Shown in pieces: positions 1 through 64,000 of a stretch of 64,000 nucleotides of DNA. The DNA lies in NCBI RefSeq assembly GCF_035989305.1, contig NZ_CP108514.1, positions 248,001 through 312,000 of the forward strand, written 5' to 3'. This DNA is from Streptomyces sp. NBC_01233 (GTDB lineage: Bacteria; Actinomycetota; Actinomycetes; Streptomycetales; Streptomycetaceae). The first letter of the stretch is position 1. Each line of letters starts with the position of its first letter. The notes under the pieces are model-generated. The model was not told the origin of the DNA. It searched no databases and was given only the letters and a program-made list of their open reading frames with translations. The translations under genes were made by a program, and so were the position numbers.

Positions 1-689
1 TGCCCATCATCGGCGGCCTGGGCATGAACACGGGTATCTCCGATGTGCACAACCTGTGCTGGAAACTGGCGGGAGTTCTCCGCGGGTGGGCCGGACCGAG
101 CCTGTTGGACACCTACGCGACGGAACGACAACCCGTCGCCCACCTGACCCTCCGCCAAGCAGTGGCCAACACCCACCTCATGTTCCAGGCACAGAGCCTG
201 CGGCAACAGCAGCTCCGGACCGGCGAAGCAGCACCGGCACGCGTCGAACTTCCCTGGTCGGACCGGTACTTCGCCCAGCTCGGGCTCGTCCTCGGCGTCA
301 CCTACCGCTCCGCTGCCGTCCTCACCGACGGCAGTCCCCCGCCCGAGCCGTCCGACGTGGGCACGGACTACGTCCCCACCGCGGAACCAGGCCACCGCAT
401 GCCCCACCTCTGGCTCGGACGCGACCGCTCGACGCTCGACGCCTTCGGCGAATGGTTCACCCTGCTCACCCCCGACCCCACCCGCTGGGAGCGGCGAAGC
501 GCCACACCATGGCCGCTGCGCGTCGAGCCCCTTGCCGACGAGCACACCGGCCGCTGCGGCGTCTCCCCCGAGGGAGCACTGCTGATCCGACCCGACGGCC
601 ACGTCAGCGCCCGCTGGCGCGACCGGCCACCGGGCGGCAGCGTCCTCGTCCACGCCCTCGCGACCGTCACCGGCTCGGCGCCCCTCTGA
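1..689 (+). CDS. FAD-dependent monooxygenase, 3' part
   Basis: The reading frame is open from base 3 and the true start lies before the window. The first residues (PIIGGLGMNTGISDVHNLCW) match the third FAD-contact motif of PheA/TfdB-type aromatic hydroxylases, in which a GD/GG..MN.G..D..NL.WKL segment binds the flavin ribityl chain. The rest corresponds to the substrate domain and the thioredoxin-like C-terminal domain ending in a short Val/Ala-rich strand. The family uses NAD(P)H and O2 to hydroxylate aromatic rings, often in polyketide tailoring or aromatic catabolism. The substrate cannot be told from the visible part. Confidence 0.85.
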   Translation, partial: PIIGGLGMNTGISDVHNLCWKLAGVLRGWAGPSLLDTYATERQPVAHLTLRQAVANTHLMFQAQSLRQQQLRTGEAAPARVELPWSDRYFAQLGLVLGVTYRSAAVLTDGSPPPEPSDVGTDYVPTAEPGHRMPHLWLGRDRSTLDAFGEWFTLLTPDPTRWERRSATPWPLRVEPLADEHTGRCGVSPEGALLIRPDGHVSARWRDRPPGGSVLVHALATVTGSAPL

Positions 690-796
690 CAGCCCGTGCG
701 ACGAGGGCTGTGACCGCTCTTCCGTGAAGGCTCACGCAAGGGCGGGCACAGCCACCTACTTCAGCTCCGATCAGCGGTCCGCTCGGGCAGGGCCCG

Positions 797-1195
797 TCAG
801 CACTCACCGCCCCAGCGGTGGGACGATCCCCGGTCTGCAGGGTTGGCGCTGGGGTACCAGCCCTCGTCCCCGAAGTGCAGGCAGGCGATCTGGCCGGAGT
901 AGTTGTAGCCGTCGTAGATGCGTACGTGGTCGCAACCGGCGCACGCCGTACCGTTGTTGCGCCACGACTGGTCGTCGTTGTCGATGTTCGCCCCGTTGGA
1001 CAGGTAGTTGTCCGACCAGTTGGCGTCGTTGCCGGACCACGAGGCGCTCGGGCCGTCGTAGTTGGTGTAGTACCACGCGCAGAAGTTCCCGCTCGCGCAG
1101 GCGCCCGTGCCGGCCGTGGCCGGGGCCGCGGTCATCAGTCCGAGGCCCAGTGTGGCGACCAGGGCGAAGAGTAAGCCGACGATCTTGGATCGCAT
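797..1195 (-). CDS. secreted peptidase-inhibitor family I36-like protein
   Basis: I chose the ATG at 1195 (MRSKIVGLLF) because AAGGG lies about 9 bases upstream; the open frame continues 16 codons further without a better site. It encodes 132 residues: a signal peptide with an Ala-rich cleavage region (APATA, about residue 28) and a small Cys-rich domain with six cysteines. The W/N/D-rich pattern (SGNDANWSDN, DQSWRNNGT) is that of streptomycete I36 inhibitors such as SMPI relatives, a beta-gamma crystallin-like fold. It is probably an extracellular protein; inhibitor activity is inferred from the family only. Confidence 0.75.
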   Translation of the reverse strand: MRSKIVGLLFALVATLGLGLMTAAPATAGTGACASGNFCAWYYTNYDGPSASWSGNDANWSDNYLSNGANIDNDDQSWRNNGTACAGCDHVRIYDGYNYSGQIACLHFGDEGWYPSANPADRGSSHRWGGEC

Positions 1196-1278
1196 GAGTG
1201 CTGCCCTTCTCGTTCGTGTCTTGTGCTTCTTCTTCTGATTCACCGCACCCGGTGCCGGGCGCGGAGCTGGGGGGCGGT

Positions 1279-2241
1279 TCAGCGGGCGTCGTCGACCAGC
1301 TGCCGGGCGCGTGGCAGGGCCGCCGCGGCGAGCCGGTCACGGGTGCGGATCGCGTCCCTGTGCGCCTGCTCGAGCTGCGTGCGGTACCGCTGTTCCACAC
1401 GCGCGGCCGTGGTCACCAGACCGGTGGTACGGGCGCATGCCGCCTCGGCTTCCGCGGCGGCGCGTTCGCGCGCCAGCTCGGTCTCGGTCGGGACGTCGCG
1501 CGCCGCGGCCGAGGCTTTGAGCCGCAGTTCCTGCGGGTCCTCGACCGTCCAGTCGTGGCCGGCCGTGCAGGCGGACCAGTCCTTCACCGCCGCCGCGTAG
1601 GCCGGGTCTTCGAGGACCTTCGGCTGGTAGACGGTCGTCAGGTTCTCGACGGTCCGCGCGGCTTTGAACCAGGCCGGGTAGTCCCCGTACAGCCTCCGGC
1701 GCGCTTCGGCCAGGCACCCGCTGTCGTTCGTCGCGATCCGGAACCCACTGGGCAGCGTCACCTTGATCCGCTGCCGCTCGGTGCCCGTCATCGCCAGGGA
1801 GCAGGCGGCCCTCTGTGACTCGTCCAGCCCTTGGAAGTAGACCCGGTTCGGGTCCTTTTCGGCGCGGCTCAGCAGCTCCCGGTCCAGGTCCGTACCGAAT
1901 CCGTGCGTGCGGGCGAACTCCGCGTCGTCGATGCCGTACGGAAAGTCCGGCCGGCGGGGCGGCTGTTCGGCCGGCGGGACGACGGTGTACCGGTATCCCT
2001 TGGCCTTCATGCACGGACCGATGAGCAGTGACTCCGCGTGCTCCAGCGTTTCCCACTGCGCTGCGGTCGGCTCCCGCGGTGGCTCACCGGCAGGAGCGCT
2101 GCCGGCAGGGGCGCTGCCGGCAGGGGCGCTGCCGGCAGCCGTGCATCCGAGGCCGCCGATGGTGATCGCCGCTGTCGCCGCCGCAAGAGCGGCGGCCGCC
2201 AGGCACCTCGATCTCCTGCGCGCAGGCCGGTTTCCAGACAT
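1279..2241 (-). CDS. putative lipoprotein of unknown function
   Basis: The start at 2241 (MSGNRPARRR) is preceded by a GGGGGA ribosome site. Of 320 residues the N-terminus is a basic signal peptide ending in a lipobox-like GGLGC (Cys about 33), so the protein is probably lipidated and outside the membrane. A five-residue AGSAP repeat follows, then a mostly helical domain with four scattered cysteines (PCMKAKGY, AACSLA, SGCLAEA, SACTAGHD), which could pair. The C-terminal third is rich in Ala, Glu and Arg and likely forms long helices. I do not recognise a functional family. Confidence 0.75.
   Translation of the reverse strand: MSGNRPARRRSRCLAAAALAAATAAITIGGLGCTAAGSAPAGSAPAGSAPAGEPPREPTAAQWETLEHAESLLIGPCMKAKGYRYTVVPPAEQPPRRPDFPYGIDDAEFARTHGFGTDLDRELLSRAEKDPNRVYFQGLDESQRAACSLAMTGTERQRIKVTLPSGFRIATNDSGCLAEARRRLYGDYPAWFKAARTVENLTTVYQPKVLEDPAYAAAVKDWSACTAGHDWTVEDPQELRLKASAAARDVPTETELARERAAAEAEAACARTTGLVTTAARVEQRYRTQLEQAHRDAIRTRDRLAAAALPRARQLVDDAR
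2090..2134. repeat. 15-bp tandem repeat, three copies
   Basis: Three head-to-tail copies of a 15-base unit (GCAGGRGCGCTGCCG on the plus strand) with one difference in the first copy. In the lipoprotein gene they encode the AGSAP linker right after the lipobox cysteine, so a change in copy number would alter linker length without breaking the frame. Confidence 0.9.
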
Positions 2242-2366
2242 GTCATCCCCCGGCTCCTGGAGATCGAGTACGGGGGGACCCACGGCTGGCTCGGCCGACC
2301 CGGCAGGTCCGAGGGCGTCCCGCACCGCACCCGGGTGGGTGTTCGGCACGACGGCCGGGTACGGCT

Positions 2367-2397
2367 CGGCCCCGTCGGTGTCACACCGACGGGGCCG
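2367..2397 (-). terminator. strong hairpin terminator
   Basis: A perfect 14-base-pair stem (CGGCCCCGTCGGTG and its complement) with a TCA loop, placed 10 bases past the stop of the Ser/Gly-rich secreted protein gene and upstream of the lipoprotein gene. There is no U-tract, as is usual in Streptomyces. Confidence 0.85.
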
Positions 2398-2406
2398 GGC
2401 GGTGTG

Positions 2407-2931
2407 TCAGAGGGCGCTCTTCGTCGCGCTGTCGACGGAGCACTTCTTGTACTCGCTGCCGTCGCCCTTCCCGGTGTACGCCGTCTTGGCCTCGGCCTGT
2501 GCGGACGCACCCGCCTTGACGGTGAGTGCGCTCACCCTGGCCTGGGCGGAGGTCGCGGTCGAGGTGGCGTCCCCGCTGAACTTCATGGTGATGTTGTAGG
2601 TGTAGTCCACCGAACCGCTGTTGGTGACGGTGAGCCGGGCGACCAGGTTCTTGCCCGAGTCGTCCAGCTTGCAGCTGTCGATCCGGATGTCGCGCTCGGC
2701 CTTGTTCTTGCTGCTGGAACCGCCGGTGACGGAGGTACCGCCGGAGGTGCTGCTGCCGCCGCTGGTGCTGCTGCTGTCGCTGCCACCGCTGCTGGTGCCC
2801 CCGCTGGAGCTGCTGGAGCTCGAGCCGTGGCTGCTGCCGCCGCAGCTGGCGCCGTGAGAGCCCCGGGCTCCGGTGAGTGCGACGATGGCGATGCCGAAGA
2901 CGGCGACCGCGCGGACATGGCGAAGCTTCAC
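2407..2931 (-). CDS. secreted Ser/Gly-rich protein
   Basis: The likely start is the GTG at 2931 (VKLRHVRAVAVFGIAIVAL), which gives a proper signal peptide; a longer frame runs upstream without a ribosome site. The mature 150-residue protein starts with a low-complexity Ser/Gly/Thr linker of about 45 residues and ends in a beta-rich domain with two cysteines (DSCKLDD, KKCSVD) that resembles FxLYD/DUF4352-type domains. The domain pattern (NLVARLTVTNSGSVDYTYNI) suggests an Ig-like fold. It is probably exported; function unknown. Confidence 0.7.
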   Translation of the reverse strand: MKLRHVRAVAVFGIAIVALTGARGSHGASCGGSSHGSSSSSSSGGTSSGGSDSSSTSGGSSTSGGTSVTGGSSSKNKAERDIRIDSCKLDDSGKNLVARLTVTNSGSVDYTYNITMKFSGDATSTATSAQARVSALTVKAGASAQAEAKTAYTGKGDGSEYKKCSVDSATKSAL

Positions 2932-3088
2932 GTTCAACCCCGTTGAAATATCAGTGACCGAAAACAGCCCGCCTTGACGGGCACACGTCACCCTAACAGC
3001 GGATGCCAGATGCCTCGTCCGAGCCCACACCGGCGGCACGGCAGCGCTCCGGTCTCTCAAAATGCCGGGTCCAGGCGCTTCGCGCATC

Positions 3089-4051
3089 ATGAGTGCTGTG
3101 CATGACCCACACAGGGGCTCGGTCTGTCTGTCGATCGTGGTTCCCGTCTTCAACGAGGAGGAGGCCCTGCCTGTTCTGGCGGCGCGGCTCCGGCCCGTCC
3201 TGGACGGGTGCGAGGAACCGTACGAGGTCCTCGCCGTCGATGACGGCTCGACCGACAAGACGCCCCACCTGCTGGAGGATCTGCGCACCGTCTGGCCCCA
3301 GCTCCGCGTCGTGACCCTCCGGCGGAACAGCGGCCACCAGGCCGCCCTCACCGCCGGATTGCACCGCGCCCGCGGCGCCTATGTGATCAGCATGGACGCA
3401 GACCTCCAGGACCCGCCGGAAGTCATCCCGGACATGCTCGCCCTGGCTCGGGCGGACGGCCTGGACGTCGTCTACGGCGTCCGCACGGACCGCTCCGCAG
3501 ACACCGGCTTCAAACGCCGGACAGCCGGCGCCTACTACTGGCTCATGCGCCGCCTGGCCGGCTCCTACGTACCCGCTCAGGCCGGCGATTTCCGCCTGCT
3601 GTCCCGCCCGGTGGTGGAAACCCTCAAAACCCTGCCCGAGCAGCAGATCTACCGACTGCTCATTCCCTGGCTCGGTTTCCCCGGCGGCCAGATCACCTAC
3701 CAGCGCGGAGAGCGGGTGGCGGGCGCCACCAAATACCCCCTGCACAAGATGGTCCTCTTGGCCCTGGACAGCATCACCAGCTTCTCGGCGGTCCCTCTGC
3801 GCCTGGCCACGGCGCTCGGCGCCTTCAGTCTCGTCGTCTGCCTCGCGTTCCTCACCTGGACCCTCGTCGTCTACTCGACGGGAAACACCCTCCCCGGCTG
3901 GACCTCCCTGATCATCACGATCCTGTTCTTCGGCGCCGTCCAGCTCTTCTGCGTGGGAATGCTCGGCGAGTACGTGGCCCGCATCTACACGGCCGTCCAG
4001 GCCCGGCCCACCTACTTCGTCGCCCGTGACACGGACGAAGAACAGCGGTAG
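3089..4051 (+). CDS. GT2 polyprenyl-phosphate glycosyltransferase (GtrB/DPM1-like)
   Basis: The N-terminal GT-A domain has the nucleotide-sugar motif LSIVVPVFNEEEALP, the DDGSTDKT loop and the metal-binding DADLQDPP. Two C-terminal hydrophobic segments (about residues 225-250 and 260-285) anchor it in the membrane. Such enzymes move a sugar from a nucleotide donor to a polyprenyl phosphate, making the lipid-linked donor for membrane GT-C transferases. The convergent neighbour is a PIG-V-like transferase, a plausible user of the product. An ATG at 3062 is a possible alternative start; neither has a clear ribosome site. Confidence 0.85.
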   Translation: MSAVHDPHRGSVCLSIVVPVFNEEEALPVLAARLRPVLDGCEEPYEVLAVDDGSTDKTPHLLEDLRTVWPQLRVVTLRRNSGHQAALTAGLHRARGAYVISMDADLQDPPEVIPDMLALARADGLDVVYGVRTDRSADTGFKRRTAGAYYWLMRRLAGSYVPAQAGDFRLLSRPVVETLKTLPEQQIYRLLIPWLGFPGGQITYQRGERVAGATKYPLHKMVLLALDSITSFSAVPLRLATALGAFSLVVCLAFLTWTLVVYSTGNTLPGWTSLIITILFFGAVQLFCVGMLGEYVARIYTAVQARPTYFVARDTDEEQR

Positions 4052-4056
4052 GCCGG

Positions 4057-5403
4057 TCAGACCAGCACCCCGGAGAAGAACATCGCCCCCAAGAGGGCGT
4101 ACTGGACGGCACAGCAGGCCAACAGCGGCACCTGAACCCACCGGAACATGCGCCTGACCAGAATGAGCCCGACGAACATCTGCGCGTGATTGCGGTACCA
4201 CGACATGTCCGCGCCGGCGAAGAACGGCACCAGGAAGATCGCAACCGTCAAGATCAGGGCAGCCCATTCCTCGACGTCGAGCCGACGGTTGCGGACGAGC
4301 AGAGCCGCAGCCGTGGCCAGGACGAGCAGCACGAAGGCGAGGTTCAGCCAGAGCTGCGACTTGTGCGCGTCAAGACCGTGCGCCACCAGCCACGGCAGGT
4401 GCCCCTCGGGCGTGTACCAGTCCCTGAACGGAAAATCGTATGCCTGCCCCATCGCGTCGAAAGGCTGGTGCAGGCCTCCTTGCCCGTAACTGGATTCCTG
4501 GAGGATCTCGTACGCGTCCCAGTGGCCCGCCGCCTGCCACATCAGCCATTTGGCCCAGAGCACGCCACAGCCGGCGAGGGCTGCCGACAACCCTGCCTTC
4601 GCGAACCGAACGGTCCACGTGTCGGTTCGCCACGCGAAGAACGCGCTCAAGAGCAGCATGCCGACGGCTACGGCGCCGACGGGATAACAGGAGGCCGCCG
4701 CGAAACCGCCGGCAGCCGCGAGCCCCCAGGAGCCGCGCTTGACTCCGGCGACGCAGACGAGCAGTGCCAGCGTTCCGGTGGCGATCGGGAACAGGGCGTG
4801 GAGGTAGACACCGCCCGGGAAGACGGTACCGATGGCGAGGGTGAGGCCGGTGGCCCAGGTGAGCCGGGCGCCGAGCAGCCACCACAGCACCGCGAACATG
4901 CCGAGCAGAGACACTTCGGTGACGACCAAGGCGGACATCTCATAGGAGAGCCCGGTGGCGGAAACCGCCCGGACGGACATGGGGTACCCGGGGAACCAGG
5001 CCACGTTTCCACACATGACATCGCGGAAGTTCGGGTAGCGCTCCCGGCACCAGAACATCTCGTAGCCGGTCTTGGCAATGGACAGGTAGTGCGCGGAATC
5101 CCAGCGGCTGCGACCACCGGTGGACCAGTACGCCACTTCGGATCCGTCGCCGGCAACGGATGCCTTCGCGACCATCCAGGTGATGAGGTTCGTGATCAGC
5201 CATGCGACGACCGGCGGTAGCAGGGAGTGGCGCCCATCGCGGGCCGCCGGCCGGGTCGGTTCCACCATCTCCAGCCCCGCGATCGTCTCGTCGGCGGTCT
5301 CGGCCCCGCTCGGAGGGAGATCCACGATCCGCCGCACGGCCGTGGCAGCCCGTACGGTGCCTTGCTTCACGATCAGTCTGGCGAAGGCCCCGCGGAGGTG
5401 CAT
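4057..5403 (-). CDS. PIG-V/Gpi18-like membrane mannosyltransferase
   Basis: The start at 5403 (MHLRGAFARL) has an ideal GGAGGAG site 9 bases upstream, which argues against the longer frame from 5445. It is a 448-residue polytopic protein with about ten hydrophobic segments. The first loop carries WDSAHYLSIAKTGYE, the WD.xHYlxIAxxGY motif of the PIG-V/COG5542 mannosyltransferases, which use polyprenyl-phosphate-mannose. The stop lies 5 bases from that of the GT2 gene, so the two genes are convergent. Acceptor unknown. Confidence 0.75.
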   Translation of the reverse strand: MHLRGAFARLIVKQGTVRAATAVRRIVDLPPSGAETADETIAGLEMVEPTRPAARDGRHSLLPPVVAWLITNLITWMVAKASVAGDGSEVAYWSTGGRSRWDSAHYLSIAKTGYEMFWCRERYPNFRDVMCGNVAWFPGYPMSVRAVSATGLSYEMSALVVTEVSLLGMFAVLWWLLGARLTWATGLTLAIGTVFPGGVYLHALFPIATGTLALLVCVAGVKRGSWGLAAAGGFAAASCYPVGAVAVGMLLLSAFFAWRTDTWTVRFAKAGLSAALAGCGVLWAKWLMWQAAGHWDAYEILQESSYGQGGLHQPFDAMGQAYDFPFRDWYTPEGHLPWLVAHGLDAHKSQLWLNLAFVLLVLATAAALLVRNRRLDVEEWAALILTVAIFLVPFFAGADMSWYRNHAQMFVGLILVRRMFRWVQVPLLACCAVQYALLGAMFFSGVLV

Positions 5404-5568
5404 CCGAAAGTACTCCTCCGGCCCGGGCCGCCTCTCACGGATCACCGTGCCGACCGGGTGAAGACGCCGCGACGTGTCCCACGGCCACGGGCCGCCCGGA
5501 CCCCGCTGGTCCGGGCGGCACGCGCGCGGCGGATGCCGAGTCCGCAGGCAGTCGTGCTCCTCGTGGTG

Positions 5569-6186
5569 CTACCGGCCCGCGGGCTCCTCCTCGAACGGGA
5601 AACGGGCGAGTGGGGCCTCGCCGTGGAAGAACGTCTTGGCGCGGACCATGGCGCGTTCGTCGTTCTTCACCTGGCCGGGCCGCGAGCCGTTGCCGAACAG
5701 CACCCCGCCGAATCGCATGCGCATGTAGGCCGCCGAGTTGTTGAGGCTGGTCACCAGTCCGTCGGCGACCACCTCGTCGCGATCGGCCATGACCGTGACC
5801 CCCCACAGGGTCCGACCCGCCATCCGCTGCTTGAAGTCCGAGCCGGGCACCGTCAGCCAGCCCGACCAGTAGTCGAGGTAGCGCTTGGTCTGCGCGGAGA
5901 GCGAGTACCAGTACAGGGGCGAGGCGATGACGATGTCGGTGGCCTCCAGGGTGGCCCGGCGCAGCAGTTCCTCGTTCTCGTCGACGGTCCGGGAAGCGCT
6001 CTCGTGACGGCCGTCCTCGAAATCGGGCAGCGGTAGCGTGGCCAGGTCCACCCAACGCCGGGGCACTTCGGCGGGCAGCTGTTCCGCGGCTGCCCGCGCG
6101 AGTGTCTCGGTGTTGCCGTCCGCGCGGGAGCTGCCGAGGACAAAAAGGAACGAGCGGTCGGTTGCGCGGGGCGTCTCGGTCGGCAC
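5569..6186 (-). CDS. NADPH-dependent FMN reductase/flavodoxin-fold oxidoreductase
   Basis: The start is taken as the GTG at 6186, with GGAG 5 bases upstream. The flavodoxin fold is shown by the phosphate-binding loop LGSSRADGNTETLA near the N-terminus and the PLYWYSLSAQTKRYLDYW segment that covers the flavin ring. At 205 residues it fits the family. Such proteins reduce FMN or quinones with NADPH. It stands alone, with no operon partner. Confidence 0.8.
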   Translation of the reverse strand: MPTETPRATDRSFLFVLGSSRADGNTETLARAAAEQLPAEVPRRWVDLATLPLPDFEDGRHESASRTVDENEELLRRATLEATDIVIASPLYWYSLSAQTKRYLDYWSGWLTVPGSDFKQRMAGRTLWGVTVMADRDEVVADGLVTSLNNSAAYMRMRFGGVLFGNGSRPGQVKNDERAMVRAKTFFHGEAPLARFPFEEEPAGR

Positions 6187-6371
6187 GTCTGCTCCAGTTC
6201 TTGGACCCCCGGGAGCGGGGGTGGATTTGGATTCGATCTCCGCCTCCAACACTCCGGACCTGCACGGCTATTCCGCCAGCGGCGCCGCTGCGCGCCCCCT
6301 CGCCCCCGCCCCGGCGGCTCAGGTCGGGCGTGCAGGAACGGTAGGACCGCTCGGGTCAGCAGGGGGCGTTG

Positions 6372-6405
6372 GTCCGAGTGGTGTCGGAACTCCACTCGTG
6401 CGGAC
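6372..6405 (-). terminator. hairpin after the arginase-like gene
   Basis: The inverted repeat CGAGTGG/CCACTCG, extended by GTCC/GGAC, has a 10-base loop and lies about 28 bases past the stop of the arginase-like gene. Confidence 0.65.
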
Positions 6406-6432
6406 GGCGGTTCAGTTCGGCGATCTCGTCGA

Positions 6433-7326
6433 TCAGCGCGTGTGGTCGGTCCCGGTTCGTGCCGACAGTCCCCGGCGCAGGCATGCGGTGAGGTGGGCCG
6501 CGATGGACCCGTCGGGGTCGAGGCCGGGGTTGAAGATCGTGACGTCGAGGCCGACGGCCCGTTCGTCGGCCAGTGCCGTGCCCAGCACGCTCTCCAGCTC
6601 CGACCAGGTCAGCCCGCCGGGGATGCGGTAGTCGACGGCGGGCATGACCGCGTCGTCCAGGACGTCGACGTCGAGGTGGACCCAGTAGCCGGCGCTTTCG
6701 TCGTGCGTGAGGTGGGAGATCGCCTCGCGCACGGCGACCGCGGCGCCGGCCGCGCGCACACCGTCGAGGTCGATCGCACGGAGCCGTGGCGGCAGCGGTT
6801 GCATTCCGGCCTCGCGGGACTCGGCGGCGTCACGGAACCCGAAGGCTACGACGTCCTCGTCGCGCAGCAGGGGCCCGCGGCCCTCAAGGTCGGTGAGCAG
6901 CCGGGGGCCGCGGCCCGTGGCCAGGGCGAGTTCCATCGAGGCCGCCTCGCCGGTCGGCTCCGCCGAGGGCTGGTAGAAGTCGGTGTGGCCGTCGAGGAAC
7001 AACAGGCCGTAGCGGCGCAGGGCGAGGAGGTTGCCGAGCAGGACGGTGCAGTCGCCGCCGAGGACGACGGGGAATCGGTCGTCGTCGAGTACGGCCCCGA
7101 CGGCGTCGGCCAGCCGGACGGAGTACCGGGCGATGCCTGCGGGGTTGAGGACCTGGGTGCCGGGGTCCCGCCGGGGGTCGTACGCCGGTGCGTCGACCCG
7201 GCCGGCGTGCACGAGGCCGGGGTGGTCCGCCAGACCGGCATGGAGCAGCGCCGCGGGCAGGTGCTGGACGCCGGACGGGCGCAGTCCGAGCACGGACGGT
7301 GCCTCGATGATCGCGATTTCGCGCAC
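6433..7326 (-). CDS. arginase/agmatinase-family protein
   Basis: The start is the GTG at 7326 (VREIAIIEAPSVLGLRPSG), at the usual position for the family. The 297-residue ureohydrolase fold shows GGDCTVLLG, DGHTDFY and HLDVDVLDD, the three segments that hold the Mn ions. The usual GGDHS histidine is a cysteine here, so one metal ligand differs from classical arginase and the substrate may too. It is the last gene of a same-strand group with a P-loop kinase and a methyltransferase. Confidence 0.8.
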   Translation of the reverse strand: MREIAIIEAPSVLGLRPSGVQHLPAALLHAGLADHPGLVHAGRVDAPAYDPRRDPGTQVLNPAGIARYSVRLADAVGAVLDDDRFPVVLGGDCTVLLGNLLALRRYGLLFLDGHTDFYQPSAEPTGEAASMELALATGRGPRLLTDLEGRGPLLRDEDVVAFGFRDAAESREAGMQPLPPRLRAIDLDGVRAAGAAVAVREAISHLTHDESAGYWVHLDVDVLDDAVMPAVDYRIPGGLTWSELESVLGTALADERAVGLDVTIFNPGLDPDGSIAAHLTACLRRGLSARTGTDHTR

Positions 7327-7391
7327 GGAACCATGATCCCGCAGGGGGGCACCGTGCCGAGCCGAGCCGTGCGTGTTCGTGTTCGTCGTCG

Positions 7392-8054
7392 TCAGCCCGC
7401 GTCGAGGACGAGGTCGGCGCGGTGTCGGCCCGGGGCGATGAGGCGGGCGTTCGCCTCGTCCGAGCGGTCCACCCACTCGCGCGCGTACGCCGGCTCCTTG
7501 CCGTGGCGTACGTGCCGGTCGACCAGGCGCCGGACGCGCAGGTCCTCGTCCGGGGCGAGGTACCAGGCCTCGTCCAGCAGCGGCCGTACCGCCGCCCACT
7601 CCCCTTCGTCGAGGAGCAGGTAGTTCCCCTCGGTGATCACCAGCGGTACGGCCGGGGCCACGGGGATGCTGCCCGCGATCGGCTCCTCCAGGGAGCGGTC
7701 GAAGGCGGGTGCGTACACCGTGGCCCGGTCGGACGCGCGCAGGCGGTGCAGCAGGGAGACGTACCCGGCCACGTCGAAGGTGTCCGGGGCACCCTTGCGG
7801 TCGGCGAGTCCCACCCGGTTCAACTCGGCCTGGGCGAGGTGGAACCCGTCCATCGGGACCACCACGGCCGTCTCCGGGCCGAGCGCCTCGGCGAGCCGGG
7901 CGGCCAGCGTCGACTTACCGGCTCCCGGTGGCCCGGCGATGCCCAGGATCCGCCGGCCGCCCGGGGCGGCCGGCCCGGCCCCTCCCGTCGGCCCGGCCGG
8001 CCCGGCCAGTCCGGCCGCTCTCCGTACCAGCTCCGTGGTCGTCTGCACCTGCAT
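7392..8054 (-). CDS. nucleoside/nucleotide kinase-family P-loop protein
   Basis: The start at 8054 (MQVQTTTELVRR) follows an AGGA site. It has 220 residues with the Walker A motif GPPGAGKST (about residue 43), the DGFHL segment, the RKGAPDTFD motif and the lid region RRLVDRHVRHGK. These mark the PanK/uridine kinase-like family that includes fructose-transport-linked FrcK and YFH7. It probably phosphorylates a small sugar or nucleoside. It lies 20 bases downstream of the methyltransferase and 65 upstream of the arginase-like gene. Confidence 0.8.
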   Translation of the reverse strand: MQVQTTTELVRRAAGLAGPAGPTGGAGPAAPGGRRILGIAGPPGAGKSTLAARLAEALGPETAVVVPMDGFHLAQAELNRVGLADRKGAPDTFDVAGYVSLLHRLRASDRATVYAPAFDRSLEEPIAGSIPVAPAVPLVITEGNYLLLDEGEWAAVRPLLDEAWYLAPDEDLRVRRLVDRHVRHGKEPAYAREWVDRSDEANARLIAPGRHRADLVLDAG

Positions 8055-8074
8055 CTGCACATCCTGCCCGAGGA

Positions 8075-8884
8075 TCACGCAGCCGTGGGGGCCCCGCCCT
8101 TCCACCCCCAGGCCGTGAGCATGCCCGGTGACAGGCCGGTGCACCGGGGGGAATCCAGGTAGCGCACGGCTTCGTCGATCCCTCCGTCGTCGACGAGGCC
8201 CGTTCCCACCATGGCTTCCCGTGCCCGCTCCCAGGTCTCGGCCCAGAACCTGCTGATCGCGCTGCCCGGCAGGAGCGGTGGTACGTGGACCTCGGCCGCC
8301 ACGGATTCCAGCCCGGCCTCGCGCAGCAGATCGAGATGGCCGGGTACCCGTGACACGTCGGTACCGATGCTGTCGTGCAGCCCCTGCCACATGGCCCGCA
8401 TGGCCCGGGTGTACGGCGTGACGGGCGCCGACCCGGTGGTCAGGTCGACCGCATCGCTGACGACCAGTACGCCGCCGGGTGCGAGCAGCCCGCTCAGCTT
8501 GGCGACCATGTGCTGCGGGGACGGCAGGTGCATGAGGACGAACCGGGCGTGGACCAGGTGGAAGAGGCCCGGGGCGAAGTCGTCGGCGGTGACGTCCGCC
8601 TGCAGCACCGTCAGTCCCGGCACGGGGTGCGCCGCGAGGAACCGTACGTCGCGGTCCACCGCGAGGACCGCGGCGACGCCCGCTTCGTCCAGCAGGCCGC
8701 GCGCCACCGTGCCGGTTCCCGCACCCACGTCCAGGCAGTTCCAGCCGGGGCCCGCTCCCAGCAGACGCAGCCGGGCCAGGGTCGTCGCGTCGTAGGTGAG
8801 GGCTCGGCGGCGCAGTCGGACCACAGCTGGCGTGGCGTCCGCGCACGCCGAGCCGAATCCCGGTATACCCCAGGGGAGTCCCAC
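8075..8884 (-). CDS. class I SAM-dependent methyltransferase
   Basis: The SAM-binding motif CLDVGAGTGTVARGL is near residue 50, followed by an acidic strand end (AVDRD), an ADVTAD loop and VHARFVLMHLP as post-motif III. I take the GTG at 8884 because GAGAGGGGA precedes it; a GTG at 8824 is possible, since a palindromic -10-like GGTATACC sits at 8862-8869, between the two candidates. It is divergent from the GH2 gene with only about 34 bases between the chosen starts. Substrate unknown. Confidence 0.8.
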   Translation of the reverse strand: MGLPWGIPGFGSACADATPAVVRLRRRALTYDATTLARLRLLGAGPGWNCLDVGAGTGTVARGLLDEAGVAAVLAVDRDVRFLAAHPVPGLTVLQADVTADDFAPGLFHLVHARFVLMHLPSPQHMVAKLSGLLAPGGVLVVSDAVDLTTGSAPVTPYTRAMRAMWQGLHDSIGTDVSRVPGHLDLLREAGLESVAAEVHVPPLLPGSAISRFWAETWERAREAMVGTGLVDDGGIDEAVRYLDSPRCTGLSPGMLTAWGWKGGAPTAA

Positions 8885-8918
8885 CAGGTCCCCTCTCCCC
8901 CGGCCCGCGGGAGGCCCC

Positions 8919-11708
8919 GTGTTCCACCGCCTCGGCCTCGCCGGCCTCGGTCTGGTCCTCACCCTCGCCGCAGGCCCGTCCCTGGCGGCTCCGACGCCCG
9001 TTCACCTTCCCCTTCGCGTTCCGCAGACCGCTGCCGCTGCCGCGCCGGCACCCGGGGCAGGAACGCGTCCGCGGGTCACCGCGGTCACCGCGGTCGACTC
9101 GGCCCCGGGCAGCACGACAGCCCTGGCCGGGTACGCCATCCGGTCGACGAAGGAGGTCACCGACTCCGCGGCCGCCGTCTCCAGCCCCGGCTACCCGGCG
9201 ACCGGCTGGTATCCGGCCGGCGCACGCTCCACCGTCCTCGCGGCGCTGCTCGCCGCCGGCGCGTACCCCGACCCCTTCTACTCCACCCAGCAGCAGCGCA
9301 TTGCGGCCGCCGACTTCGACGTGCCCTGGTGGTACCGCTCCGACTTCACCGTCACCGACACGGCAGCCCGCACCTACCTGGACTTCAGCGGGGTAATCTC
9401 CGCCGCCGACGTCTTCGTCAACGGTCACCGGGTCGCCACCGCGGCCGACGTGGCCGGCGCGTACACCCGGCACGAGTTCGACGTGACCGGCCTGATCAAG
9501 GAGGGCACCAATACGGTCGCCTTCCGGATCCAGCCCAACGATCCGCGAAAGCAGCTCACCATCAGCTGGCTCGACTGGCTCCAGCCGCCACCCGACGAGA
9601 ACATGGGCATCGTCCGTGACGTCACGGTGCGCCGCGGCGGGCCGGTCGCCCTGCGGGACGCACACGTGGTGACGGCCCTGGCCATGCCCTCGATGGGCTC
9701 CGCCGACCTGACCGTCAAGGCCCAGGTGCGCAACGACTCGGCCGCCACCGTCACCGCCACGCTGTCCGGCACGGTCTCCGGCACCGAGGCTCCGGTCGCC
9801 GTCAGCCGCAACGTCACCCTGGCCCCGAACGAAACGAAGACGGTGGTCTTCGCCCCGGCCGACCACCCCGCGCTCCGCCTGACCGCGCCCCGCGTGTGGT
9901 GGCCCGCCACGATGGGCGAACAGCCCCTGTACGGCCTCGACCTGACCGCGACGGTGAACGGCGCACCCTCCGACACCGCGCACCAGTCCTTCGGCATCCG
10001 CGACGTGCAGGCGCCGCTGAACGCCGACGGCGACCGGCAGTACCGGATCAACGGCCGCCCGTTGCTGATCAAGGGGGCCGGCTGGTCCCCCGACGAGTTC
10101 CTCCGCTGGGACCGCACCTACGTCGAGGACCGGCTGAAGTACGCCCTCGACCTGGGCCTGAACACCCTCCGCCTGGAAGGGCACATCGAGCCCGACGAGT
10201 TCTTCGACCTCGCCGACCGCTACGGGATCCTGACGCTGCCCGGCTGGGAATGCTGCAGCAAGTGGGAGGGCGAGGTCAACGGAACCGAGGCCGGGGAGGA
10301 ATGGGACGATCCCGACTACCCCGTCGCCCGGGCCTCCATGGCCGCCGAAGCGGCCCGGCTCCGCCACCACCCCAGCGTGATCTCCTTCCTGATCGGCAGT
10401 GACTTCGCCCCGAACGAGGAGATCGAGCGGGGCTACGTCGACGCGCTGCGGGCCGCCGACTGGACGGCCCCGGTGGTCCCGGCGGCCTCCGACACCTCCG
10501 CCCCGATCACCGGGCGCTCCGGAATGAAGATGACGGGCCCGTACGACTGGGTGCCGCCCGGTTACTGGTACGAGAAGCGGGAGGGCGGTGCCACCGGCTT
10601 CAACTCCGAGACCAGCGCCGGCCCGGACGTCCCGACCCTCGACACGCTGCGCCGCATGATGTCGCCGGCCGAGCTGGAGACCCTCTGGAAGGACCCGTCC
10701 GCCGCCCAGTACCACCGCTCCCCCTCGCGCACCTTCTCCACCCTGAGGCTGTACGACGCCGCGCTGGCCGGCCGCTACGGCTCCCCGACCGGCCTCGACG
10801 ACTACGTCCGCAAGGCGCAGCTCGCCCAGTACGAGAGCGTGCGCGCACAGTTCGAGGCCTACGCGCGCAACGCCAAGGACGCCTCCGAGCCGTCGACCGG
10901 GGTCATCTACTGGATGTTCAACAGCGGCTGGACCTCCCTGCAGTGGCAGCTGGTGGACCGCTTCCTCGACCAGGGGGGCGCCTACTTCGGTGCGAAGAAG
11001 GCGAACGAACCGCTGCACGTCCAGTACGGGTACGACGACCGCTCGGTATCGGTCGTCAACACCCGGAACGCCGCGGCCTCCGGCCTGACGGCGCGGGTGA
11101 CGCTCTTCGACCCGGACGGCACGCAGCGGTACGACCGGACGGTGACCGGCTTGAGCGTCGCGGGCGGCGGCGCGAGCAGCACCGCGCTCACGGTCCCGGA
11201 GTCGGTGCCCGGCCTGTCCAACACCTACCTGGCCCGGCTGCTGCTGACCGACGGCGCCGGGCGCGAGGTGAGCCGGAACGTCTACTGGCTCTCCACCCGG
11301 GCGGACGTCCTCGACTACGAGAGCAGCGACTGGTATTACACGCCGACCACTTCCTACGCCGACCTGCGGGGGCTGAACTCGATGAAACAGGCGTCGGTCA
11401 CGGCGGCCGCCTCGACGACGGAGGACGGCACGGGGACGTCCACGACGACGGTGACCGTACGCCACACCGGCACGGGCACCACCACGCCGGCCCTGCTCAC
11501 CGACGTCCACCTCGTGGGAGCGCAGGGAGCTCCGGTGCTGCCGGTCCGGTGGAGCGACAACCAGGTCAGCCTGTGGCCGGGTGAGTCGGCGACGCTGACG
11601 GCCACCTACCGGACCGCGGACCTGCGCGGCTCCGCGCCACAGCTGCGGATCTCCGGCTGGAACACGCCGACGGCCACGGTCCGGGCCACCCAACACCGCC
11701 TGGAGTAG
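8919..11708 (+). CDS. csxA: secreted GH2 exo-beta-D-glucosaminidase-like enzyme
   Basis: The start is the GTG at 8919, with GGGAGG 4 bases upstream; it opens a signal peptide (HRLGLAGLGLVLTL..SLAAP). The 929-residue protein has a GH2 sandwich domain, an Ig-like domain and a TIM barrel. In the barrel the LIGSDFAP segment (Asp495) and FNSETSAGP (Glu564) match in spacing the acid/base Asp and nucleophile Glu of Amycolatopsis CsxA, which releases glucosamine from the non-reducing end of chitosan. It is shorter than CsxA and seems to lack a C-terminal CBM35. Transcribed alone. Confidence 0.85.
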   Translation: MFHRLGLAGLGLVLTLAAGPSLAAPTPVHLPLRVPQTAAAAAPAPGAGTRPRVTAVTAVDSAPGSTTALAGYAIRSTKEVTDSAAAVSSPGYPATGWYPAGARSTVLAALLAAGAYPDPFYSTQQQRIAAADFDVPWWYRSDFTVTDTAARTYLDFSGVISAADVFVNGHRVATAADVAGAYTRHEFDVTGLIKEGTNTVAFRIQPNDPRKQLTISWLDWLQPPPDENMGIVRDVTVRRGGPVALRDAHVVTALAMPSMGSADLTVKAQVRNDSAATVTATLSGTVSGTEAPVAVSRNVTLAPNETKTVVFAPADHPALRLTAPRVWWPATMGEQPLYGLDLTATVNGAPSDTAHQSFGIRDVQAPLNADGDRQYRINGRPLLIKGAGWSPDEFLRWDRTYVEDRLKYALDLGLNTLRLEGHIEPDEFFDLADRYGILTLPGWECCSKWEGEVNGTEAGEEWDDPDYPVARASMAAEAARLRHHPSVISFLIGSDFAPNEEIERGYVDALRAADWTAPVVPAASDTSAPITGRSGMKMTGPYDWVPPGYWYEKREGGATGFNSETSAGPDVPTLDTLRRMMSPAELETLWKDPSAAQYHRSPSRTFSTLRLYDAALAGRYGSPTGLDDYVRKAQLAQYESVRAQFEAYARNAKDASEPSTGVIYWMFNSGWTSLQWQLVDRFLDQGGAYFGAKKANEPLHVQYGYDDRSVSVVNTRNAAASGLTARVTLFDPDGTQRYDRTVTGLSVAGGGASSTALTVPESVPGLSNTYLARLLLTDGAGREVSRNVYWLSTRADVLDYESSDWYYTPTTSYADLRGLNSMKQASVTAAASTTEDGTGTSTTTVTVRHTGTGTTTPALLTDVHLVGAQGAPVLPVRWSDNQVSLWPGESATLTATYRTADLRGSAPQLRISGWNTPTATVRATQHRLE

Positions 11709-11786
11709 AGGCAGTTGAATGGTTCGTTCAGCCTCGTTGCGGGGTATTGATCCGAAACGCTTTGAGTTCAGGCTCGTTGACGGTGT

Positions 11787-12230
11787 GTGAGTGATCTGGT
11801 GGGGGACGCGCGGACCTGGTCGCCGGACGCGCAGGAGGCCGTGCGGTTGCTGGCGGTGGCGAAACCCGGCCCGAAAGTCATTCAGATCGACAAGTTCAAC
11901 ACGGTCTCCCTTTCCCGACGGGCGAGCATCGTCGTCTGTCACGGCGGGATCGGCACCATCGCCAGTGTCATGTCCTGCGGAACACCGGCTGTGTGCATTC
12001 CGAACGACGTCGACCAGGCCGTGCACTCCATCGTCGCCGACCGGATGGGCCGGGTGCAGCCTGTCGGACTCGCGGCGTGGAAAACGCGGAATCCGGCGGG
12101 CAGAAGATTTCCCACTGTGGATTCAGTCGAGATCGGCTCGGCCGTCCAGTGCGCGCTCGACGCGGGAGGATACGCGCCGGTGCGCTCGGAAGGGGCGCTC
12201 CAGGTGGCCCGGTACCTTCACCTGCTGTGA
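11787..12230 (+). pseudogene. C-terminal remnant of a GT1 glycosyltransferase
   Basis: The 147 codons cover only the C-terminal donor-binding part of a UGT/MGT-type (GT1) transferase: SIVVCHGGIGTIASVMSCGTPAVCIPNDVDQAVHS, with the HGGxGT and DQ signatures. A stop lies in frame 9 bases upstream of the GTG, so roughly 250 N-terminal residues, including the acceptor-binding domain, are gone. A full enzyme would be about 400 residues. Not expected to be active. Confidence 0.75.
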
Positions 12231-12310
12231 TCCTGGGCGCGGCGTACTGGGCGTACCGGAATCCGCCGTCCAGCTGACCCCACGTGGCCACGCTTCCGCC
12301 TGGAGGAACC

Positions 12311-13084
12311 ATGTCCCTACCGAGCCTGCTCGGCGTCTTCGCCCACCCTGATGACGAGTCCCTGCTCGCGGGCGGCGTTCTCGCCCGACACGCCGCCTCG
12401 GGCGCGCGTACGGCCGTCGTCACCGCGACCTGGACGCCGGGCAGCCACCGCGCCGCCGAACTCGCCGACGCCCTACGCATCCTGGGAGCCGGCGAGCCGA
12501 GGCTGCTGGAGTACGCCGATGCCCGCGTCCCCGAATCGGCGCCGGGACGGCCGCGGTTCGTGGACGCACCGCTCGACGAGGCAGTGGCACGGCTCGTACG
12601 CCACGTACGCGAGTTCCAGCCCGACGTCGTCGTCACCCACGACGACTACGGTCAGCTGACCGGACACCCCGATCACGTCCACACCCACCGTGTCACCCTG
12701 CTGGCCGTGCACGCCGCCGGGCTGGAACACCTCTATCCCGAGGCGGGGGAACCCTGGCAGCCCGCCGCCCTCTGCCTGGCCACCCATCCGCACTCGGGCG
12801 TCGGCGAGCTGGGTGCGCGGCTGGGCGACGTCGGGAAGAGCGTGCGCAGCGTCCCGGAGGAGCGGGTCAGCGCGACGATCGACGTACGTCCGTGGCTGGA
12901 GCGGAAGTGGGCCGCCATCGCCGCGCACCGGAGCCAGACGGAACGCCGTCGCTCCCTGCCCGGTATCCTCTCCCGCCTTCCCGCCGATGCCCGCGGGCGC
13001 ATCCTCGCGACGGAGTGGTACACCCGCCTGGCCGTCCGCCCCACACCGAGCGGCCCGAGTGGCTCGGGTGGGCTGACCGCCTGA
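12311..13084 (+). CDS. PIG-L family deacetylase
   Basis: The start at 12311 has GGAGGA 6 bases upstream. The 257-residue protein has the zinc motif AHPDDE at residues 13-18, THDDYGQLTGHPDH further in, and a final histidine in THPHSG. PIG-L/LmbE enzymes remove N-acetyl groups from GlcNAc conjugates such as the mycothiol precursor or aminoglycoside intermediates. It sits after a glycosyltransferase remnant, which may point to a lost glycoconjugate pathway, but that is inference. Confidence 0.85.
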   Translation: MSLPSLLGVFAHPDDESLLAGGVLARHAASGARTAVVTATWTPGSHRAAELADALRILGAGEPRLLEYADARVPESAPGRPRFVDAPLDEAVARLVRHVREFQPDVVVTHDDYGQLTGHPDHVHTHRVTLLAVHAAGLEHLYPEAGEPWQPAALCLATHPHSGVGELGARLGDVGKSVRSVPEERVSATIDVRPWLERKWAAIAAHRSQTERRRSLPGILSRLPADARGRILATEWYTRLAVRPTPSGPSGSGGLTA

Positions 13085-13500
13085 TTCGACGCCACGGCTC
13101 GCGGCCCTCGCCCGTGCAGGTGGATCGCGGCATCCAGTGGGCGCGGCGCAGCCAGCCGTACCTGCACGGCCGCGACGGCGCCAACAGGCTGTGGCCTGGC
13201 ACGGGAGGGCGGCGACCCGCTGCGCGGCGGCGAGCAGAAGAGGGCCGGTGCCCAGCTGCGCACGCGGCGGAACCCGGCGGCCGGGACGGGGGAGACGGTC
13301 CTCGCCGGCCTGTCCGACGACGACCTCCTCGCCTCGCACGAGGAGCACGGCGTCGTCGCCCGGGGCGGATCGTCGATCGCGCCGTACGCCGACCTCCTCG
13401 TCCCGCACCGCCCTGGCGGTGGTGGGCTGACTCTAGCATGACACGCCCCCGGGCGCGGCAATCCGCCGGTGCGCGGAGGGGCTCGGCCTAGGCTCACGGC
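13085..13500. other. stretch without an intact gene; coding-like plus-strand remnants
   Basis: No complete gene was found. Two pieces have the codon bias of real Streptomyces coding DNA: roughly 13110-13195 in one plus frame (QWARRSQPYLHGRDGANRLW) and about 13196-13441 in another (AGLSDDDLLASHEEHGVVARGG), ending at a TGA at 13439. They could be one frameshifted gene fragment. I cannot name the family. Confidence 0.4.
13489..13494 (+). promoter_or_regulatory. -10 box TAGGCT of a probable leaderless transcript
   Basis: TAGGCT ends 6 bases before the ATG of the EF-hand gene, where no ribosome site exists, so transcription probably starts at the A of the start codon. Confidence 0.55.
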
Positions 13501-14031
13501 ATGGGTACCGACAGGGTGACAGTGGCCGATCTGATCTTCGATCGGCTGGACACGAACGGTGACGGAGTGCTCGCCGCGGACGACTACCGGGCGAGTGCCG
13601 ATCAGGTGCTCCAGTCGTACGGCATGGGGCCGAGCTCGCCCAAGGGGCGCGCCCTGATCGAGGCGAACCTCGCGCTGTGGGAGCAGCAGGCCGCGCTCGT
13701 CGACCGCGATCGCGACGGGCGGATCACTCGGGAGGAGTACCGGGAGTGGGTCGGCTCCCTTCCTGCCTCGGACGCCGGCCGGCCCTCGGGGTCACCGGAG
13801 GTGATGGCCGCGCTGCACGCGCAGTTCAACGTGGCCGACCGGGACGGGGACGGGCTGATGGGCCGCCATGAGTTCGTGGTCTGGCGGGGGCTCAAGGGCG
13901 TGCCGGCCGGGACGGCGGAGGCCTCGTTCGAACTGATCGACTCGAACGGCGACGGTGCCATCAGCTGGAACGACTTCAGCGGCGCGGCTCACCGCCACGG
14001 CCTGGGTGCGCTGCTGTACCGGCCGAGCTGA
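13501..14031 (+). CDS. EF-hand calcium-binding protein (calerythrin-like)
   Basis: The 176 residues contain four canonical 12-residue EF-hand loops: DTNGDGVLAADD, DRDRDGRITREE, DRDGDGLMGRHE and DSNGDGAISWND, at about residues 17, 67, 111 and 145. All keep Asp at position 1, Gly at 6 and an acidic residue at 12. No signal peptide, so it is cytoplasmic, like streptomycete calerythrin relatives that buffer or sense Ca2+. The start ATG has a -10 box 6 bases upstream and no ribosome site. Confidence 0.9.
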   Translation: MGTDRVTVADLIFDRLDTNGDGVLAADDYRASADQVLQSYGMGPSSPKGRALIEANLALWEQQAALVDRDRDGRITREEYREWVGSLPASDAGRPSGSPEVMAALHAQFNVADRDGDGLMGRHEFVVWRGLKGVPAGTAEASFELIDSNGDGAISWNDFSGAAHRHGLGALLYRPS

Positions 14032-14060
14032 CCCTTCGCCCGCCGCTCGGCGGCAGGCGG

Positions 14061-14633
14061 TCAGCGCAGGTCGAGCCGCATCAGGACGCGGGGATGGCCG
14101 GCCAGCACCGAGGTCGTGTCGGCGGCGTGGGTGAACCCGGCGCGTTCGAAGTTCTTCCGGATCCCGGCGTACGCCATCGTCATGTCGACCTTGGCGTCAC
14201 CGTTGTCGAGGGGGTACGCCTCGACGGCCGGTGCGCCGTGGGCGCGGGCGAACTCGACCGCGCCGGCGATGAGGGCGTGCGAGATGCCCTGCTTCCGGTG
14301 GCCCGGGCGGACCCGGATGCACCACAGTGCCCAGACGGGCAGGTCGTCGACCTGTGGGATCTTACGGCTGCGCGCGAAGGAGGTGTCCGAGCGCGGCGCC
14401 ACCGCGGCCCAGCCGACGGGCTCGTCGCCGTCGTAGGCGATGACTCCCGGAGGGGGTTGCTCACCGCACATCCGGGCGACGTACTCACCGCGGGCCGGTC
14501 CGCGCAGCTCGTTGTCGAGCTTGGACGGGATCCGGTAGCTCAGGCACCAGCAGACGTTGGCCCCGGGCGACTTCGGGCCGAGCAGGGCGCGGACGTCCCC
14601 GAAGTCCGAAGCCGGGCGTACCTCGATGGTCAT
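14061..14633 (-). CDS. GNAT-family N-acetyltransferase
   Basis: The start at 14633 (MTIEVRPASDF) fits the family; the frame continues upstream with non-homologous sequence. The 190 residues end in the acetyl-CoA-binding core: WALWCIRVRPGHRKQGISHALIAGAVEFA has the R/Q-x-x-G-x-G/A pattern, followed by beta-5 and the KNFERAGF helix. The N-terminal CWCLSYR segment is typical of a Streptomyces subgroup of unknown substrate. Confidence 0.8.
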   Translation of the reverse strand: MTIEVRPASDFGDVRALLGPKSPGANVCWCLSYRIPSKLDNELRGPARGEYVARMCGEQPPPGVIAYDGDEPVGWAAVAPRSDTSFARSRKIPQVDDLPVWALWCIRVRPGHRKQGISHALIAGAVEFARAHGAPAVEAYPLDNGDAKVDMTMAYAGIRKNFERAGFTHAADTTSVLAGHPRVLMRLDLR

Positions 14634-14661
14634 GACACCACCATGACACGGCGCACGGAGC

Positions 14662-15195
14662 TCACATGGGAAGCGAGCGCAGGTGCACAGGGCCGTCGGG
14701 CCAGTGCGCATCGGCCCGCAGGGGGGTCGTCATGGTCCGCAGCGGCATCGTCACGGTCCCACCCGGCTGTTCGACGTGGACGTCCTGCTCGAGCGTGCAC
14801 CAGCCGAGCCGTCGGTAGAGGGGGACGAGGGGCGGCCGGCAGAAGAGCAGGGCGTGCTGGAGTCCCGTGGTCCGGGCGTGGTCCAGAGCGGCCGACAGGA
14901 CCACCCGGGCCAGTCCGCGCCCCCGTACGTCGGGTGCGACGGCCACCCCGCCGACGCCCATCACCTCGGTGTCCACGCCGCCGATCGACAGGGGCAGTCT
15001 CAGCAGACCGGCATGGGCCACGAGACGGTCTCCCTGCCGGACACCGAAATGGTGCTCCTTCGCAAGCCACGTGAGGCCGGCGTCCGCCACGCCGAACGGG
15101 TCCGGGCCGCCGCCCAGGATCTCGCGCTGCTCGGTGTTCGTGTAGCGCGCGAGGCGCACCGCGGTCGGATGAGGCAAAGAGGCGTGATCGGTCAT
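14662..15195 (-). CDS. GNAT-family N-acetyltransferase
   Basis: The 177-residue protein starts at 15195 (MTDHASLPHP). The CoA-binding signature VGGVAVAPDVRGRGLARVVLSAALDHA is followed by a CRPPLVPLYRRLGWCTLE segment, in which the Tyr and Gly are typical of GNAT beta-5/alpha-4. It ends 28 bases before the start of the next GNAT gene on the same strand, so the two may be co-transcribed. Substrate unknown; it may act on an aminoglycoside or a small amine. Confidence 0.8.
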   Translation of the reverse strand: MTDHASLPHPTAVRLARYTNTEQREILGGGPDPFGVADAGLTWLAKEHHFGVRQGDRLVAHAGLLRLPLSIGGVDTEVMGVGGVAVAPDVRGRGLARVVLSAALDHARTTGLQHALLFCRPPLVPLYRRLGWCTLEQDVHVEQPGGTVTMPLRTMTTPLRADAHWPDGPVHLRSLPM

Positions 15196-15301
15196 CCGGC
15201 CATGATCGCGTCCTCGGCCCTCACCCGGCCAGGCCGCGGCCGGCAGTGTGGTGGTGATCATCCGGAACCTCGCGCGGCTTGCGGGACGCCGGCGCCTGTC
15301 C

Positions 15302-15307
15302 CATAGT
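15302..15307 (+). promoter_or_regulatory. -10 box CATAGT, probable leaderless start
   Basis: CATAGT lies 7 bases before the ATG of the PLP decarboxylase gene and there is no ribosome site, which suggests a leaderless message. Confidence 0.45.
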
Positions 15308-15314
15308 CCGAGGT

Positions 15315-16700
<1,386 letters not shown>

Positions 16701-16775
16701 TCCGGACGCCGCCGTGCCGGAACTCCGGCCCGGCCCGACCCCCCTCTGCGGTCGAACAGAGAGAGGCGCCACACC

Positions 16776-17051
16776 GTGATTCCGGTACGTTCCCCGCGTC
16801 GCGGCCTGATCGTGGGCCTGACCATCGCCCTCGGCTGCGTGTCCGGCCTCGGCCTGCTGGCCGGGTCGTTCTCCATGCTCTTCTACGGCTCGGAAGGCGC
16901 GTGCAAGGAGGCCGCCGCGCAGGAGTGCGTGGCGCAGGTCTCGGCCACAGCCCCTGCGGCTGCGGCCGGCACGGCCCCCGTGGCCGACAGGACCGGCACG
17001 GAGTGCACGGACGACCGTGGGGATCCCTGGAACACCGCGGACAGCGCGTAA
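16776..17051 (+). CDS. small membrane-anchored or secreted protein
   Basis: A 91-residue product starting at the GTG at 16776, with AGAGAGG upstream. One hydrophobic segment (residues 11-35) follows a basic start; the remaining 55 residues are outside and contain three cysteines (ACKEAAAQEC, TECTDD), two of them 8 apart, and an Ala/Thr-rich stretch. No recognised family. Confidence 0.6.
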   Translation: MIPVRSPRRGLIVGLTIALGCVSGLGLLAGSFSMLFYGSEGACKEAAAQECVAQVSATAPAAAAGTAPVADRTGTECTDDRGDPWNTADSA

Positions 17052-17192
17052 CGCGTACGCGCGGGGCCCATGCCGCATGCCCGATGTGCCCGTCAGCATG
17101 ACTTTTCGGCCATTCCTCACATTCCGAGAACCGGACGGGTTCGGGGGCGCGTCGGTCCGTTCAGCCACTCAGCACGGGGAAAGGCTCAGCCG

Positions 17193-17684
17193 ATGTCCAA
17201 GCCCTCAGCCAAGCGAACCGCCTCCCTCACCCTCGCGGCCACCGCCGTACTCACCCTCGCCTTCGTCACCACCGCCTCCGCCTCCGCCTCCGCCGACGGA
17301 TCCACGCCGAAGCAGGTCCCGGCGGCCGCGGCGTTGCCGTCCGTCTCGGGCAGCCCCGAGGCGGCTTTCACCCGCATCGCCGACTTCTACGGCTCCTACA
17401 TCGACGCGGTCTACGACGGGGACGGGCAGACCGCGGACCGGTTGCGCACCTTCTTCCTCTCGGAGCCCCTCCGGGCGGAGCTGAGGAAGTGGGAGGAGAC
17501 GAACCACGCGGACGGCGTGCTCCGCGCTCAGAACGTGCCCCTGCAGTGGGAGGTCGCCTCCACCGGCAGCGGGATGGGCAAGACCAACGCCACCGTCACT
17601 CTGACGTGGGGCGGCGGCGACACGACCCAGGTCTTCGTCCAGGCCGACCTGGCGACCAGGAAGATCGTGTCCATCCGGGACTGA
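17193..17684 (+). CDS. secreted DUF3828-like protein
   Basis: The start at 17193 has GGGGAAAGG 8 bases upstream. A signal peptide (residues 1-32, ending ASASA) precedes a 130-residue alpha/beta domain with a RIADFYGSYIDAVYDG segment, LRTFFLSEPLRAELRKWEE and a NATVTLTWGGGDTTQVFVQADL beta part, which resemble the NTF2-like/DUF3828 fold. Probably extracellular and monocistronic, with a strong terminator after it. Confidence 0.65.
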   Translation: MSKPSAKRTASLTLAATAVLTLAFVTTASASASADGSTPKQVPAAAALPSVSGSPEAAFTRIADFYGSYIDAVYDGDGQTADRLRTFFLSEPLRAELRKWEETNHADGVLRAQNVPLQWEVASTGSGMGKTNATVTLTWGGGDTTQVFVQADLATRKIVSIRD

Positions 17685-17696
17685 CCGGCCTGCACG

Positions 17697-17734
17697 GGGG
17701 CGGCCGGGAGCCGCATGCGCCTCCCGGCCGCCCC
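17697..17734 (+). terminator. perfect hairpin terminator
   Basis: A 14-base-pair stem (GGGGCGGCCGGGAG and its complement) with a 10-base loop begins 12 bases past the stop of the secreted DUF3828-like gene. Confidence 0.85.
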
Positions 17735-17762
17735 GCCTCCCCGTTCTGGCACGCTGTCCGCC

Positions 17763-18224
17763 ATGGAGCTCTCGACGATCCGCGGACTGGCCCTGCCCGC
17801 ACAGCTCTCCTCCCTGCCGGCCACGGGAAGGTTCCACCATCCGGGTGATGCCGAACTGCGCAGACTCATCCCCTGGTTCGAGTCCCCGCTCGACTTCCTG
17901 ACGACCACGGGGCAGATCGAGTCGGAGTCCGGCTCGCTGGACTTCTTCGCCGGCGATCCGACGTACGCCTTCTTCCGCGAGGCACGGGGAAGCCGCAGGG
18001 AGACACCGGTCGAACTGCCCTGGCTGGACGTCGAGCAGGCGCTCTTGATCGCCGTGAACCGGATACCCGGCGACGATGTGGCCCTCGCTCTCGACTACCG
18101 CACCGACGCGTCCGATCCCCGCGTCGTGGGCAGCGACTTCTGGTCGGATCCCCCACGGTGCGCATGGCGGACCGTGGCGCCCTCCTTCTCGGCCTTCGCC
18201 GCGGCTCTCGCCCTCAGTGGATGA
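17763..18224 (+). CDS. SMI1/KNR4 (SUKH)-like protein
   Basis: The 153-residue product starts at 17763, 7 bases after a CACGCT -10-like box. The pattern of an aromatic-rich N-terminal part (LIPWFESPLDFL), an acidic middle and the C-terminal block VALALDYRTDASDPRVVGSDFW..RCAWRTVAPSFSAFA resembles SUKH proteins, many of which are immunity proteins of contact-dependent toxins. No toxin gene is next to it. The last 11 bases overlap the end of the convergent lipoprotein gene. Confidence 0.6.
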   Translation: MELSTIRGLALPAQLSSLPATGRFHHPGDAELRRLIPWFESPLDFLTTTGQIESESGSLDFFAGDPTYAFFREARGSRRETPVELPWLDVEQALLIAVNRIPGDDVALALDYRTDASDPRVVGSDFWSDPPRCAWRTVAPSFSAFAAALALSG

Positions 18225-18564
18225 CGCTGAAGCTGCGCCAGGGCAGGCTTTCGGGGGCCGTCACGTTCGAGAGGGTGGTGGCCACGTAGATGCCGTCGGC
18301 CCGGTCGGTCTTCCTGCAGTTCTCCGTGCGGTACAGCACGATGTCGACGAGGGTGTTGTTCTCGACGTGGGTGGCACCCCTGGGGATGGCGATCCTGTGG
18401 CAGCCCGTGACCAGGGTGTTGGAGTAGCTCAGCTCGACCGGCGAGTCGTGACCGCGGAAGGTGAGCATGCCGACGGTGCTCCGACCCAGGCCCGAGCAGG
18501 CGGTGGCGGTCAGCAGGAGTGCTGCGGCCCCCGCGAGGATGCTGATACGTCGCCTGTGGGACAT
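18214..18564 (-). CDS. small putative lipoprotein
   Basis: The start at 18564 (MSHRRRISIL) begins a signal peptide with the lipobox TATAC (Cys23). The 93-residue mature part has two more cysteines (TGCHRIAIP, ENCRKTD) that could form a disulphide and a beta-rich pattern. It is probably anchored on the outer face of the membrane. Function unknown. Its 3' end overlaps the convergent SUKH-like gene by 11 bases. Confidence 0.65.
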   Translation of the reverse strand: MSHRRRISILAGAAALLLTATACSGLGRSTVGMLTFRGHDSPVELSYSNTLVTGCHRIAIPRGATHVENNTLVDIVLYRTENCRKTDRADGIYVATTLSNVTAPESLPWRSFSVIH

Positions 18565-19000
18565 GGTGCGGTCCTCGTCTGTGCGGTGGTGGCGGTCCTT
18601 GCACACAGCGTGGCCCTGCGGGGCCCGGGGGGCTTGCGCTGCTCGGCCGACCGGATGAACGCGGCGGCGGATGGCGGGTGGGACACACCCGCAAGGGGGA
18701 CCCGGCCGGGGCGGGCAGGGTGCGCCGGTGACCACGGCCGCGGGGCGCCCGGGGGCCACCCGGGGCCGCCTCGGACCGGTCCGGCGGATTCCTCCCGGTC
18801 CGGCGCGTAACCGCGGCCACGGTGAATCGTTTCTCTATCTGTCGCAGATACACACCCGCGTCCCCCGCGGCATCAGCGGCACGAGGGTCCGGGGAAGTCC
18901 ATCACTCCCCGGGCCCTCGGCTCCTCCCCCAGTCGGCGGGACCGGACGCCTGGTTGGGCCCGTCCGGTCACCGCCCCCGTCTTCCGCGGCGCCGAAGCGG
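18565..19000. other. intergenic stretch with a small palindrome and a hairpin
   Basis: No gene was found. TATCTG-TCG-CAGATA (18835-18849) is a 6-base inverted repeat with a 3-base spacer that could be a regulator site. A longer stem (next entry) follows. The rest is very GC-rich non-coding sequence upstream of the small lipoprotein gene. Confidence 0.5.
18882..18919 (-). terminator. hairpin, probable terminator of the membrane-protein gene
   Basis: CGAGGG-T-CCGGGGA pairs with TCCCCGG-G-CCCTCG across a 10-base loop (14 pairs counting one G-T), about 80 bases past the stop of the gene ending at 19001. Confidence 0.65.
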
Positions 19001-19504
19001 TCAGCGGCCGCGGCGGTTGTCGTAGACGGTGAGGGACAGCGCCTTCATCGCGGTCTCCGCGCGCTTGGCGTCCAGGCCCTCGTCGATGGCTTCGCGGGCG
19101 GCGGCCGCCGAGGTCTGCACGGGGTGCGGCAGGCCCTCGTAAGCGGCGATCCGGTAGGCCATCGTGCGGCGGGCCGTGCGCTCGGCTTCGGTCACCCCGT
19201 CGGCGGTGAGGGGGAAGACGGCGGCCTGGTACGTCGCGATGCACACGAGGGTCGCGTCGGCGAGGCCCTCCGCGTAGCCGTCGGCCGGCACGGCGTCCTC
19301 ACGCTCGGGCCTGAGGAAGGCGAAGACCTGGCGGCGGGAGAGGAACGAGCCCGCACCCGCGCCCAGGCCGGCCGCGCTCGCGCAGACCAGGGCCATCAGC
19401 CGGCCGGACAGGAGCAGGCCGGCGCAGGCTCCCGCGACCGCACCGCACGTCACCAGGACGAAGGTGATCATCAGGTGGATGCGCTGGGCGGGCGGGGACT
19501 TCAT
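19001..19504 (-). CDS. membrane protein with cytoplasmic helical tail
   Basis: I take the ATG at 19504 because CATACT lies 6 bases upstream as a -10 box; a GTG at 19519 is possible. Of 167 residues, two hydrophobic segments (about 12-30 and 36-52) form a hairpin in the membrane. The remaining 110 residues are Ala-rich and helical, with the ADGVTEAERTARRTMAYRIAAYEGLP block. No recognised family. Confidence 0.65.
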   Translation of the reverse strand: MKSPPAQRIHLMITFVLVTCGAVAGACAGLLLSGRLMALVCASAAGLGAGAGSFLSRRQVFAFLRPEREDAVPADGYAEGLADATLVCIATYQAAVFPLTADGVTEAERTARRTMAYRIAAYEGLPHPVQTSAAAAREAIDEGLDAKRAETAMKALSLTVYDNRRGR

Positions 19505-19598
19505 GCCAGCAGTATGCACAGCGCCGTGGCGCCCGCCGCCCCTGCCCCGTCCGGGCAGGGCACCCCGGTCAGCACCGTCACCCCTTGCGGTGTCGCGC

Positions 19599-19650
19599 GT
19601 CGGACGCGGTCGTCGGACGTGGCGGTCGGACGCGGTCGTCGGACATGCGC
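19599..19650. repeat. 26-bp tandem duplication
   Basis: Two adjacent 26-base units starting GTCGGACGCGGTCGTCGGAC; they differ at three positions near their ends. They lie just past the 3' end of the RNA ligase gene, and further GTCGG/CAGACGCGG fragments continue into that gene. Confidence 0.8.
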
Positions 19651-19651
19651 C

Positions 19652-20654
19652 TCAGACGCGGCGGTCGGCCGCGTCGAAGCGGACCAGGGACAGGGCTCCG
19701 GCGTGCAGGGAGTCCTCCAACGCGCGCTGCGTCGCCTCGTCCAGACCGCCCAGGGCCTCCGCGACCTCCTCGGTGGCGTCACGGGCTATCTCGGCGGCCA
19801 GGTCTCCCGGCGGGGTACGGGGCCCCAGCTTGCTCACGGCCGACGCGGCCCGGGCCGGGGTGAGCAGGCCGGTGCCGTGCACGAGCAGCCAGCCGGGGAC
19901 ACCGGCCGCGCCTTCGGCGGGTGCCTGGTAGGGGCGCGAGCCGTCGAAGCGCTCGTCCTCGGCGAAGGCGGGCTGCTTGAACTTGGCCATGGGCCGGCCG
20001 GGTTCCCGGGTTTCCCCGGCGGGCTTGACGACCAGGCCTTCCGCCAGGTTGTCCGGCAGGGCGGGCAGGCCCAGCAGGCCGGGCAGCCGGGTGGGGAAGA
20101 CCACCGGCAGTTCCTGGAGCCGGGCGACCGGGCCTTCGGCCAGCAGCGGGACGCAGACCAGGCCGGCCGCGTCCGCCGCCGCGCGCAGCGTCCGGTCGGC
20201 GACCCAGCGCAGGCCGTCCCCGTCGGCGACGGTCGCGTCGAAGGGCAGCCAGTAGCAGGTCGGGCGCGTACCAGACGCCGGTCTGTACGGGCTCCGCGCC
20301 CCGGGCCGGCGGGACGTCGGGGTGGGGGTAGCGGCCGCCCGCGAGTTCGCCGTAGAGGGTCACGACCGCCGAGGCCGCGGCCCCGCACTCCGCCCGCAGG
20401 GCCCGGGCGCAGCGGGTCGCCGCGACCGCGAGGGCGGGCCAGATCCGGCCGACGCCGAAGAACTCGTCCAGTCCGGCGTCCGCGAGCAGCTCGCGCCGCT
20501 TGGCCGGATGCACGCCCTCCTCATCGCACACGACGGCGAAGTTGGCGCCGTGGATCTTCTCGTGGGCGACCCAGTTCCGTCCGCGGACCTCTCCCAACCG
20601 GCGGTTGGCGGGGATCTTCGGATACGGGGACCAGGGGCGGGGTTCGAGGTGCAC
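19652..20654 (-). pseudogene. RNA ligase (DRB0094/Rnl5-like), broken by a +1 frameshift
   Basis: The N-terminal frame (from GTG 20654, VHLEPRPWSPYPKIP) has the nucleotidyl-transfer motif EKIHGANF with the Lys that takes AMP. The C-terminal frame has motif IV EGLVVKP and motif V KFKQPAF. The two frames meet near 20249-20250, where one extra C turns an expected LLLPFDATV into a shifted LLLAALRR; deleting that base restores one continuous ligase of about 330 residues. TACCAT 6 bases before the GTG suggests a leaderless start. Either a real inactivation or a sequence error. Confidence 0.8.
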
Positions 20655-20837
20655 CGCGCGATGGTAGCGAGCACGACGGGTGCGGAGCACGGGATTTCCG
20701 CGGCGGGGCGACCCGGTCCGGTGGTCCGGCGCCACGCCCGCACCTCGGGCCCGAAAGGATCCCCGGCCGGAACGTGCCCGGTGGGTGCCTTCTAGGGTGG
20801 CCACGACAACTGACCTGCTTGGAAGGGGAATCCAGAC

Positions 20838-20862
20838 GTGTTCGCTGTGATCTACAGGTGGC
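20838..20862 (+). pseudogene. first codons of an antibiotic biosynthesis monooxygenase-like gene
   Basis: A good ribosome site (GGAAGGGG) precedes a GTG that encodes VFAVIYRWR, the characteristic start of streptomycete ABM-family proteins. The homology stops after about nine codons, where the sequence becomes the opposite-strand metallo-hydrolase. Only the 5' tip of the gene is left. Confidence 0.55.
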
Positions 20863-21171
20863 GGGGTTGGCCCGCTCCTTGCCGTTGCCGATGCCGGTGT
20901 CCACCAGGACGCGCAGCCCGTCGACGGTGAACGCGAAGCTGTGGCTGTCGAGGTGGAGGATGCCCTCCTCGTCGGCGAAGTGGGGGCGCAGCCAGTCCTG
21001 CCCGGCGACGACAGCGGGGGTGGCGTCCGGCAGCAGCCACGGTCCGGTGGCGGGCGGCAGGAGCGTCTCGTCGATGCGGTGGACGGTGACGTCGCCCACG
21101 GTCCACGCGGGGATGGTGGGCGGCCGAGTGGCCGGCTGGGTGGTCGGCCGGGTGGCCGGCGGAGTGCTCAT
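20858..21171 (-). pseudogene. MBL-fold metallo-hydrolase, 3' truncated
   Basis: From ATG 21171 the frame encodes the N-terminal part of a metallo-beta-lactamase-fold hydrolase: TVHRIDETLLPPATGPWLLPD, then FTVDGLRVLVDTGIGNGKERANPA. In intact members this is followed by the HxHxDH zinc motif, which is absent: homology ends at about 20860 and the frame runs into unrelated sequence. The missing part is about two thirds of the protein. The MFS remnant lies upstream on the same strand. Confidence 0.75.
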
Positions 21172-21221
21172 GTCGGTTCGTTTTCCTCGGTCTCGTGACG
21201 GACGTTCGGTCGTTCGGTCTG

Positions 21222-21558
21222 TTACGGAGGGTCGTCGGGGACGCCGTGGGCTCCCCCGCGGCTGCGGCGTGCCGCGGCGAGTGCCCCCAGGGCTGCGACG
21301 GTGAGCAGGGCGGCGACGGCGTAGCAGGGCCAGCGCAGCGCCAGGGAGTAGGTGCTGAAGACCACGGTGATGGTCAGCGCGGACAGGCCCCCAGGCGGTC
21401 TGGTAGGAGGAGCAGAGCGGGGTGGGTGCGCTGGATGCGGCGAGGAGGGCGGCCAGGATCGAGGCGCTCAGGGCGAAGGCCGCCGTGCGATGGCCCGCGT
21501 TCCCGCGGACGGCTCGGTAGGGCGACGGCGCAGGTGATCGTGGTGTGACGGCGGGCAT
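21222..21558 (-). pseudogene. MFS transporter reduced to its two ends
   Basis: The start (MPAVTPRSPAP, 21558) leads into a typical first helix FALSASILAALLAASSAPTP. After YQTAW a run of five Gs instead of four shifts the frame; read in the next frame it continues GLSALTITVVFSTYSLAL and then jumps to a C-terminal helix and tail (YAVAALLTVAALGALAAARRS) ending at TAA 21222. Around ten membrane segments are missing. It faces the amidase remnant across the operator-like sites. Confidence 0.65.
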
Positions 21559-21576
21559 GGGGCAGGCCCCTCGGCG

Positions 21577-21601
21577 CTAAACGCAATCAGTTCGCTTTAA
21601 G
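21577..21601. promoter_or_regulatory. TetR-type operator-like site 1
   Basis: A 25-base AT-rich site in the MFS/amidase divergent region, with imperfect dyad CTAAACGC...CGCTTTAAG. It agrees at 19 of 25 positions with the site just upstream of the TetR gene at 22451-22475. Confidence 0.6.
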
Positions 21602-21624
21602 TCACCGTAGAGCCACGCAGTCAC

Positions 21625-21647
21625 CTAAAGCAAACCATTAGCTTTAG
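21625..21647. promoter_or_regulatory. TetR-type operator-like site 2
   Basis: A perfect 7-base inverted repeat, CTAAAGC/GCTTTAG, with a 9-base spacer. It shares the CTAAA-GCAA and GCTTTAG elements with sites 1 and 3 and lies 24 bases from site 1. Confidence 0.6.
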
Positions 21648-21745
21648 ATGCGCCGACCGCCACGCCGCGGTCGCCGTCGTCGCCCAGCACATCCACTCCG
21701 TCGTCGCGCCCGCCTACCGTGCGGAACCGGAACCGGAGAACCACG

Positions 21746-22454
21746 ATGCAGCCGCATGAGCTCCCCGACTGCAGCCGCCGACGCGGTCCGCACCCGGCAG
21801 CTGTCCCCCGTCGAGCTGGTGGAATCCGAACTCGAGCGCATCGAACGGGTCGAGCCACACCTGCAGGCGTACGTCTGCGTCGCCGCCGAGCACGCCCGCA
21901 AAGCTGCGCGCGAGGCCGCACACGACATCGCGACCGGCCGCTACCGCGGTCCGCTGCACGGCGTCCCGATGGGCCTGAAAGGCCTGATCGACGGGGCCCG
22001 CACACCGACGTCCGCCAGCTCCCGGGTCCGCGCCGGCCACCGTGCGCAGACCGACAGCACGGTCGCAGCACGCCTGGCGACAGCCGGCGCGGTCCTGCTC
22101 GGCAAGACGCACACCCACGAGTTCGCGTACGGCCCGGCCACACCACAGACGCACAACGTCTGGGACCTCGACCGGGTCGCCGGCGGGTCGAGCGGCGGGT
22201 CCGCCGTCGCCACGGCCTCGGGCTCCGCGACCTTCGCCCTGGGCACCGACACCGGCGGGTCGATCCGGGTGCCCACCGCGCTCAACGGCGTCGTCGGCCT
22301 CAAGCCGGCCTACGACCTCGTTCCCCGCCACGGCATCACGTCCCTGTCGCGGTCGCTCGACCACGTCGGCCCCTTCCGCGTCGGCCATGCGTACGAGCAG
22401 ACCTGCCCCGCCCACGGCCACGGGCGCCCGGGAGGCGGTCGTCCGGCTCACTAG
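21746..22454 (+). pseudogene. amidase-signature protein with start frameshift and internal deletion
   Basis: The natural start appears to be ATG 21746 (MQPHEL, with GGAGAA upstream), but one extra C in a CCCC run near 21764-21767 shifts the frame; a lesser ATG at 21756 opens the main frame. That frame encodes the amidase core with the catalytic Lys (GLKGLID), the RVAGGSSGGSA loop and the Ser in TDTGGSIRVP. After SLSRSLDHVGPF the text jumps directly to RVGHAYEQT, which belongs at the C-terminus of the family, so about 200 residues are missing. Probably inactive. Confidence 0.7.
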
Positions 22455-22475
22455 AAGCAATGATTTTGCGTTAAG
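22451..22475. promoter_or_regulatory. TetR-type operator-like site 3 over the tetR promoter
   Basis: A 25-base site (CTAGAAGCAAT...GCGTTAAG) that matches site 1. It overlaps TAAGGT (22472-22477), which serves as a -10 box 6 bases before the GTG of the TetR gene, a layout expected for autorepression. Confidence 0.6.
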
Positions 22476-22483
22476 GTGACGGC

Positions 22484-23047
22484 GTGAGCAGGCAGATGGT
22501 GCGCCCGGGCGGGCGCAGCGCCCGGGTCCAGACAGCGGTGCACACCGCGGTGCGCGAACTCACCGCGGAGATGGGCCGGGACGCCCTGACGGTCCCGCTG
22601 ATCGCCCAGCGTGCGGGCGTGACCCCGTCGACGGTCTACCGTCGCTGGGGGGACCTGCAGGAGCTGTTGTCGGACGTCGCGGTCGAGCGCCTGAGGCCCG
22701 AGACCGCACCCCAGGACCACGGCGCCCTGTCGGCCGACCTGACGACCTGGGCCGAGCAGTTCCTCGACGAGATGTCCTCCCCCGCCGGCCGCGCCTACAT
22801 CCGCGACGCCCTGCTCGGCGACCCGGACGGCAGCAACGCCGGCCGGTGTTCCGCCTATGCCGCCGAACAGATCGGCGTCATCCTCACCCGCGCGGCCGAA
22901 CGCGGGGAGCGGACACCCGACGTCGAAACGGTCATCGACCACGTCGTCGCCCCCCTGATGTACCGCCTCCTCTTCCGCCCCCAAGGCCTCGACACCGCCT
23001 ACGCGCTGAACCTCGTGACGGCGGCTCTCGGCGCGACCGGTCCCTAG
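22484..23047 (+). CDS. TetR-family transcriptional regulator
   Basis: The 187-residue protein starts at GTG 22484. Residues 15-60 form the helix-turn-helix (VHTAVRELTAEMGRDALTVPLIAQRAGVTPSTVYRRWGDLQELL), followed by a C-terminal ligand-binding/dimer domain of the TetR_C_11-like kind. It is intact, while the genes it probably controlled (amidase, MFS, metallo-hydrolase) are damaged. It likely represses itself and the divergent pair through the three similar sites. Confidence 0.85.
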   Translation: MSRQMVRPGGRSARVQTAVHTAVRELTAEMGRDALTVPLIAQRAGVTPSTVYRRWGDLQELLSDVAVERLRPETAPQDHGALSADLTTWAEQFLDEMSSPAGRAYIRDALLGDPDGSNAGRCSAYAAEQIGVILTRAAERGERTPDVETVIDHVVAPLMYRLLFRPQGLDTAYALNLVTAALGATGP

Positions 23048-23084
23048 CGGGGCAATGCGGTTCGTTCCGAGGTGGCCGTGGCCT

Positions 23085-23090
23085 TACGGT
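23085..23090 (+). promoter_or_regulatory. -10 box TACGGT, probable leaderless start
   Basis: TACGGT ends 6 bases before the ATG of the following GNAT gene, which has no ribosome site. Confidence 0.5.
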
Positions 23091-23096
23091 GGCGCG

Positions 23097-23612
23097 ATGG
23101 TGCACGTGCGGGAGATGGACAGGGCCGACATCGAGGCCGTCTCGACGATCCGCGTCCGGGGTTGGCAGGCGGCGTACGCCGGCATCGTTCCCCGGACGTA
23201 CCTGGACGCGATGACGGTCGAGGACGACGCGGGCCGGCGGCGGCAGTGGTTCTCTCAGCCGCGCAGGGAGTCGAGAGACCTCGTGGCGGTCGGCGACCGC
23301 GGCCCGGTGGGGTGGGTCTGCTTCGGACCGTGTCGCGGCCGGCTGCCGGGCGTGAGGCGGGTGGGTGAGGTGTACGCCCTGTACGTGTCACCGGATCTGA
23401 TCGGCCGGGGCATCGGCCGGAGGCTCCTCAGCGAGGCGCACGCCCGTATGCAGGACCAGGGCTTCGCGGAGTCGGTCCTGTGGGTCCTCCGGGACAACCA
23501 GCAGGCCCGGCGCTTCTACGAACGGGCCGGCTACCGGGCCGACGGCGCAACTCAGGACGACGTCTACGACGAGATCGCACTCTCCGAGCTCCGCTACCAG
23601 CGCGTGCTCTGA
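23097..23612 (+). CDS. GNAT-family N-acetyltransferase
   Basis: The 171-residue protein starts at 23097 (MVHVREMDRADIEAVSTIRV). The CoA-binding pattern VYALYVSPDLIGRGIGRRLLSEAHARM is followed by LWVLRDNQQARRFYERAGYRADG, the classic beta-5/alpha-4 N-x-x-A-x-x-F-Y element of RimI-like enzymes. Substrate unknown. Confidence 0.85.
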   Translation: MVHVREMDRADIEAVSTIRVRGWQAAYAGIVPRTYLDAMTVEDDAGRRRQWFSQPRRESRDLVAVGDRGPVGWVCFGPCRGRLPGVRRVGEVYALYVSPDLIGRGIGRRLLSEAHARMQDQGFAESVLWVLRDNQQARRFYERAGYRADGATQDDVYDEIALSELRYQRVL

Positions 23613-23679
23613 GTCCGCACGGCTCTGCCTCCCGGCCTCGGCGGCCGGCGCAGCCGCAGGCCGGGCCCGGCCCGGCCCG

Positions 23680-26454
23680 TCACAGGGGGTCCACGTCCAG
23701 GAAGGCGGCGAGGGCCGGTTCGGCGCCGCCGGGTGTGCCGGGGAGGAGCAGTTCCGCCCAGATGACCTTGCCCTCGGGTGTGTACCGCGTGCCCCAGTGT
23801 TCGCTGAGCTGCGCGACCAGGAACAGTCCGCGCCCTCCTTCGTCCGTGGTGGCGGCGTACCGCAGGTGGGGGGCGGTGCTGCTGCCGTCCCACACCTCGC
23901 ACGTCAGGGTGTGGTCGTGGAGCAGCCGGACGCGGACCGGGCCGCTGCCGTGCCGCAAGGCGTTGGTGATCAGTTCGCTGAGGATCAGTTCCGTGGCGAA
24001 GCCGAGTTCCGACAGGCCCCACTCGTCGAGCTTCTTCGCGGCGACGCTGCGCATGGCGCCGACCGCGCTCGGCTCGAACGGCACGTCCCACTGCGCGACC
24101 CGGTCCGGGCCGAGGGTCCGCGTCCGCGCGATCAGCAGGGCCACGTCGTCGGTGGGACGGGCCGGCAGCAGCATTTCCAGTACGGCCCGGCAGCTGTCCT
24201 GCGGGTCCCGGTCGGGATGGCTCAGGGCCGCGCGCAGCAGTTCCAGACCCTCGCCGATGTCCCGGGTCCGCTCCTCGACCAGCCCGTCCGTGTAGAGGAC
24301 GAGCTGGCTGCCTTCCGCCAGGAACAGTTCCGCGGTCTCGAACGGCATGCCGCCGAGCCCCAGAGGAGGTCCGGCCGGCAGTTCGACGATCTCCGTCGTG
24401 CCGTCGGGAGCGACCACCAGGGGCGGCAGGTGCCCCGCCCGCGCCATCGTGCAGAGCTGGGACACCGGGTCGTAGATCGCGTACAGGCAGGTCGCGCCCA
24501 TGATGCCGCCGCCACCGTTCGTGTCGGCGCCGTCCCCGTCACGGTCGTGGTCGATGCGCTGTACGAGGTCGTCGAGGCGGGCGAGGATCTCGTCGGGCGG
24601 CAGGTCGAGGGAGGAGAAGTTGTGCACCGCCGTGCGCAGCCGCCCCATGGTGGCGGCAGCGTGGAGGCCGTGCCCGACGACGTCTCCGACGACCAGCGCG
24701 ACCCGGCTGCCCGGGAGCGGGATCACGTCGAACCAGTCGCCGCCCACTCCCGACTGTGCGGGCAGGTAGAAGTGCGCCACGTCCATGGCGCTCTGCTCGG
24801 GCAGGGCCCGCGGCAGCAGGCTGCGCTGGAGCGTGACGGCGAGGGCGTGCTCGCGGGTGTAGCGGCGGGCGTTGTCCATGCTGACGGCGGCGCGGGCGAC
24901 GAGTTCCTCGGCCAGCGACAGCTCGTCCTCGTCGAAGGGCTCCTTCTTCTGCGACCGCCAGAAGTTGACCACCCCGAGTACGACACCGCGGGCCATGAGC
25001 GGGGCCGCGATCAGCGAGTGGATCCCGTACTCGACGATGGCCTGGGCGCGGGGCGGGTCCTGGGCCTGCCAGCCCGGGGCGTCGGACAGGTCGGTGACCA
25101 GCTCCGCCCGGCCGGTGCCGTAGCCCCGCGCCTGGGGCGTGGACGGCAGGAAGTCGATCAGCCGGCCGACGGGGTAGAGGGGATGGTCGGACCGGATGCC
25201 GCTGACCGCGGTGCGCCTCATGTCGGCGCCCGGGGCGGGTTCGTCACCCTCGAGCACCTGGTCCGCCAGGTCGACCGTGACGAAGTCCGCGAACCGGGGG
25301 ACGGCGACGGCGGCGAGCTCCTCGGCCGTCCGCACCACGTCGAGGCTGGTACCGACCTCGCCGCCCGCATCGTAGAGCAGCTTGAGGCGCCTGCGGGCCG
25401 TCTCGGCCCGGGCGGTCAGGACCCTCATCTCCGTGGAGTCGCGGATGGTGACCGCGCTGCCCTCCGGCCGGCCGCGGGGGTGGGTGGGCCGCTGGTTGAC
25501 CACGAGCAGCCGGTCCCCGCTCTCCAGCACCTCGTCGGTGGCCGTCCGGCCCGAGAGCAGCAGGTCCGCCATCCGGCGGTCCAGGCCCGGTACGTCCGCG
25601 ATGTGGCGTCCGTCGGCGTCCTCCGGCAGCCCGAGCAGTCGTTTGGCCTCGTCGTTCGCCAGCAGCAACCGTCCTTCACCGTCGGTGATCAGCACCCCCT
25701 CGCGGACCGCGTGGAGCACCGCGTCGTGGTGCTCGTACATGCGGGTCATCTCCTGCGTGCCGAGCCCGTGGGTCTGGCGGCGCAGCCGTCTGCTGATCAG
25801 GGCCGTGCCGCCGGTCGCCAGGGCCAGGCCGGTGGCGATGGCCAGGAGGATGACGGGGAGCTGACGGTCGACGACGCCGCTCACGTTCTTCACGGTCAGT
25901 CCGGCCGAGACCAGGGCGACGACCTTGCCGTCGGGGTCCTTGACCGGTACGACGGCCTGGATCTCCTTGCCCAGGGGGCCCTGCACGCTCTCGGTGAGGA
26001 CGTTCCCGGCGAGGGAGGGCTTGATCGTGCCGACGAACCGTTTCCCGATGCGGTCGGGCTGGGGGTGGGTGTACCGGATGCCGTTGGTGTCCATCACGAC
26101 GATGAAGTCCACGCCGGCGGCCTTGCGGGTCTCCTCGGCGAGGGGCTGCAGGACGGCGGACGGGTCCCGCGTCTTCAGCGTGTCCTCCAGGCCCAGGGAG
26201 TGGGCGAAGGTCTCGGCCACGGACACCGAGCGGTTGCGTGCCTCACGGTCGATGTCGTGGCGCGACTGGAGTACGAGGGCCAGCAGCGCCCCGGCGGCGA
26301 GCAACACCACGATCGCCACCTGGAGGACGAATACCTGTCCGGCGACGCTCCTGGCTCTGTTGCCTAGCGGTGACCGCACCGACGTGCCCGGCACGGGTGG
26401 CAAGGAATGGTCACGCACCCAGTTGTAGCACTTCCGGGCCTGCATGGCTCCCAT
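23680..26454 (-). CDS. SpoIIE-type PP2C phosphatase with sensor, PAS, GAF and kinase-like ATPase domains
   Basis: A 924-residue multidomain regulator. Residues about 38-60 and 200-220 are membrane segments around an extracellular sensor domain (Cache-like). Then come a PAS domain (EGVLITDGEGRLLLANDEAKRLLG), a GAF domain (about 350-545), a SpoIIE/PP2C phosphatase domain with metal-binding DWFDVIPL and GDVVGHG, and a C-terminal HATPase of anti-sigma-factor type (ELITNALRHG, GGRGLFLV). Such proteins dephosphorylate anti-anti-sigma factors and can also phosphorylate them. No sigma factor or antagonist gene is nearby. The start is uncertain by up to 30 codons. Confidence 0.85.
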   Translation of the reverse strand: MGAMQARKCYNWVRDHSLPPVPGTSVRSPLGNRARSVAGQVFVLQVAIVVLLAAGALLALVLQSRHDIDREARNRSVSVAETFAHSLGLEDTLKTRDPSAVLQPLAEETRKAAGVDFIVVMDTNGIRYTHPQPDRIGKRFVGTIKPSLAGNVLTESVQGPLGKEIQAVVPVKDPDGKVVALVSAGLTVKNVSGVVDRQLPVILLAIATGLALATGGTALISRRLRRQTHGLGTQEMTRMYEHHDAVLHAVREGVLITDGEGRLLLANDEAKRLLGLPEDADGRHIADVPGLDRRMADLLLSGRTATDEVLESGDRLLVVNQRPTHPRGRPEGSAVTIRDSTEMRVLTARAETARRRLKLLYDAGGEVGTSLDVVRTAEELAAVAVPRFADFVTVDLADQVLEGDEPAPGADMRRTAVSGIRSDHPLYPVGRLIDFLPSTPQARGYGTGRAELVTDLSDAPGWQAQDPPRAQAIVEYGIHSLIAAPLMARGVVLGVVNFWRSQKKEPFDEDELSLAEELVARAAVSMDNARRYTREHALAVTLQRSLLPRALPEQSAMDVAHFYLPAQSGVGGDWFDVIPLPGSRVALVVGDVVGHGLHAAATMGRLRTAVHNFSSLDLPPDEILARLDDLVQRIDHDRDGDGADTNGGGGIMGATCLYAIYDPVSQLCTMARAGHLPPLVVAPDGTTEIVELPAGPPLGLGGMPFETAELFLAEGSQLVLYTDGLVEERTRDIGEGLELLRAALSHPDRDPQDSCRAVLEMLLPARPTDDVALLIARTRTLGPDRVAQWDVPFEPSAVGAMRSVAAKKLDEWGLSELGFATELILSELITNALRHGSGPVRVRLLHDHTLTCEVWDGSSTAPHLRYAATTDEGGRGLFLVAQLSEHWGTRYTPEGKVIWAELLLPGTPGGAEPALAAFLDVDPL

Positions 26455-26502
26455 CGCGCACGGCGCGCTCCGGATCTGTCACGCCCCGTCCTGAACGGAC
26501 GG

Positions 26503-28425
26503 TCAGTGCGACGCCGTGTCGCCGAGGGCCAGGGGGCCGCCCGTGGCCGTGGCGGACGGGGCCGGCGTGGCCTGCGGGGCCTGTGCTGCGCGTGCGGTCT
26601 GCGGGGCCTGCCGGGTCTCCGGGGCCTGCGGGGCCTGCCGGGTCTCCGGGGCCTGCTCGGCCGGCTGGGTGCCCGGGGCCTGCGGGGCTTGCGGGGTGGG
26701 CGAGGCCTCCGGCGTGCAGGTCACCTCGTCGCGCGGCGTGTAGTGGGTCTTGAACTCCTCGTGCTTGACCTCCTTCCCGCCCTGAACGAAGACGCGGCCG
26801 ACGGCCACGTCGAAGCCCTCGAGCGGGGTCTGGACCTCGCACGTCGGCCCGCTGCCCGTGCGCTTGGCGGGCGGGGTGATGTTCGTGCGCGGACCCTTGG
26901 TCGCACGTATCTCGTCGTACTTCTTCGTGCCGAGGAGGCTGATGGTCAGCGAGGTGTCGGTGGACCTGGCCTGGATGTAGAGGGGGTGGCCCGAGTCGTT
27001 GATCCAGCGCAGGTCGAGGGTGCCCCAGGCGACGGTGGCCTCCCGCCCCTCGGGGTAGCGCTCGATGTAGAAGGAGTGGGCGCCGTGCTCCACGGGCTTG
27101 ACGCCGGCGAAGAACGCCGCGTTGTACATGGTGGTGGCGACCGCCGAGACGCCTCCGCCGGGCGATTTCACGTACTGGCCGTCATTGATCATGATGCCGT
27201 CGACGAAGCCGTTCTCCGGGGTGCGCTCGCCGACCGTGCGGTTGAAGCTCCACTCCTCCCCCGGCATGACGACGGAGCCGTTGATGAGCTCGACGGCACG
27301 GCCGATGTTGGTGGTGCGGTACGGGGCGGCCGGGAACTCGACGGTGAAGGAGGAGACCTTCTCCTCGATGCCGAGCCGCCGTGCCTCTTCGCTGGTGAGG
27401 TCCGGCTGGACGGCCACGGTGGCGACCTCGCCGCTCCGGGCCGCGCCCGAGCGGGTCAGCAGGGGCAGCACGGCCTTGCCGAGCGCCGCCTCGGTGACCT
27501 GCCGGCCCTCGCGGCCCGGCTCCCCGATGACCACGCTCCCGTCCGCGTCGAGACGGGGCACGGCGTCGCGCGGGTCCTCGGTGACCGCCCCGATCGGGCG
27601 GGCCACGGCAGGGTCGGCGAGCAGGCCCTTGGAGTCGAGGGCCGGTACGAGCCGGCCCTGGGCGTCGGGGCGCATCTTGAGGTGCTCGCCGAGGACGCCG
27701 GGGCCTATGGACAGGCGCTGCCCGGCGACGGTGAGGTTGACGGGCCCGGACATCGCGGGCTGCGCGAACTGCCGCATGGCCCGTCCGGTCTCCTCGGCCC
27801 CGATGTGGGGCTGGGTGCGCTCGACGGGCATCACGACGGGGGCTGCGGCGGGCCGCAGGTAGGCCTCGCGGAGGGTGGCGAGGGCCCGGTCCTGGATGAG
27901 GGTGACGCCCTGCTGAGGGGCGACGGCCTTCGCCGCGCCCTTCTCGAAGGTGATCGACCCGTCGCGGGCCTGCTGACCGGTGGCCGCGCCGATGCGGTCG
28001 ACCGCGGCCCGGGCGGTCTGCTCGTTCATCCGGATCACCGGCTCGACCTCACGGTCAGCGGAGGCGAAGAGCCGGCCGATGACGGTGGCCGGTCCGTAGC
28101 CCGTCCGGACGGTGTGGTCCACGGTCGCGGTGGTGTCGAGCGAGAGCCCGAGCGTGGCGGGGGCGGCCTTCTCCACGTGGTCGCCGATCTTCATCGCGAC
28201 CGGGGCCGCGGCGGCGGGCCCGAGCTCCCGGGTCAGCGTCTGCCGCGCCTGCCCCCGGCTCATTCCGCCGATGTCCACTCCCAGGACGCGCGTGCCCTGG
28301 TCGATGTCGCTGCCGGCCACGAGCCCGGTGACGTAGAGGCCGCCCCCGAGTCCCAGTACGACGGCGCCGCCCGCCAGCGGCAGGGCGATCCGTCGGTTGC
28401 CGGTCCAGTTGCCCACGCGTCCCAT
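26503..28425 (-). CDS. VanW-family cell-wall protein
   Basis: The start at 28425 (MGRVGNWTGN) has GGGAGA 4 bases upstream. The 640-residue protein has one N-terminal membrane anchor (about 14-38), two YoaR-like peptidoglycan-binding domains (VLGVDIGGMSRGQARQTL) and a VanW domain (RTTNIGRAVELINGSVVMPGEEWSFN...SPGGGVSAVATTMYNAAFFAG). The tail is a Gln/Pro/Ala repeat. Members sit outside the membrane and are linked to wall assembly or glycopeptide response; exact role unknown. It lies upstream of the SpoIIE gene on the same strand, 48 bases apart. Confidence 0.85.
   Translation of the reverse strand: MGRVGNWTGNRRIALPLAGGAVVLGLGGGLYVTGLVAGSDIDQGTRVLGVDIGGMSRGQARQTLTRELGPAAAAPVAMKIGDHVEKAAPATLGLSLDTTATVDHTVRTGYGPATVIGRLFASADREVEPVIRMNEQTARAAVDRIGAATGQQARDGSITFEKGAAKAVAPQQGVTLIQDRALATLREAYLRPAAAPVVMPVERTQPHIGAEETGRAMRQFAQPAMSGPVNLTVAGQRLSIGPGVLGEHLKMRPDAQGRLVPALDSKGLLADPAVARPIGAVTEDPRDAVPRLDADGSVVIGEPGREGRQVTEAALGKAVLPLLTRSGAARSGEVATVAVQPDLTSEEARRLGIEEKVSSFTVEFPAAPYRTTNIGRAVELINGSVVMPGEEWSFNRTVGERTPENGFVDGIMINDGQYVKSPGGGVSAVATTMYNAAFFAGVKPVEHGAHSFYIERYPEGREATVAWGTLDLRWINDSGHPLYIQARSTDTSLTISLLGTKKYDEIRATKGPRTNITPPAKRTGSGPTCEVQTPLEGFDVAVGRVFVQGGKEVKHEEFKTHYTPRDEVTCTPEASPTPQAPQAPGTQPAEQAPETRQAPQAPETRQAPQTARAAQAPQATPAPSATATGGPLALGDTASH
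26602..26655. repeat. 27-bp perfect tandem repeat
   Basis: Two identical adjacent 27-base units in the tail of the VanW gene, encoding the APETRQAPQ repeats. Related shorter pieces continue on both sides. Confidence 0.9.
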
Positions 28426-28561
28426 GTCTCTCCCACGGCGCCGACCGGTCAAGCAGGTGGCGCGGGCCCCACAAACGACCCATAGACGACAGTTCCGAGA
28501 AGCAATGATCCATGCCGAATGGGTGATTCTGGGGTGAATGTAATAGTTCTCACGATGCGGG

Positions 28562-29158
28562 TCAGGCCCTGCTCAGCGTGGCCGCGCGATCGGGTACGGC
28601 GGCCTGCAGGTCCTTGGGCGGACGCTCGTACCCCGTCGACGCGGGCCGGGGCGGCAGGACGAGCGAGGGCAGGGCCACGGACTCGCAGGGGACCCAGGAC
28701 AGCAGGTGGGCGATCATGTTGAGCCTCGCGCTGCGCCTGTCGTCGCTCTCGACCACGCACCACGGGGCGTCCGCCGTGTCGGTGTGGACGAGCAACTCGT
28801 CCTTGGCCCGGGAGTACGCCTCCCAGCGCGTGAGGGACTCCAGGCCCATCGGGGAGAGCTTCCAGCGCCGCAGCGGGTCCTGCGTACGGCGGCGGAAGCA
28901 CGATCTCGCCGGCCGGTCGGCAGGTGCTCCACGCTGCGCCGGAAGTACCACTGGCCGCGTTCCCGATCCGTCGGCTCCGGAAGGGCCGCAATGCGCGTCG
29001 CACGGGGATTGAGGTGCTCGGCGACCCGCTTGATCGCGCCCCCTTGCCCGTCGCGCGGCGCGTGGATCAAGGTCGCCCCCACGTGCGCCGGTGTCGCCGT
29101 CCGTGAGCGACGGGATACGCAAGCGGCACGAGCTGGTGCTCGACCACTCCCGGGCCGG
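28562..29158 (-). pseudogene. polyphosphate kinase 2 remnant
   Basis: Pieces of PPK2 are spread over three frames. Around 29060-28915 one finds GGAIKRVAEHLNPRATRIAALPEPTDRERGQWYFRR-like coding with a damaged Walker A (one G short in the run after ATGK). A shift then gives AGEIVLP, after which the FDRSWYN part is missing, and the sequence resumes in a third frame with RRTQDPLRRWKLSPMGLE...HTDTADAPWCVVESDD down to the stop at 28562. The N-terminus is also gone. Intact PPK2 is about 270-300 residues. Confidence 0.75.
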
Positions 29159-30091
29159 TCAGGCGATGACGGAGAGGACGATCTTGCCGGTCGTGCGCCG
29201 GCTGTCGGCGAGTTCGTGGGCCTTGGCCGCGTCCGCGAGCGGGAGGACGGTATCGAGTTCGGGGCGCAGCATCCCGGCTTCGGCCAGTGCGGCGATCTCG
29301 CGCATGCCCGCTTGGTCGGCTTCGACGGCCATGAAGGCGGCGCGCAGTCCGAGCGGCCTTGCGATGTCCGCCAGTCGAGCCTCGGCCGGTGAGGCGAGCG
29401 CGACCAGGATGCCACCGGGGCGCAGGGCGCGCAGGGAACGTGGCCCGTAGGCGCCGCCGATCGCGTCGACGACCACGTCCACCGGCTCCACGGCCGTCTC
29501 GAACTCGGCTTCGGTGTAGTCGACGAGCTCGTCGGCGCCGAGCGAGCGCAGGAAGTCGTGCTTGGCGGAGCGGGCGGTGCCGATGACGTGGGCGCCGCGC
29601 GCCTTGGCGATCTGCACGGCGAGATGGCCGACCCCGCCCGCCGCCGCATGGATCAGTACGCGCTGTCCCGGGCGGACGCCGGCGGTGTCCACCAGGGCCT
29701 GCCAGGCGGTCAGTCCGGCCAACGGCAGCGCGGCGGCCTGCTCGTGGGTCAGTGCGGCGGGCTTGCGGACCAGGTGCCGGGCCGGGGAGGTGACGTACTC
29801 GGCGTAGGTACCGGCGGGCAGCGGGTGACGTGGCATGCCGAACACCTCGTCGCCCGGCGCGAGGGTGGTCACCCCCAAGCCGACCGCCTCCACCACGCCC
29901 GAGACGTCCCAGCCGAGCCGGATCACGGCGCCGGCCAGACCTCCGGAGGCGCGGTGCCAGGAGTCGGTCGGGTTGACGCCCGCCGCATGCACCCGTACCA
30001 GCACCTCGGCCGGCCCGGGCACCGGGCGCTCCGCCTCGACCACCCGGAGCACCTCGGGCCCGCCGAACTCGTCCTGACCGATCGCACGCAT
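29159..30091 (-). CDS. zinc-independent MDR-type quinone oxidoreductase
   Basis: The start at 30091 (MRAIGQDEFGGPEVL) has GGAG 4 bases upstream. The 310 residues show a GroES-like domain without the zinc cysteines, the HAAGVNPTDSW segment, and the NADPH-binding VLIHAAAGGVGHLAVQIAKARGAHVIGTARS. Typical of QorA-like reductases that take electrons from NADPH to quinones or enones. Divergent from the GlxA-type regulator, with a shared inverted-repeat region, so the regulator may control it. Confidence 0.85.
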   Translation of the reverse strand: MRAIGQDEFGGPEVLRVVEAERPVPGPAEVLVRVHAAGVNPTDSWHRASGGLAGAVIRLGWDVSGVVEAVGLGVTTLAPGDEVFGMPRHPLPAGTYAEYVTSPARHLVRKPAALTHEQAAALPLAGLTAWQALVDTAGVRPGQRVLIHAAAGGVGHLAVQIAKARGAHVIGTARSAKHDFLRSLGADELVDYTEAEFETAVEPVDVVVDAIGGAYGPRSLRALRPGGILVALASPAEARLADIARPLGLRAAFMAVEADQAGMREIAALAEAGMLRPELDTVLPLADAAKAHELADSRRTTGKIVLSVIA

Positions 30092-30167
30092 CGTGCTCCC
30101 CCCGTCTTCGCCGGGCCCCTGCGGCCCTCTTGGTTCAAGGTTCTGCGATGCCCCGGACCCCAACGAG

Positions 30168-30202
30168 TGGCAAGATTGCCATGATGTGTATGGATCTTGC
30201 CA
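30168..30202. promoter_or_regulatory. nested inverted repeats between oxidoreductase and GlxA-type regulator
   Basis: TGGCAA-GA-TTGCCA (30168-30181) is a perfect 6-base dyad. A longer pair, TGGCAAGAT (30168-30176) and ATCTTGCCA (30194-30202), encloses it with a 17-base spacer. The element is next to the regulator's start and fits an operator for a dimeric AraC/GlxA-type protein. Confidence 0.65.
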
Positions 30203-31158
30203 TGCATCGTGTCGTCGTCCTGGCCCTCGAAGGCGTCTATCCCTTCGAACTCAGCATCCCCGTACGCATCTTCGGTACTGCGGCCGGATTCGACGGCGAA
30301 CCGCTCTACGAGGTCGTCACCTGCGGCCTGGACGGCGGCCCGGTCACCACCAGCGCCGACTTCGCCATCACCGTGGCCCACGGGAGCGAGGTGCTGCGGA
30401 CCGCGGACACCCTGGTCATCCCCCCGTTCACGTGCGGCACGGAGGACGACCGGGACTGGCTGCCCGACGAACTGGCCGAGGCCCTCGGCCACTTGCCGGC
30501 CGACGCCCGCATCGTCTCCATCTGCACCGCCTCCTACGTGCTGGCCTCGGCCGGCCTCCTCGACGGGCACGCGGCCACCACGCACTGGAACGAGGCCGGA
30601 AACTTCCAACAGGCCTTCCCGCAGGTGCAGGTGGACGCGAACGTCCTCTTCGTGGACAACGGCCGGATCCTCACCGCGGCGGGAGTCGCCGCCGGGGTCG
30701 ACCTGTGCCTGCACCTGGTGCGCCGCGATCACGGCAGCGAGATCGCCAACAGGGTGGCCCGGCTCTGCGTCGTACCGCCCTGGCGGGAGGGCGGCCAGGC
30801 CCAGTACATCGACCGCCCGCTGCCGGAGCCGGCGGCCGCCACGACGGCCGCCACCCGGGAGTGGGCCCTGCGGCAGCTGCACCGTCCGCTCACCCTGGCC
30901 GAGCTCGCGGGCCACGCCGGGATGAGCGTACGGACGTTCTGCCGGCGATTCGGCGAGGAGGTGGGCATGCCACCCGGCCAGTGGCTCGCCCGGCAACGGG
31001 TCGAGCACGCGCGCCGGCTGCTGGAGACCACCGACCTGTCGGTCGATCACGTCGCCTCCCACGCCGGCTTCGGAACGGCGGCGTCCCTGCGCCAGCACCT
31101 GGCCCAGACGATCGGGGTCTCCCCCACGGCCTACCGGCAGGCCTTCCGCGTCGACTGA
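30202..31158 (+). CDS. GlxA-family transcriptional regulator (DJ-1/PfpI plus AraC domains)
   Basis: Residues 1-170 are a class I amidotransferase-like DJ-1/PfpI domain (HRVVVLALEGVYPFELSIPVRIFG; SICTASYVLASAGLLDGHAATTHW), and about 200-310 hold two AraC helix-turn-helix units (LAELAGHAGMSVRTFCRRFGEEVG; VDHVASHAGFGTAASLRQHLAQTIGVSPTAYRQ). The domain usually senses a metabolite; the Cys of SICTAS sits at the usual nucleophile-elbow place. ATGs at 30181 and 30190 are alternative starts; I took 30202 since the inverted repeat then lies just upstream. Confidence 0.85.
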   Translation: MHRVVVLALEGVYPFELSIPVRIFGTAAGFDGEPLYEVVTCGLDGGPVTTSADFAITVAHGSEVLRTADTLVIPPFTCGTEDDRDWLPDELAEALGHLPADARIVSICTASYVLASAGLLDGHAATTHWNEAGNFQQAFPQVQVDANVLFVDNGRILTAAGVAAGVDLCLHLVRRDHGSEIANRVARLCVVPPWREGGQAQYIDRPLPEPAAATTAATREWALRQLHRPLTLAELAGHAGMSVRTFCRRFGEEVGMPPGQWLARQRVEHARRLLETTDLSVDHVASHAGFGTAASLRQHLAQTIGVSPTAYRQAFRVD

Positions 31159-31216
31159 GGGAAGGGGCGCCAAGTCGGCGCCCGGCCAGGCGCGTTGCCG
31201 TTACCGGATCATCGGG

Positions 31217-31241
31217 TTAGATTCCTAGAAACTGATTCTAA
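31217..31241. promoter_or_regulatory. AT-rich inverted repeat upstream of the kinase gene
   Basis: TTAGA (31217-31221) and TCTAA (31237-31241) frame a 15-base centre that holds its own palindrome TTCCTAGAA-like core. The site ends 17 bases before the GTG and is far more AT-rich than its surroundings, as expected for an operator or promoter. Confidence 0.5.
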
Positions 31242-31258
31242 TTTCGGGCGGGGCAGAC

Positions 31259-33175
31259 GTGTTAGAGCTGACGGGGAGCGGGGCCGAGCCGCTGGAGGCG
31301 GGGGATCCGCGCCAGATCGGGGCGATTCCGCTGGCGGGCCGGCTCGGGGCCGGAGGCATGGGGCGGGTGTTCCTCGGGGTCCAGGACGGCCGGTACGTCG
31401 CCGTCAAGCAGCTGCTGTCCTCCGTCGTCGGCGAGGACCAGGACTTCCTGCGGCGTTTCGGGCACGAGCTGGACAACCTCGCCCGCCTGCCCGCGGAAGC
31501 CACCGCGCCGCTGCTCGACAGCGACCGCACCGCGAGCCCGCCGTGGTTCGCCACCGCGTACATCCCCGGGCTCACCCTGCGGGAGGCCATCGGGCTGCAC
31601 GGCGGCCCGCTGCCCGCGGACGCGCTGTGGCTGCTGCTGCGGGAGGCGGCGGCGGGCCTGGCGTCGGTGCACGCGCTGGACATGGTCCACAGGGACCTCA
31701 AGCCGTCCAACGTCATGCTGACGCTCGACGGTCTCACCCTCATCGACTTCGGCGTCGCCCGGGCCGCGGAACAGAGCCAGCTGACGAGGACCGGCATGGT
31801 GGTGGGCACGCCAGCCTACATGGCTCCCGAACAGGCCTCGGGCAGACGGCGGTTGAGCGGCGCCACCGACGTCTTCGCGCTGGGCTCGGTCCTCGCGTAC
31901 GCGGCCTGCGGCCAGCCGCCCTTCGGCGACGAGTCGGGGCACGGCGTGCTGTACCGGATCGTCCACGAGGAGCCCGACCTGGAGCCGTTGCGGGAGGTGG
32001 AGCCGGAGCTCGCCGACCTCGTCGCTTCCTGCCTCGACAAGGATCCCGACTCCCGCCCCACCGCGGCCGAACTCCTCGAACGCGCCTCGCAGCACGGCCC
32101 GTTCACGGAACCGCTGTGGCCGGCGGCCATCTCCGAGCGGCTGGCCGAGCGGGCCGCCTTCGCCGCGAACGTGCAGGAGGTCGACGTACCGACGCTCCCG
32201 CTCACGGGTGAGAAGCCGGAACCGGACGCGGGAACGGAACCGGCACCGGCACCGGCACCGGCACCGGAGAGGGGATCCGGGAAGGAACCGGGGGATCCCG
32301 GGCCGGCGCCCGCACCCGCCGCGTCCCGTCCGGAGCGGCCCGAGCGGTCGGAGCGGCCGGAGCGGCGCCGCCGTACCCGCGTCCTGCTGGCCGTCTTCCC
32401 CGTCGTGGTGGTCGCGGGCGGCACGACGCTCGCCATCCAGTACCTGCCGCACACGGGCTCTCCGCAGGCCGAGGCGGGGAGCACCCCGCACAACTCGGTC
32501 ACGGCGCCGGCCGACCCGACGCCGCCGACGACCACGGGCGGCAGCCCGGCGGCAACGACGTCACCCGTGCAGTCGCCGGCCCCGGACCAGGCGCAGGGCG
32601 GGGCGGGCGGCGTCCCCCCGGACGGGGCCGCCGCGGGCACCGGTCCGGGCCCCGGTCCGGGCCCGGGCGGCGGCGCCCAGACCGGCCCGGGCGGCTCGGG
32701 AGGCTCGGCCGGATCCGGAAACCCCGCGAACGCGGGCGGCGCCGGCAGTACGCGCCCGTCCGGCGGCGGGACGTCCACCGCCCCCACCGCCCCGGCACCT
32801 CCGGCGCCCCCCGCATCCGGCACCTACCGTTACCGCAACGGCAACAACAGCAAGTGCATCACCCAGGTCTTCGGGGCGTCGGACTTCGGCGAGTGCTCGG
32901 ACGGGTCCGCCCGCTGGACCGTGCAGGGCAGGTCGGACGGGAGCTTCAAGCTCGTCAACCAGCAGAGCGGCCAGTGCCTGTACTCCAACGGGCTCGGCCA
33001 GGCCGTCTTCGTGGGCGACTGCGCCCAGGACATCGGCCGGATCTGGCGTACGGGCTCGAACGGCAGCCTCCGGAGCGACCTCGGCGGAGGCTGCCTCGAC
33101 CTGGGCATGGCCAGCGGCCTGGTGACGAAGTCGTGCGGCGGGGAGGCCTCGCAGCGCTGGACGAGGCAGAGCTAG
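31259..33175 (+). CDS. transmembrane Ser/Thr kinase with C-terminal ricin-type lectin domain
   Basis: The GTG at 31259 is the only usable start: a stop lies in frame 31 bases upstream. Codon 2 is TTA, the rare leucine codon read by bldA tRNA. Residues 20-280 form a Hanks kinase (GRLGAGGMGRVF, VAVK with Lys50, HRDLKPSN, DFGVA, GTPAYMAPEQ). A Pro/Glu-rich linker leads to a membrane segment (about 375-400), a long Pro/Gly/Thr-rich outer stalk, and about 120 residues with ARW, RIW and QRW motifs and paired cysteines like a ricin B beta-trefoil. It probably senses a sugar or wall component outside and phosphorylates proteins inside. Confidence 0.9.
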   Translation: MLELTGSGAEPLEAGDPRQIGAIPLAGRLGAGGMGRVFLGVQDGRYVAVKQLLSSVVGEDQDFLRRFGHELDNLARLPAEATAPLLDSDRTASPPWFATAYIPGLTLREAIGLHGGPLPADALWLLLREAAAGLASVHALDMVHRDLKPSNVMLTLDGLTLIDFGVARAAEQSQLTRTGMVVGTPAYMAPEQASGRRRLSGATDVFALGSVLAYAACGQPPFGDESGHGVLYRIVHEEPDLEPLREVEPELADLVASCLDKDPDSRPTAAELLERASQHGPFTEPLWPAAISERLAERAAFAANVQEVDVPTLPLTGEKPEPDAGTEPAPAPAPAPERGSGKEPGDPGPAPAPAASRPERPERSERPERRRRTRVLLAVFPVVVVAGGTTLAIQYLPHTGSPQAEAGSTPHNSVTAPADPTPPTTTGGSPAATTSPVQSPAPDQAQGGAGGVPPDGAAAGTGPGPGPGPGGGAQTGPGGSGGSAGSGNPANAGGAGSTRPSGGGTSTAPTAPAPPAPPASGTYRYRNGNNSKCITQVFGASDFGECSDGSARWTVQGRSDGSFKLVNQQSGQCLYSNGLGQAVFVGDCAQDIGRIWRTGSNGSLRSDLGGGCLDLGMASGLVTKSCGGEASQRWTRQS

Positions 33176-33191
33176 AGCCTCGGTACGTGCC

Positions 33192-33746
33192 TCACGAACC
33201 GCTTCGTTCTCCGAGTGCGAACGAAGCCCGTTCTCGCCACTCCGTGCCGTCGTGGACCATGAGTTCCACCGACGAGACGTGGGAGGTGAACGGGAGCCCG
33301 TCGGCGAGATCGGCCGCGATGCCCTCCAGCGTGGCGGCGCCTTCCTGACCTTGGGCAAGGGTCAGGTGCGGCACGACCTCGGCGAACCGGCCGCCGTACG
33401 GCGGAGCCTCGGGCCAGCGGTCCGCGATCGCCTGCGTGAGCTGCCGCAATCGCGTGTCCGGCTCGGGGACGAGGTACAGCACGTCCGGGAACCGCCCACA
33501 CTTCTCGAAACGCAGGTCGAACGCCTGGTGGCGGCCCATCAGGTCCGCGAGGGCCGAGTGGACGACCGCGTCCACCCGGCTCTCGTCAAGGAACGGGAAG
33601 AGCACGGTGACATGTGCGGGAACCCCGTCGTGGGCCGAGGGATCGATCCGTTCCCGCCACGCCCGGACGACCGGCTCCGCCTCCGGGATCCGGACGACGA
33701 GTCCCGTCTGGCCCGCCTCGAACACGCTGGTGCTGTCATCTGCCAT
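33192..33746 (-). CDS. 2'-5' RNA ligase/cyclic phosphodiesterase-family protein
   Basis: The start at 33746 (MADDSTSVFEAG) is the most likely of several; the frame runs 17 codons further. The two H-x-T motifs of the 2H phosphoesterase superfamily are present: HVTVLFPF and HLTLAQG. At 184 residues it fits the ThpR/LigT-like group that acts on 2'-5' or cyclic phosphodiester bonds in RNA. Convergent with the kinase gene. Confidence 0.75.
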   Translation of the reverse strand: MADDSTSVFEAGQTGLVVRIPEAEPVVRAWRERIDPSAHDGVPAHVTVLFPFLDESRVDAVVHSALADLMGRHQAFDLRFEKCGRFPDVLYLVPEPDTRLRQLTQAIADRWPEAPPYGGRFAEVVPHLTLAQGQEGAATLEGIAADLADGLPFTSHVSSVELMVHDGTEWRERASFALGERSGS

Positions 33747-33811
33747 GGCACCGCATGGTGTCACCTCCGCCCCGTACGGCAGGGGACTTTTCTTCACTGG
33801 GCGATCAGGCG

Positions 33812-35227
33812 CTAGGCAGAGGCGCGGCCCCGGCCGCGGCCCTTGTCGGGCCTGCCGTTCGTCGGGGGGTATCCGGGCTTCGCCGGTATCGACGGCAGGG
33901 CCGGCGGTGAGGGCAGGGGCGGGAGCGCGGGCGCGTACAGCCAGGCCGAGAACAGGTCGTCCAGCGGTTCGGCGGCGTAGCGGGCCGCATGGGTCGTGAA
34001 GCCGGCGGTGGTCACCACCCCGTTGCGGTGCACGGTGGCCCAGTCGCGCAGCATGCGGAAGAACGCGCCGTCACCGAGGGCGCAGCGGATCGCGTGCACG
34101 GCGAGGCCCCCACGCTGGTACAGGCGGTCGTCGAACATCAGCTTGCGGCCCGGGTCCGCCAGCCGCAGGTCCTGCGGCTGCGTGGCCAGCAGCCGGTGTG
34201 CGGTGGCCGCCAGCTCGTGCGCGGTGCGCCCGCCGGAGCGCTCCGACCAGAGCCATTCGGCGTACTTGGCGAAACCCTCGTTCAGCCAGATGTGCCGCCA
34301 GTCGGCGATGGTCACGCTGTTGCCGAACCACTGGTGCGCGAGCTCGTGGGCGATGAGGCGTTCCGAACCGCGCCCGCCGTCCACGTGGTTGGTGCCGAAC
34401 AGGGAGAGGCCCTGGGCCTCGACCGGTACGTCCAGTTCCTCGTCGGCGACGACCACCGTGTACTCGCCGAAGGGAAAGGGGCCGAACAGTTCCTCGAACA
34501 GCTGCATCATCGCGGGCTGCCGGGCGAAGTCGCGGGAGAACTGCGGCAACAGGTGCGCGGGCACGTGGGCGCTCTGCGGAACGCCGCCGAGCCCGGGGTC
34601 GCCGAGCAGCACCGTCTGGTGCATGCCGATGGACAAGCCGACGAGGTAGCTGGAGGTGGGCGCGGACTGCTCGTACACCCAGGTGGTGGTGCTGGCTCTG
34701 GTCGTCCGGGTGAGCAGCCGGCCGCCGGCCACGACCGTGTAGGCGGAGGGCGTGTTGACGGAGATGTGGTACGAGGCCTTGTCGGCGGGCCGGTCGTTGC
34801 ACGGGTACCAGGAGGGGGCGCCGACCGGCTGGCTGGCCACCAGCGCGCCGTCGGTCAGTTCCTCCCAGCCCAGGCCGCCCCAGGGGCTGCGCACCGGCTT
34901 GGGGTTGCCCGCCCAGTGCACCTCCACGGTGAAGGCGGCGCCGGCGGGCAGCGGCTTGGCCGGCCGGATGCGGAGCTTGCCGCCGCGGTGGGTGTAGTGC
35001 GGCGCCCGGCCGTTGACCAGGACGCGCCCTATTTTGAACTCGGCCAGGTTGAGGTGGAACTCCGCGAGCGGTGCCCGCCCGGCAATGGCGCTGAGCCGGG
35101 CCGTCCCGGCCAGCCGGTTGGGGCCGGGACGGTATTCCAGAGCGAGTTCGTACCGGTGCACTCGGTAACGGGAGTCGCCGTTGGCCGGAAAGTACGGGTC
35201 CGATACCTCTGTCTTCTGGCCGCTCAC
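33812..35227 (-). CDS. M1-family zinc aminopeptidase
   Basis: The start is GTG 35227 (VSGQKTEVSDPYFPANGD), with GGAAG upstream. The 471-residue protein is a compact M1 peptidase: the N-terminal beta domain, the zinc site HELAHQWFGN with a Glu 18 residues on (NEGFAKYAE), and a short helical C-terminus. The usual GAMEN exopeptidase motif appears as EAQGLSLFG, so substrate choice may differ. It follows the Pls-type synthetase by 91 bases on the same strand. In epsilon-polylysine producers a metallopeptidase that cuts the polymer accompanies the synthetase; a similar role here is inferred from position. Confidence 0.85.
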   Translation of the reverse strand: MSGQKTEVSDPYFPANGDSRYRVHRYELALEYRPGPNRLAGTARLSAIAGRAPLAEFHLNLAEFKIGRVLVNGRAPHYTHRGGKLRIRPAKPLPAGAAFTVEVHWAGNPKPVRSPWGGLGWEELTDGALVASQPVGAPSWYPCNDRPADKASYHISVNTPSAYTVVAGGRLLTRTTRASTTTWVYEQSAPTSSYLVGLSIGMHQTVLLGDPGLGGVPQSAHVPAHLLPQFSRDFARQPAMMQLFEELFGPFPFGEYTVVVADEELDVPVEAQGLSLFGTNHVDGGRGSERLIAHELAHQWFGNSVTIADWRHIWLNEGFAKYAEWLWSERSGGRTAHELAATAHRLLATQPQDLRLADPGRKLMFDDRLYQRGGLAVHAIRCALGDGAFFRMLRDWATVHRNGVVTTAGFTTHAARYAAEPLDDLFSAWLYAPALPPLPSPPALPSIPAKPGYPPTNGRPDKGRGRGRASA

Positions 35228-35318
35228 TGCCGCTTCCGCTCCCTGCGCTGTGCTCGTACGACGTGCTGGTGCCCTGCTGCCGCCACTGCCGCTCCCGACC
35301 ACCGCAGGGGCAGTCCTT

Positions 35319-38300
35319 TCAGGACCGCCACGCCTCGATCGGATTGCCCAGCCAGCGGGTGTCGGCGGGAACGGATTCCCCGGCCATCACGAGAGAGGCG
35401 GGACCCAGTGTGCTGCGGGCCCCGACCGTGCTGCCGGGCAGGACGATTCCGCCCGGGCCCAGGGTGGCGCCCTCGCGGAGGACCACAGTATCCGTCCTCA
35501 AGATCCGGTCGTGGAAGAGGTGTGTCTGCAACACACAGCCGCGGTTCACGCTGACCGCGTCGCCCAGCTCCACCAGGTCCGTTTCGGGCAGCCAGTAGCT
35601 CTCGCACCACACGCCGCGGCCGATCCGGGCCCCCAGCGCGCGCAGCCACAGGGCCAGCAGCGGGGTGCCGGGCACGGATCCGGCCAGCCACGGCACGGCC
35701 AGGACCTCGACGAAGGTGTCGGCCAGCTCGTTGCGCCATACGAAGGCGCTCCACAGCGGGTGCTCGCCCGTCCGGTGCCGGCCCACCAGCAGCCACTTCG
35801 CGGCCACCGCCACCGCGCAGGCGGCCAGACCGGCGGCCAGCAGGACCGCACCGGACAGCAGGGCGGCTCCCCCGGTCCCCAGCCCGGTCGCCGTGGTCAG
35901 CGCGCAGAGCGCCGCCACGGTCAGGACGGCCAGCGCGGCCGAGCAGAAGACGGGGACGAGCCGGCACAGCTCCACCAGGCCGCGCGCCCACAGCAGGTGC
36001 GCGGGCGGATCGTACGTCCGGCTCTGGTCGGCGTCGGCGGTGGACCGCGGCAGCCGGACGGGCGGCAGGCCCAGGTACGAGCTGCCCTTCTTGGCCTTCT
36101 TCGGGGTCGCGGACAGGACGCCGACCAGCCCGTCGTCCGGCACGGTACGGCCCGGGGCGGTCATTCCGGAGTTGCCGAGGAAGGCCCGGCGGCCGATCTC
36201 GGAGTGTCCGATCCGCACCCAGCCGCCGCCCAGTTCGTAGGGGGCGGTCAGGGTGTCGTCGGCGAGGAACGCGCCTTCGCCCACGGTCGTGAGGCTCGGC
36301 AGCGCGAGGACGGTGGACACCTCCGCGCCCCGGCCGATCTTCATGCCGAGCAGCCGCAGCCACACGGGCGTGATCAGCCCCGCGTAGAGCGGGAAGAGCG
36401 TCTCCCGGGACAGGTCCATCAGCTGGGTGACCGTCCAGGCCTGCCAGCCGACCCTGCTGTGCGTCGGATGGTTGCCCGTGCGCAGTCCGAGGCTGAGCAG
36501 CCGTACGGAGACCAGCAGCAGCAGCGCGTAGGCGAACCCGAAGGCGAGCGCCCCCGGGACGACGGCGATGAGCGCTCCGCGCAGGGCCTGGGAGAGGCCG
36601 GCGTCGGCGGGCACGAACCGGCTCACGACGAGCAGGGCGGGCACGGTGGCCAGCACGGGCAGGGCGGTGAGGCAGAAGCCGGTCGCGCCGTACATGGCCC
36701 GCCAGCGGACCGAGCGCGGCGGACGTTCCTTGGGCCAGTTGCGCTTGGCCTTGCCGAGCTTGCCGGCGGGCGCTCCGGCCCAGCGCTGGCCGGTGGGGAT
36801 CTGGCCGACCACGGCCGAGCCGGGGGCCACCTCGGCCCGCTTGCCGACGCGGGCGCCAGGGAAGAGGATGCTGCGGGTGCCGACCACCGCGCCGGCGCCC
36901 ACCTTGACCGTGCCGATCTCCAGGCGGTCCCCGTCCAGCCAGTGCCCGGAGAGGTCCACCTCGGACTCCACGGCGCAGCCGCGGCCGAGTTTGAGCATGC
37001 CCGTGACCGGGGGCAGGGAGTGCAGATCCACCTCGGGGCCGATCTTGGCGCCGAGGGCCCGCCCGTAGCGTTCCAGCCAAGAGCCGGTGAGTGAGGTCGC
37101 GCCGACGTACTCGGCCAGCCGCTCGGCCGTCCACAGTCTCAGGTGCACCCTTCCGCCGCGCGGGTAGCGGCCCGCCTTCACCCCGCGCAGCAGCAGCCGG
37201 GCGCCGCCGGCCGCGATCGCGAGGCGCCCGGGCGGGCTGAAGAGCAGCGCGGCTCCGGCGGCAACGAGCCACCAGGACGCGGTCGGCGCCCACGGGTAGG
37301 GCCCGAACCGGTGCAGGACGTTGCCCAGGGCGAGCAGCGCCACCGTCCAGCGCAGGCCGACCAGGGTGAAGAGCGGGAGCAACAGGAGCGACTGCGCCAC
37401 CTTGGAGCGGAGCGGAACGGGGGCGACGGTCCGGGCCGCGCCGTCGTCCTGGACGGACTTCTCCAGCCGTCGGGCCAGCTTGCGCAGGGTGGGCTGCTGG
37501 TAGATGTCGAGTACGGCCGCGCTCGGGTAGCGGGTGCGCAGCCGGGTGGTGAGCTGGGCGGCGGCGAGGCTGCTGCCGCCGATCGCGAAGAAGTCGTCGG
37601 CGGCGCCGGTGACGGCCACGCCCAGGGTCTCGCTCCACTGCTCGGCGAGCCAGGCCTCGGTGCCGTAGAGCTGCTCGGCGGGACCGGTGGTCTCCGGTTC
37701 GGGCAGGGGCCAGGGCAGCGCGTTGCGGTCCACCTTGCCGGAGGTACGGGTCGGCAGCTCCTCGACCGGCGCGAGCAAGGGGACGAGGGCTGCGGGCAGC
37801 TCGGCGCGCAGTCGCTCGACCGCGGCCGCGTGGTCCCAGCCCTCCTGGGTGACGAGGTAGCCGACGAGCAGCTGGTTTCCGCTGCGGGCGGTGCGTACGG
37901 CCGCGGCCGCGCCGGCGACGCCGGGCAGGGCCTGCAGCGCGGCGTCCACCTCGCCCAGCTCGATCCGGCGGCCGCCGAGCTTGATCTGCTCGTCGGCGCG
38001 GCCGAGGAAGACCAGGCCTTCGGGTTCGGCGCGGACGAGGTCGCCGCTGCGGTAGGCGCGCTGCCAGCCGAGGGATTCCAGGGGGGCGTACTTCTCGGCG
38101 TCCATCGTAGGGTCGAGGTAGCGGGCGAGGCCGACGCCGCCGATGACGAGCTGGCCGCTGCCGCCCATCGGCACGGGCTCGCCGGATTCGTCGACGACGG
38201 CCAGTTCCCAGCCGGCCAGCGGCAGGCCGATCCGGATCGGTTCCCCGCCGGTGAGGAGCGCGGCGCAGGCGACGACGGTGGCCTCGGTGGGGCCGTAGGT

Positions 38301-39236
38301 GTTCCAGACCTCGCGGCCCTCGGTGACCAGGCGCTGGGTGAGCTCGGGCGGGCAGGCCTCGCCGCCGAAGATCAGCAGCCGGACCTCGTTGAGGGTCTCG
38401 GGCTCCCAGAGCGCGGCCAGGGTCGGCACGGTGGAGACCACGGTGATCTCCTGTTCCGCCAGCCAGGGGCCCAGGTCGGCGCCGCTGCGGACCTGGGAGC
38501 GCGGGACGGGCACGAGGCAGGCGCCGTAGCGCCAGGCGAGCCACATCTCCTCGCAGGAGGCGTCGAAGGCGACGGACAGTCCGGCCATGACGCGGTCGCC
38601 GGGGCCGATCGGCTCCTCGGTGAGGAACAGCGAGGCCTCGGCGTCCACGAAGGCGGCGGCGCTGCGGTGGCTGACGGCGACGCCCTTGGGCTTGCCGGTG
38701 GAGCCGGAGGTGAAGATGATCCACGCGTCGTGCTCGGGGCCGGGCCGGGCGGCGGCCGCTCCGGCGCCGGCGGGGTCGGTGACGTCGATGCGCGCTCCGG
38801 CGCCCAGCACCGCCCGTACCCCGGCCTCGCCGAAGACCAGCTCGGCGCGCTCGTCCGGGTCCTCGGCGTCGACCGGCACGTAGGCGGCGCCCGCGGCGAG
38901 CACGGCCAGGATGCCCGCGTACAGCTCGTTGGTGCCGGAGGGCACGCGTACCCCGACCCGGTCGCCGAGGCCCACCCCGGCGGCCGCGAGGGCCCGCCGG
39001 CGGCGCTCGACCTCGGCGGCCAGCGCCCGGTAGGTCAACCGGGTGGTGCCGTCGTCCAGGGCGAGCTCGTCGGGGTACGCCCGTACGGAGGCTTCGAAGA
39101 CGTCGACGAGGGTGCGCGTCGGGGAGGCGGGCCCGGCGGAGAAGCGGGCGGATTTGCCGGACTCCTCGCACTCGGCCCCGTACGCGTCCCCGCCGTCGAG
39201 CAGAGTGAGTTCACCGTGCTCAGGTGTTGCAGCCAT
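35319..39236 (-). CDS. Pls/PosA-family membrane nonribosomal peptide synthetase
   Basis: The start at 39236 ([10 protein letters not shown]) has GAGG upstream. Of 1305 residues, about 30-520 are an adenylation domain ([39 protein letters not shown]) and about 530-610 a carrier domain ([10 protein letters not shown], Ser556). There is no condensation or thioesterase domain. The remaining 700 residues alternate paired membrane segments with three left-handed beta-helix repeats (hexapeptide-like), as in epsilon-poly-L-lysine synthetase Pls, where they join amino acids into an isopeptide-linked homopolymer. The A-domain selects an amino acid that I cannot name reliably. The M1 peptidase follows. 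Confidence 0.9.
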
Positions 39237-39429
39237 CGGCCCTCGCGTCTCGTTCCCGGAAGCCGTCCGGGTCGCCGGCGGAGCCCAGGTCTGCCCGGGT
39301 TGTTCCGTTCCAGCGCCAAACAACCCACCAGTCTAGTGCGGCATCAAGGATTTTCTTGTTGAAGCCTGACGTGTGGCCGGGAAGGAACGATGGCGCCGCA
39401 CCGGGGTGAACGGGTCGTGAACGGGCCGT

Positions 39430-39912
39430 TCAGTGCTCGGCGGTGTACCGGATCCGCGCCCACAGCGGGAGGACGAACCAGCACAGGAGGTACCAGGCCA
39501 GCACTCCGGCCACGAGCCAGGGCACGAGGGCGTCGTGGGTGGCCACCCGCAGGACCAGGAACAGGGCGGAGGTGCAGGTGGCCAGCAGCAGGACGAGCCC
39601 GGTGAAGGTGAGGCGCGAGGCCCAGGCCACCGCCTCGCGCTTGATGCGCCGGCCCGAGACGATGCGGTGGAAGGCGACGGGCCCGATGAGCGCGCCGGTC
39701 GCCAGGGAGCCGAGCACGACGGTGACGATGTAGATGGTCTTGTCGGTCTGCGGAAGTGCGTGGAAGAGGGGGGTGAAGACGACCGTCAACAGGAAGCCGA
39801 AGAGGATCTGCACGCCCGTCTGGGCGACGCGGATCTCCTGGATCAGCTCCTGCCACTGCCGGTCCGCGCGTTCTTCCTCGCTCTCGCTTCTTCCGTCGGG
39901 GGCTTCCGGCAT
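39430..39912 (-). CDS. DUF6328-like four-helix membrane protein
   Basis: The start at 39912 (MPEAPDGRSESEEER) has GGAGG 4 bases upstream. The 160 residues have an acidic cytoplasmic N-terminus, then RQWQELIQEIRVAQTGVQILFGFLLTVVF, and four hydrophobic segments in all. It resembles the small DUF6328 membrane family of Actinobacteria with no known function. Monocistronic. Confidence 0.75.
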   Translation of the reverse strand: MPEAPDGRSESEEERADRQWQELIQEIRVAQTGVQILFGFLLTVVFTPLFHALPQTDKTIYIVTVVLGSLATGALIGPVAFHRIVSGRRIKREAVAWASRLTFTGLVLLLATCTSALFLVLRVATHDALVPWLVAGVLAWYLLCWFVLPLWARIRYTAEH

Positions 39913-40005
39913 GGCGCCTCCATGGCTCACGGGTCGATGCGGCCTACGGGTCGATGGCCCCTCGGCCGGAACCCGGTGTGCGGCGCCTACCCCCTCCGCG
40001 CCCGC

Positions 40006-40440
40006 TCACTCCCCGGTCCCTCCCGCACGCGCGGCGCAGGCCGGGCACAGTCCTCGGTAGGTGACCTCGACCCCGGACACCGTGAAGCCGAAGCGTTCCT
40101 CGGCCGGGAGGCCGGCCAGCGGGCTTCCGGTCGGGTGGACGTCGCGGATCAGGCCGCAGCCGGAGCACACCAGATGCTGGTGCGGGTGGTGGGCGTTGGG
40201 GTCGTAGCGCTTGGCCCGGCCGTCGGTGGTGACCTCCATGACCTCACCGAGGGCCACCAGCTCGCCGAGGGCGTTGTAGACGGTGGCCCGGGAGATCTCG
40301 GGCAGCCGCTCGGCCGCGCGGGCGTGCACCTCGTCGGCCGTGAAGTGCACGTGGTCGCCGTCGAGGACCTCCGCGACCACTCGCCGCTGGGACGTCATCC
40401 GCCAGCCACGCCCTCGCAGCCGCTGCAGCAGGTCACTCAT
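40006..40440 (-). CDS. furA: Fur-family peroxide/iron regulator
   Basis: A 144-residue Fur protein with the N-terminal winged helix (RMTSQRRVVAEVLDGDHVHFTADEVHARA...SRATVYNALGELV) and C-terminal metal sites: HHPHQHLVC, then CSGCG and CPACA pairs for structural zinc. Divergent from katG, so it most likely represses katG and itself until oxidised, as FurA/CatR do in actinomycetes. A palindrome ACCTG-TTT-CAGGT lies 9 bases upstream of its start. Confidence 0.9.
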   Translation of the reverse strand: MSDLLQRLRGRGWRMTSQRRVVAEVLDGDHVHFTADEVHARAAERLPEISRATVYNALGELVALGEVMEVTTDGRAKRYDPNAHHPHQHLVCSGCGLIRDVHPTGSPLAGLPAEERFGFTVSGVEVTYRGLCPACAARAGGTGE

Positions 40441-40448
40441 ATCGGCTC

Positions 40449-40461
40449 ACCTGTTTCAGGT
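40449..40461. promoter_or_regulatory. ACCTG-TTT-CAGGT palindrome at the fur start
   Basis: A perfect 5-base inverted repeat with a 3-base centre, 8 bases from the Fur start codon. It contains the AGGTG that serves as ribosome site, so a bound repressor would also cover translation signals. Confidence 0.5.
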
Positions 40462-40528
40462 TCGACGGGTACCCGGAGTTCATCGGCGGACGTCCGGGGT
40501 CCGATCGGATATGGGCTTGGTGTGCTTC

Positions 40529-40556
40529 TTGACTTGGATTCCGTCCATCGTAGGAT
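40529..40556 (+). promoter_or_regulatory. katG promoter candidate
   Basis: TTGACT (-35) and TAGGAT (-10) with a 16-base spacer, close to the housekeeping sigma consensus. It gives a leader of about 180 bases before katG. The divergent region (40441-40741) holds nothing else coding. Confidence 0.65.
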
Positions 40557-40604
40557 CGGTTTCGTAGATAGCCAAGAGACAGGAAGACTCCAGAGCGGCA
40601 GGTG

Positions 40605-40623
40605 ACACCGTCCGGGACGGTGA
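40605..40623 (+). promoter_or_regulatory. small hairpin in the katG leader
   Basis: CACCGTCC and GGACGGTG pair around a single G in the leader between the promoter candidate and katG. It could be a regulator site or an RNA hairpin. Confidence 0.4.
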
Positions 40624-40717
40624 CCGGCTCGGCGTCGAACCGACCGACGCGGCCGAGGCCGTGCACGGGGGCCCTTGCCCCGACAGTTCCCTCGCATTCA
40701 GTTCCTGAACACCGTGA

Positions 40718-42985
<2,268 letters not shown>

Positions 42986-42991
42986 CCCTAC

Positions 42992-43027
42992 GTCCGGGCC
43001 GGCCGGCCCACTCCGGCCGGCCCGGAC
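42992..43027 (+). terminator. katG terminator hairpin
   Basis: A perfect 15-base-pair stem (GTCCGGGCCGGCCGG and its complement) with a 6-base loop starts 7 bases after the katG stop. Confidence 0.9.
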
Positions 43028-43085
43028 GCCCTCACCCCGCGCCGCACGGCGGTCCACGAGGCCGCGCGGACGCGGCCGGCCGCGG

Positions 43086-43460
43086 TCACAAGAGCCGGGC
43101 CATCTCCCGCTCCACGGCGTCGAGTTCCGCCTGACGGCCCATCACCGTCAGCTGTTCCTTGTAGCGGATCAAGGCCGCGGCGAGCAGGTCCGCCCGATCG
43201 GGCTCCATGGAGTACATGCGGCGCGCGGCGGCAACGGCCTCCGCACGCAGGGCCAGGGCCGTCCCGGGCAGACCGGCGAACTCCTGGCGGCTGTATTCGT
43301 ACAGCGCGACGGTCAGCAGGGGCAGGTACGCCAGCGGACTCACCTGGGCGAGCACGCGGTAGGCGGCGACCTCCTGCCGGACCGGCAGCGCCTGCGATCC
43401 GAGGAGGGCCACTCGGGCTCGGAGAACTGCGTCGTGACTGGGGTGCGCTGAGGAAGTCAT
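43086..43460 (-). CDS. small all-helical protein, TPR-like
   Basis: From ATG 43460 (MTSSAHPSHDAV) the product has 124 residues, nearly all helical with repeated Ala/Leu/Tyr spacing (AYRVLAQVSPLAYLPLLTVALYEYSRQEF; ALRAEAVAAARRMYS; DLLAAALIRYKEQLTVMGR), like two or three TPR-type units found in Streptomyces regulators. No catalytic motif. A GAGAAT 7 bases before the start could be a -10 box. Function unknown. Confidence 0.6.
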   Translation of the reverse strand: MTSSAHPSHDAVLRARVALLGSQALPVRQEVAAYRVLAQVSPLAYLPLLTVALYEYSRQEFAGLPGTALALRAEAVAAARRMYSMEPDRADLLAAALIRYKEQLTVMGRQAELDAVEREMARLL

Positions 43461-43589
43461 GACGGTGATTCTCAAAGCCGCACACGGGTCCGAACAAGAC
43501 AATCCGCCTGTGCCCTTGGTCCTACGAAAACGCCGCCTGACCTGTCATGATGGTGACGTCATCACCCCTGCGCCCCCTCTGACGCCCCT

Positions 43590-44015
43590 TCAGCAGCCGA
43601 GGAAGGACAGGCGGACCTGGCGCCGGGGGTTGTCCCGGTTGGTGTCCACCAGGGTGACGGACTGCCAGGTGCCCAGCGCGAGCGTTCCGTCGATCACGGG
43701 CAGCGTCGCGTGGGGCGGGACGATCGCGGGCAGTACGTGGTCCCGCCCGTGGCCGGGGGATCCGTGCCGGTGCCGCCAGCGGTCGTCGGCGGGCAGGAGG
43801 GACCGCAGAGCGGTCAGGAGGTCGTCGTCGCTGCCCGCTCCCGTCTCGATGACGGCGAGGCCGGCGGTCGCGTGGGGCGTGAAGAGGTTCAGCAGTCCGG
43901 ACCGGCCGCGTGCCACCTCCCCGAGGAAGGCGGCACAGGCACCGGTCAGGTCGTGGACCGTCTCCCGGTCCCCGGTCATCACGTCGATGGTGCGCGAGGC
44001 GAAGGTGTCGGGCAT
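43590..44015 (-). CDS. YjbQ-family protein (secondary thiamine-phosphate synthase-like)
   Basis: The 141 residues match UPF0047/YjbQ: FTPHATAGLAVIE near the middle, HGSPGHGRDHVLPA and a beta-rich C-terminus ending in LGTWQSVTLVDTNRDNPRRQVRLSFLG. The conserved histidines bind a metal in related structures. Some members have weak thiamine-phosphate synthase activity; the true role is not settled. GGATGGG lies before the ATG. Confidence 0.85.
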   Translation of the reverse strand: MPDTFASRTIDVMTGDRETVHDLTGACAAFLGEVARGRSGLLNLFTPHATAGLAVIETGAGSDDDLLTALRSLLPADDRWRHRHGSPGHGRDHVLPAIVPPHATLPVIDGTLALGTWQSVTLVDTNRDNPRRQVRLSFLGC

Positions 44016-44183
44016 GGACCCATCCTCATGCCGTGCCTCTCCGCAGCCGTGCAGCCACGGCCGATGTCGGCCGACCGGCCGGGCCGCCTACGATGATCAC
44101 AAGGGACGCGACCCGTCCCCGCACACGCTCCGGCGGGGGCACGGTCTGGGCCTGACGATCGCGCTGGGCCAGGCCGGAGGGGC

Positions 44184-44525
44184 TGGCGCGGGCCGCTGGG
44201 GGACCTGGACACGGCGGCCGCCCTCCTCCACGGCGCCGCGCACGCCGGCGGTGACGGCCCGGCCTACCGTGTGCTGTTCGCCGCGGAGCTCGCCCGGGTC
44301 CTGGCCCGGGCGGGCGACTGGCGCGAGACCGACACGGCCATGGCGATGCTGATGGACGCCGTGCCCGCCGTCGGGTCCGTGCGGGCACTGCGGACGACGG
44401 GCCGGGCCGCCCGGCTCGTCGAGGGCGGCCGCCGCGTACCGCGCCGTACCCGCGACACCGCCCGGCACCTCGCCCGGGCCCTGCGCGAGAGCGGCCAGGG
44501 CACCCCCAGGACGAGCATCGGCTGA
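44184..44525 (+). pseudogene. 3' remnant of a helical/TPR-type regulator
   Basis: One frame encodes a helical segment typical of the C-terminus of Streptomyces TPR-containing regulators: LGDLDTAAALLHGAAHAGG, LFAAELARVLARAGDWRETDTAMAMLMDAVPAVGSVRALRTT, then TRDTARHLARALRESGQ. There is no N-terminal DNA-binding part; upstream sequence loses the frame. The end meets the truncated VOC gene of the opposite strand. Confidence 0.5.
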
Positions 44526-44782
44526 CCACCGCACTGACGGCCGATCAGGTCGCGCTCCCGGGCAGTGGCCGCGGGCATCAGCCAGAGGCCGACCGTCGGC
44601 TGCCCCGTGGGGCCGGGCAGGCCGATGTGCAGGTGGCGGTAGCCGTCGGCCGCCCGGTCGTGCAGCACTGCGAAGCCCAGGACGTCCCGGTAGAAGGCCG
44701 GGGCGGCTTCGGCGTCCGCGACGAGCACCACCGTGCGGCCGAGGGCGGTGAACGGTGGTTCGCGGTCGGGAGAGGGAGCCAT
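44503..44782 (-). pseudogene. VOC (glyoxalase-fold) protein, 3' truncated
   Basis: From ATG 44782, with GGAAGGA upstream, the frame encodes the first half of a VOC-superfamily protein: RTVVLVADAEAAPAFYRDVLGFAVLHD and a second strand set up to GGQPMLVLG. Homology ends near 44505, where the sequence becomes that of the convergent regulator remnant. About 50-60 C-terminal residues, including half of the metal-site, are missing. It lies 17 bases downstream of the livF-like gene. Confidence 0.65.
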
Positions 44783-44799
44783 CGTGAGTCCTTCCGGTG

Positions 44800-45510
44800 T
44801 CAGTCGACGCCCAGCAGACGCCGCCGGTCGCCGGGGCGGGAGGCGAATTCGGCCGCGTCCGCCCGGTGCACGATGCGGCCCTTCTGCATGACGGCCACCT
44901 GCTGGGCGGCGGACAGGGCCAGCCCCAGGTTCTGCTCGACGAGCACGACCGTCATGCCCTGCGCGCTCACCTCGCGGATCACCTCGCCCACCTGCGCGAC
45001 GATCGCCGGGGCGAGGCCGTCGGACGGTTCGTCGAGCAGCAGCAGCCGCGGATTGCCCAGCAGGGCCCGGGCGATCGCGAGCATCTGCTGTTCTCCTCCC
45101 GAGAGCTGGTCGCCGCGATGCCCCAGCCGCTCCCCCAGGCGCGGCAGCAGGTCGAGGATGCGCGCCTGGGTCCACGGCCCGCGCGCTCGGCGCCGCGGCG
45201 CGGCGATCGCGAGGTGCTCCGCCACGGTCAGCGGTGCGAACACCCGGCGCCCCTGCGGGACGACGCCCACCCCGGCCCTGGCGATCACGTCGACGCGGGC
45301 TCCGCCGATCTCCCGGCCCTCGAGCTCGACGCTGCCCTCGTAAGGCCGGACGAATCCGATGACCGTCGAGATGAGGGTGGTCTTCCCCACCCCGTTGCGC
45401 CCGAGGACGACGAGGGTCCCACCCGCTTCGAGATCGAGGTCGACGCCGCCCAGCACGACGCCTCCGGCGTAGCCGGAGCGCAGGCCGCGCACGCTGAAGA
45501 ACGGTTTCAC
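44800..45510 (-). CDS. livF: LivF-type ABC transporter ATPase
   Basis: The 236-residue ATPase has Walker A GRNGVGKTT, signature LSGGEQQ, Walker B LLLLDEPSDGL and the LVEQN switch typical of LivF. The GTG start overlaps the stop of the livG-like gene by four bases (GTGA). It is the last gene of the five-gene branched-chain amino acid-type (HAAT) uptake system. Confidence 0.9.
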   Translation of the reverse strand: MKPFFSVRGLRSGYAGGVVLGGVDLDLEAGGTLVVLGRNGVGKTTLISTVIGFVRPYEGSVELEGREIGGARVDVIARAGVGVVPQGRRVFAPLTVAEHLAIAAPRRRARGPWTQARILDLLPRLGERLGHRGDQLSGGEQQMLAIARALLGNPRLLLLDEPSDGLAPAIVAQVGEVIREVSAQGMTVVLVEQNLGLALSAAQQVAVMQKGRIVHRADAAEFASRPGDRRRLLGVD

Positions 45511-46286
45511 GAGGAGACCTCCGTGGTGCCCAGGTAGGCGCTCTGGACCTCGGCGGAAGCCCGTACTTCGTCCGGGGAGCCGGTGGTGAGGTGGTTGCCG
45601 AGGTGCATGACGGTCACGGTGTCGGCGAGTTCGAAGACCATGTCGAGGTCGTGTTCGATGAGGAGTACGGTCACCTCGCCGGGCAGAGCGGCGATCAGCT
45701 TCGTCAGCCGCTCCGTCTCGGCCGGGGACATGCCGGCGGCGGGTTCGTCCAGGAGCAGCAGCCTCGGTTCGGTGGCGAGCGCCACGGCGACCTCCAGCTG
45801 TCGCCGTTCACCGTGCGAGAGCTCCGCCGCCTGCAGGTCGTGCCGGGTGGGCAGGCCGACGCGCTCCAGCAGCGTGCGCGCCTGCGCGGTCGCGGCGGCC
45901 CGGGCACCGGCCCTGCGCCGGCCGCCGAACCCCGTTCCGGTACCGGCTCCGGCCCGGTGCAGCGCCGCGAGCAGGACGTTCTCCAGCACGGTCTCCCGCA
46001 GGAAGAGGCTGGAGTGCTGGAAGGTCGCGGCGATGCCGAGCCCGACCCGTCGGTGCACGGGCAACCGGGTCACGTCCCGCCCGTCGAGGAGCAGGGATCC
46101 GGCGGAGGCGGGCAGGGTTCCGGAGACGAGGCCGAACAGCGTGGACTTGCCGGCGCCGTTCGGGCCGATGACCGCGTGGCGCGCGCCGGGGCGCACGGTG
46201 AAGCTGACGTCGTCGACGGCTCGGAAGGACCCGAAGTGCTTCGAGATTCCGCGCAGTTCCAGTAGATCGGGTGCGGGATCGGTCAC
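45507..46286 (-). CDS. livG: LivG-type ABC transporter ATPase
   Basis: The start is GTG 46286 (VTDPAPDLLELRGISKHF), overlapping the previous stop as GTGA. The 259 residues carry GPNGAGKST, the signature ELSHGERRQLE, LLLLDEPAAGMSP and LLIEHDLDMV, all typical of LivG. An insert of Arg/Ala-rich sequence (about residues 120-145) between Walker A and the signature is a little longer than usual. Confidence 0.9.
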   Translation of the reverse strand: MTDPAPDLLELRGISKHFGSFRAVDDVSFTVRPGARHAVIGPNGAGKSTLFGLVSGTLPASAGSLLLDGRDVTRLPVHRRVGLGIAATFQHSSLFLRETVLENVLLAALHRAGAGTGTGFGGRRRAGARAAATAQARTLLERVGLPTRHDLQAAELSHGERRQLEVAVALATEPRLLLLDEPAAGMSPAETERLTKLIAALPGEVTVLLIEHDLDMVFELADTVTVMHLGNHLTTGSPDEVRASAEVQSAYLGTTEVSS

Positions 46287-47275
46287 GCCGTCCTCTTCCG
46301 GGTCGGCCTCGACGGGAGCCGTACGCCGGCCAGTCCGCGGGGCAGTGTGTAGACGGCGATGACGAAGAGCAGCCCGAGCAGCAGCGGCCCTCGTCCGGCG
46401 ACGGCCTCGAGGTTCCCGAGGTGGTCGCGGGTGGTCCAGATCAGCGCGGCCGCGGCGCAGGCCCCCCACATCGAGCCCGGGCCGCCGATGACGACGGCCA
46501 GCAGCGCCAGGGCGGCGATCTCGAATCCGGCGTCGCCGGGCGAGACGAACCGCTGTACGGAGACCCACAGCGACCCGGCGGCGCCGGCCAGCGCCGCGGC
46601 GCCGCAGTAGACGGTCAGGGCGTACCGGCGAGTGGGGTAGCCGATGGCCTTCATGCGGGCCTCGTTGTCGCGGATTCCGCGCAGGGCGAGGGCGAAGGGG
46701 GTGGTGCCGAGGCGGCTGACGGCCGCGAAGAGCAGGAGGAACACGGCCAGTACGTAGAAGTAGACCAGCCCGTCGAGCTCCAGCGCGGGCATGCCGGGCA
46801 GCGGTACGACGGGTGGGATGCCGGACATGCCGTCGCTGCCGTTGGTCACTGTCTTCCAGTTGACCGCGGCGCTGTACGCGATCTCGCCGATGGCCAGCGT
46901 CAGCATCAGGAACACCACGCCGCGGGCCCGGACGGCGAGCCACCCGGTCGGCACGGCCACCAGCGCCGACACGCCGGCCGCGATGAGGAGTTGGAGTGTG
47001 CCGATGTCGGTGAGCCGGGTCGCGACGATCGCCGCCGTGTAGGCGCCGACGCCGAAGTACGCGGACTGGCCGAGGGTCGGCAGTCCGGTCAGGCCGGTGA
47101 GCAGGTTCACGCTCAGGGCGAGCAGGGCGAAGACGAGGACCCTGGAGAGGGTGCCGATGGCGTACGAGCCGAGGAGGAAGGGGGCCAGGGCGAGTCCGGT
47201 GACCACGGCGGTGACCAGCAGCCGCCGGGTCGCGGAGCCCGGCCTCGTCGAACGGGACGGTGCGGAGTGGCTCAT
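46283..47275 (-). CDS. livM: LivM-type permease
   Basis: A 330-residue permease with about nine membrane segments and the LivM hallmarks GLPTLGQSAYFGVGAYTAA and the EAA-like RGIRDNEARMKAIGYP loop that contacts the ATPase, followed by VVIGGPGSMWGACAAAALI. Start and preceding stop overlap as ATGA. It forms the channel with the LivH-type protein. Confidence 0.9.
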   Translation of the reverse strand: MSHSAPSRSTRPGSATRRLLVTAVVTGLALAPFLLGSYAIGTLSRVLVFALLALSVNLLTGLTGLPTLGQSAYFGVGAYTAAIVATRLTDIGTLQLLIAAGVSALVAVPTGWLAVRARGVVFLMLTLAIGEIAYSAAVNWKTVTNGSDGMSGIPPVVPLPGMPALELDGLVYFYVLAVFLLLFAAVSRLGTTPFALALRGIRDNEARMKAIGYPTRRYALTVYCGAAALAGAAGSLWVSVQRFVSPGDAGFEIAALALLAVVIGGPGSMWGACAAAALIWTTRDHLGNLEAVAGRGPLLLGLLFVIAVYTLPRGLAGVRLPSRPTRKRTA

Positions 47276-48150
47276 GTGCGCACCGCCGACGCGACGAGGC
47301 CGTGCGGGCGGACCACGAGCACGAGCAGCATGGTGCCGAAGAGGAGGAAGGGCGCGTACTGCGGGAGCAGGGCCACACCGAGCGTCTGGACCTGGCCGAT
47401 GAGCAGGGCGCCTGCGAGTGCGCCGCGCACGGAGCCGAGACCGCCGACGACCACGACGACGAGCGAGAGGACGAGCACGCTCTCGTCGACGCCCGGCCCC
47501 GGACCCAGGATCGGCGCGCCGAGGACCCCGCCGACCGCTGCCAGGGCCGCGCCGGACGCGAAGACTCCGTAGAGCACCTTGCGGATGTCGACCCCCTGGG
47601 CGCGGACCATGTCACGGTCCGCGACGGTGGCCCGTACCAGGGCTCCGAGCGAGCTGCGTTCGAAGACGAGGTACACGACGGTGGCGAGGCCGGCGGCGAC
47701 GGCGATGAACACCAGCCGGTACACCGGATACGTGTGGCCGAGGAGGTCCACCGTCCCGCGCAGCGAGGTGGGCGGGTCGGTGGGGAGCACCTCGCCGCCG
47801 AAGGCGGCGGCGAGGAGGTCGGCGACGATGAAGGTGATGCCGAGCGTGAGCACGGCCTGGTCCAGGTGCCCGCGCCGGGCCAGCGGCTGGGTGAGCGCCG
47901 TCAGCGCCGCTCCCCCGAGGGCGCCCACCAGGGCCCCGGCCGCCAGGGCGAGGAGGAGGCCCGGCAGGGTCCCGTCGGAGAGCGCGTAGGCGGTGTAGGC
48001 GCCGGCGAGGTAGAGCGTGCCGTGTGCCAGGTTGAGGACGTCCATCATGCCGAAGACCAGGGAGAAGCCCACCGCGATCGTGAACAGCAGCAGTCCGAAG
48101 GCGACTCCGTCGACGACGCTGACGACGTTGCCGTCCAGCCATCCGCCCAT
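47272..48150 (-). CDS. livH: LivH-type permease
   Basis: A 292-residue permease with eight or nine membrane segments, the LNLAHGTLYLAGAYTAY motif and the RATVADRDMVRAQGVDIRKV loop for ATPase contact, ending with GGLGSVRGALAGALLIG. It starts 2 bases after the stop of the binding-protein gene, so the operon is tightly packed. Confidence 0.9.
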   Translation of the reverse strand: MGGWLDGNVVSVVDGVAFGLLLFTIAVGFSLVFGMMDVLNLAHGTLYLAGAYTAYALSDGTLPGLLLALAAGALVGALGGAALTALTQPLARRGHLDQAVLTLGITFIVADLLAAAFGGEVLPTDPPTSLRGTVDLLGHTYPVYRLVFIAVAAGLATVVYLVFERSSLGALVRATVADRDMVRAQGVDIRKVLYGVFASGAALAAVGGVLGAPILGPGPGVDESVLVLSLVVVVVGGLGSVRGALAGALLIGQVQTLGVALLPQYAPFLLFGTMLLVLVVRPHGLVASAVRT

Positions 48151-48151
48151 G

Positions 48152-49327
48152 TCAGCCGCCCAGCCGGCCGAGGTCGCCGGCGACGGTGTTGGCTCCCTGC
48201 CGGACCTCCCGCAGGTACCAGGGCTGCACGGGCGTGCCGCCGCTGTTGAACCGCCAGGTGCCGCGCGGGCTTTCGATGTCCCCCACCGTGGCGATGGCGG
48301 CGTTGACCGTTTCCGGGGTCACGGTGCCGCCGGCCGCCTTGATCGCCTTGTCGAGCACCTGCGCCGCGTCCCAGGAGGCCATCGCATAGGTGGTCGGGTC
48401 GGCGCCGTAGGCGGTGCGGTAGGCCGGTGCGAACTGCTTGTTGGCGGCGTTGTCCAGGTCGGCGCTGTAGTTGAGCGCGGTGAGGATGCCGGTGGCCGCC
48501 TCTCCCTGCCCCTTCAGTACGCCGCCCTCGGTGAGGAAGCCGGGGGCGTAGAGCGGGATCCTGCCGGCCAGTCCGAAGTCCCGGTACTGCTTCACGAAGT
48601 CGACGGCCGCGCCGCCGGCGTAGAAGCAGAAGACGGCCTTGGCGCCGGAGTTCTCGATCTGGGCGAGGTAGGGCTGGAAGTTCTTGGTGGCCGGGAACGG
48701 GGTGTAGACCTCCTCCCCCGCGATCTTGCCGCCCGCGGGGAGGAAGGTGGACTTGAAGCCCTCGATCTCGTCCTTGCCCGCCTGGTAGCCGGCGGCGATG
48801 AGGAAGACCGGGCCGCCGGCCTTCTCGGCGACGTGCTTGCCGAGCGCCTCGCCCGGCTCGTCGTTGACGTAGGAGGTGCGCCAGACGTACGTGGTCCCGG
48901 TCAGGGTCGTGGGTGAGGCGTTGGAGCCGACCAGCGGGACCTTGCTGGTCTCGAAGAGGTCCTTGACCCCGTTGATGGTGGCCGAGCTGACCACCCCGCT
49001 GACCGCCAGGACCCGGTCCTGCTTGACCAGCTTCTCGGCCGCCGCCTTGCCCGAGTCGGCGGTCTCCCCCTCGTCCGCGACCACGATCTGGACCTCGCGG
49101 CCGCCGAGCCTGCCGCCGTGCTGTGCGAGGTAGAGCTCGAAGCCCTGCTTCATGTCGTCGCCGAGCGCCTTGTAGGTCCCGGACTGCGGGACCAGGAGCC
49201 CGATCTTCACGGGCCCGCTCTGCTTGCTGCCGTCGCCGTTCCCGAGGCTGGCGCCACCGCATGCCGTGGCCAGCAAGAGGCCGGTGACTGCGGTGATCAG
49301 ACCTGCGGGGCGAAACCGACCTGCCAT
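48152..49327 (-). CDS. livK: LivK-type substrate-binding lipoprotein
   Basis: The start at 49327 (MAGRFRPAGLI) has GGAG 5 bases upstream. A signal peptide ends in the lipobox LATACGG (Cys23); the remaining 368 residues form a type 1 periplasmic-binding fold with VKIGLLVPQSGTYKALGDDMKQGFELYLAQHGG at the ligand entry. This group takes branched-chain amino acids, urea, short amides or other organic solutes; the ligand is unknown. First gene of the operon. Confidence 0.9.
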   Translation of the reverse strand: MAGRFRPAGLITAVTGLLLATACGGASLGNGDGSKQSGPVKIGLLVPQSGTYKALGDDMKQGFELYLAQHGGRLGGREVQIVVADEGETADSGKAAAEKLVKQDRVLAVSGVVSSATINGVKDLFETSKVPLVGSNASPTTLTGTTYVWRTSYVNDEPGEALGKHVAEKAGGPVFLIAAGYQAGKDEIEGFKSTFLPAGGKIAGEEVYTPFPATKNFQPYLAQIENSGAKAVFCFYAGGAAVDFVKQYRDFGLAGRIPLYAPGFLTEGGVLKGQGEAATGILTALNYSADLDNAANKQFAPAYRTAYGADPTTYAMASWDAAQVLDKAIKAAGGTVTPETVNAAIATVGDIESPRGTWRFNSGGTPVQPWYLREVRQGANTVAGDLGRLGG

Positions 49328-49633
49328 GGGGACTCCGTACGTTGTGACCCGGTCCTGGCGGACCGGATGGTGCCGATGGGGTGCGGAATGGTGGTGCGGA
49401 ACGGGGGTGCGGAGTGGGGGTGCTCGACGGGGTCCCGGGAGAGGAGTGCGGGATCGAGGTGACACGTGTCTATCGCGCAATGGCGACGCTCGTCAATAGT
49501 TCGCAAGATATACGCGGCGGGTGCGCTCCATCCCTTGACCCGGGTCGCCCGTATGCCGTAGCACTGACCCTCGTCAATTTCGCGCTATGCCGTTACGGCG
49601 GCGGGCCCCCGATCCGTCAGGGAGTGAAGCACC
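49328..49633. other. divergent control region of the liv-type operon and the esterase gene
   Basis: This 306-base stretch has no gene. It holds the 13-base repeat described separately and an AT-richer segment (about 49490-49515, with a GATATACG-like -10) nearer the esterase side. Confidence 0.6.
49380..49431. repeat. 13-bp direct repeat, four units, upstream of the liv-type operon
   Basis: GGTGCGGA recurs at 49380, 49393 and 49406 with an exact 13-base period, followed by a weaker fourth unit (GGTGCTCG) at 49419. The spacing is a little over one helical turn, as in arrays of activator or repressor sites. Confidence 0.75.
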
Positions 49634-51268
49634 ATGACCGACGATCCATCGCGGCGCAGAATCCTCAAGAACAGCGGGGTGCTGGCCGGTGCCGCATTCC
49701 TCACCGGCCTTCCGGGCGGCCTCCCTGGCGCTCACACGGCGCGGGCCGCACCCCGGGCGAACGAGCCCTCGCCCGTCGTGGAGCTGCCCGCGGGCCGACT
49801 GCGCGGAGTCGTCGAGGGAGGGCTCGCCGTGTTCAAGGGCGTGCCCTACGCGGCTCCCCCGGTGGGCGCCCTCAGGTGGCGGCCCGCCCAGCCGCACCCC
49901 GGATGGCAGGGGACGCGCGAGGCGACCGCCTTCGGCCCGAGCGCACCGCAGCCCGAAGGCGGCGGCGGGCCGCTCGGCAACCACGGCTCGCCCCCGTTCA
50001 GCGAGGACTGCCTCACGCTCAACGTCTGGACCCCCGCGGCCGGTGCCGGCAAGCGCCCCGTGATGGTCTGGATCCACGGCGGCGGCTTCATCTCGGGTTC
50101 CGGTTCGCTGCCCAACTACTCCGGCGAGACCTTCGCGCGGGACGGCGATCTCGTCGTCGTGACCCTCAACTACCGCCTGGGCCCGCTGGGATACCTCTAC
50201 TTCGGCGAGGACGGCGACGGCGGGAACTTCTGGTTCACCGACCAGCTCGCCGCGCTGCGCTGGGTACGGGACAACATCGCCAGGTTCGGCGGCGACCCGG
50301 ACAACATGACGCTCGCGGGACAGTCCGGCGGCGCCTTCTCTGTGGCGGCGCTCGCCGGCGCACGGCCCGCCGGCCGCCCGCTGTTCCGGCGGGCCATCCT
50401 GCAGAGCCCGCCGCTCGGGCTGAAGATCCCCACCCGGGCGGAGTCGCTGCAGCGCAGCGCAGCCTTTCTCGAGATCCTCAAGGTGCCGGACGTGGCCGCG
50501 CTACGGGACGTGCCCTGGCCCCAGCTGGTCGCCGCCACCTTCGGGATGTTCGGCCGCACCAAGCAGTGGGGCTACTGGTCGACCCCCTACCTGCCGGTGA
50601 TCGACGAGGTGACGCTGGACCGCAACCCGGCCGACCTGCTGCTCAGCGGCCCCGGGGCGGACATCGACGTCCTCATCGGCTGGACCCGGGAGGAGGCCAA
50701 CTTCGCCTTCGCGCTCAACCCGGAATACACCGGTGTGACCAAGGACCAGGTGCTCGCGCGGGCGCGGAACACCTTCGGAGCGCGGGCGGGCGAGGCCTAC
50801 ACCGCGTACGAGGAGGCCCGGCCGGGCGCCCGCCCGCTCGACGTGCTCATGGACCTGGTCGGCGACGACCTGTTCCGCATGCCGGCGGTGTCGCTGGCGG
50901 AGCGGCGGGCGGCCCGCGGACGGCCGGTCTGGGCGTACCAGTTCGACCTTCCGACCCCCGCCGAGAACGGCCAACTGGGGGCTGCGCACTGCCTGGAGCT
51001 GCCGTTCGCGTTCAACAACTTCGACAAGTGGTCGCAGGCGCCGTTCCTGGCGGGGCTGAACCCCCGGGTCCGTGACGGCCTGGCCTCGACCATGCACGCG
51101 TCCTGGATCTCCTTCATCCGCACCGGCGACCCCAACCACGGCCCCATGCCGAACTGGGCGCGCTACGAGCGCAGTTCCCGCACCACGATGAGACTGGACT
51201 CGGTCACCTCCGCCGTCGACGACCTCGCCGGGTACTGGCGGCGCCTGCACCAGCCGACGGGGCGCTGA
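49634..51268 (+). CDS. Tat-exported type-B carboxylesterase
   Basis: The 544-residue protein starts with a Tat-like signal (SRRRILKNSGVLAGAAFLTG). The alpha/beta-hydrolase core shows the oxyanion motif WIHGGGF, the NxxxTDQ-like FWFTDQLAALRWVRDNIARFGGDPDN, nucleophile GQSGGAFS (Ser231) and, near the end, AAHCLELPFAF with the catalytic His. The first-disulphide pattern SEDCLTLNVW is kept, but the partner cysteine is not evident. It hydrolyses esters outside the cell; substrate unknown. Confidence 0.85.
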   Translation: MTDDPSRRRILKNSGVLAGAAFLTGLPGGLPGAHTARAAPRANEPSPVVELPAGRLRGVVEGGLAVFKGVPYAAPPVGALRWRPAQPHPGWQGTREATAFGPSAPQPEGGGGPLGNHGSPPFSEDCLTLNVWTPAAGAGKRPVMVWIHGGGFISGSGSLPNYSGETFARDGDLVVVTLNYRLGPLGYLYFGEDGDGGNFWFTDQLAALRWVRDNIARFGGDPDNMTLAGQSGGAFSVAALAGARPAGRPLFRRAILQSPPLGLKIPTRAESLQRSAAFLEILKVPDVAALRDVPWPQLVAATFGMFGRTKQWGYWSTPYLPVIDEVTLDRNPADLLLSGPGADIDVLIGWTREEANFAFALNPEYTGVTKDQVLARARNTFGARAGEAYTAYEEARPGARPLDVLMDLVGDDLFRMPAVSLAERRAARGRPVWAYQFDLPTPAENGQLGAAHCLELPFAFNNFDKWSQAPFLAGLNPRVRDGLASTMHASWISFIRTGDPNHGPMPNWARYERSSRTTMRLDSVTSAVDDLAGYWRRLHQPTGR

Positions 51269-51287
51269 GAGGCACGCGCCCGGGCAA

Positions 51288-51324
51288 GCGGCCCTCCCGG
51301 AGCAGGACCCGGCTGGGAGGCCGC
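51288..51324 (+). terminator. hairpin after the esterase gene
   Basis: GCGGCC-C-TCCC and GGGAGGCCGC form an imperfect 10-base-pair stem 20 bases past the stop. Confidence 0.6.
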
Positions 51325-51452
51325 GCTCCCCGGTGGCGCCCGAAGTCCCCTGCCTGGTGTCCTCCGGTCCTTATCAACGCCTGTGCTGCCTGCCTACTTT
51401 GGCGTTGATCACGGTATGTGGATCAAGAAATCACCCAGCCGAAGGACCCGTT

Positions 51453-52838
51453 GTAACTTTCCCCCACGCCCACTGGCAGGCCCGCCTCGACGCGCTGCGC
51501 GCCACCCACCACGTCCCCGGTGCCACGCTCGCGGTGTTCACCGGCGGGCGGATCCACGAACTGGCGAGCGGACTGCTGCACGGCGGGACCGGCGTGGAGG
51601 CGACCACCGACTCGGTGTTCCAGCTCGGCTCGATAGCCAAGATCTACACCGCCACGCTGGTGATGCAGCTCGCCGACGCGGGCGAACTGGACCTCGACGC
51701 CCCCGTGATCGAGGTGCTCCCGGAGTTCTCCGTGGCCGATCCCGAGGCCACGATGTCGATCACCACCCGCCAGTTGCTCAGCCACACCAGCGGTCTGACG
51801 TGTGATTTCACCTACGACGGCGGTCGCGGTGACGACTGCGTGGCCCGCTACGTCCGGGCCGCCCGGAACGTGGCGCTGGACTGCCCGCCCGGCACCGCGC
51901 TCTCCTACAGCAGCGTCGGATACAACATCCTCGGCCGCATCGTCGAGGTCGTCACCGGACGCACCTGGGACCAGGCCCTCAAGGAGCGGATCGTCGCCCC
52001 TCTGGGCCTCACCCACACCATGACCCTGCCCGAGGAGGCGCTGGCCTTCCGTACCGCGATGGGACACCTCCCGGGCGAGGGGGTGGACCCGGAACCGGCG
52101 CCGGCCTGGGACAGGATGCCCCGTTCGGCAGGACCGTCCGGACGCGTGCTGGCCACCGCCGCGGACGTGCTCCGCCTGGCCAAGATGCACCTCGACGGCG
52201 GCGCGGCCCCGGACGGCACGCAGATCCTGGGCCCCGACGCCGTCGGGGCGATGCAGCGGCGGGAGGTCGACGTCCCCGACCGGTGGACGGTCAGCGCGGA
52301 CAGCTGGGGGCTGGGCTGGTCGCTCTACGACTGGAACGGCATCCGGGGCTACGGCCACGACGGCGCGTCGATCGGCCAGTACGGCTACCTGCGCGTCGTT
52401 CCCGGCGCCGATGTCATCGTCGTCCTCCTCACCAACGGCGGCGCCGCCCACCTCCTCTACGCCGATCTGCTCCGCGAACTCCTCCTGGATCTCGCCGACG
52501 TCCGGATGCCTCCCGCCTTCGCGCCGCCCGCGCAGCCCCCGGCCGTCGACATGGCCCCGCTGCTCGGCACCTACCGGCGCGAAGGAATCGTCGTCACCGT
52601 CGGCCTCGGGCCCGACGGCGCCCCCCGTCTGCTCTACGAGTTCGTCGACGGGATGCAGGACTTCTCCCCGCCCCTGGCCATGGACCTCACCCCGGTCAGC
52701 GGGACGGTCTTCGCCGCCTCCGGCGCCGGCCCCTCCTTCGGCGAGGACTGGATGCCCGTCGTCTTCGCCACCCTCGCCGACGGCACGCCCTGCTGCTACA
52801 TCGGCATGCGCTGCGCCCCCCGGGTGGACGTCCGCTGA
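51453..52838 (+). CDS. serine hydrolase/beta-lactamase-family protein, start unclear
   Basis: The coding homology begins at VTFPHAHWQARLDALR, directly after a well-placed AAGGA ribosome site, but the codon at that place (51453) is GTA, not GTG. Other possible starts are TTG 51405 or GTG 51333, neither with a good ribosome site. The protein, about 461 residues from there, has the SxxK motif GSIAKIYT (Ser60, Lys63), YSS in place of the usual YxN tyrosine motif and a GYGHDG segment like the KTG-equivalent of class C enzymes, plus a C-terminal lipocalin-like extension. Esterase, peptidase or lactamase activity is possible. Confidence 0.75.
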   Translation, partial: VTFPHAHWQARLDALRATHHVPGATLAVFTGGRIHELASGLLHGGTGVEATTDSVFQLGSIAKIYTATLVMQLADAGELDLDAPVIEVLPEFSVADPEATMSITTRQLLSHTSGLTCDFTYDGGRGDDCVARYVRAARNVALDCPPGTALSYSSVGYNILGRIVEVVTGRTWDQALKERIVAPLGLTHTMTLPEEALAFRTAMGHLPGEGVDPEPAPAWDRMPRSAGPSGRVLATAADVLRLAKMHLDGGAAPDGTQILGPDAVGAMQRREVDVPDRWTVSADSWGLGWSLYDWNGIRGYGHDGASIGQYGYLRVVPGADVIVVLLTNGGAAHLLYADLLRELLLDLADVRMPPAFAPPAQPPAVDMAPLLGTYRREGIVVTVGLGPDGAPRLLYEFVDGMQDFSPPLAMDLTPVSGTVFAASGAGPSFGEDWMPVVFATLADGTPCCYIGMRCAPRVDVR

Positions 52839-52869
52839 ACGGCCGGCCGAGCCGGGGGTGTCGTGCCGA

Positions 52870-53718
52870 TCAGGCCGTCCCGGACCCGGGCGGCTCCTGC
52901 GCCAGGCCCGTGACCTCCTGCACGTGGCGCAGGCCGGGCGCGGCGAGCACGTCGTTCAGCTGCTGGAAGATCTGCCGTGCGGCGACCGCGTTCCAGTCGG
53001 CGGGGAGCAGTTCGGCGGGCAGGCCCGGGTCGAGGTAGGGCAGGCGGCGCCACTGGGTGAGCATCGGGACGTAGGCGCGGAAGGCCTCGGCTCCGTCGAC
53101 GTCGCGCTGCTCGGTCAGCTGCGCGGCGAGGGGTCCGTAGGCCTGGGTGAAGCCCGCGTACTGCTCCTCGATCGCCGGGAAGTCCCACCACGAGCTGACG
53201 GTTTCGGGGAGCTCGCTGAAAGCGGCGTAGTCGGCGGCGAACAGGTGTACGTAGTCGCTGAGCCCGAGGCGGACGAGCATGTCGCGGGCGTCGCCGAGGA
53301 GGCGGCCGGGCGCCAGCCACACGCCCGGGGCGATGTTGCCGAAGCCGAGCCAGGTCAGCCGGGTGCGCAGCTGATAGCGGTACGACCGCTCGGACTCCGG
53401 CACGGAGAAGACGGCCATCGCCCAGCCGTCGCTCAGCTTCGCCGGTTCCAGGCTGCCGAAGATGCGCCGGTCGCCCTCGTCGAAGACGGGCTGGGCGGCT
53501 GGGCTGAGCCGGTACCCGGTGGCGCCCCGGCGCTCCGGTTCGAGGACGCCCTTCTTCTTGAGCCGGGAGATCGCCGAGCGCGCCGCCGGGCCGTCGACGT
53601 CCAGTTCGGACATCAGGGTGACCAGGTCGGCTACGGAGATCCAGCCTCCGAGGCGTCGCAGGAACGCCCCGTAGACCGTGTTGATCAACGAGCTGGGCCT
53701 GAGGGGACTGTCCGCCAT
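52870..53718 (-). CDS. PaaX-family transcriptional regulator
   Basis: The 282-residue protein starts at 53718, with GGAAGG upstream. The N-terminal winged helix (VYGAFLRRLGGWISVADLVTLMSELDVDGPAARSAISRLKKKGVLEPER) and the two later domains (central Cas2-like, C-terminal helical with a WRRLPYLDPGLPAELLPADW segment) match PaaX, the phenylacetyl-CoA-responsive repressor. No phenylacetate genes are near, so it probably responds to another CoA-ester. Confidence 0.85.
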   Translation of the reverse strand: MADSPLRPSSLINTVYGAFLRRLGGWISVADLVTLMSELDVDGPAARSAISRLKKKGVLEPERRGATGYRLSPAAQPVFDEGDRRIFGSLEPAKLSDGWAMAVFSVPESERSYRYQLRTRLTWLGFGNIAPGVWLAPGRLLGDARDMLVRLGLSDYVHLFAADYAAFSELPETVSSWWDFPAIEEQYAGFTQAYGPLAAQLTEQRDVDGAEAFRAYVPMLTQWRRLPYLDPGLPAELLPADWNAVAARQIFQQLNDVLAAPGLRHVQEVTGLAQEPPGSGTA

Positions 53719-53784
53719 GATCGCCTTCCGTCGTATGCGGTCGCGATCCTACCGAGCCGCGCGAACGCGGCGCCGTCCAGTCCC

Positions 53785-53806
53785 GCCCGGCCCGGGCAGG
53801 CCGGGC
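53785..53806 (-). terminator. hairpin after the phytase gene
   Basis: GCCCGGCC and GGCCGGGC form a perfect 8-base-pair stem with a 6-base loop, 15 bases beyond the phytase stop. Confidence 0.6.
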
Positions 53807-53821
53807 CCGGGCAGGCCCGGG

Positions 53822-55162
53822 TCAGAGGCGCGCGGCGCGTTCGAGGCGGCCCAGGTCCACGAACTTGAAGTCGGTGTCGGTGCGGGCCTCCCCGTCGGGA
53901 CCGGTGGACCCGGGGGTGTTGGCGCCGTCCTGGACGACCAGCAGGCCGTTCGGGAACTTCTTGCCCAGCGGTGCGCTGGTGACGGCGGCGCCGTCGCACT
54001 CCTGCGACCCGTCGGGGGCACCTGGCCCGGTGCCCGCCGCGATGCGGAAGCTCCGGACGTACGCGTTGCCGCGCTCTCGCTCGAAGACGGCGAAGGTGTC
54101 GTCGCCCTGGCTGGAGGCGAGCAGGTAGCCGCCGCGCCCGGGGTGCTCCGGGTCGCGCCAGATGGTCAGGCCCTCCACGTCGGCGGAAACGTGCCGGCCG
54201 CCGAAGCCGGGGTCCGCGCCCGCGTCGCATTCCTCGGTCCCGGCGTTCCAGGTGCCGGGCACTCCGAAGGAGCGGACCTTCTCGATCAGCCGGGCGGGGG
54301 AACGCAGGTCGGCGTCCAGCTTCCAGATGCCGACGTCCTCCTGGCCCGCGTAGAGGTCGCCGGTGTCGGGATCGATGACCATGCCCTCGACCTGCGGGAG
54401 TTCGCCCGGTTCACCGCACGGGCTCCACGCCTTCCCGTCGGGCAGGGTGAAGGTGGAGGGCAGCGAGGTGGTGCGGACCGTGCGGTAGCCGACCTTCCCC
54501 CGGGCGTCGGGCAGGAGTTCGGCGAGTGCGAGGGCGGTGGCGTGGCGCCGGCTGGTGACCGCGAAGGAACGGCCGCTGCGGCGGTCGGTGTACGCGGCCA
54601 GGCCGTAGACGGTCCGCTGGTCGTTGGCCTCGTCCTGGTCTGCGGAGAAGACCTGTGGGGCCGCCGACTCGTCGGTGACGTCGACCAGGGGGGCGGAGGG
54701 CCGGCGGGGGTCGATCCGGTAGACGCGCAGCTGGTCGCGGCCCCGGTCGGAGACGACGGCCACGTCGTGGCGGCCGCCGCCGGGGAAGCGGAGCCCGGTG
54801 ATCAGGTCGACGTTGTTGAAGCGCCCGGGCGCGTCGCCGTCCCTCGGCGGCGGGGCCGGCAGGGACTGCACCTGGCGCCCGTCCAGGTCGTACACGCGCA
54901 GGCCGCCCTCCTTGGCGGTGGCGATCACCAGACTGCGGTCCGGGTCCTTCTCGTTGCGCCAGATAGCGGGGTCGTCGGCGTTCGCGTTGCCGCCGGCCTC
55001 GTCGTCGAACAGGGAGGGCGTCTCCAGGGAGGCCTGGACCTGCGGCAGCGACTCCGCCGCGCCGTGGTCACCGCGGGCGTGCGCCGGCCCGGCGACCACT
55101 CCCAGGGCCACGAGGGTCGCCACTGTCACGACCGGCGTCCGCCTTCTCCTGATCACGCTCAT
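53822..55162 (-). CDS. secreted beta-propeller phytase
   Basis: The 446-residue protein has an AGGAGG site, a signal peptide (residues 1-29, ending AHA) and the six-bladed propeller signatures: NADDPAIWRN, TAKEGGLRVYDLDGRQ, FNNVDLITG, DRGRDQLRVYRID, QVEGMVID and SADVEGLTIW. These acidic segments bind the calcium that the enzyme needs. It frees phosphate from phytate in soil. Upstream I see no clear PhoP box. Monocistronic. Confidence 0.9.
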   Translation of the reverse strand: MSVIRRRRTPVVTVATLVALGVVAGPAHARGDHGAAESLPQVQASLETPSLFDDEAGGNANADDPAIWRNEKDPDRSLVIATAKEGGLRVYDLDGRQVQSLPAPPPRDGDAPGRFNNVDLITGLRFPGGGRHDVAVVSDRGRDQLRVYRIDPRRPSAPLVDVTDESAAPQVFSADQDEANDQRTVYGLAAYTDRRSGRSFAVTSRRHATALALAELLPDARGKVGYRTVRTTSLPSTFTLPDGKAWSPCGEPGELPQVEGMVIDPDTGDLYAGQEDVGIWKLDADLRSPARLIEKVRSFGVPGTWNAGTEECDAGADPGFGGRHVSADVEGLTIWRDPEHPGRGGYLLASSQGDDTFAVFERERGNAYVRSFRIAAGTGPGAPDGSQECDGAAVTSAPLGKKFPNGLLVVQDGANTPGSTGPDGEARTDTDFKFVDLGRLERAARL

Positions 55163-55454
55163 CCTGCCTCCTGCTCACGGTACCGGGTGGGGGCCGGGCC
55201 CGCGTCCCGCCCCTGGGGGCGCTCCCGGGCGGCCGCCACCACCGTGCGCCACCCGCGGGTGGCCGCCATGGAGCGGACATGACGTGCACATGACTGAGCC
55301 GTGAAATCCCCGCAGCCTCGCGGCTTTCTTAGCGGAACGTTAGATCTGCGTGCCGGAGCTTGTCCGGGTACAACGGCCGACGCATGCTCGGGACACTTCC
55401 CCGCCACCGGGGCATTTCTCCCTCTCCCCTCGGGGACTTCCGTCAGGAGCCGCC
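55163..55454. other. divergent control region of phytase and MHS transporter genes
   Basis: About 290 bases with no gene. A hairpin with arms CCACCCG/CGGGTGG lies near 55248-55262, and an AT-richer segment (TTCTTAGCGGAACGTTAGATC, split here from 55327 on) could hold promoters. I see no clear GTTCA-type PhoP boxes. Confidence 0.4.
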
Positions 55455-56864
55455 ATGTCCGCGTCCGCCGTCATGCCCGCCTCACCGCCCGGGGACGAGC
55501 GCAAGAAGCGCCGTCTCGCCCTGATCGGCGGGTCGCTCGGCAATCTGGTCGAGTGGTACGACTGGTTCGTCTACGCCAGCTTCGCGATCTACTTCGCCGA
55601 CTCCTTCTTCCCCGGCGACAATCCGACCACGCAGCTGATGAACACGGCGGGCATCTTCGCCGTCGGCTTCCTGATGCGCCCCGTCGGCGGGTGGATCCTC
55701 GGCCGGGCAGCCGACCGGCACGGCCGCAAGAGCGCCCTCACCCTCACCGTCACCATGATGTCGGTGGCCGCCCTGCTGATCGCCGTGGCCCCGACCTACG
55801 GTCAGGCCGGCTACTTCGGCGCCCTGGTGCTGCTGCTCGCACGCCTGCTCCAGGGGATGAGCATCGGCGGCGAGTACGCGGCCAGCGCCACCTACCTGAC
55901 CGAGGCGTCGGCCCGCAACCGGCGCGGCCTCGGCTCTTCCTTCCAGTACGTGTCGATGACCTGTGGCCAGCTGCTCGGCCTGGGCATCCTGATCACGATG
56001 CAGCACACCCTCACCACCGCCCAGTTGGAGAGCTGGGGGTGGCGGATCCCGTTCGTCCTCGGGGCGTTGTTCGCGGTGGTCGTCTTCTGGCTGCGGCGCC
56101 GGCTCCAGGAGACCGACGCGTTCAAGGAGGAGTCCTCGGGCGAGGACGCCCACGACGACAGCACGCGCGGCACGCTGAAGGCCCTGTGGCTCTACCGGCG
56201 GCAGGCGGGCCTGGTCATGGCGCTCACCCTCGGCGGCACCGTGGCCTACTACACCTACACCACCTACCTCACCAAGTACCTGGTCGGCAGCGCGGGCATG
56301 CCGAAGACGACCGCCACCCTGGTCAGCTTCACCGCTCTGACCCTCTTCGCCGTGCTGCAGCCCTTCGCCGGGATGCTGTCCGACCGGATCGGCCGCCGTC
56401 CGCTGCTGATCACCTTCGCGGTGGGCTGCACCGTCGGCACGTACCCGATCATGACCGCCCTCGGGTCGGCGTCCTCGTACTGGTCCGCGCTCGGCCTGTC
56501 CCTGCTGGCCCTGGTCGTCATCACCGGTTACACGTCCATCAACGCGGCGGTGAAGGCGGAGCTGTTCCCGACCCGGGTGCGCGCCCTGGGCGTGGCGCTT
56601 CCGTACGCGATCGCCAACGCGCTCTTCGGCGGCACGGCGGAGTACGTGGCGCTGTGGTTCAAGAACAGCGGCCACGAGAAGATGTTCTTCTGGTACGTCT
56701 CCGGGTGCGCCCTGGTCTCCCTCGTGACGTACGTGCTGATGCCGGACACCCGCAACGCCGCGCTCAGCCGCGCCGAGGCCGAGGCCGACTGCGCTGCCGG
56801 GATCGAGACCGGCGCCGGTGCCGGTGAAGCCCCGGGACGTCCGGCGGCGGCTCCCGTAAGCTGA
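55455..56864 (+). CDS. MFS transporter of the metabolite:H+ symporter (MHS) group
   Basis: The start at 55455 has CAGGAG 6 bases upstream. The 469 residues have twelve membrane segments, the MHS hallmark GNLVEWYDWFVYASFAIYFA, the loop motif RPVGGWILGRAADRHGRKSAL and, after helix 4, LLQGMSIGGEYAASATYLTE. This matches ketoglutarate, citrate, proline betaine and shikimate permeases. It is followed after 35 bases by a two-component system that probably controls it. Confidence 0.9.
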   Translation: MSASAVMPASPPGDERKKRRLALIGGSLGNLVEWYDWFVYASFAIYFADSFFPGDNPTTQLMNTAGIFAVGFLMRPVGGWILGRAADRHGRKSALTLTVTMMSVAALLIAVAPTYGQAGYFGALVLLLARLLQGMSIGGEYAASATYLTEASARNRRGLGSSFQYVSMTCGQLLGLGILITMQHTLTTAQLESWGWRIPFVLGALFAVVVFWLRRRLQETDAFKEESSGEDAHDDSTRGTLKALWLYRRQAGLVMALTLGGTVAYYTYTTYLTKYLVGSAGMPKTTATLVSFTALTLFAVLQPFAGMLSDRIGRRPLLITFAVGCTVGTYPIMTALGSASSYWSALGLSLLALVVITGYTSINAAVKAELFPTRVRALGVALPYAIANALFGGTAEYVALWFKNSGHEKMFFWYVSGCALVSLVTYVLMPDTRNAALSRAEAEADCAAGIETGAGAGEAPGRPAAAPVS

Positions 56865-56899
56865 GCCGACCGGGCTCACAGGTCGCGAGGGAACTGTCC

Positions 56900-57625
56900 A
56901 TGCATGCGCTTCTCGTCGAGGACGACGACCGGATGGCCCGGGCCCTCGGCACCGCACTCGCCCAGCGGGGGCACACGGTGCGCCGGGTGGGCCGGGCCCT
57001 GGACGCCCTGCGGCACGTGCACGAGGCCGAGTTCGTCCTGCTGGACCTGGGGCTTCCCGACCTCGACGGGCTCGAACTGCTGCGGCGGCTGCGGACCGTC
57101 TGCGACGCGCCCCTGATCGTGGTGACCGCGCGCTGCGAGGAGCGCGACATCGTGCAGGGGCTGCGGGCGGGCGCCGACGACTACGTCGTCAAGCCGTTCC
57201 GGATGGCCGAGCTGATGGCCCGAATCGACACGGTACGCCGCCGGACGGACACCCACTCCGGCCGGACGGGAGCCCACCCCGCCGGTGCCGCCGGCGCCGG
57301 CGGCCGGCCGGTCCGCACCGGGGACGTCGAGGTCGACCCGGCGGGCCGCACCGTCACCGTGGCGGGCGCCCAAGTGAGGCTGACCCGGCGCGAGTTCGAC
57401 GTCCTCGCCTTCCTCGCCGCCCGCCCGGACGAGGTGCACTCCCGTGAGGTGATCCTGGACCGGATCTGGGGGGACGCCTTCCTCGCCGCCTCCCGCTCCC
57501 TGGACGTGCACGTGGCCGGGATCCGTGCCAAGACCGGCCGCTCCCACCTCGTGCGCACGGTCCGCGGTTTCGGCTACCAGCTCGGCTCCCCCACCGCGCC
57601 CGCGGACGGGGACGGCACGCGATGA
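56900..57625 (+). CDS. OmpR-family response regulator
   Basis: The 241-residue protein has an N-terminal receiver (acid pair Glu-Asp-Asp at 7-9, phosphoacceptor Asp49 in LLDLGLPD, Lys in VVKPF) and a C-terminal winged helix (LTRREFDVLAFLAARPDEVHSREVILDRIWG...LDVHVAGIRAKTG) of the TctD/QseB kind. Its end overlaps the kinase start by four bases (ATGA), so they are translated together. Confidence 0.92.
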   Translation: MHALLVEDDDRMARALGTALAQRGHTVRRVGRALDALRHVHEAEFVLLDLGLPDLDGLELLRRLRTVCDAPLIVVTARCEERDIVQGLRAGADDYVVKPFRMAELMARIDTVRRRTDTHSGRTGAHPAGAAGAGGRPVRTGDVEVDPAGRTVTVAGAQVRLTRREFDVLAFLAARPDEVHSREVILDRIWGDAFLAASRSLDVHVAGIRAKTGRSHLVRTVRGFGYQLGSPTAPADGDGTR

Positions 57626-59118
57626 GGCGCAGGCTCCTCGCCGTGCTGATGGCGCTCATGGGGGCCGCGGCACTGCTGCTCTGCGTCCCCCTGGCCGACG
57701 CCTACGCGCGCGGCCGTACCGAGCACCTGCTGCTGCAACGGCGTTCGGAGGCCGTGCGGTTCGCCGATCTCGCCGACCGGATGCGCACCGCCGCCGACCG
57801 GGCAGAGCTCTCGGCCGAGATCGGCCGCTACGCCGAGCTGTACGAAGCCGGGGTGGTGGTGGTCGACACGGCGGGAGAGACCGTCGCGCGGGCCGGAGCG
57901 GGGCCCGCGTCGCAGGCCGCCACGGACGCGGCCACCGGTACCGGAACGGGCACGGACACGGACACGGGCGACGCCGGGCAGGACAGCGACGCCGGCACAG
58001 GTACCGGCACCGGCACCGGCACCGCCCCGGAATCCCCTTCCGCGGCGACGGAGGCCCGTAGCCGCGCCCTCACCGGCCGCTCCACCGACCGGCTGCCGAC
58101 ACTGCGCCCCTGGGGTCCGAGGACCGTCGTACTCGCCGAACCGGTGGGCCGGGACGAGCGGGTCAGCGGGGCGGTCGTGCTGGCCGTCCCCACCGACGCC
58201 GCCCGCCGGGACGTGGCGGTCCGCTGGTCGCTCATCGCCGCCGGGGCGGTCGCCGCCTTCGCGGCGGCGGCCCTGGTCGCGGCGGGGATCGCGCGCTGGC
58301 TGATGCGCCCGCTCCTCGATCTGGACCGGGCGGTGGAACGGTTGACCGCCGGCAGCCTCCAGGCGCGGGCCGTCTCCGACACCGGGCCCCCGGAACTGCG
58401 CCATCTGCGGCAGCACTTCAACACGATGGCGGAGGCCGTGGCCGACTCCATCGGCCGCCAGCGCGACTTCGTCGCCGACGCCTCCCACCAGCTGCGCAAC
58501 CCGCTGGCCACCCTGGTGCTGCAGCTGGAGAACGTGGAACCGCACATCGCTCCCGGTCCCGGCCTCACCGAGCACACCCGCGCCCTGGACGAGGCGGAGC
58601 GCCTGGAGGAACTCCTCGACGGCCTGCTGTCCCTGGCCCGGGTGGAGTCCGGCACGGCGGAGCCGGGCGACCAGGACGTGGCGCAGGCGGTACGGGACCG
58701 GGTGACGGCCTGGACCCCGGTCTTCCGCGCCGCGGGCCTGCGCCTGACCGTCGCAGGCCCGCCGGGAGAACTGCGGGCGCGGACCCTGCCCGACGCGGCG
58801 GGCCGGATCCTGGACGCGCTCCTCGACAACGCCGTCAAGTTCGTGCCGCGTGACGGCCGGGTCGACGTGTTCGCCACACGTGCGGCCGACGGGAGCGCGG
58901 TCGTCCGGGTCGCCGACGACGGCCCGGGCGTCCCGGAGGACCAACTGGGCCTGCTGCTCAGGCGTTTCGCGCGTTCCCCCGAGCACCAGAACGTGCGCGG
59001 CAGCGGCCTGGGACTGGCCATCGCCGACGAGCTAGCCCGCGGCAGCGGCGGCGGGCTGGACGTCCGCGGCAACGTGCCGCACGGCCTGGTCGTCGAGCTC
59101 CGCCTCCCGGCCCCGTGA
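57622..59118 (+). CDS. sensor histidine kinase (TctE-like)
   Basis: The 498-residue kinase has membrane segments at about 7-27 and 202-222 around an extracellular sensor, then a HAMP region, the dimerisation helix with phospho-His289 (ADASHQLRNPLA) and the ATPase N, G1 and G2 boxes (LDNAVKF, DDGPGVP, GSGLGLAIA). The sensor has an unusual insert of Gly/Thr/Asp dipeptides (residues 105-134, GTGTGTDTDT and similar), encoded by a DNA microsatellite with 6-base periods that leaves the frame. The neighbour TAXI protein could pass the signal. Confidence 0.92.
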   Translation: MRRRLLAVLMALMGAAALLLCVPLADAYARGRTEHLLLQRRSEAVRFADLADRMRTAADRAELSAEIGRYAELYEAGVVVVDTAGETVARAGAGPASQAATDAATGTGTGTDTDTGDAGQDSDAGTGTGTGTGTAPESPSAATEARSRALTGRSTDRLPTLRPWGPRTVVLAEPVGRDERVSGAVVLAVPTDAARRDVAVRWSLIAAGAVAAFAAAALVAAGIARWLMRPLLDLDRAVERLTAGSLQARAVSDTGPPELRHLRQHFNTMAEAVADSIGRQRDFVADASHQLRNPLATLVLQLENVEPHIAPGPGLTEHTRALDEAERLEELLDGLLSLARVESGTAEPGDQDVAQAVRDRVTAWTPVFRAAGLRLTVAGPPGELRARTLPDAAGRILDALLDNAVKFVPRDGRVDVFATRAADGSAVVRVADDGPGVPEDQLGLLLRRFARSPEHQNVRGSGLGLAIADELARGSGGGLDVRGNVPHGLVVELRLPAP

Positions 59119-59122
59119 CCGC

Positions 59123-60091
59123 TCAGCCGTACACCGACCGGTAGTAGGCGACCGCCCCCGGGTGGAGCGGCACCTCGCCGGTCGAGATGGCGAACCGGGG
59201 CTCCAGCCGCGCGCCCGCCGTGACCTCGCGCAGCAGGTCACGCCATTGCTCGAACACGACGTGGAGCAGCCCGCGCGCGGCGCCCTCCCCCACGTCCGCA
59301 CGGGCCAGGAGGTAGTTGCCGACCCCGATGGTCGCGACCGGCTCCGCGAGCCCGTACACCCCGGCCGGCAGTGTGACCGCCGAGTAGGCGGGGGCGTACC
59401 GCTCCCGCAGCGCGCCCACGTAGCCGTCGAGGGGCAGGAAGCGCAGCGGCAGCTCGCGCGCCAGCCCCGACAGCGCAGGTGTGGGCACGCCTCCGGACCA
59501 GAACAGCGCGTCGACCGCGCCCTCGCGCAGCGCCCCGACCGAGGCGGCGAGGCCCAGTCGCCGTGCGCGGGCCGGCGCGGGGCCCCCGCTCAGCCCGGCC
59601 GCCCGCAGGACCCGTTCCGCCACCACCTGTACGCCCGAGCCCTCAGCGCCGGCCGCGACCGGACGCCCGGCGAGGTCCTGGACCGCGCGCACCGGCCCGT
59701 CCGCCGGGACGAGCAGGTGCGTGTAGTTCACGTACACGCGGGCGAGTGCCGTCATCGAGGCCGGCCGGGAGAACGACTCACGCCCGAGTACCGCGTCCTC
59801 GGCCACGTCCGCCATGGCCAGCGCCAGTTCCACGGAGCCGTCGTCCAGCCGTCGCAGGTTGTCCACGCTCGCCGCGGTGCTGACGGGCACGATCTCGAGC
59901 GGCCCGCCACTCGCTGCGACGGCCCGGGCGAGGGCCTTCCCGAAGGCGTTGTACGGCCCGCCCTCCGGCCCCGTCGCGAGTCGTAGCCGGCGTACCGGTC
60001 CGGCCTCGCCCGAGCATCCGGCCAGTGCCCCGGCGAGGGCGCCGAGCCCGGCGGCCATCACCCGTCGGCGGCTGGGCTCTGCGCTGGTCAC
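59123..60091 (-). CDS. TAXI-family solute-binding lipoprotein
   Basis: I take the second of two GTG codons (60091), since TAGGCT lies exactly 6 bases upstream as a -10 box; the first GTG is 3 bases further. A signal peptide ends in the lipobox ALAGCSG. The mature part has RRLRLATGPEGGPYNAFGKALARAVAASG and the central GSGVQVVAERVLRAAGL block typical of TAXI receptors of TRAP transporters. No TRAP membrane subunits are in the window. It is convergent with the TctE-like kinase, 4 bases apart. Confidence 0.85.
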   Translation of the reverse strand: MTSAEPSRRRVMAAGLGALAGALAGCSGEAGPVRRLRLATGPEGGPYNAFGKALARAVAASGGPLEIVPVSTAASVDNLRRLDDGSVELALAMADVAEDAVLGRESFSRPASMTALARVYVNYTHLLVPADGPVRAVQDLAGRPVAAGAEGSGVQVVAERVLRAAGLSGGPAPARARRLGLAASVGALREGAVDALFWSGGVPTPALSGLARELPLRFLPLDGYVGALRERYAPAYSAVTLPAGVYGLAEPVATIGVGNYLLARADVGEGAARGLLHVVFEQWRDLLREVTAGARLEPRFAISTGEVPLHPGAVAYYRSVYG

Positions 60092-60162
60092 CACCCAAGC
60101 CTAGGGGGTGTCGCCGTGGTGGCGGAGGTCGGCTCCGCGGCCCGGCATGGCAGAGTCCTCCC

Positions 60163-60795
60163 ATGGTCATTTCGATACGCGGGCCGCGCCGTTGCTCCGC
60201 CGCGGCCGCCCTTCTCCTGAGCGCTGTCCTGTCCCTGACCGCCTGCGGCGAGCGCCGGGGAACGGACGCGGCACCCGCCGCCCCGGACGCGCTCCCGACC
60301 GCGAGCCCGAGTACGACCCTCGGTGCGAGTGCGAGTGCGAGTGCCCCCGGCGCCTCCCCCTACGTCGAGCCCGGAGCGGGCGACGGCGCCCCGCACTACG
60401 GGGACAACAACGCCCACCGCCGCTCCGGCGAGATGTCCCCCGCCAGCGCGAAGGACGCGCGGGGGGAGGCCGACCGGATCGAGCCCGTGCTCAAGCGGCT
60501 CTGGGAGGAGGGGAAGTGGGACCCCCAGAGCGTGCGGTCGGCCCTGCGGCCGCTCGGATACGAGGAGGAGAAGACCGGGCCGAAGGGTGAGCGGCTCGGC
60601 GGGACGCTCAGCGTGCGGGAGATGGAGCCGCGCTTCCAGGCCGACCACTACGTCACGCCCGAGGGCACCCGCGTCGGGCTGCGGGTTCACGACGACGCCT
60701 GCGTCACGGCGTTCGTGCAGAAGACCAACTACCAGGTGAAGACGAACGGCCCGTACCTGGAGAGCGGCTGCTTCGAACCGCCCTTCGCCCACTGA
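60163..60795 (+). CDS. putative lipoprotein
   Basis: The 210-residue product starts at 60163 (MVISIRGPRRC), with CAGAGT 6 bases upstream as a possible -10 box. A signal peptide ends in the lipobox LTACGE (Cys28), followed by an Ala/Ser/Pro-rich linker and a domain (RIEPVLKRLWEEGKWDPQSVRSALRPLGYEEE... and GTRVGLRVHDDACVTAFVQ) found in other streptomycetes, with a later Cys pair. It lies 14 bases before the PhzF gene and may be co-transcribed. Function unknown. Confidence 0.75.
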   Translation: MVISIRGPRRCSAAAALLLSAVLSLTACGERRGTDAAPAAPDALPTASPSTTLGASASASAPGASPYVEPGAGDGAPHYGDNNAHRRSGEMSPASAKDARGEADRIEPVLKRLWEEGKWDPQSVRSALRPLGYEEEKTGPKGERLGGTLSVREMEPRFQADHYVTPEGTRVGLRVHDDACVTAFVQKTNYQVKTNGPYLESGCFEPPFAH

Positions 60796-60809
60796 CGGCC
60801 CGGAGCCCC

Positions 60810-61682
60810 ATGCGCTACCACCACGTCGACGTCTTCACCGGCCACCCCTACAGCGGCAACAGCCTCGCGGTGTTCCCCGAGGCGGATGAGCTGACCGGCG
60901 GACAGATGCAGGCCGTCACCCGCGAACTGCGCCACTTCGAGTCCGTCTTCCTGCTCCGCGACGGCGCGCCCGCGAACCCCCGGCGGGCGCGGGCCCGTGT
61001 CTTCGACCTCACCGGGGAACTGCACTTCGCCGGTCACCCCCTCATCGGCGCCGCCGCCGTACTGCACGCCCTCCACGGCGCCGCCGACCACGAGGCCTGG
61101 ACCCTGCGGCTGCCGGCCCGGACGGTGGAGGTCACCACCGAGCGCCGCGGTCCGGGCCGGTACGCGAGCCTCCTCGACCAGGGCGCCGCCGCCTTCCTGG
61201 GCCGTCCCGACCCGCACGGCCTCGCCGCCCTGTTCGCGCTCGAACCGGGGGACCTGGACCCCGGCCTGCCGCCGGAGGTGGTCTCCACGGGCCTGCGCTA
61301 CCTGGTGCTCCCCGTGCGCGGCGACGCGCTGGCCCGCGCCCGCGTCACCGCGCCCCTCGACGGTCCACTGGCCCGCATCGGCGCCCAGTTCGCCTACCTC
61401 CTGGACGCCGCGGCCCCGGAGGAACGGCACTGGAACAACGACGGGGTCCTCGAAGACGTCGCCACCGGCAGCGGCGCGGGCTGCGCCGCCGCCTACCTGC
61501 GCCGCCACGGCCGCATCGGCGCCGGGGAGCCGGCCGTTCTGCGCCAGGGCCGGTTCACCGGCCGCCCCAGCGAGATGACCGTCATCGCCGACGGCCACGG
61601 CGAGGACGTCCACTCCGTGCACGTCGGGGGCGGCGTCGCGTTCGTCGCGGAGGGCCGGCTGCGCGAACTGCCGCCGGGGTGA
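60810..61682 (+). CDS. PhzF-family isomerase/epimerase-like protein
   Basis: The 290-residue protein shows the two-domain PhzF fold: YHHVDVFTGHPYSGNSLAVF, the catalytic-Glu area RHFESVFLL, the RVFDLTGELHFAGHPLIGAAAVL motif and the second-domain DVATGSGAGCAAAYLRRHG. PhzF itself isomerises a phenazine precursor, but most members have unknown substrates. No phenazine genes are near. Confidence 0.88.
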   Translation: MRYHHVDVFTGHPYSGNSLAVFPEADELTGGQMQAVTRELRHFESVFLLRDGAPANPRRARARVFDLTGELHFAGHPLIGAAAVLHALHGAADHEAWTLRLPARTVEVTTERRGPGRYASLLDQGAAAFLGRPDPHGLAALFALEPGDLDPGLPPEVVSTGLRYLVLPVRGDALARARVTAPLDGPLARIGAQFAYLLDAAAPEERHWNNDGVLEDVATGSGAGCAAAYLRRHGRIGAGEPAVLRQGRFTGRPSEMTVIADGHGEDVHSVHVGGGVAFVAEGRLRELPPG

Positions 61683-61758
61683 GGTCCCGTACGGCGTCGG
61701 GCCCGCCCCGCCGACCAGGATCGGGCCGCGCAGGAAGTGGGCGGTCCCGGGTCGGGGT

Positions 61759-62445
61759 TCAGTGCTGCCCGAGGGTCGCGGGGGCGGATGCCCGGGCGCG
61801 GCGGCGGGCGGTCAGGAAGGAAATGCCGACGACGGTGCCGGCGAGGGCGAAGAGCGCACCCAGGGCCAGCGCGATGGCCGCCAAGAGCAGCCAGGTGGGC
61901 TTCGGGACGAGCTTGCCCCGGATGTCCCCGGTGGGGAGGGTGCCGTGGCCCTGGCCGGCCAGGTAGTCGGCGTCGTGCGAGAGCCCGCGGTTGTCGCCCA
62001 TGACCAGTACCCGTCCTTCGGGGACGCGCACGTCGAAGGGCACGGCCGAGGGCGGGGAGCCGGGTGCCAGGTACGGCTCGGCGAGGGGTTTCCCGTTGAG
62101 CGTCAGGGCGGGATCCCCGCTCGCGTACGAGAGCCGGTCGCCCGCGACCGCCAGCACCCGCCCGCCGATGCCGATGCCGTCGACGCCCTCCGGATCGGAG
62201 ACCACGGCGACGTCCCCGCGGTGGATGCGTTCCTCGCCGGACAGTTCGTACCAGACGTCCGTGCCGCGAGGAGACCTCGGCGCCATGAAATCGTCCCCCA
62301 TGCGCTGGGCGTCGTACCCCCCTGGCGCGAAGAACACGCCGATCGTGACCAGCGCCGCCAGGACCGTCTTCACCCCCATGACCAGGAGGGCGATCGCCCA
62401 TATTCCGCGTCTGCGTGCCGGTCCGTTCCCCACGCTGCCCCCCAT
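61759..62445 (-). CDS. S26 signal-peptidase-like membrane protein lacking the catalytic dyad
   Basis: The protein of about 228 residues has an N-terminal membrane segment, the S26 box order and a C-terminal membrane segment. Box B should read SMxPT, but here it is DFMAPRS, with Phe at the nucleophile Ser place. Box D should have Lys-Arg-Val, but reads IGGRVLAVAGD. Box E (MGDNRGLSHDADYL) is normal. So a fold like signal peptidase I is likely but peptidase activity is doubtful. A start two codons earlier (62451) is possible. Confidence 0.75.
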   Translation of the reverse strand: MGGSVGNGPARRRGIWAIALLVMGVKTVLAALVTIGVFFAPGGYDAQRMGDDFMAPRSPRGTDVWYELSGEERIHRGDVAVVSDPEGVDGIGIGGRVLAVAGDRLSYASGDPALTLNGKPLAEPYLAPGSPPSAVPFDVRVPEGRVLVMGDNRGLSHDADYLAGQGHGTLPTGDIRGKLVPKPTWLLLAAIALALGALFALAGTVVGISFLTARRRARASAPATLGQH

Positions 62446-62577
62446 GATCATCCGTCTCGGTGAAGAGTACGTCGCCGTGGGCCATTCAGGGCGACCGCCG
62501 TGTGTCGGCCCTCCACGGCGGGGCGGGGGCTCCTACCTTCCGGAGGTGTACGTTCCGAATCTGCGAAAGGCATCGCC

Positions 62578-62850
62578 GTGAAGCGAACCGTCCGTACCAC
62601 CTCCCGCGCCCTGGCCGTCCTCGCCGCCGGCACCATGCTCGGCCTGTTCGCCGCCGCCGCGCCCGCGGCCGCCGACTCGGGCCCGACCTACGTGTTCGTC
62701 GTCGGCAGCACCATCGTCCAGGTGGCCCAGGACGACGTCTTCAACGCCGGACGCGACAACACGGTCGGCTCCCACAACGGGGAGACCGCGGCCACGTCCG
62801 TCTCGGCCTTCGAGGCCATGCCGATGGCCGACTGGGCGGAAACGTTCTGA
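62578..62850 (+). CDS. small secreted protein
   Basis: The GTG start at 62578 has AAAGG 7 bases upstream. It encodes 90 residues: a signal peptide (1-34, ending APAAA) and a 55-residue mature part, DSGPTYVFVVGSTIVQVAQDDVFNAGRDNTVGSHNGE, which has no cysteine. The Gly/Asn-rich pattern is reminiscent of small streptomycete cell-surface proteins but not of chaplins, since the hydrophobic repeats are different. Function unknown. Confidence 0.6.
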   Translation: MKRTVRTTSRALAVLAAGTMLGLFAAAAPAAADSGPTYVFVVGSTIVQVAQDDVFNAGRDNTVGSHNGETAATSVSAFEAMPMADWAETF

Positions 62851-63115
62851 CCGACGGGACGACGGGTCCACGAAGCCCGAGGCCAGGGGCCGGCCGCTGT
62901 CCGGGCGGCCCCGTCCGCGGCCACAACGGCACCCTGGATTTCGTCAACTCAGCGCGAACTCGGCACCAACTCTTCGCGCCGCACGGCCCACTCAAAAGGT
63001 GCCCCAGACAACCGTGTTGTCCGACAGGTGAGTTACCAACAGGAAGTGATGGAACGTCGCACAGAGTTGCGGTACCTTCCTTCACGTCGCCGCCACACCC
63101 GGGGCACAGGGCCCC
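62851..63115. other. control region upstream of the cyclodipeptide synthase gene
   Basis: A less GC-rich stretch (about 62935-63090) lies upstream of the synthase gene and probably holds its promoter; TGT-N6-ACA around 63013-63024 is a weak dyad. A short open frame starts at GTG 63028 but overlaps the synthase start and shows no known protein. Nothing else is visible. Confidence 0.45.
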
Positions 63116-63856
63116 ATGGGACTTGCGGCGCAAAGGACCCGACACCTGTTGACGACAGCGACCGAAGTCTTCACAGTCCGGCCGTACACCCCGCACTGCC
63201 AGGTGATTAGCACCGAAGGCGACCATGCCGTCATAGGCATCTCGCCGGGGAACAGCTACTTCTCCGCCCAGCGCGTTCTCGACCTCGCCCAATGGGGGAT
63301 GCGCAACTTCGAGCAGGTCGACCTCATTTACACCGACCTGCACGTAGCGGAGATGTACGAGGCCCTCGGCTACGGCGAGGACGAGGCCCGACGCAAGGCG
63401 GTCAAGAATCTGCGCGGCGTTCGCGCCAAGGTGAACAACGCCGCCGCAGAAGCCGACCCCACCGGCACCCGCCTGCGCGCCCGGCCGATGTCCTCCCTCA
63501 CCGACATCCCGGCCTACCGCGCTCTGCACAGCCACCTGAACAGCCTGCTCGACAACGACCCGGAGTTCCGCAGGACCTGCAACTCCCTGGTCGACTCATT
63601 CCTCTCCTCCAAGGTCCTGGACGGGAAGTCCGCCACCACCCGGCAGCGCGAGGTGTGCCTCGAGTACGTCTGCGCCGAGGCGCCGCTCTTCCTCGACACG
63701 CCGGCCATCCTCGGCGTGCCGTCTTCGCTCAACTGCTACCACCAGCTCCTGCCGATGGCGGAACTGCTGTACTCCCGCGGTTCGGGTCTGCGCGCTTCGC
63801 GCAACCAGGGCCACGCCGTCATCACGCCCGTTGAAGGACACCCCGATGCCCACTGA
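63116..63856 (+). CDS. cyclodipeptide synthase, NYH subfamily (AlbC-like)
   Basis: The 246-residue protein is a tRNA-dependent cyclodipeptide synthase. The nucleophile Ser43 sits in [14 protein letters not shown], aligning with Ser37 of AlbC (HALIGISAGNSYFS); the NYH-subfamily Asn is Asn46. Tyr184 and Glu188 ([10 protein letters not shown]) match AlbC Tyr178 and Glu182, and Tyr208-His209 (NCYHQ) match Tyr202-His203. It takes two aminoacyl-tRNAs and makes a cyclic dipeptide (diketopiperazine). The two amino acids cannot be read from sequence by eye. A TTG at 63149 with AAAGGA upstream is an alternative start. Its stop lies 8 bases inside the P450 gene. Confidence 0.92.
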
Positions 63857-64000
63857 CACCCTGCTCGACTTCCCGTTCTCCGCGCGCGGCGACCAGCTCC
63901 CCCGTGAGATCGAGGAACTCCGCAGCGAGCCCGTGAAGCGGGTTCGCACGATAGCCGGCGACGAAGCCTGGCTCGTCTCCTCCTATGAACTGTGCAAGCT
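63846..64000 (+). CDS. cytochrome P450, 5' part
   Basis: The gene starts at ATG 63846, with GAAGGA 6 to 9 bases upstream, and overlaps the synthase end by 11 bases. The visible 51 residues ([20 protein letters not shown], then [25 protein letters not shown]) are the usual N-terminus of streptomycete CYP enzymes, with the beta-1 strands that precede the B helix. The haem part is outside the window. Placed behind a cyclodipeptide synthase it most likely oxidises, couples or dimerises the diketopiperazine. Confidence 0.85.

Follow-up and report, generated by a model that had tools for sequence, protein, structure and literature searches.

The right-hand end of the window analysed here, a 64,000-nt stretch (contig positions 248001-312000) of the 10.3 Mb genome of Streptomyces sp. 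NBC_01233, carries a cyclodipeptide synthase (CDPS) gene, the 5' part of an overlapping cytochrome P450 gene and, immediately upstream of the synthase gene, a short conserved element that we interpret as a leader RNA. These features are as follows:

63073..63078, + strand: TACCTT, probable -10 promoter element, inferred from a TAnnnT-type pattern
63084..63137, + strand: conserved leader RNA (model match 63080-63140), from conservation, covariation and model score
63088-63093/63125-63130, + strand: outer stem P1 of the leader, register unsettled, from covariation, with an alternative register by RNAalifold
63094-63099 opposite 63118-63124, + strand: internal loop of the leader, CACACC opposite GGGACUU, near-invariant across leaders
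63101-63105/63111-63115, + strand: inner hairpin P2 of the leader, from covariation
63132-63137, + strand: ribosome-binding site AAAGGA, directly after stem P1
63149..63856, + strand: cyclodipeptide synthase of cYY type, probable start TTG 63149, from family matches, pocket motifs and comparison of starts across relatives
63846..64000, + strand: 5' part of a GymB-like P450 gene that runs on beyond the window to 65030 in window numbering, from its identity to GymB1 (PDB 8q6z)

The synthase frame is open from 63116 to 63856 and encodes a member of the CDPS family (Pfam PF16715, 295 bits). The initial annotation had named six AlbC-type key residues, S43, N46, Y184, E188, Y208 and H209 when numbered from ATG 63116, and alignment to AlbC confirmed that they correspond exactly to S37, N40, Y178, E182, Y202 and H203, the set of catalytic residues by which NYH enzymes are recognised. 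The best PDB match is the cyclodipeptide synthetase 2x9q from M. tuberculosis, which we take to be Rv2275, and the NCBIfam model for cyclodityrosine synthase, NF052540, gives 430 bits at a cut-off of 300. A comparison of the pocket-lining residues with those of characterised NYH enzymes, as the annotation had proposed, was made with the P1 and P2 pocket positions and cYY motifs given in the accessible part of PMC5816076, and it returned cYY-type motifs in both pockets: the P1 pocket, VGITMLFN, is identical to a cYY motif listed there, and the P2 pocket, LSFSQLP, keeps L..QLP and the F and fits the cYY pattern. By these matches, the enzyme is an NYH cyclodipeptide synthase of the cYY (cyclodityrosine) group and, because the pocket motifs, the NCBIfam assignment and the 2x9q match all point that way, two tyrosines are, by homology, its likely substrates. 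Related loci were drawn from the best 80 of 107 relatives, and the nearest named relative found is Streptomyces sp. NRRL F-2580 (98% for the synthase).

The P450 ATG at 63846 overlaps the synthase stop codon (63854-63856) by 11 bases, as annotated, and an ATG with the same -11 overlap occurs in 32 of the best 80 of 107 related loci; a P450 gene adjoins the synthase gene in every one of these 80. The complete P450 has 394 aa, its last base lying at contig position 313030, and the haem cysteine is present, within FGGGQHYC and aligned to C345 of CYP121. It is identical to GymB1 at 340/392 residues (86.7%) and to CYP121 at 244/391 (62.4%). At a selected set of CYP121 positions, N85, F168, W182, A233, S237 and C345 are kept, whereas M62, N74, V78, F230, F280, T289, Q385 and R386 are changed, and the M-K that replaces Q385-R386 is found in all of the best 80 of 107 relatives as well. 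The initial annotation had also expected the cluster to continue past the window; instead, in the sequence to the right, the P450 gene is followed by a UvrA-like gene on the opposite strand (a match below the family cut-off), and among the best 80 of 107 related loci the flanks showed a UvrA-like piece of more than 150 aa in just 1. As this opposite-strand neighbour is rare at relatives, we take the operon to consist of two genes and reject a larger cluster, no wider one having been found. A CDPS gene followed by a GymB/CYP121-type P450 gene is the arrangement of the gym operons, and by these comparisons the gene pair is one of these already known two-gene operons.

According to the portion of PMC10092475 that was available, expression of six gym operons in S. 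albus yielded mycocyclosin and guatyromycines A and B. Because of these products and of the close identity of the P450 to GymB1, the pair described here would likely make, by homology, mycocyclosin together with purine-coupled cYY. The expectation of the initial annotation that such a pair gives cross-linked or nucleobase-coupled cyclodipeptides thus fits the closest characterised relatives, and the CDPS-P450 pair itself stands; the start codon that it had chosen is probably misplaced (see below), and a wider cluster was not found. The P450 could instead resemble CYP121 in making mycocyclosin only, with no nucleobase coupling. Its 62.4% identity to CYP121 and the six residues kept are in keeping with this; the 86.7% identity to GymB1, the two product types obtained from gym operons (PMC10092475, in the same portion) and the change from the Q385-R386 of CYP121 to M-K here and in all 80 relatives argue against it, and we regard it as unlikely. 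Compared with the Rv2275-Rv2276 (CYP121) mycocyclosin pathway of M. tuberculosis (accessible text of PMC7954767), the operon shares the 2x9q match of its synthase, the 62.4% identity of its P450 to CYP121 and the two-gene logic, and it differs in the M-K of its P450. Compared with the gym clusters of PMC10092475, the operon therefore shares the two-gene CDPS-P450 layout, the cYY pocket motifs and a GymB1-like P450, and it differs in that its products are predicted only and, as regards the leader RNA, in that the available portion of that paper makes no mention of one.

The synthase had been annotated from ATG 63116. This codon is ACG in five of the ten closest relatives (L010, L011, L013, L015 and L016), and L016 has a 1-nt deletion between the ATG site and a conserved TTG. 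Across the ten, some 65 bases upstream of the conserved TTG are near-perfectly conserved, and ATG 63116 falls within this RNA element and precedes the ribosome-binding site. We surveyed start codons in the 79 loci and the window, of which 72 of 80 entries could be placed (eight gave no frame by the pattern used). Downstream of the ribosome-binding site, the first start in frame was TTG in 61, GTG in 9 and ATG in 2, and an in-frame stop lay inside or after the conserved element in 15/72; an uninterrupted in-frame start inside the RNA was present in 8/72, the window included (6 ATG, 2 TTG), which counts against TTG 63149. Because of the ACG codons, the L016 deletion and the starts that follow the ribosome-binding site, we reject ATG 63116 and place the start probably at TTG 63149, which would give a protein of 235 aa with residue numbers 11 lower than those used above. 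That the upstream conservation instead reflects an N-terminal coding sequence read from ATG 63116 is scarcely credible: the frame is open to that codon in the window, and the eight entries with an in-frame start inside the element would suit such a reading, but it is contradicted by the ACG codons, the indel and the in-frame stops, and by the presence of this element ahead of LuxR genes and of synthases that differ in frame and start (see below). With TTG or GTG starts in 70/72 placed entries, annotations or clones that begin at an upstream ATG may count part of the RNA as coding sequence.

We then consider the element as RNA. In an alignment of 75 leaders (from 76 distinct ones; L009 and L015 left out, L053 placed by hand and L004 added), 93.4% of cells are paired in the structure compared with 87.7% in shuffles, 6 pairs are changed on both sides compared with 3.5, and covariation is 0.254 compared with 0.143. 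An alignment of 93 matches (94 loci given, no match in L086), which was fitted to the structure, gives 95.4% versus 88.3%, 7 pairs versus 4.4 and 0.323 versus 0.180, respectively, and when partners are slid by 1-3 columns in these 93 matches, pairing falls to 30-55%. P2 is 98.6-99.2% paired and has three pairs with changes on both sides, including G-C/A-U/U-A exchanges at one pair and a change from G-C to C-G at another in six sequences, which are LuxR leaders. The outer stem is set by RNAalifold in another register, columns 7-11 with 48-52, a choice that the sequence CGUCGUCGC, frequent in the 5' strand, allows. In the 75 leaders, the alternative register pairs helix 1 at 90.7% versus 88.7% and raises whole-structure covariation to 0.353 from 0.254; in the 93 matches, whose alignment was fitted to the register of P1 given above, it pairs 87.0% versus 92.7%, and it has fewer pairs changed on both sides in both alignments. 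Minimum-energy folds contain P1 in the register given above in 6/8 leaders and lack the structure in 2/8, both LuxR leaders, and single-sequence stability is clearly above that of shuffles in only 1/8. P2 is the secure part of the structure; P1 exists, and its register is less secure. Conserved stems with compensatory changes, by which structured cis-regulatory RNAs are recognised, are thus found here, clearly so for P2.

The strongest covariation lies outside the stems, at a non-Watson-Crick loop pair that is A-C in 71 sequences, G-A in 15 and A-A in 1; ranking by mutual information also puts pairs that do not belong to the structure (7-48, 22-41) high. G-U cells outnumber A-C/C-A cells by 47 to 13 over both stems and by 27 to 5 in P2, counts that are uncorrected for relatedness. 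An element just downstream of a promoter-like sequence (see below) and ahead of unrelated genes could also be a DNA operator or an element of the initially transcribed region, bound by a transcription factor, with stems that are merely an inverted repeat. The excess of G-U over its strand mirror A-C is unexpected for a DNA repeat, the loops are non-palindromic with one covarying loop pair, and the element ends at the ribosome-binding site, so we consider an operator very improbable. The compensatory changes, the G-U excess and the covarying loop pair support the reading of the upstream element as RNA.

The leader is present upstream of 79 of the best 80 of 107 related loci (L053 was placed by hand). 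In the own genome, covariance model R1 has strong matches of 73.1 and 62.6 bits, one before each of the two CDPS loci; a further match at C1:5048061 (24 bits) was taken as noise. Of 295 Streptomyces genomes, 79 had R1 matches, 94 in total. Among the CDPS matches listed, R1 was found no more than 400 nt upstream at 59/59 of those with at least 57% identity (cYY-like), at 20/21 of those with 40-50% identity (Trp-type) and at 0/36 of those below 40%. This cross-count is of match rows, some of them gene pieces or genes with a stop, takes the 295 genomes to be G000-G294 and leaves out the second halves of two split genes (G163:C321:38420-38752 and G332:C81:5877-6233); searches over more than 40 genomes were run with stricter filters. 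Leaders were also sorted into classes, of which YY includes L109, L111 and L116, with the downstream gene unchecked, and WW, assigned by hand, includes loci with a decayed synthase (L120-L123, L137 and L004). Fifteen R1 matches stand elsewhere: 3 before P450 sequence without an intact synthase (L120, L121, L122), 4 before neither gene intact (L123, L124, L126, L128; a P450 fragment lies 1.6 kb on in L124), 7 before a small LuxR/GerE gene and 1 weak match, L134 on G038:C2, which scored 31.8 and 31.3 bits in two runs and was taken as chance. At L121:4512-4572 (minus strand), the leader is kept and the synthase is unrecognisable, and an open P450 frame lies about 190 bases downstream.

Outside the genus, the leader is rare: an order-level sample (293 genomes) has it in two further genera of the same family, and of 396 genomes spanning the phylum only 4 had a leader match, all of them of the own genus. 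It accompanies cYY operons in Streptacidiphilus, Yinghuangia, Actinomadura and Longimycelium (L019, L028, L044, L049, L076), and the cYY locus of Nocardia ninae (L086) is without it, the best match there being 12.5 bits. Streptomyces sp. ISL-100 has at least three cYY-type CDPS loci (L020, L058, L081), each with a P450 gene and the leader RNA.

The second CDPS-P450 locus of the own genome lies on the minus strand at C1:6465284-6467340 (L004:10285-12341) and carries a copy of the leader RNA too. The synthase there is broken into two frames (matches C1:6466714-6467247 and 6466589-6466735); the P450 frame of the locus is open and has as best PDB matches 9o4d, entered as cytochrome P450 121, and PtmB. 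Relatives of this synthase have a Trp-type P1 pocket: in 20 loci, mostly of the 40-50% class, the P1 pocket reads LGVALFFA or LGVALFFS in 18 and LEVALFFS in 1, where the last catalytic residue is N, and is Tyr-like in L189. In the accessible part of PMC5816076, LGVALFFA and LGVALFFS are listed for Trp in the P1 pocket; these motifs specify only one of the two amino acids. Because of the Trp-type motif and the nearness of the L004 P450 to 9o4d and PtmB, we read operons of this type as putatively gut/ptm-type. Their start codon is GTG in 16/19 rows, not TTG (L176 left out, no start for L184, and L187 without a start near the ribosome-binding site). Set beside the gut/ptm clusters, which direct guanitrypmycins according to the available sections of PMC13122648, the locus described here shares the leader, present at the second locus of its own genome and at the 19 of 20 loci that, like it, have the gut/ptm look, and differs in having a Tyr-type rather than a Trp-type pocket and a TTG rather than a GTG start.

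The same leader also precedes a gene for a small LuxR/GerE protein of about 115 aa with one GerE domain (L125, L127, L129, L130, L131, L132, L133, L135, L138 and L139; L131 was assigned because its first codons are identical to those of L132). R1 was built on CDPS leaders only, and it found these unseen LuxR leaders at 35-47 bits. Of 28 LuxR matches in 199 genomes, the close relatives (E up to 1e-20) had the leader in 9/13 and the other 15 in 0/15; four of the nine leader-bearing genes were already in the R2 alignment. Genome G101 has three small LuxR genes, each with a leader match. A shared neighbourhood of the LuxR genes was looked for by eye in 12 loci and none was seen.

Searches of Rfam 15 (4227 families) gave no match over the leader at gathering level and none at E up to 10 in 62850-63300, where one chance-level miRNA model matched the other strand; the leaders of L121, L127, L132 and L139 likewise had none at E up to 5, with five weak matches elsewhere. 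We therefore reject a known riboswitch or T-box. In layout, the element resembles the translational riboswitches and protein-bound leaders among the Rfam 15 classes, a small conserved 5' structure that ends at the ribosome-binding site before unrelated genes, and it differs from them in matching none of the 4227 families. A description of the leader was not found in the literature on CDPS, guanitrypmycin or Streptomyces LuxR RNA regulation, of which subscription papers and preprints were mostly outside coverage, and the accessible text of PMC11610984 has none. The enzymes and the operon thus add one more example of a known and widespread pathway, and the leader RNA is an unlisted, unusual feature: a compact structured RNA, in 79/295 sampled Streptomyces genomes, associated with cyclodipeptide operons of two kinds and with an unrelated regulator.

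A TAnnnT-type match starts 5-8 bases before the start of the RNA model in 74/90 leaders, a raw count not set against chance (L109, L111 and L116 were left out of this survey), and a TTGACA- or TTGTCA-like sequence is often found before it at -35 spacing. As this match lies just before the RNA, the transcript should begin with the leader. A short upstream peptide encoded by GTGAGTTAC, with a Tyr codon, was considered as an attenuation leader and rejected, because its ends vary among relatives with one constant Tyr (by eye) and because the predicted transcription start lies downstream of it. A single base separates stem P1 from the ribosome-binding site, and the distance from that site to the start codon is near-constant, TTG 63149 sitting 11 nt past the site. 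A stem that abuts the ribosome-binding site, together with a weak start codon, indicates translational control, and the near-invariant internal loop suggests that something binds there. On these sequence features, the leader is probably a cis-regulatory RNA that controls translation of the gene pair.

The steps that we envisage are as follows. A folded RNA of about 55 nt, made up of P1, the internal loop CACACC/GGGACUU and the inner hairpin P2, would stand almost at the very 5' end of the transcript. A bound metabolite or protein would stabilise the internal loop, and P1 would then hinder 30S binding; on opening of P1, the synthase and the P450 would be made, the latter presumably under the same control as the synthase through the gene overlap. 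Repression on binding would be the simplest form of such gating. The synthase would join the tyrosyl groups of two tyrosyl-tRNAs into cyclo(Tyr-Tyr), which the P450 would cross-link to mycocyclosin, part of it probably being coupled to guanine or hypoxanthine. Taken whole, this account, a gym operon that converts cYY to mycocyclosin and purine adducts behind a translation-gating leader, seems to us quite probably right. Against it stand the alternative register of P1, the modest single-sequence folding results, the cYY locus of Nocardia ninae without the RNA, and the leaders that precede decayed or missing synthases. A competing view, to which we give a small but real chance, holds that the leader senses nothing and is a passive 5' stem whose role is mRNA stabilisation or help with expression. 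In its favour, the mRNA could be protected by a hairpin at its predicted 5' end, and the element serves unrelated genes; yet a passive stem has no need for the near-invariant loop CACACC/GGGAC or for the exchange of A-C to G-A in the loop.

A more specific form of the gating reading is speculative, with a modest chance of being correct: the leader may represent a new class of Streptomyces riboswitch, with the CACACC/GGGACUU loop as ligand pocket, which would also set the level of the orphan LuxR protein, and the two registers of P1 may be its switch states. Purines or a purine-derived signal are one guess for the ligand, because both kinds of leader-bearing CDPS-P450 operon encode enzyme types reported to couple guanine or hypoxanthine. 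The gut24283 cluster is described as silent under standard conditions in the available part of PMC13122648; a translational lock in the leader, if true, would be one possible reason for silent clusters and would guide their expression. Upstream of the RNA by about 50 bases, a stretch RTGAGTTAY, which most other leaders do not show in this form, is conserved in the window (63027-63035) and in L008-L017, and is possibly an activator site.
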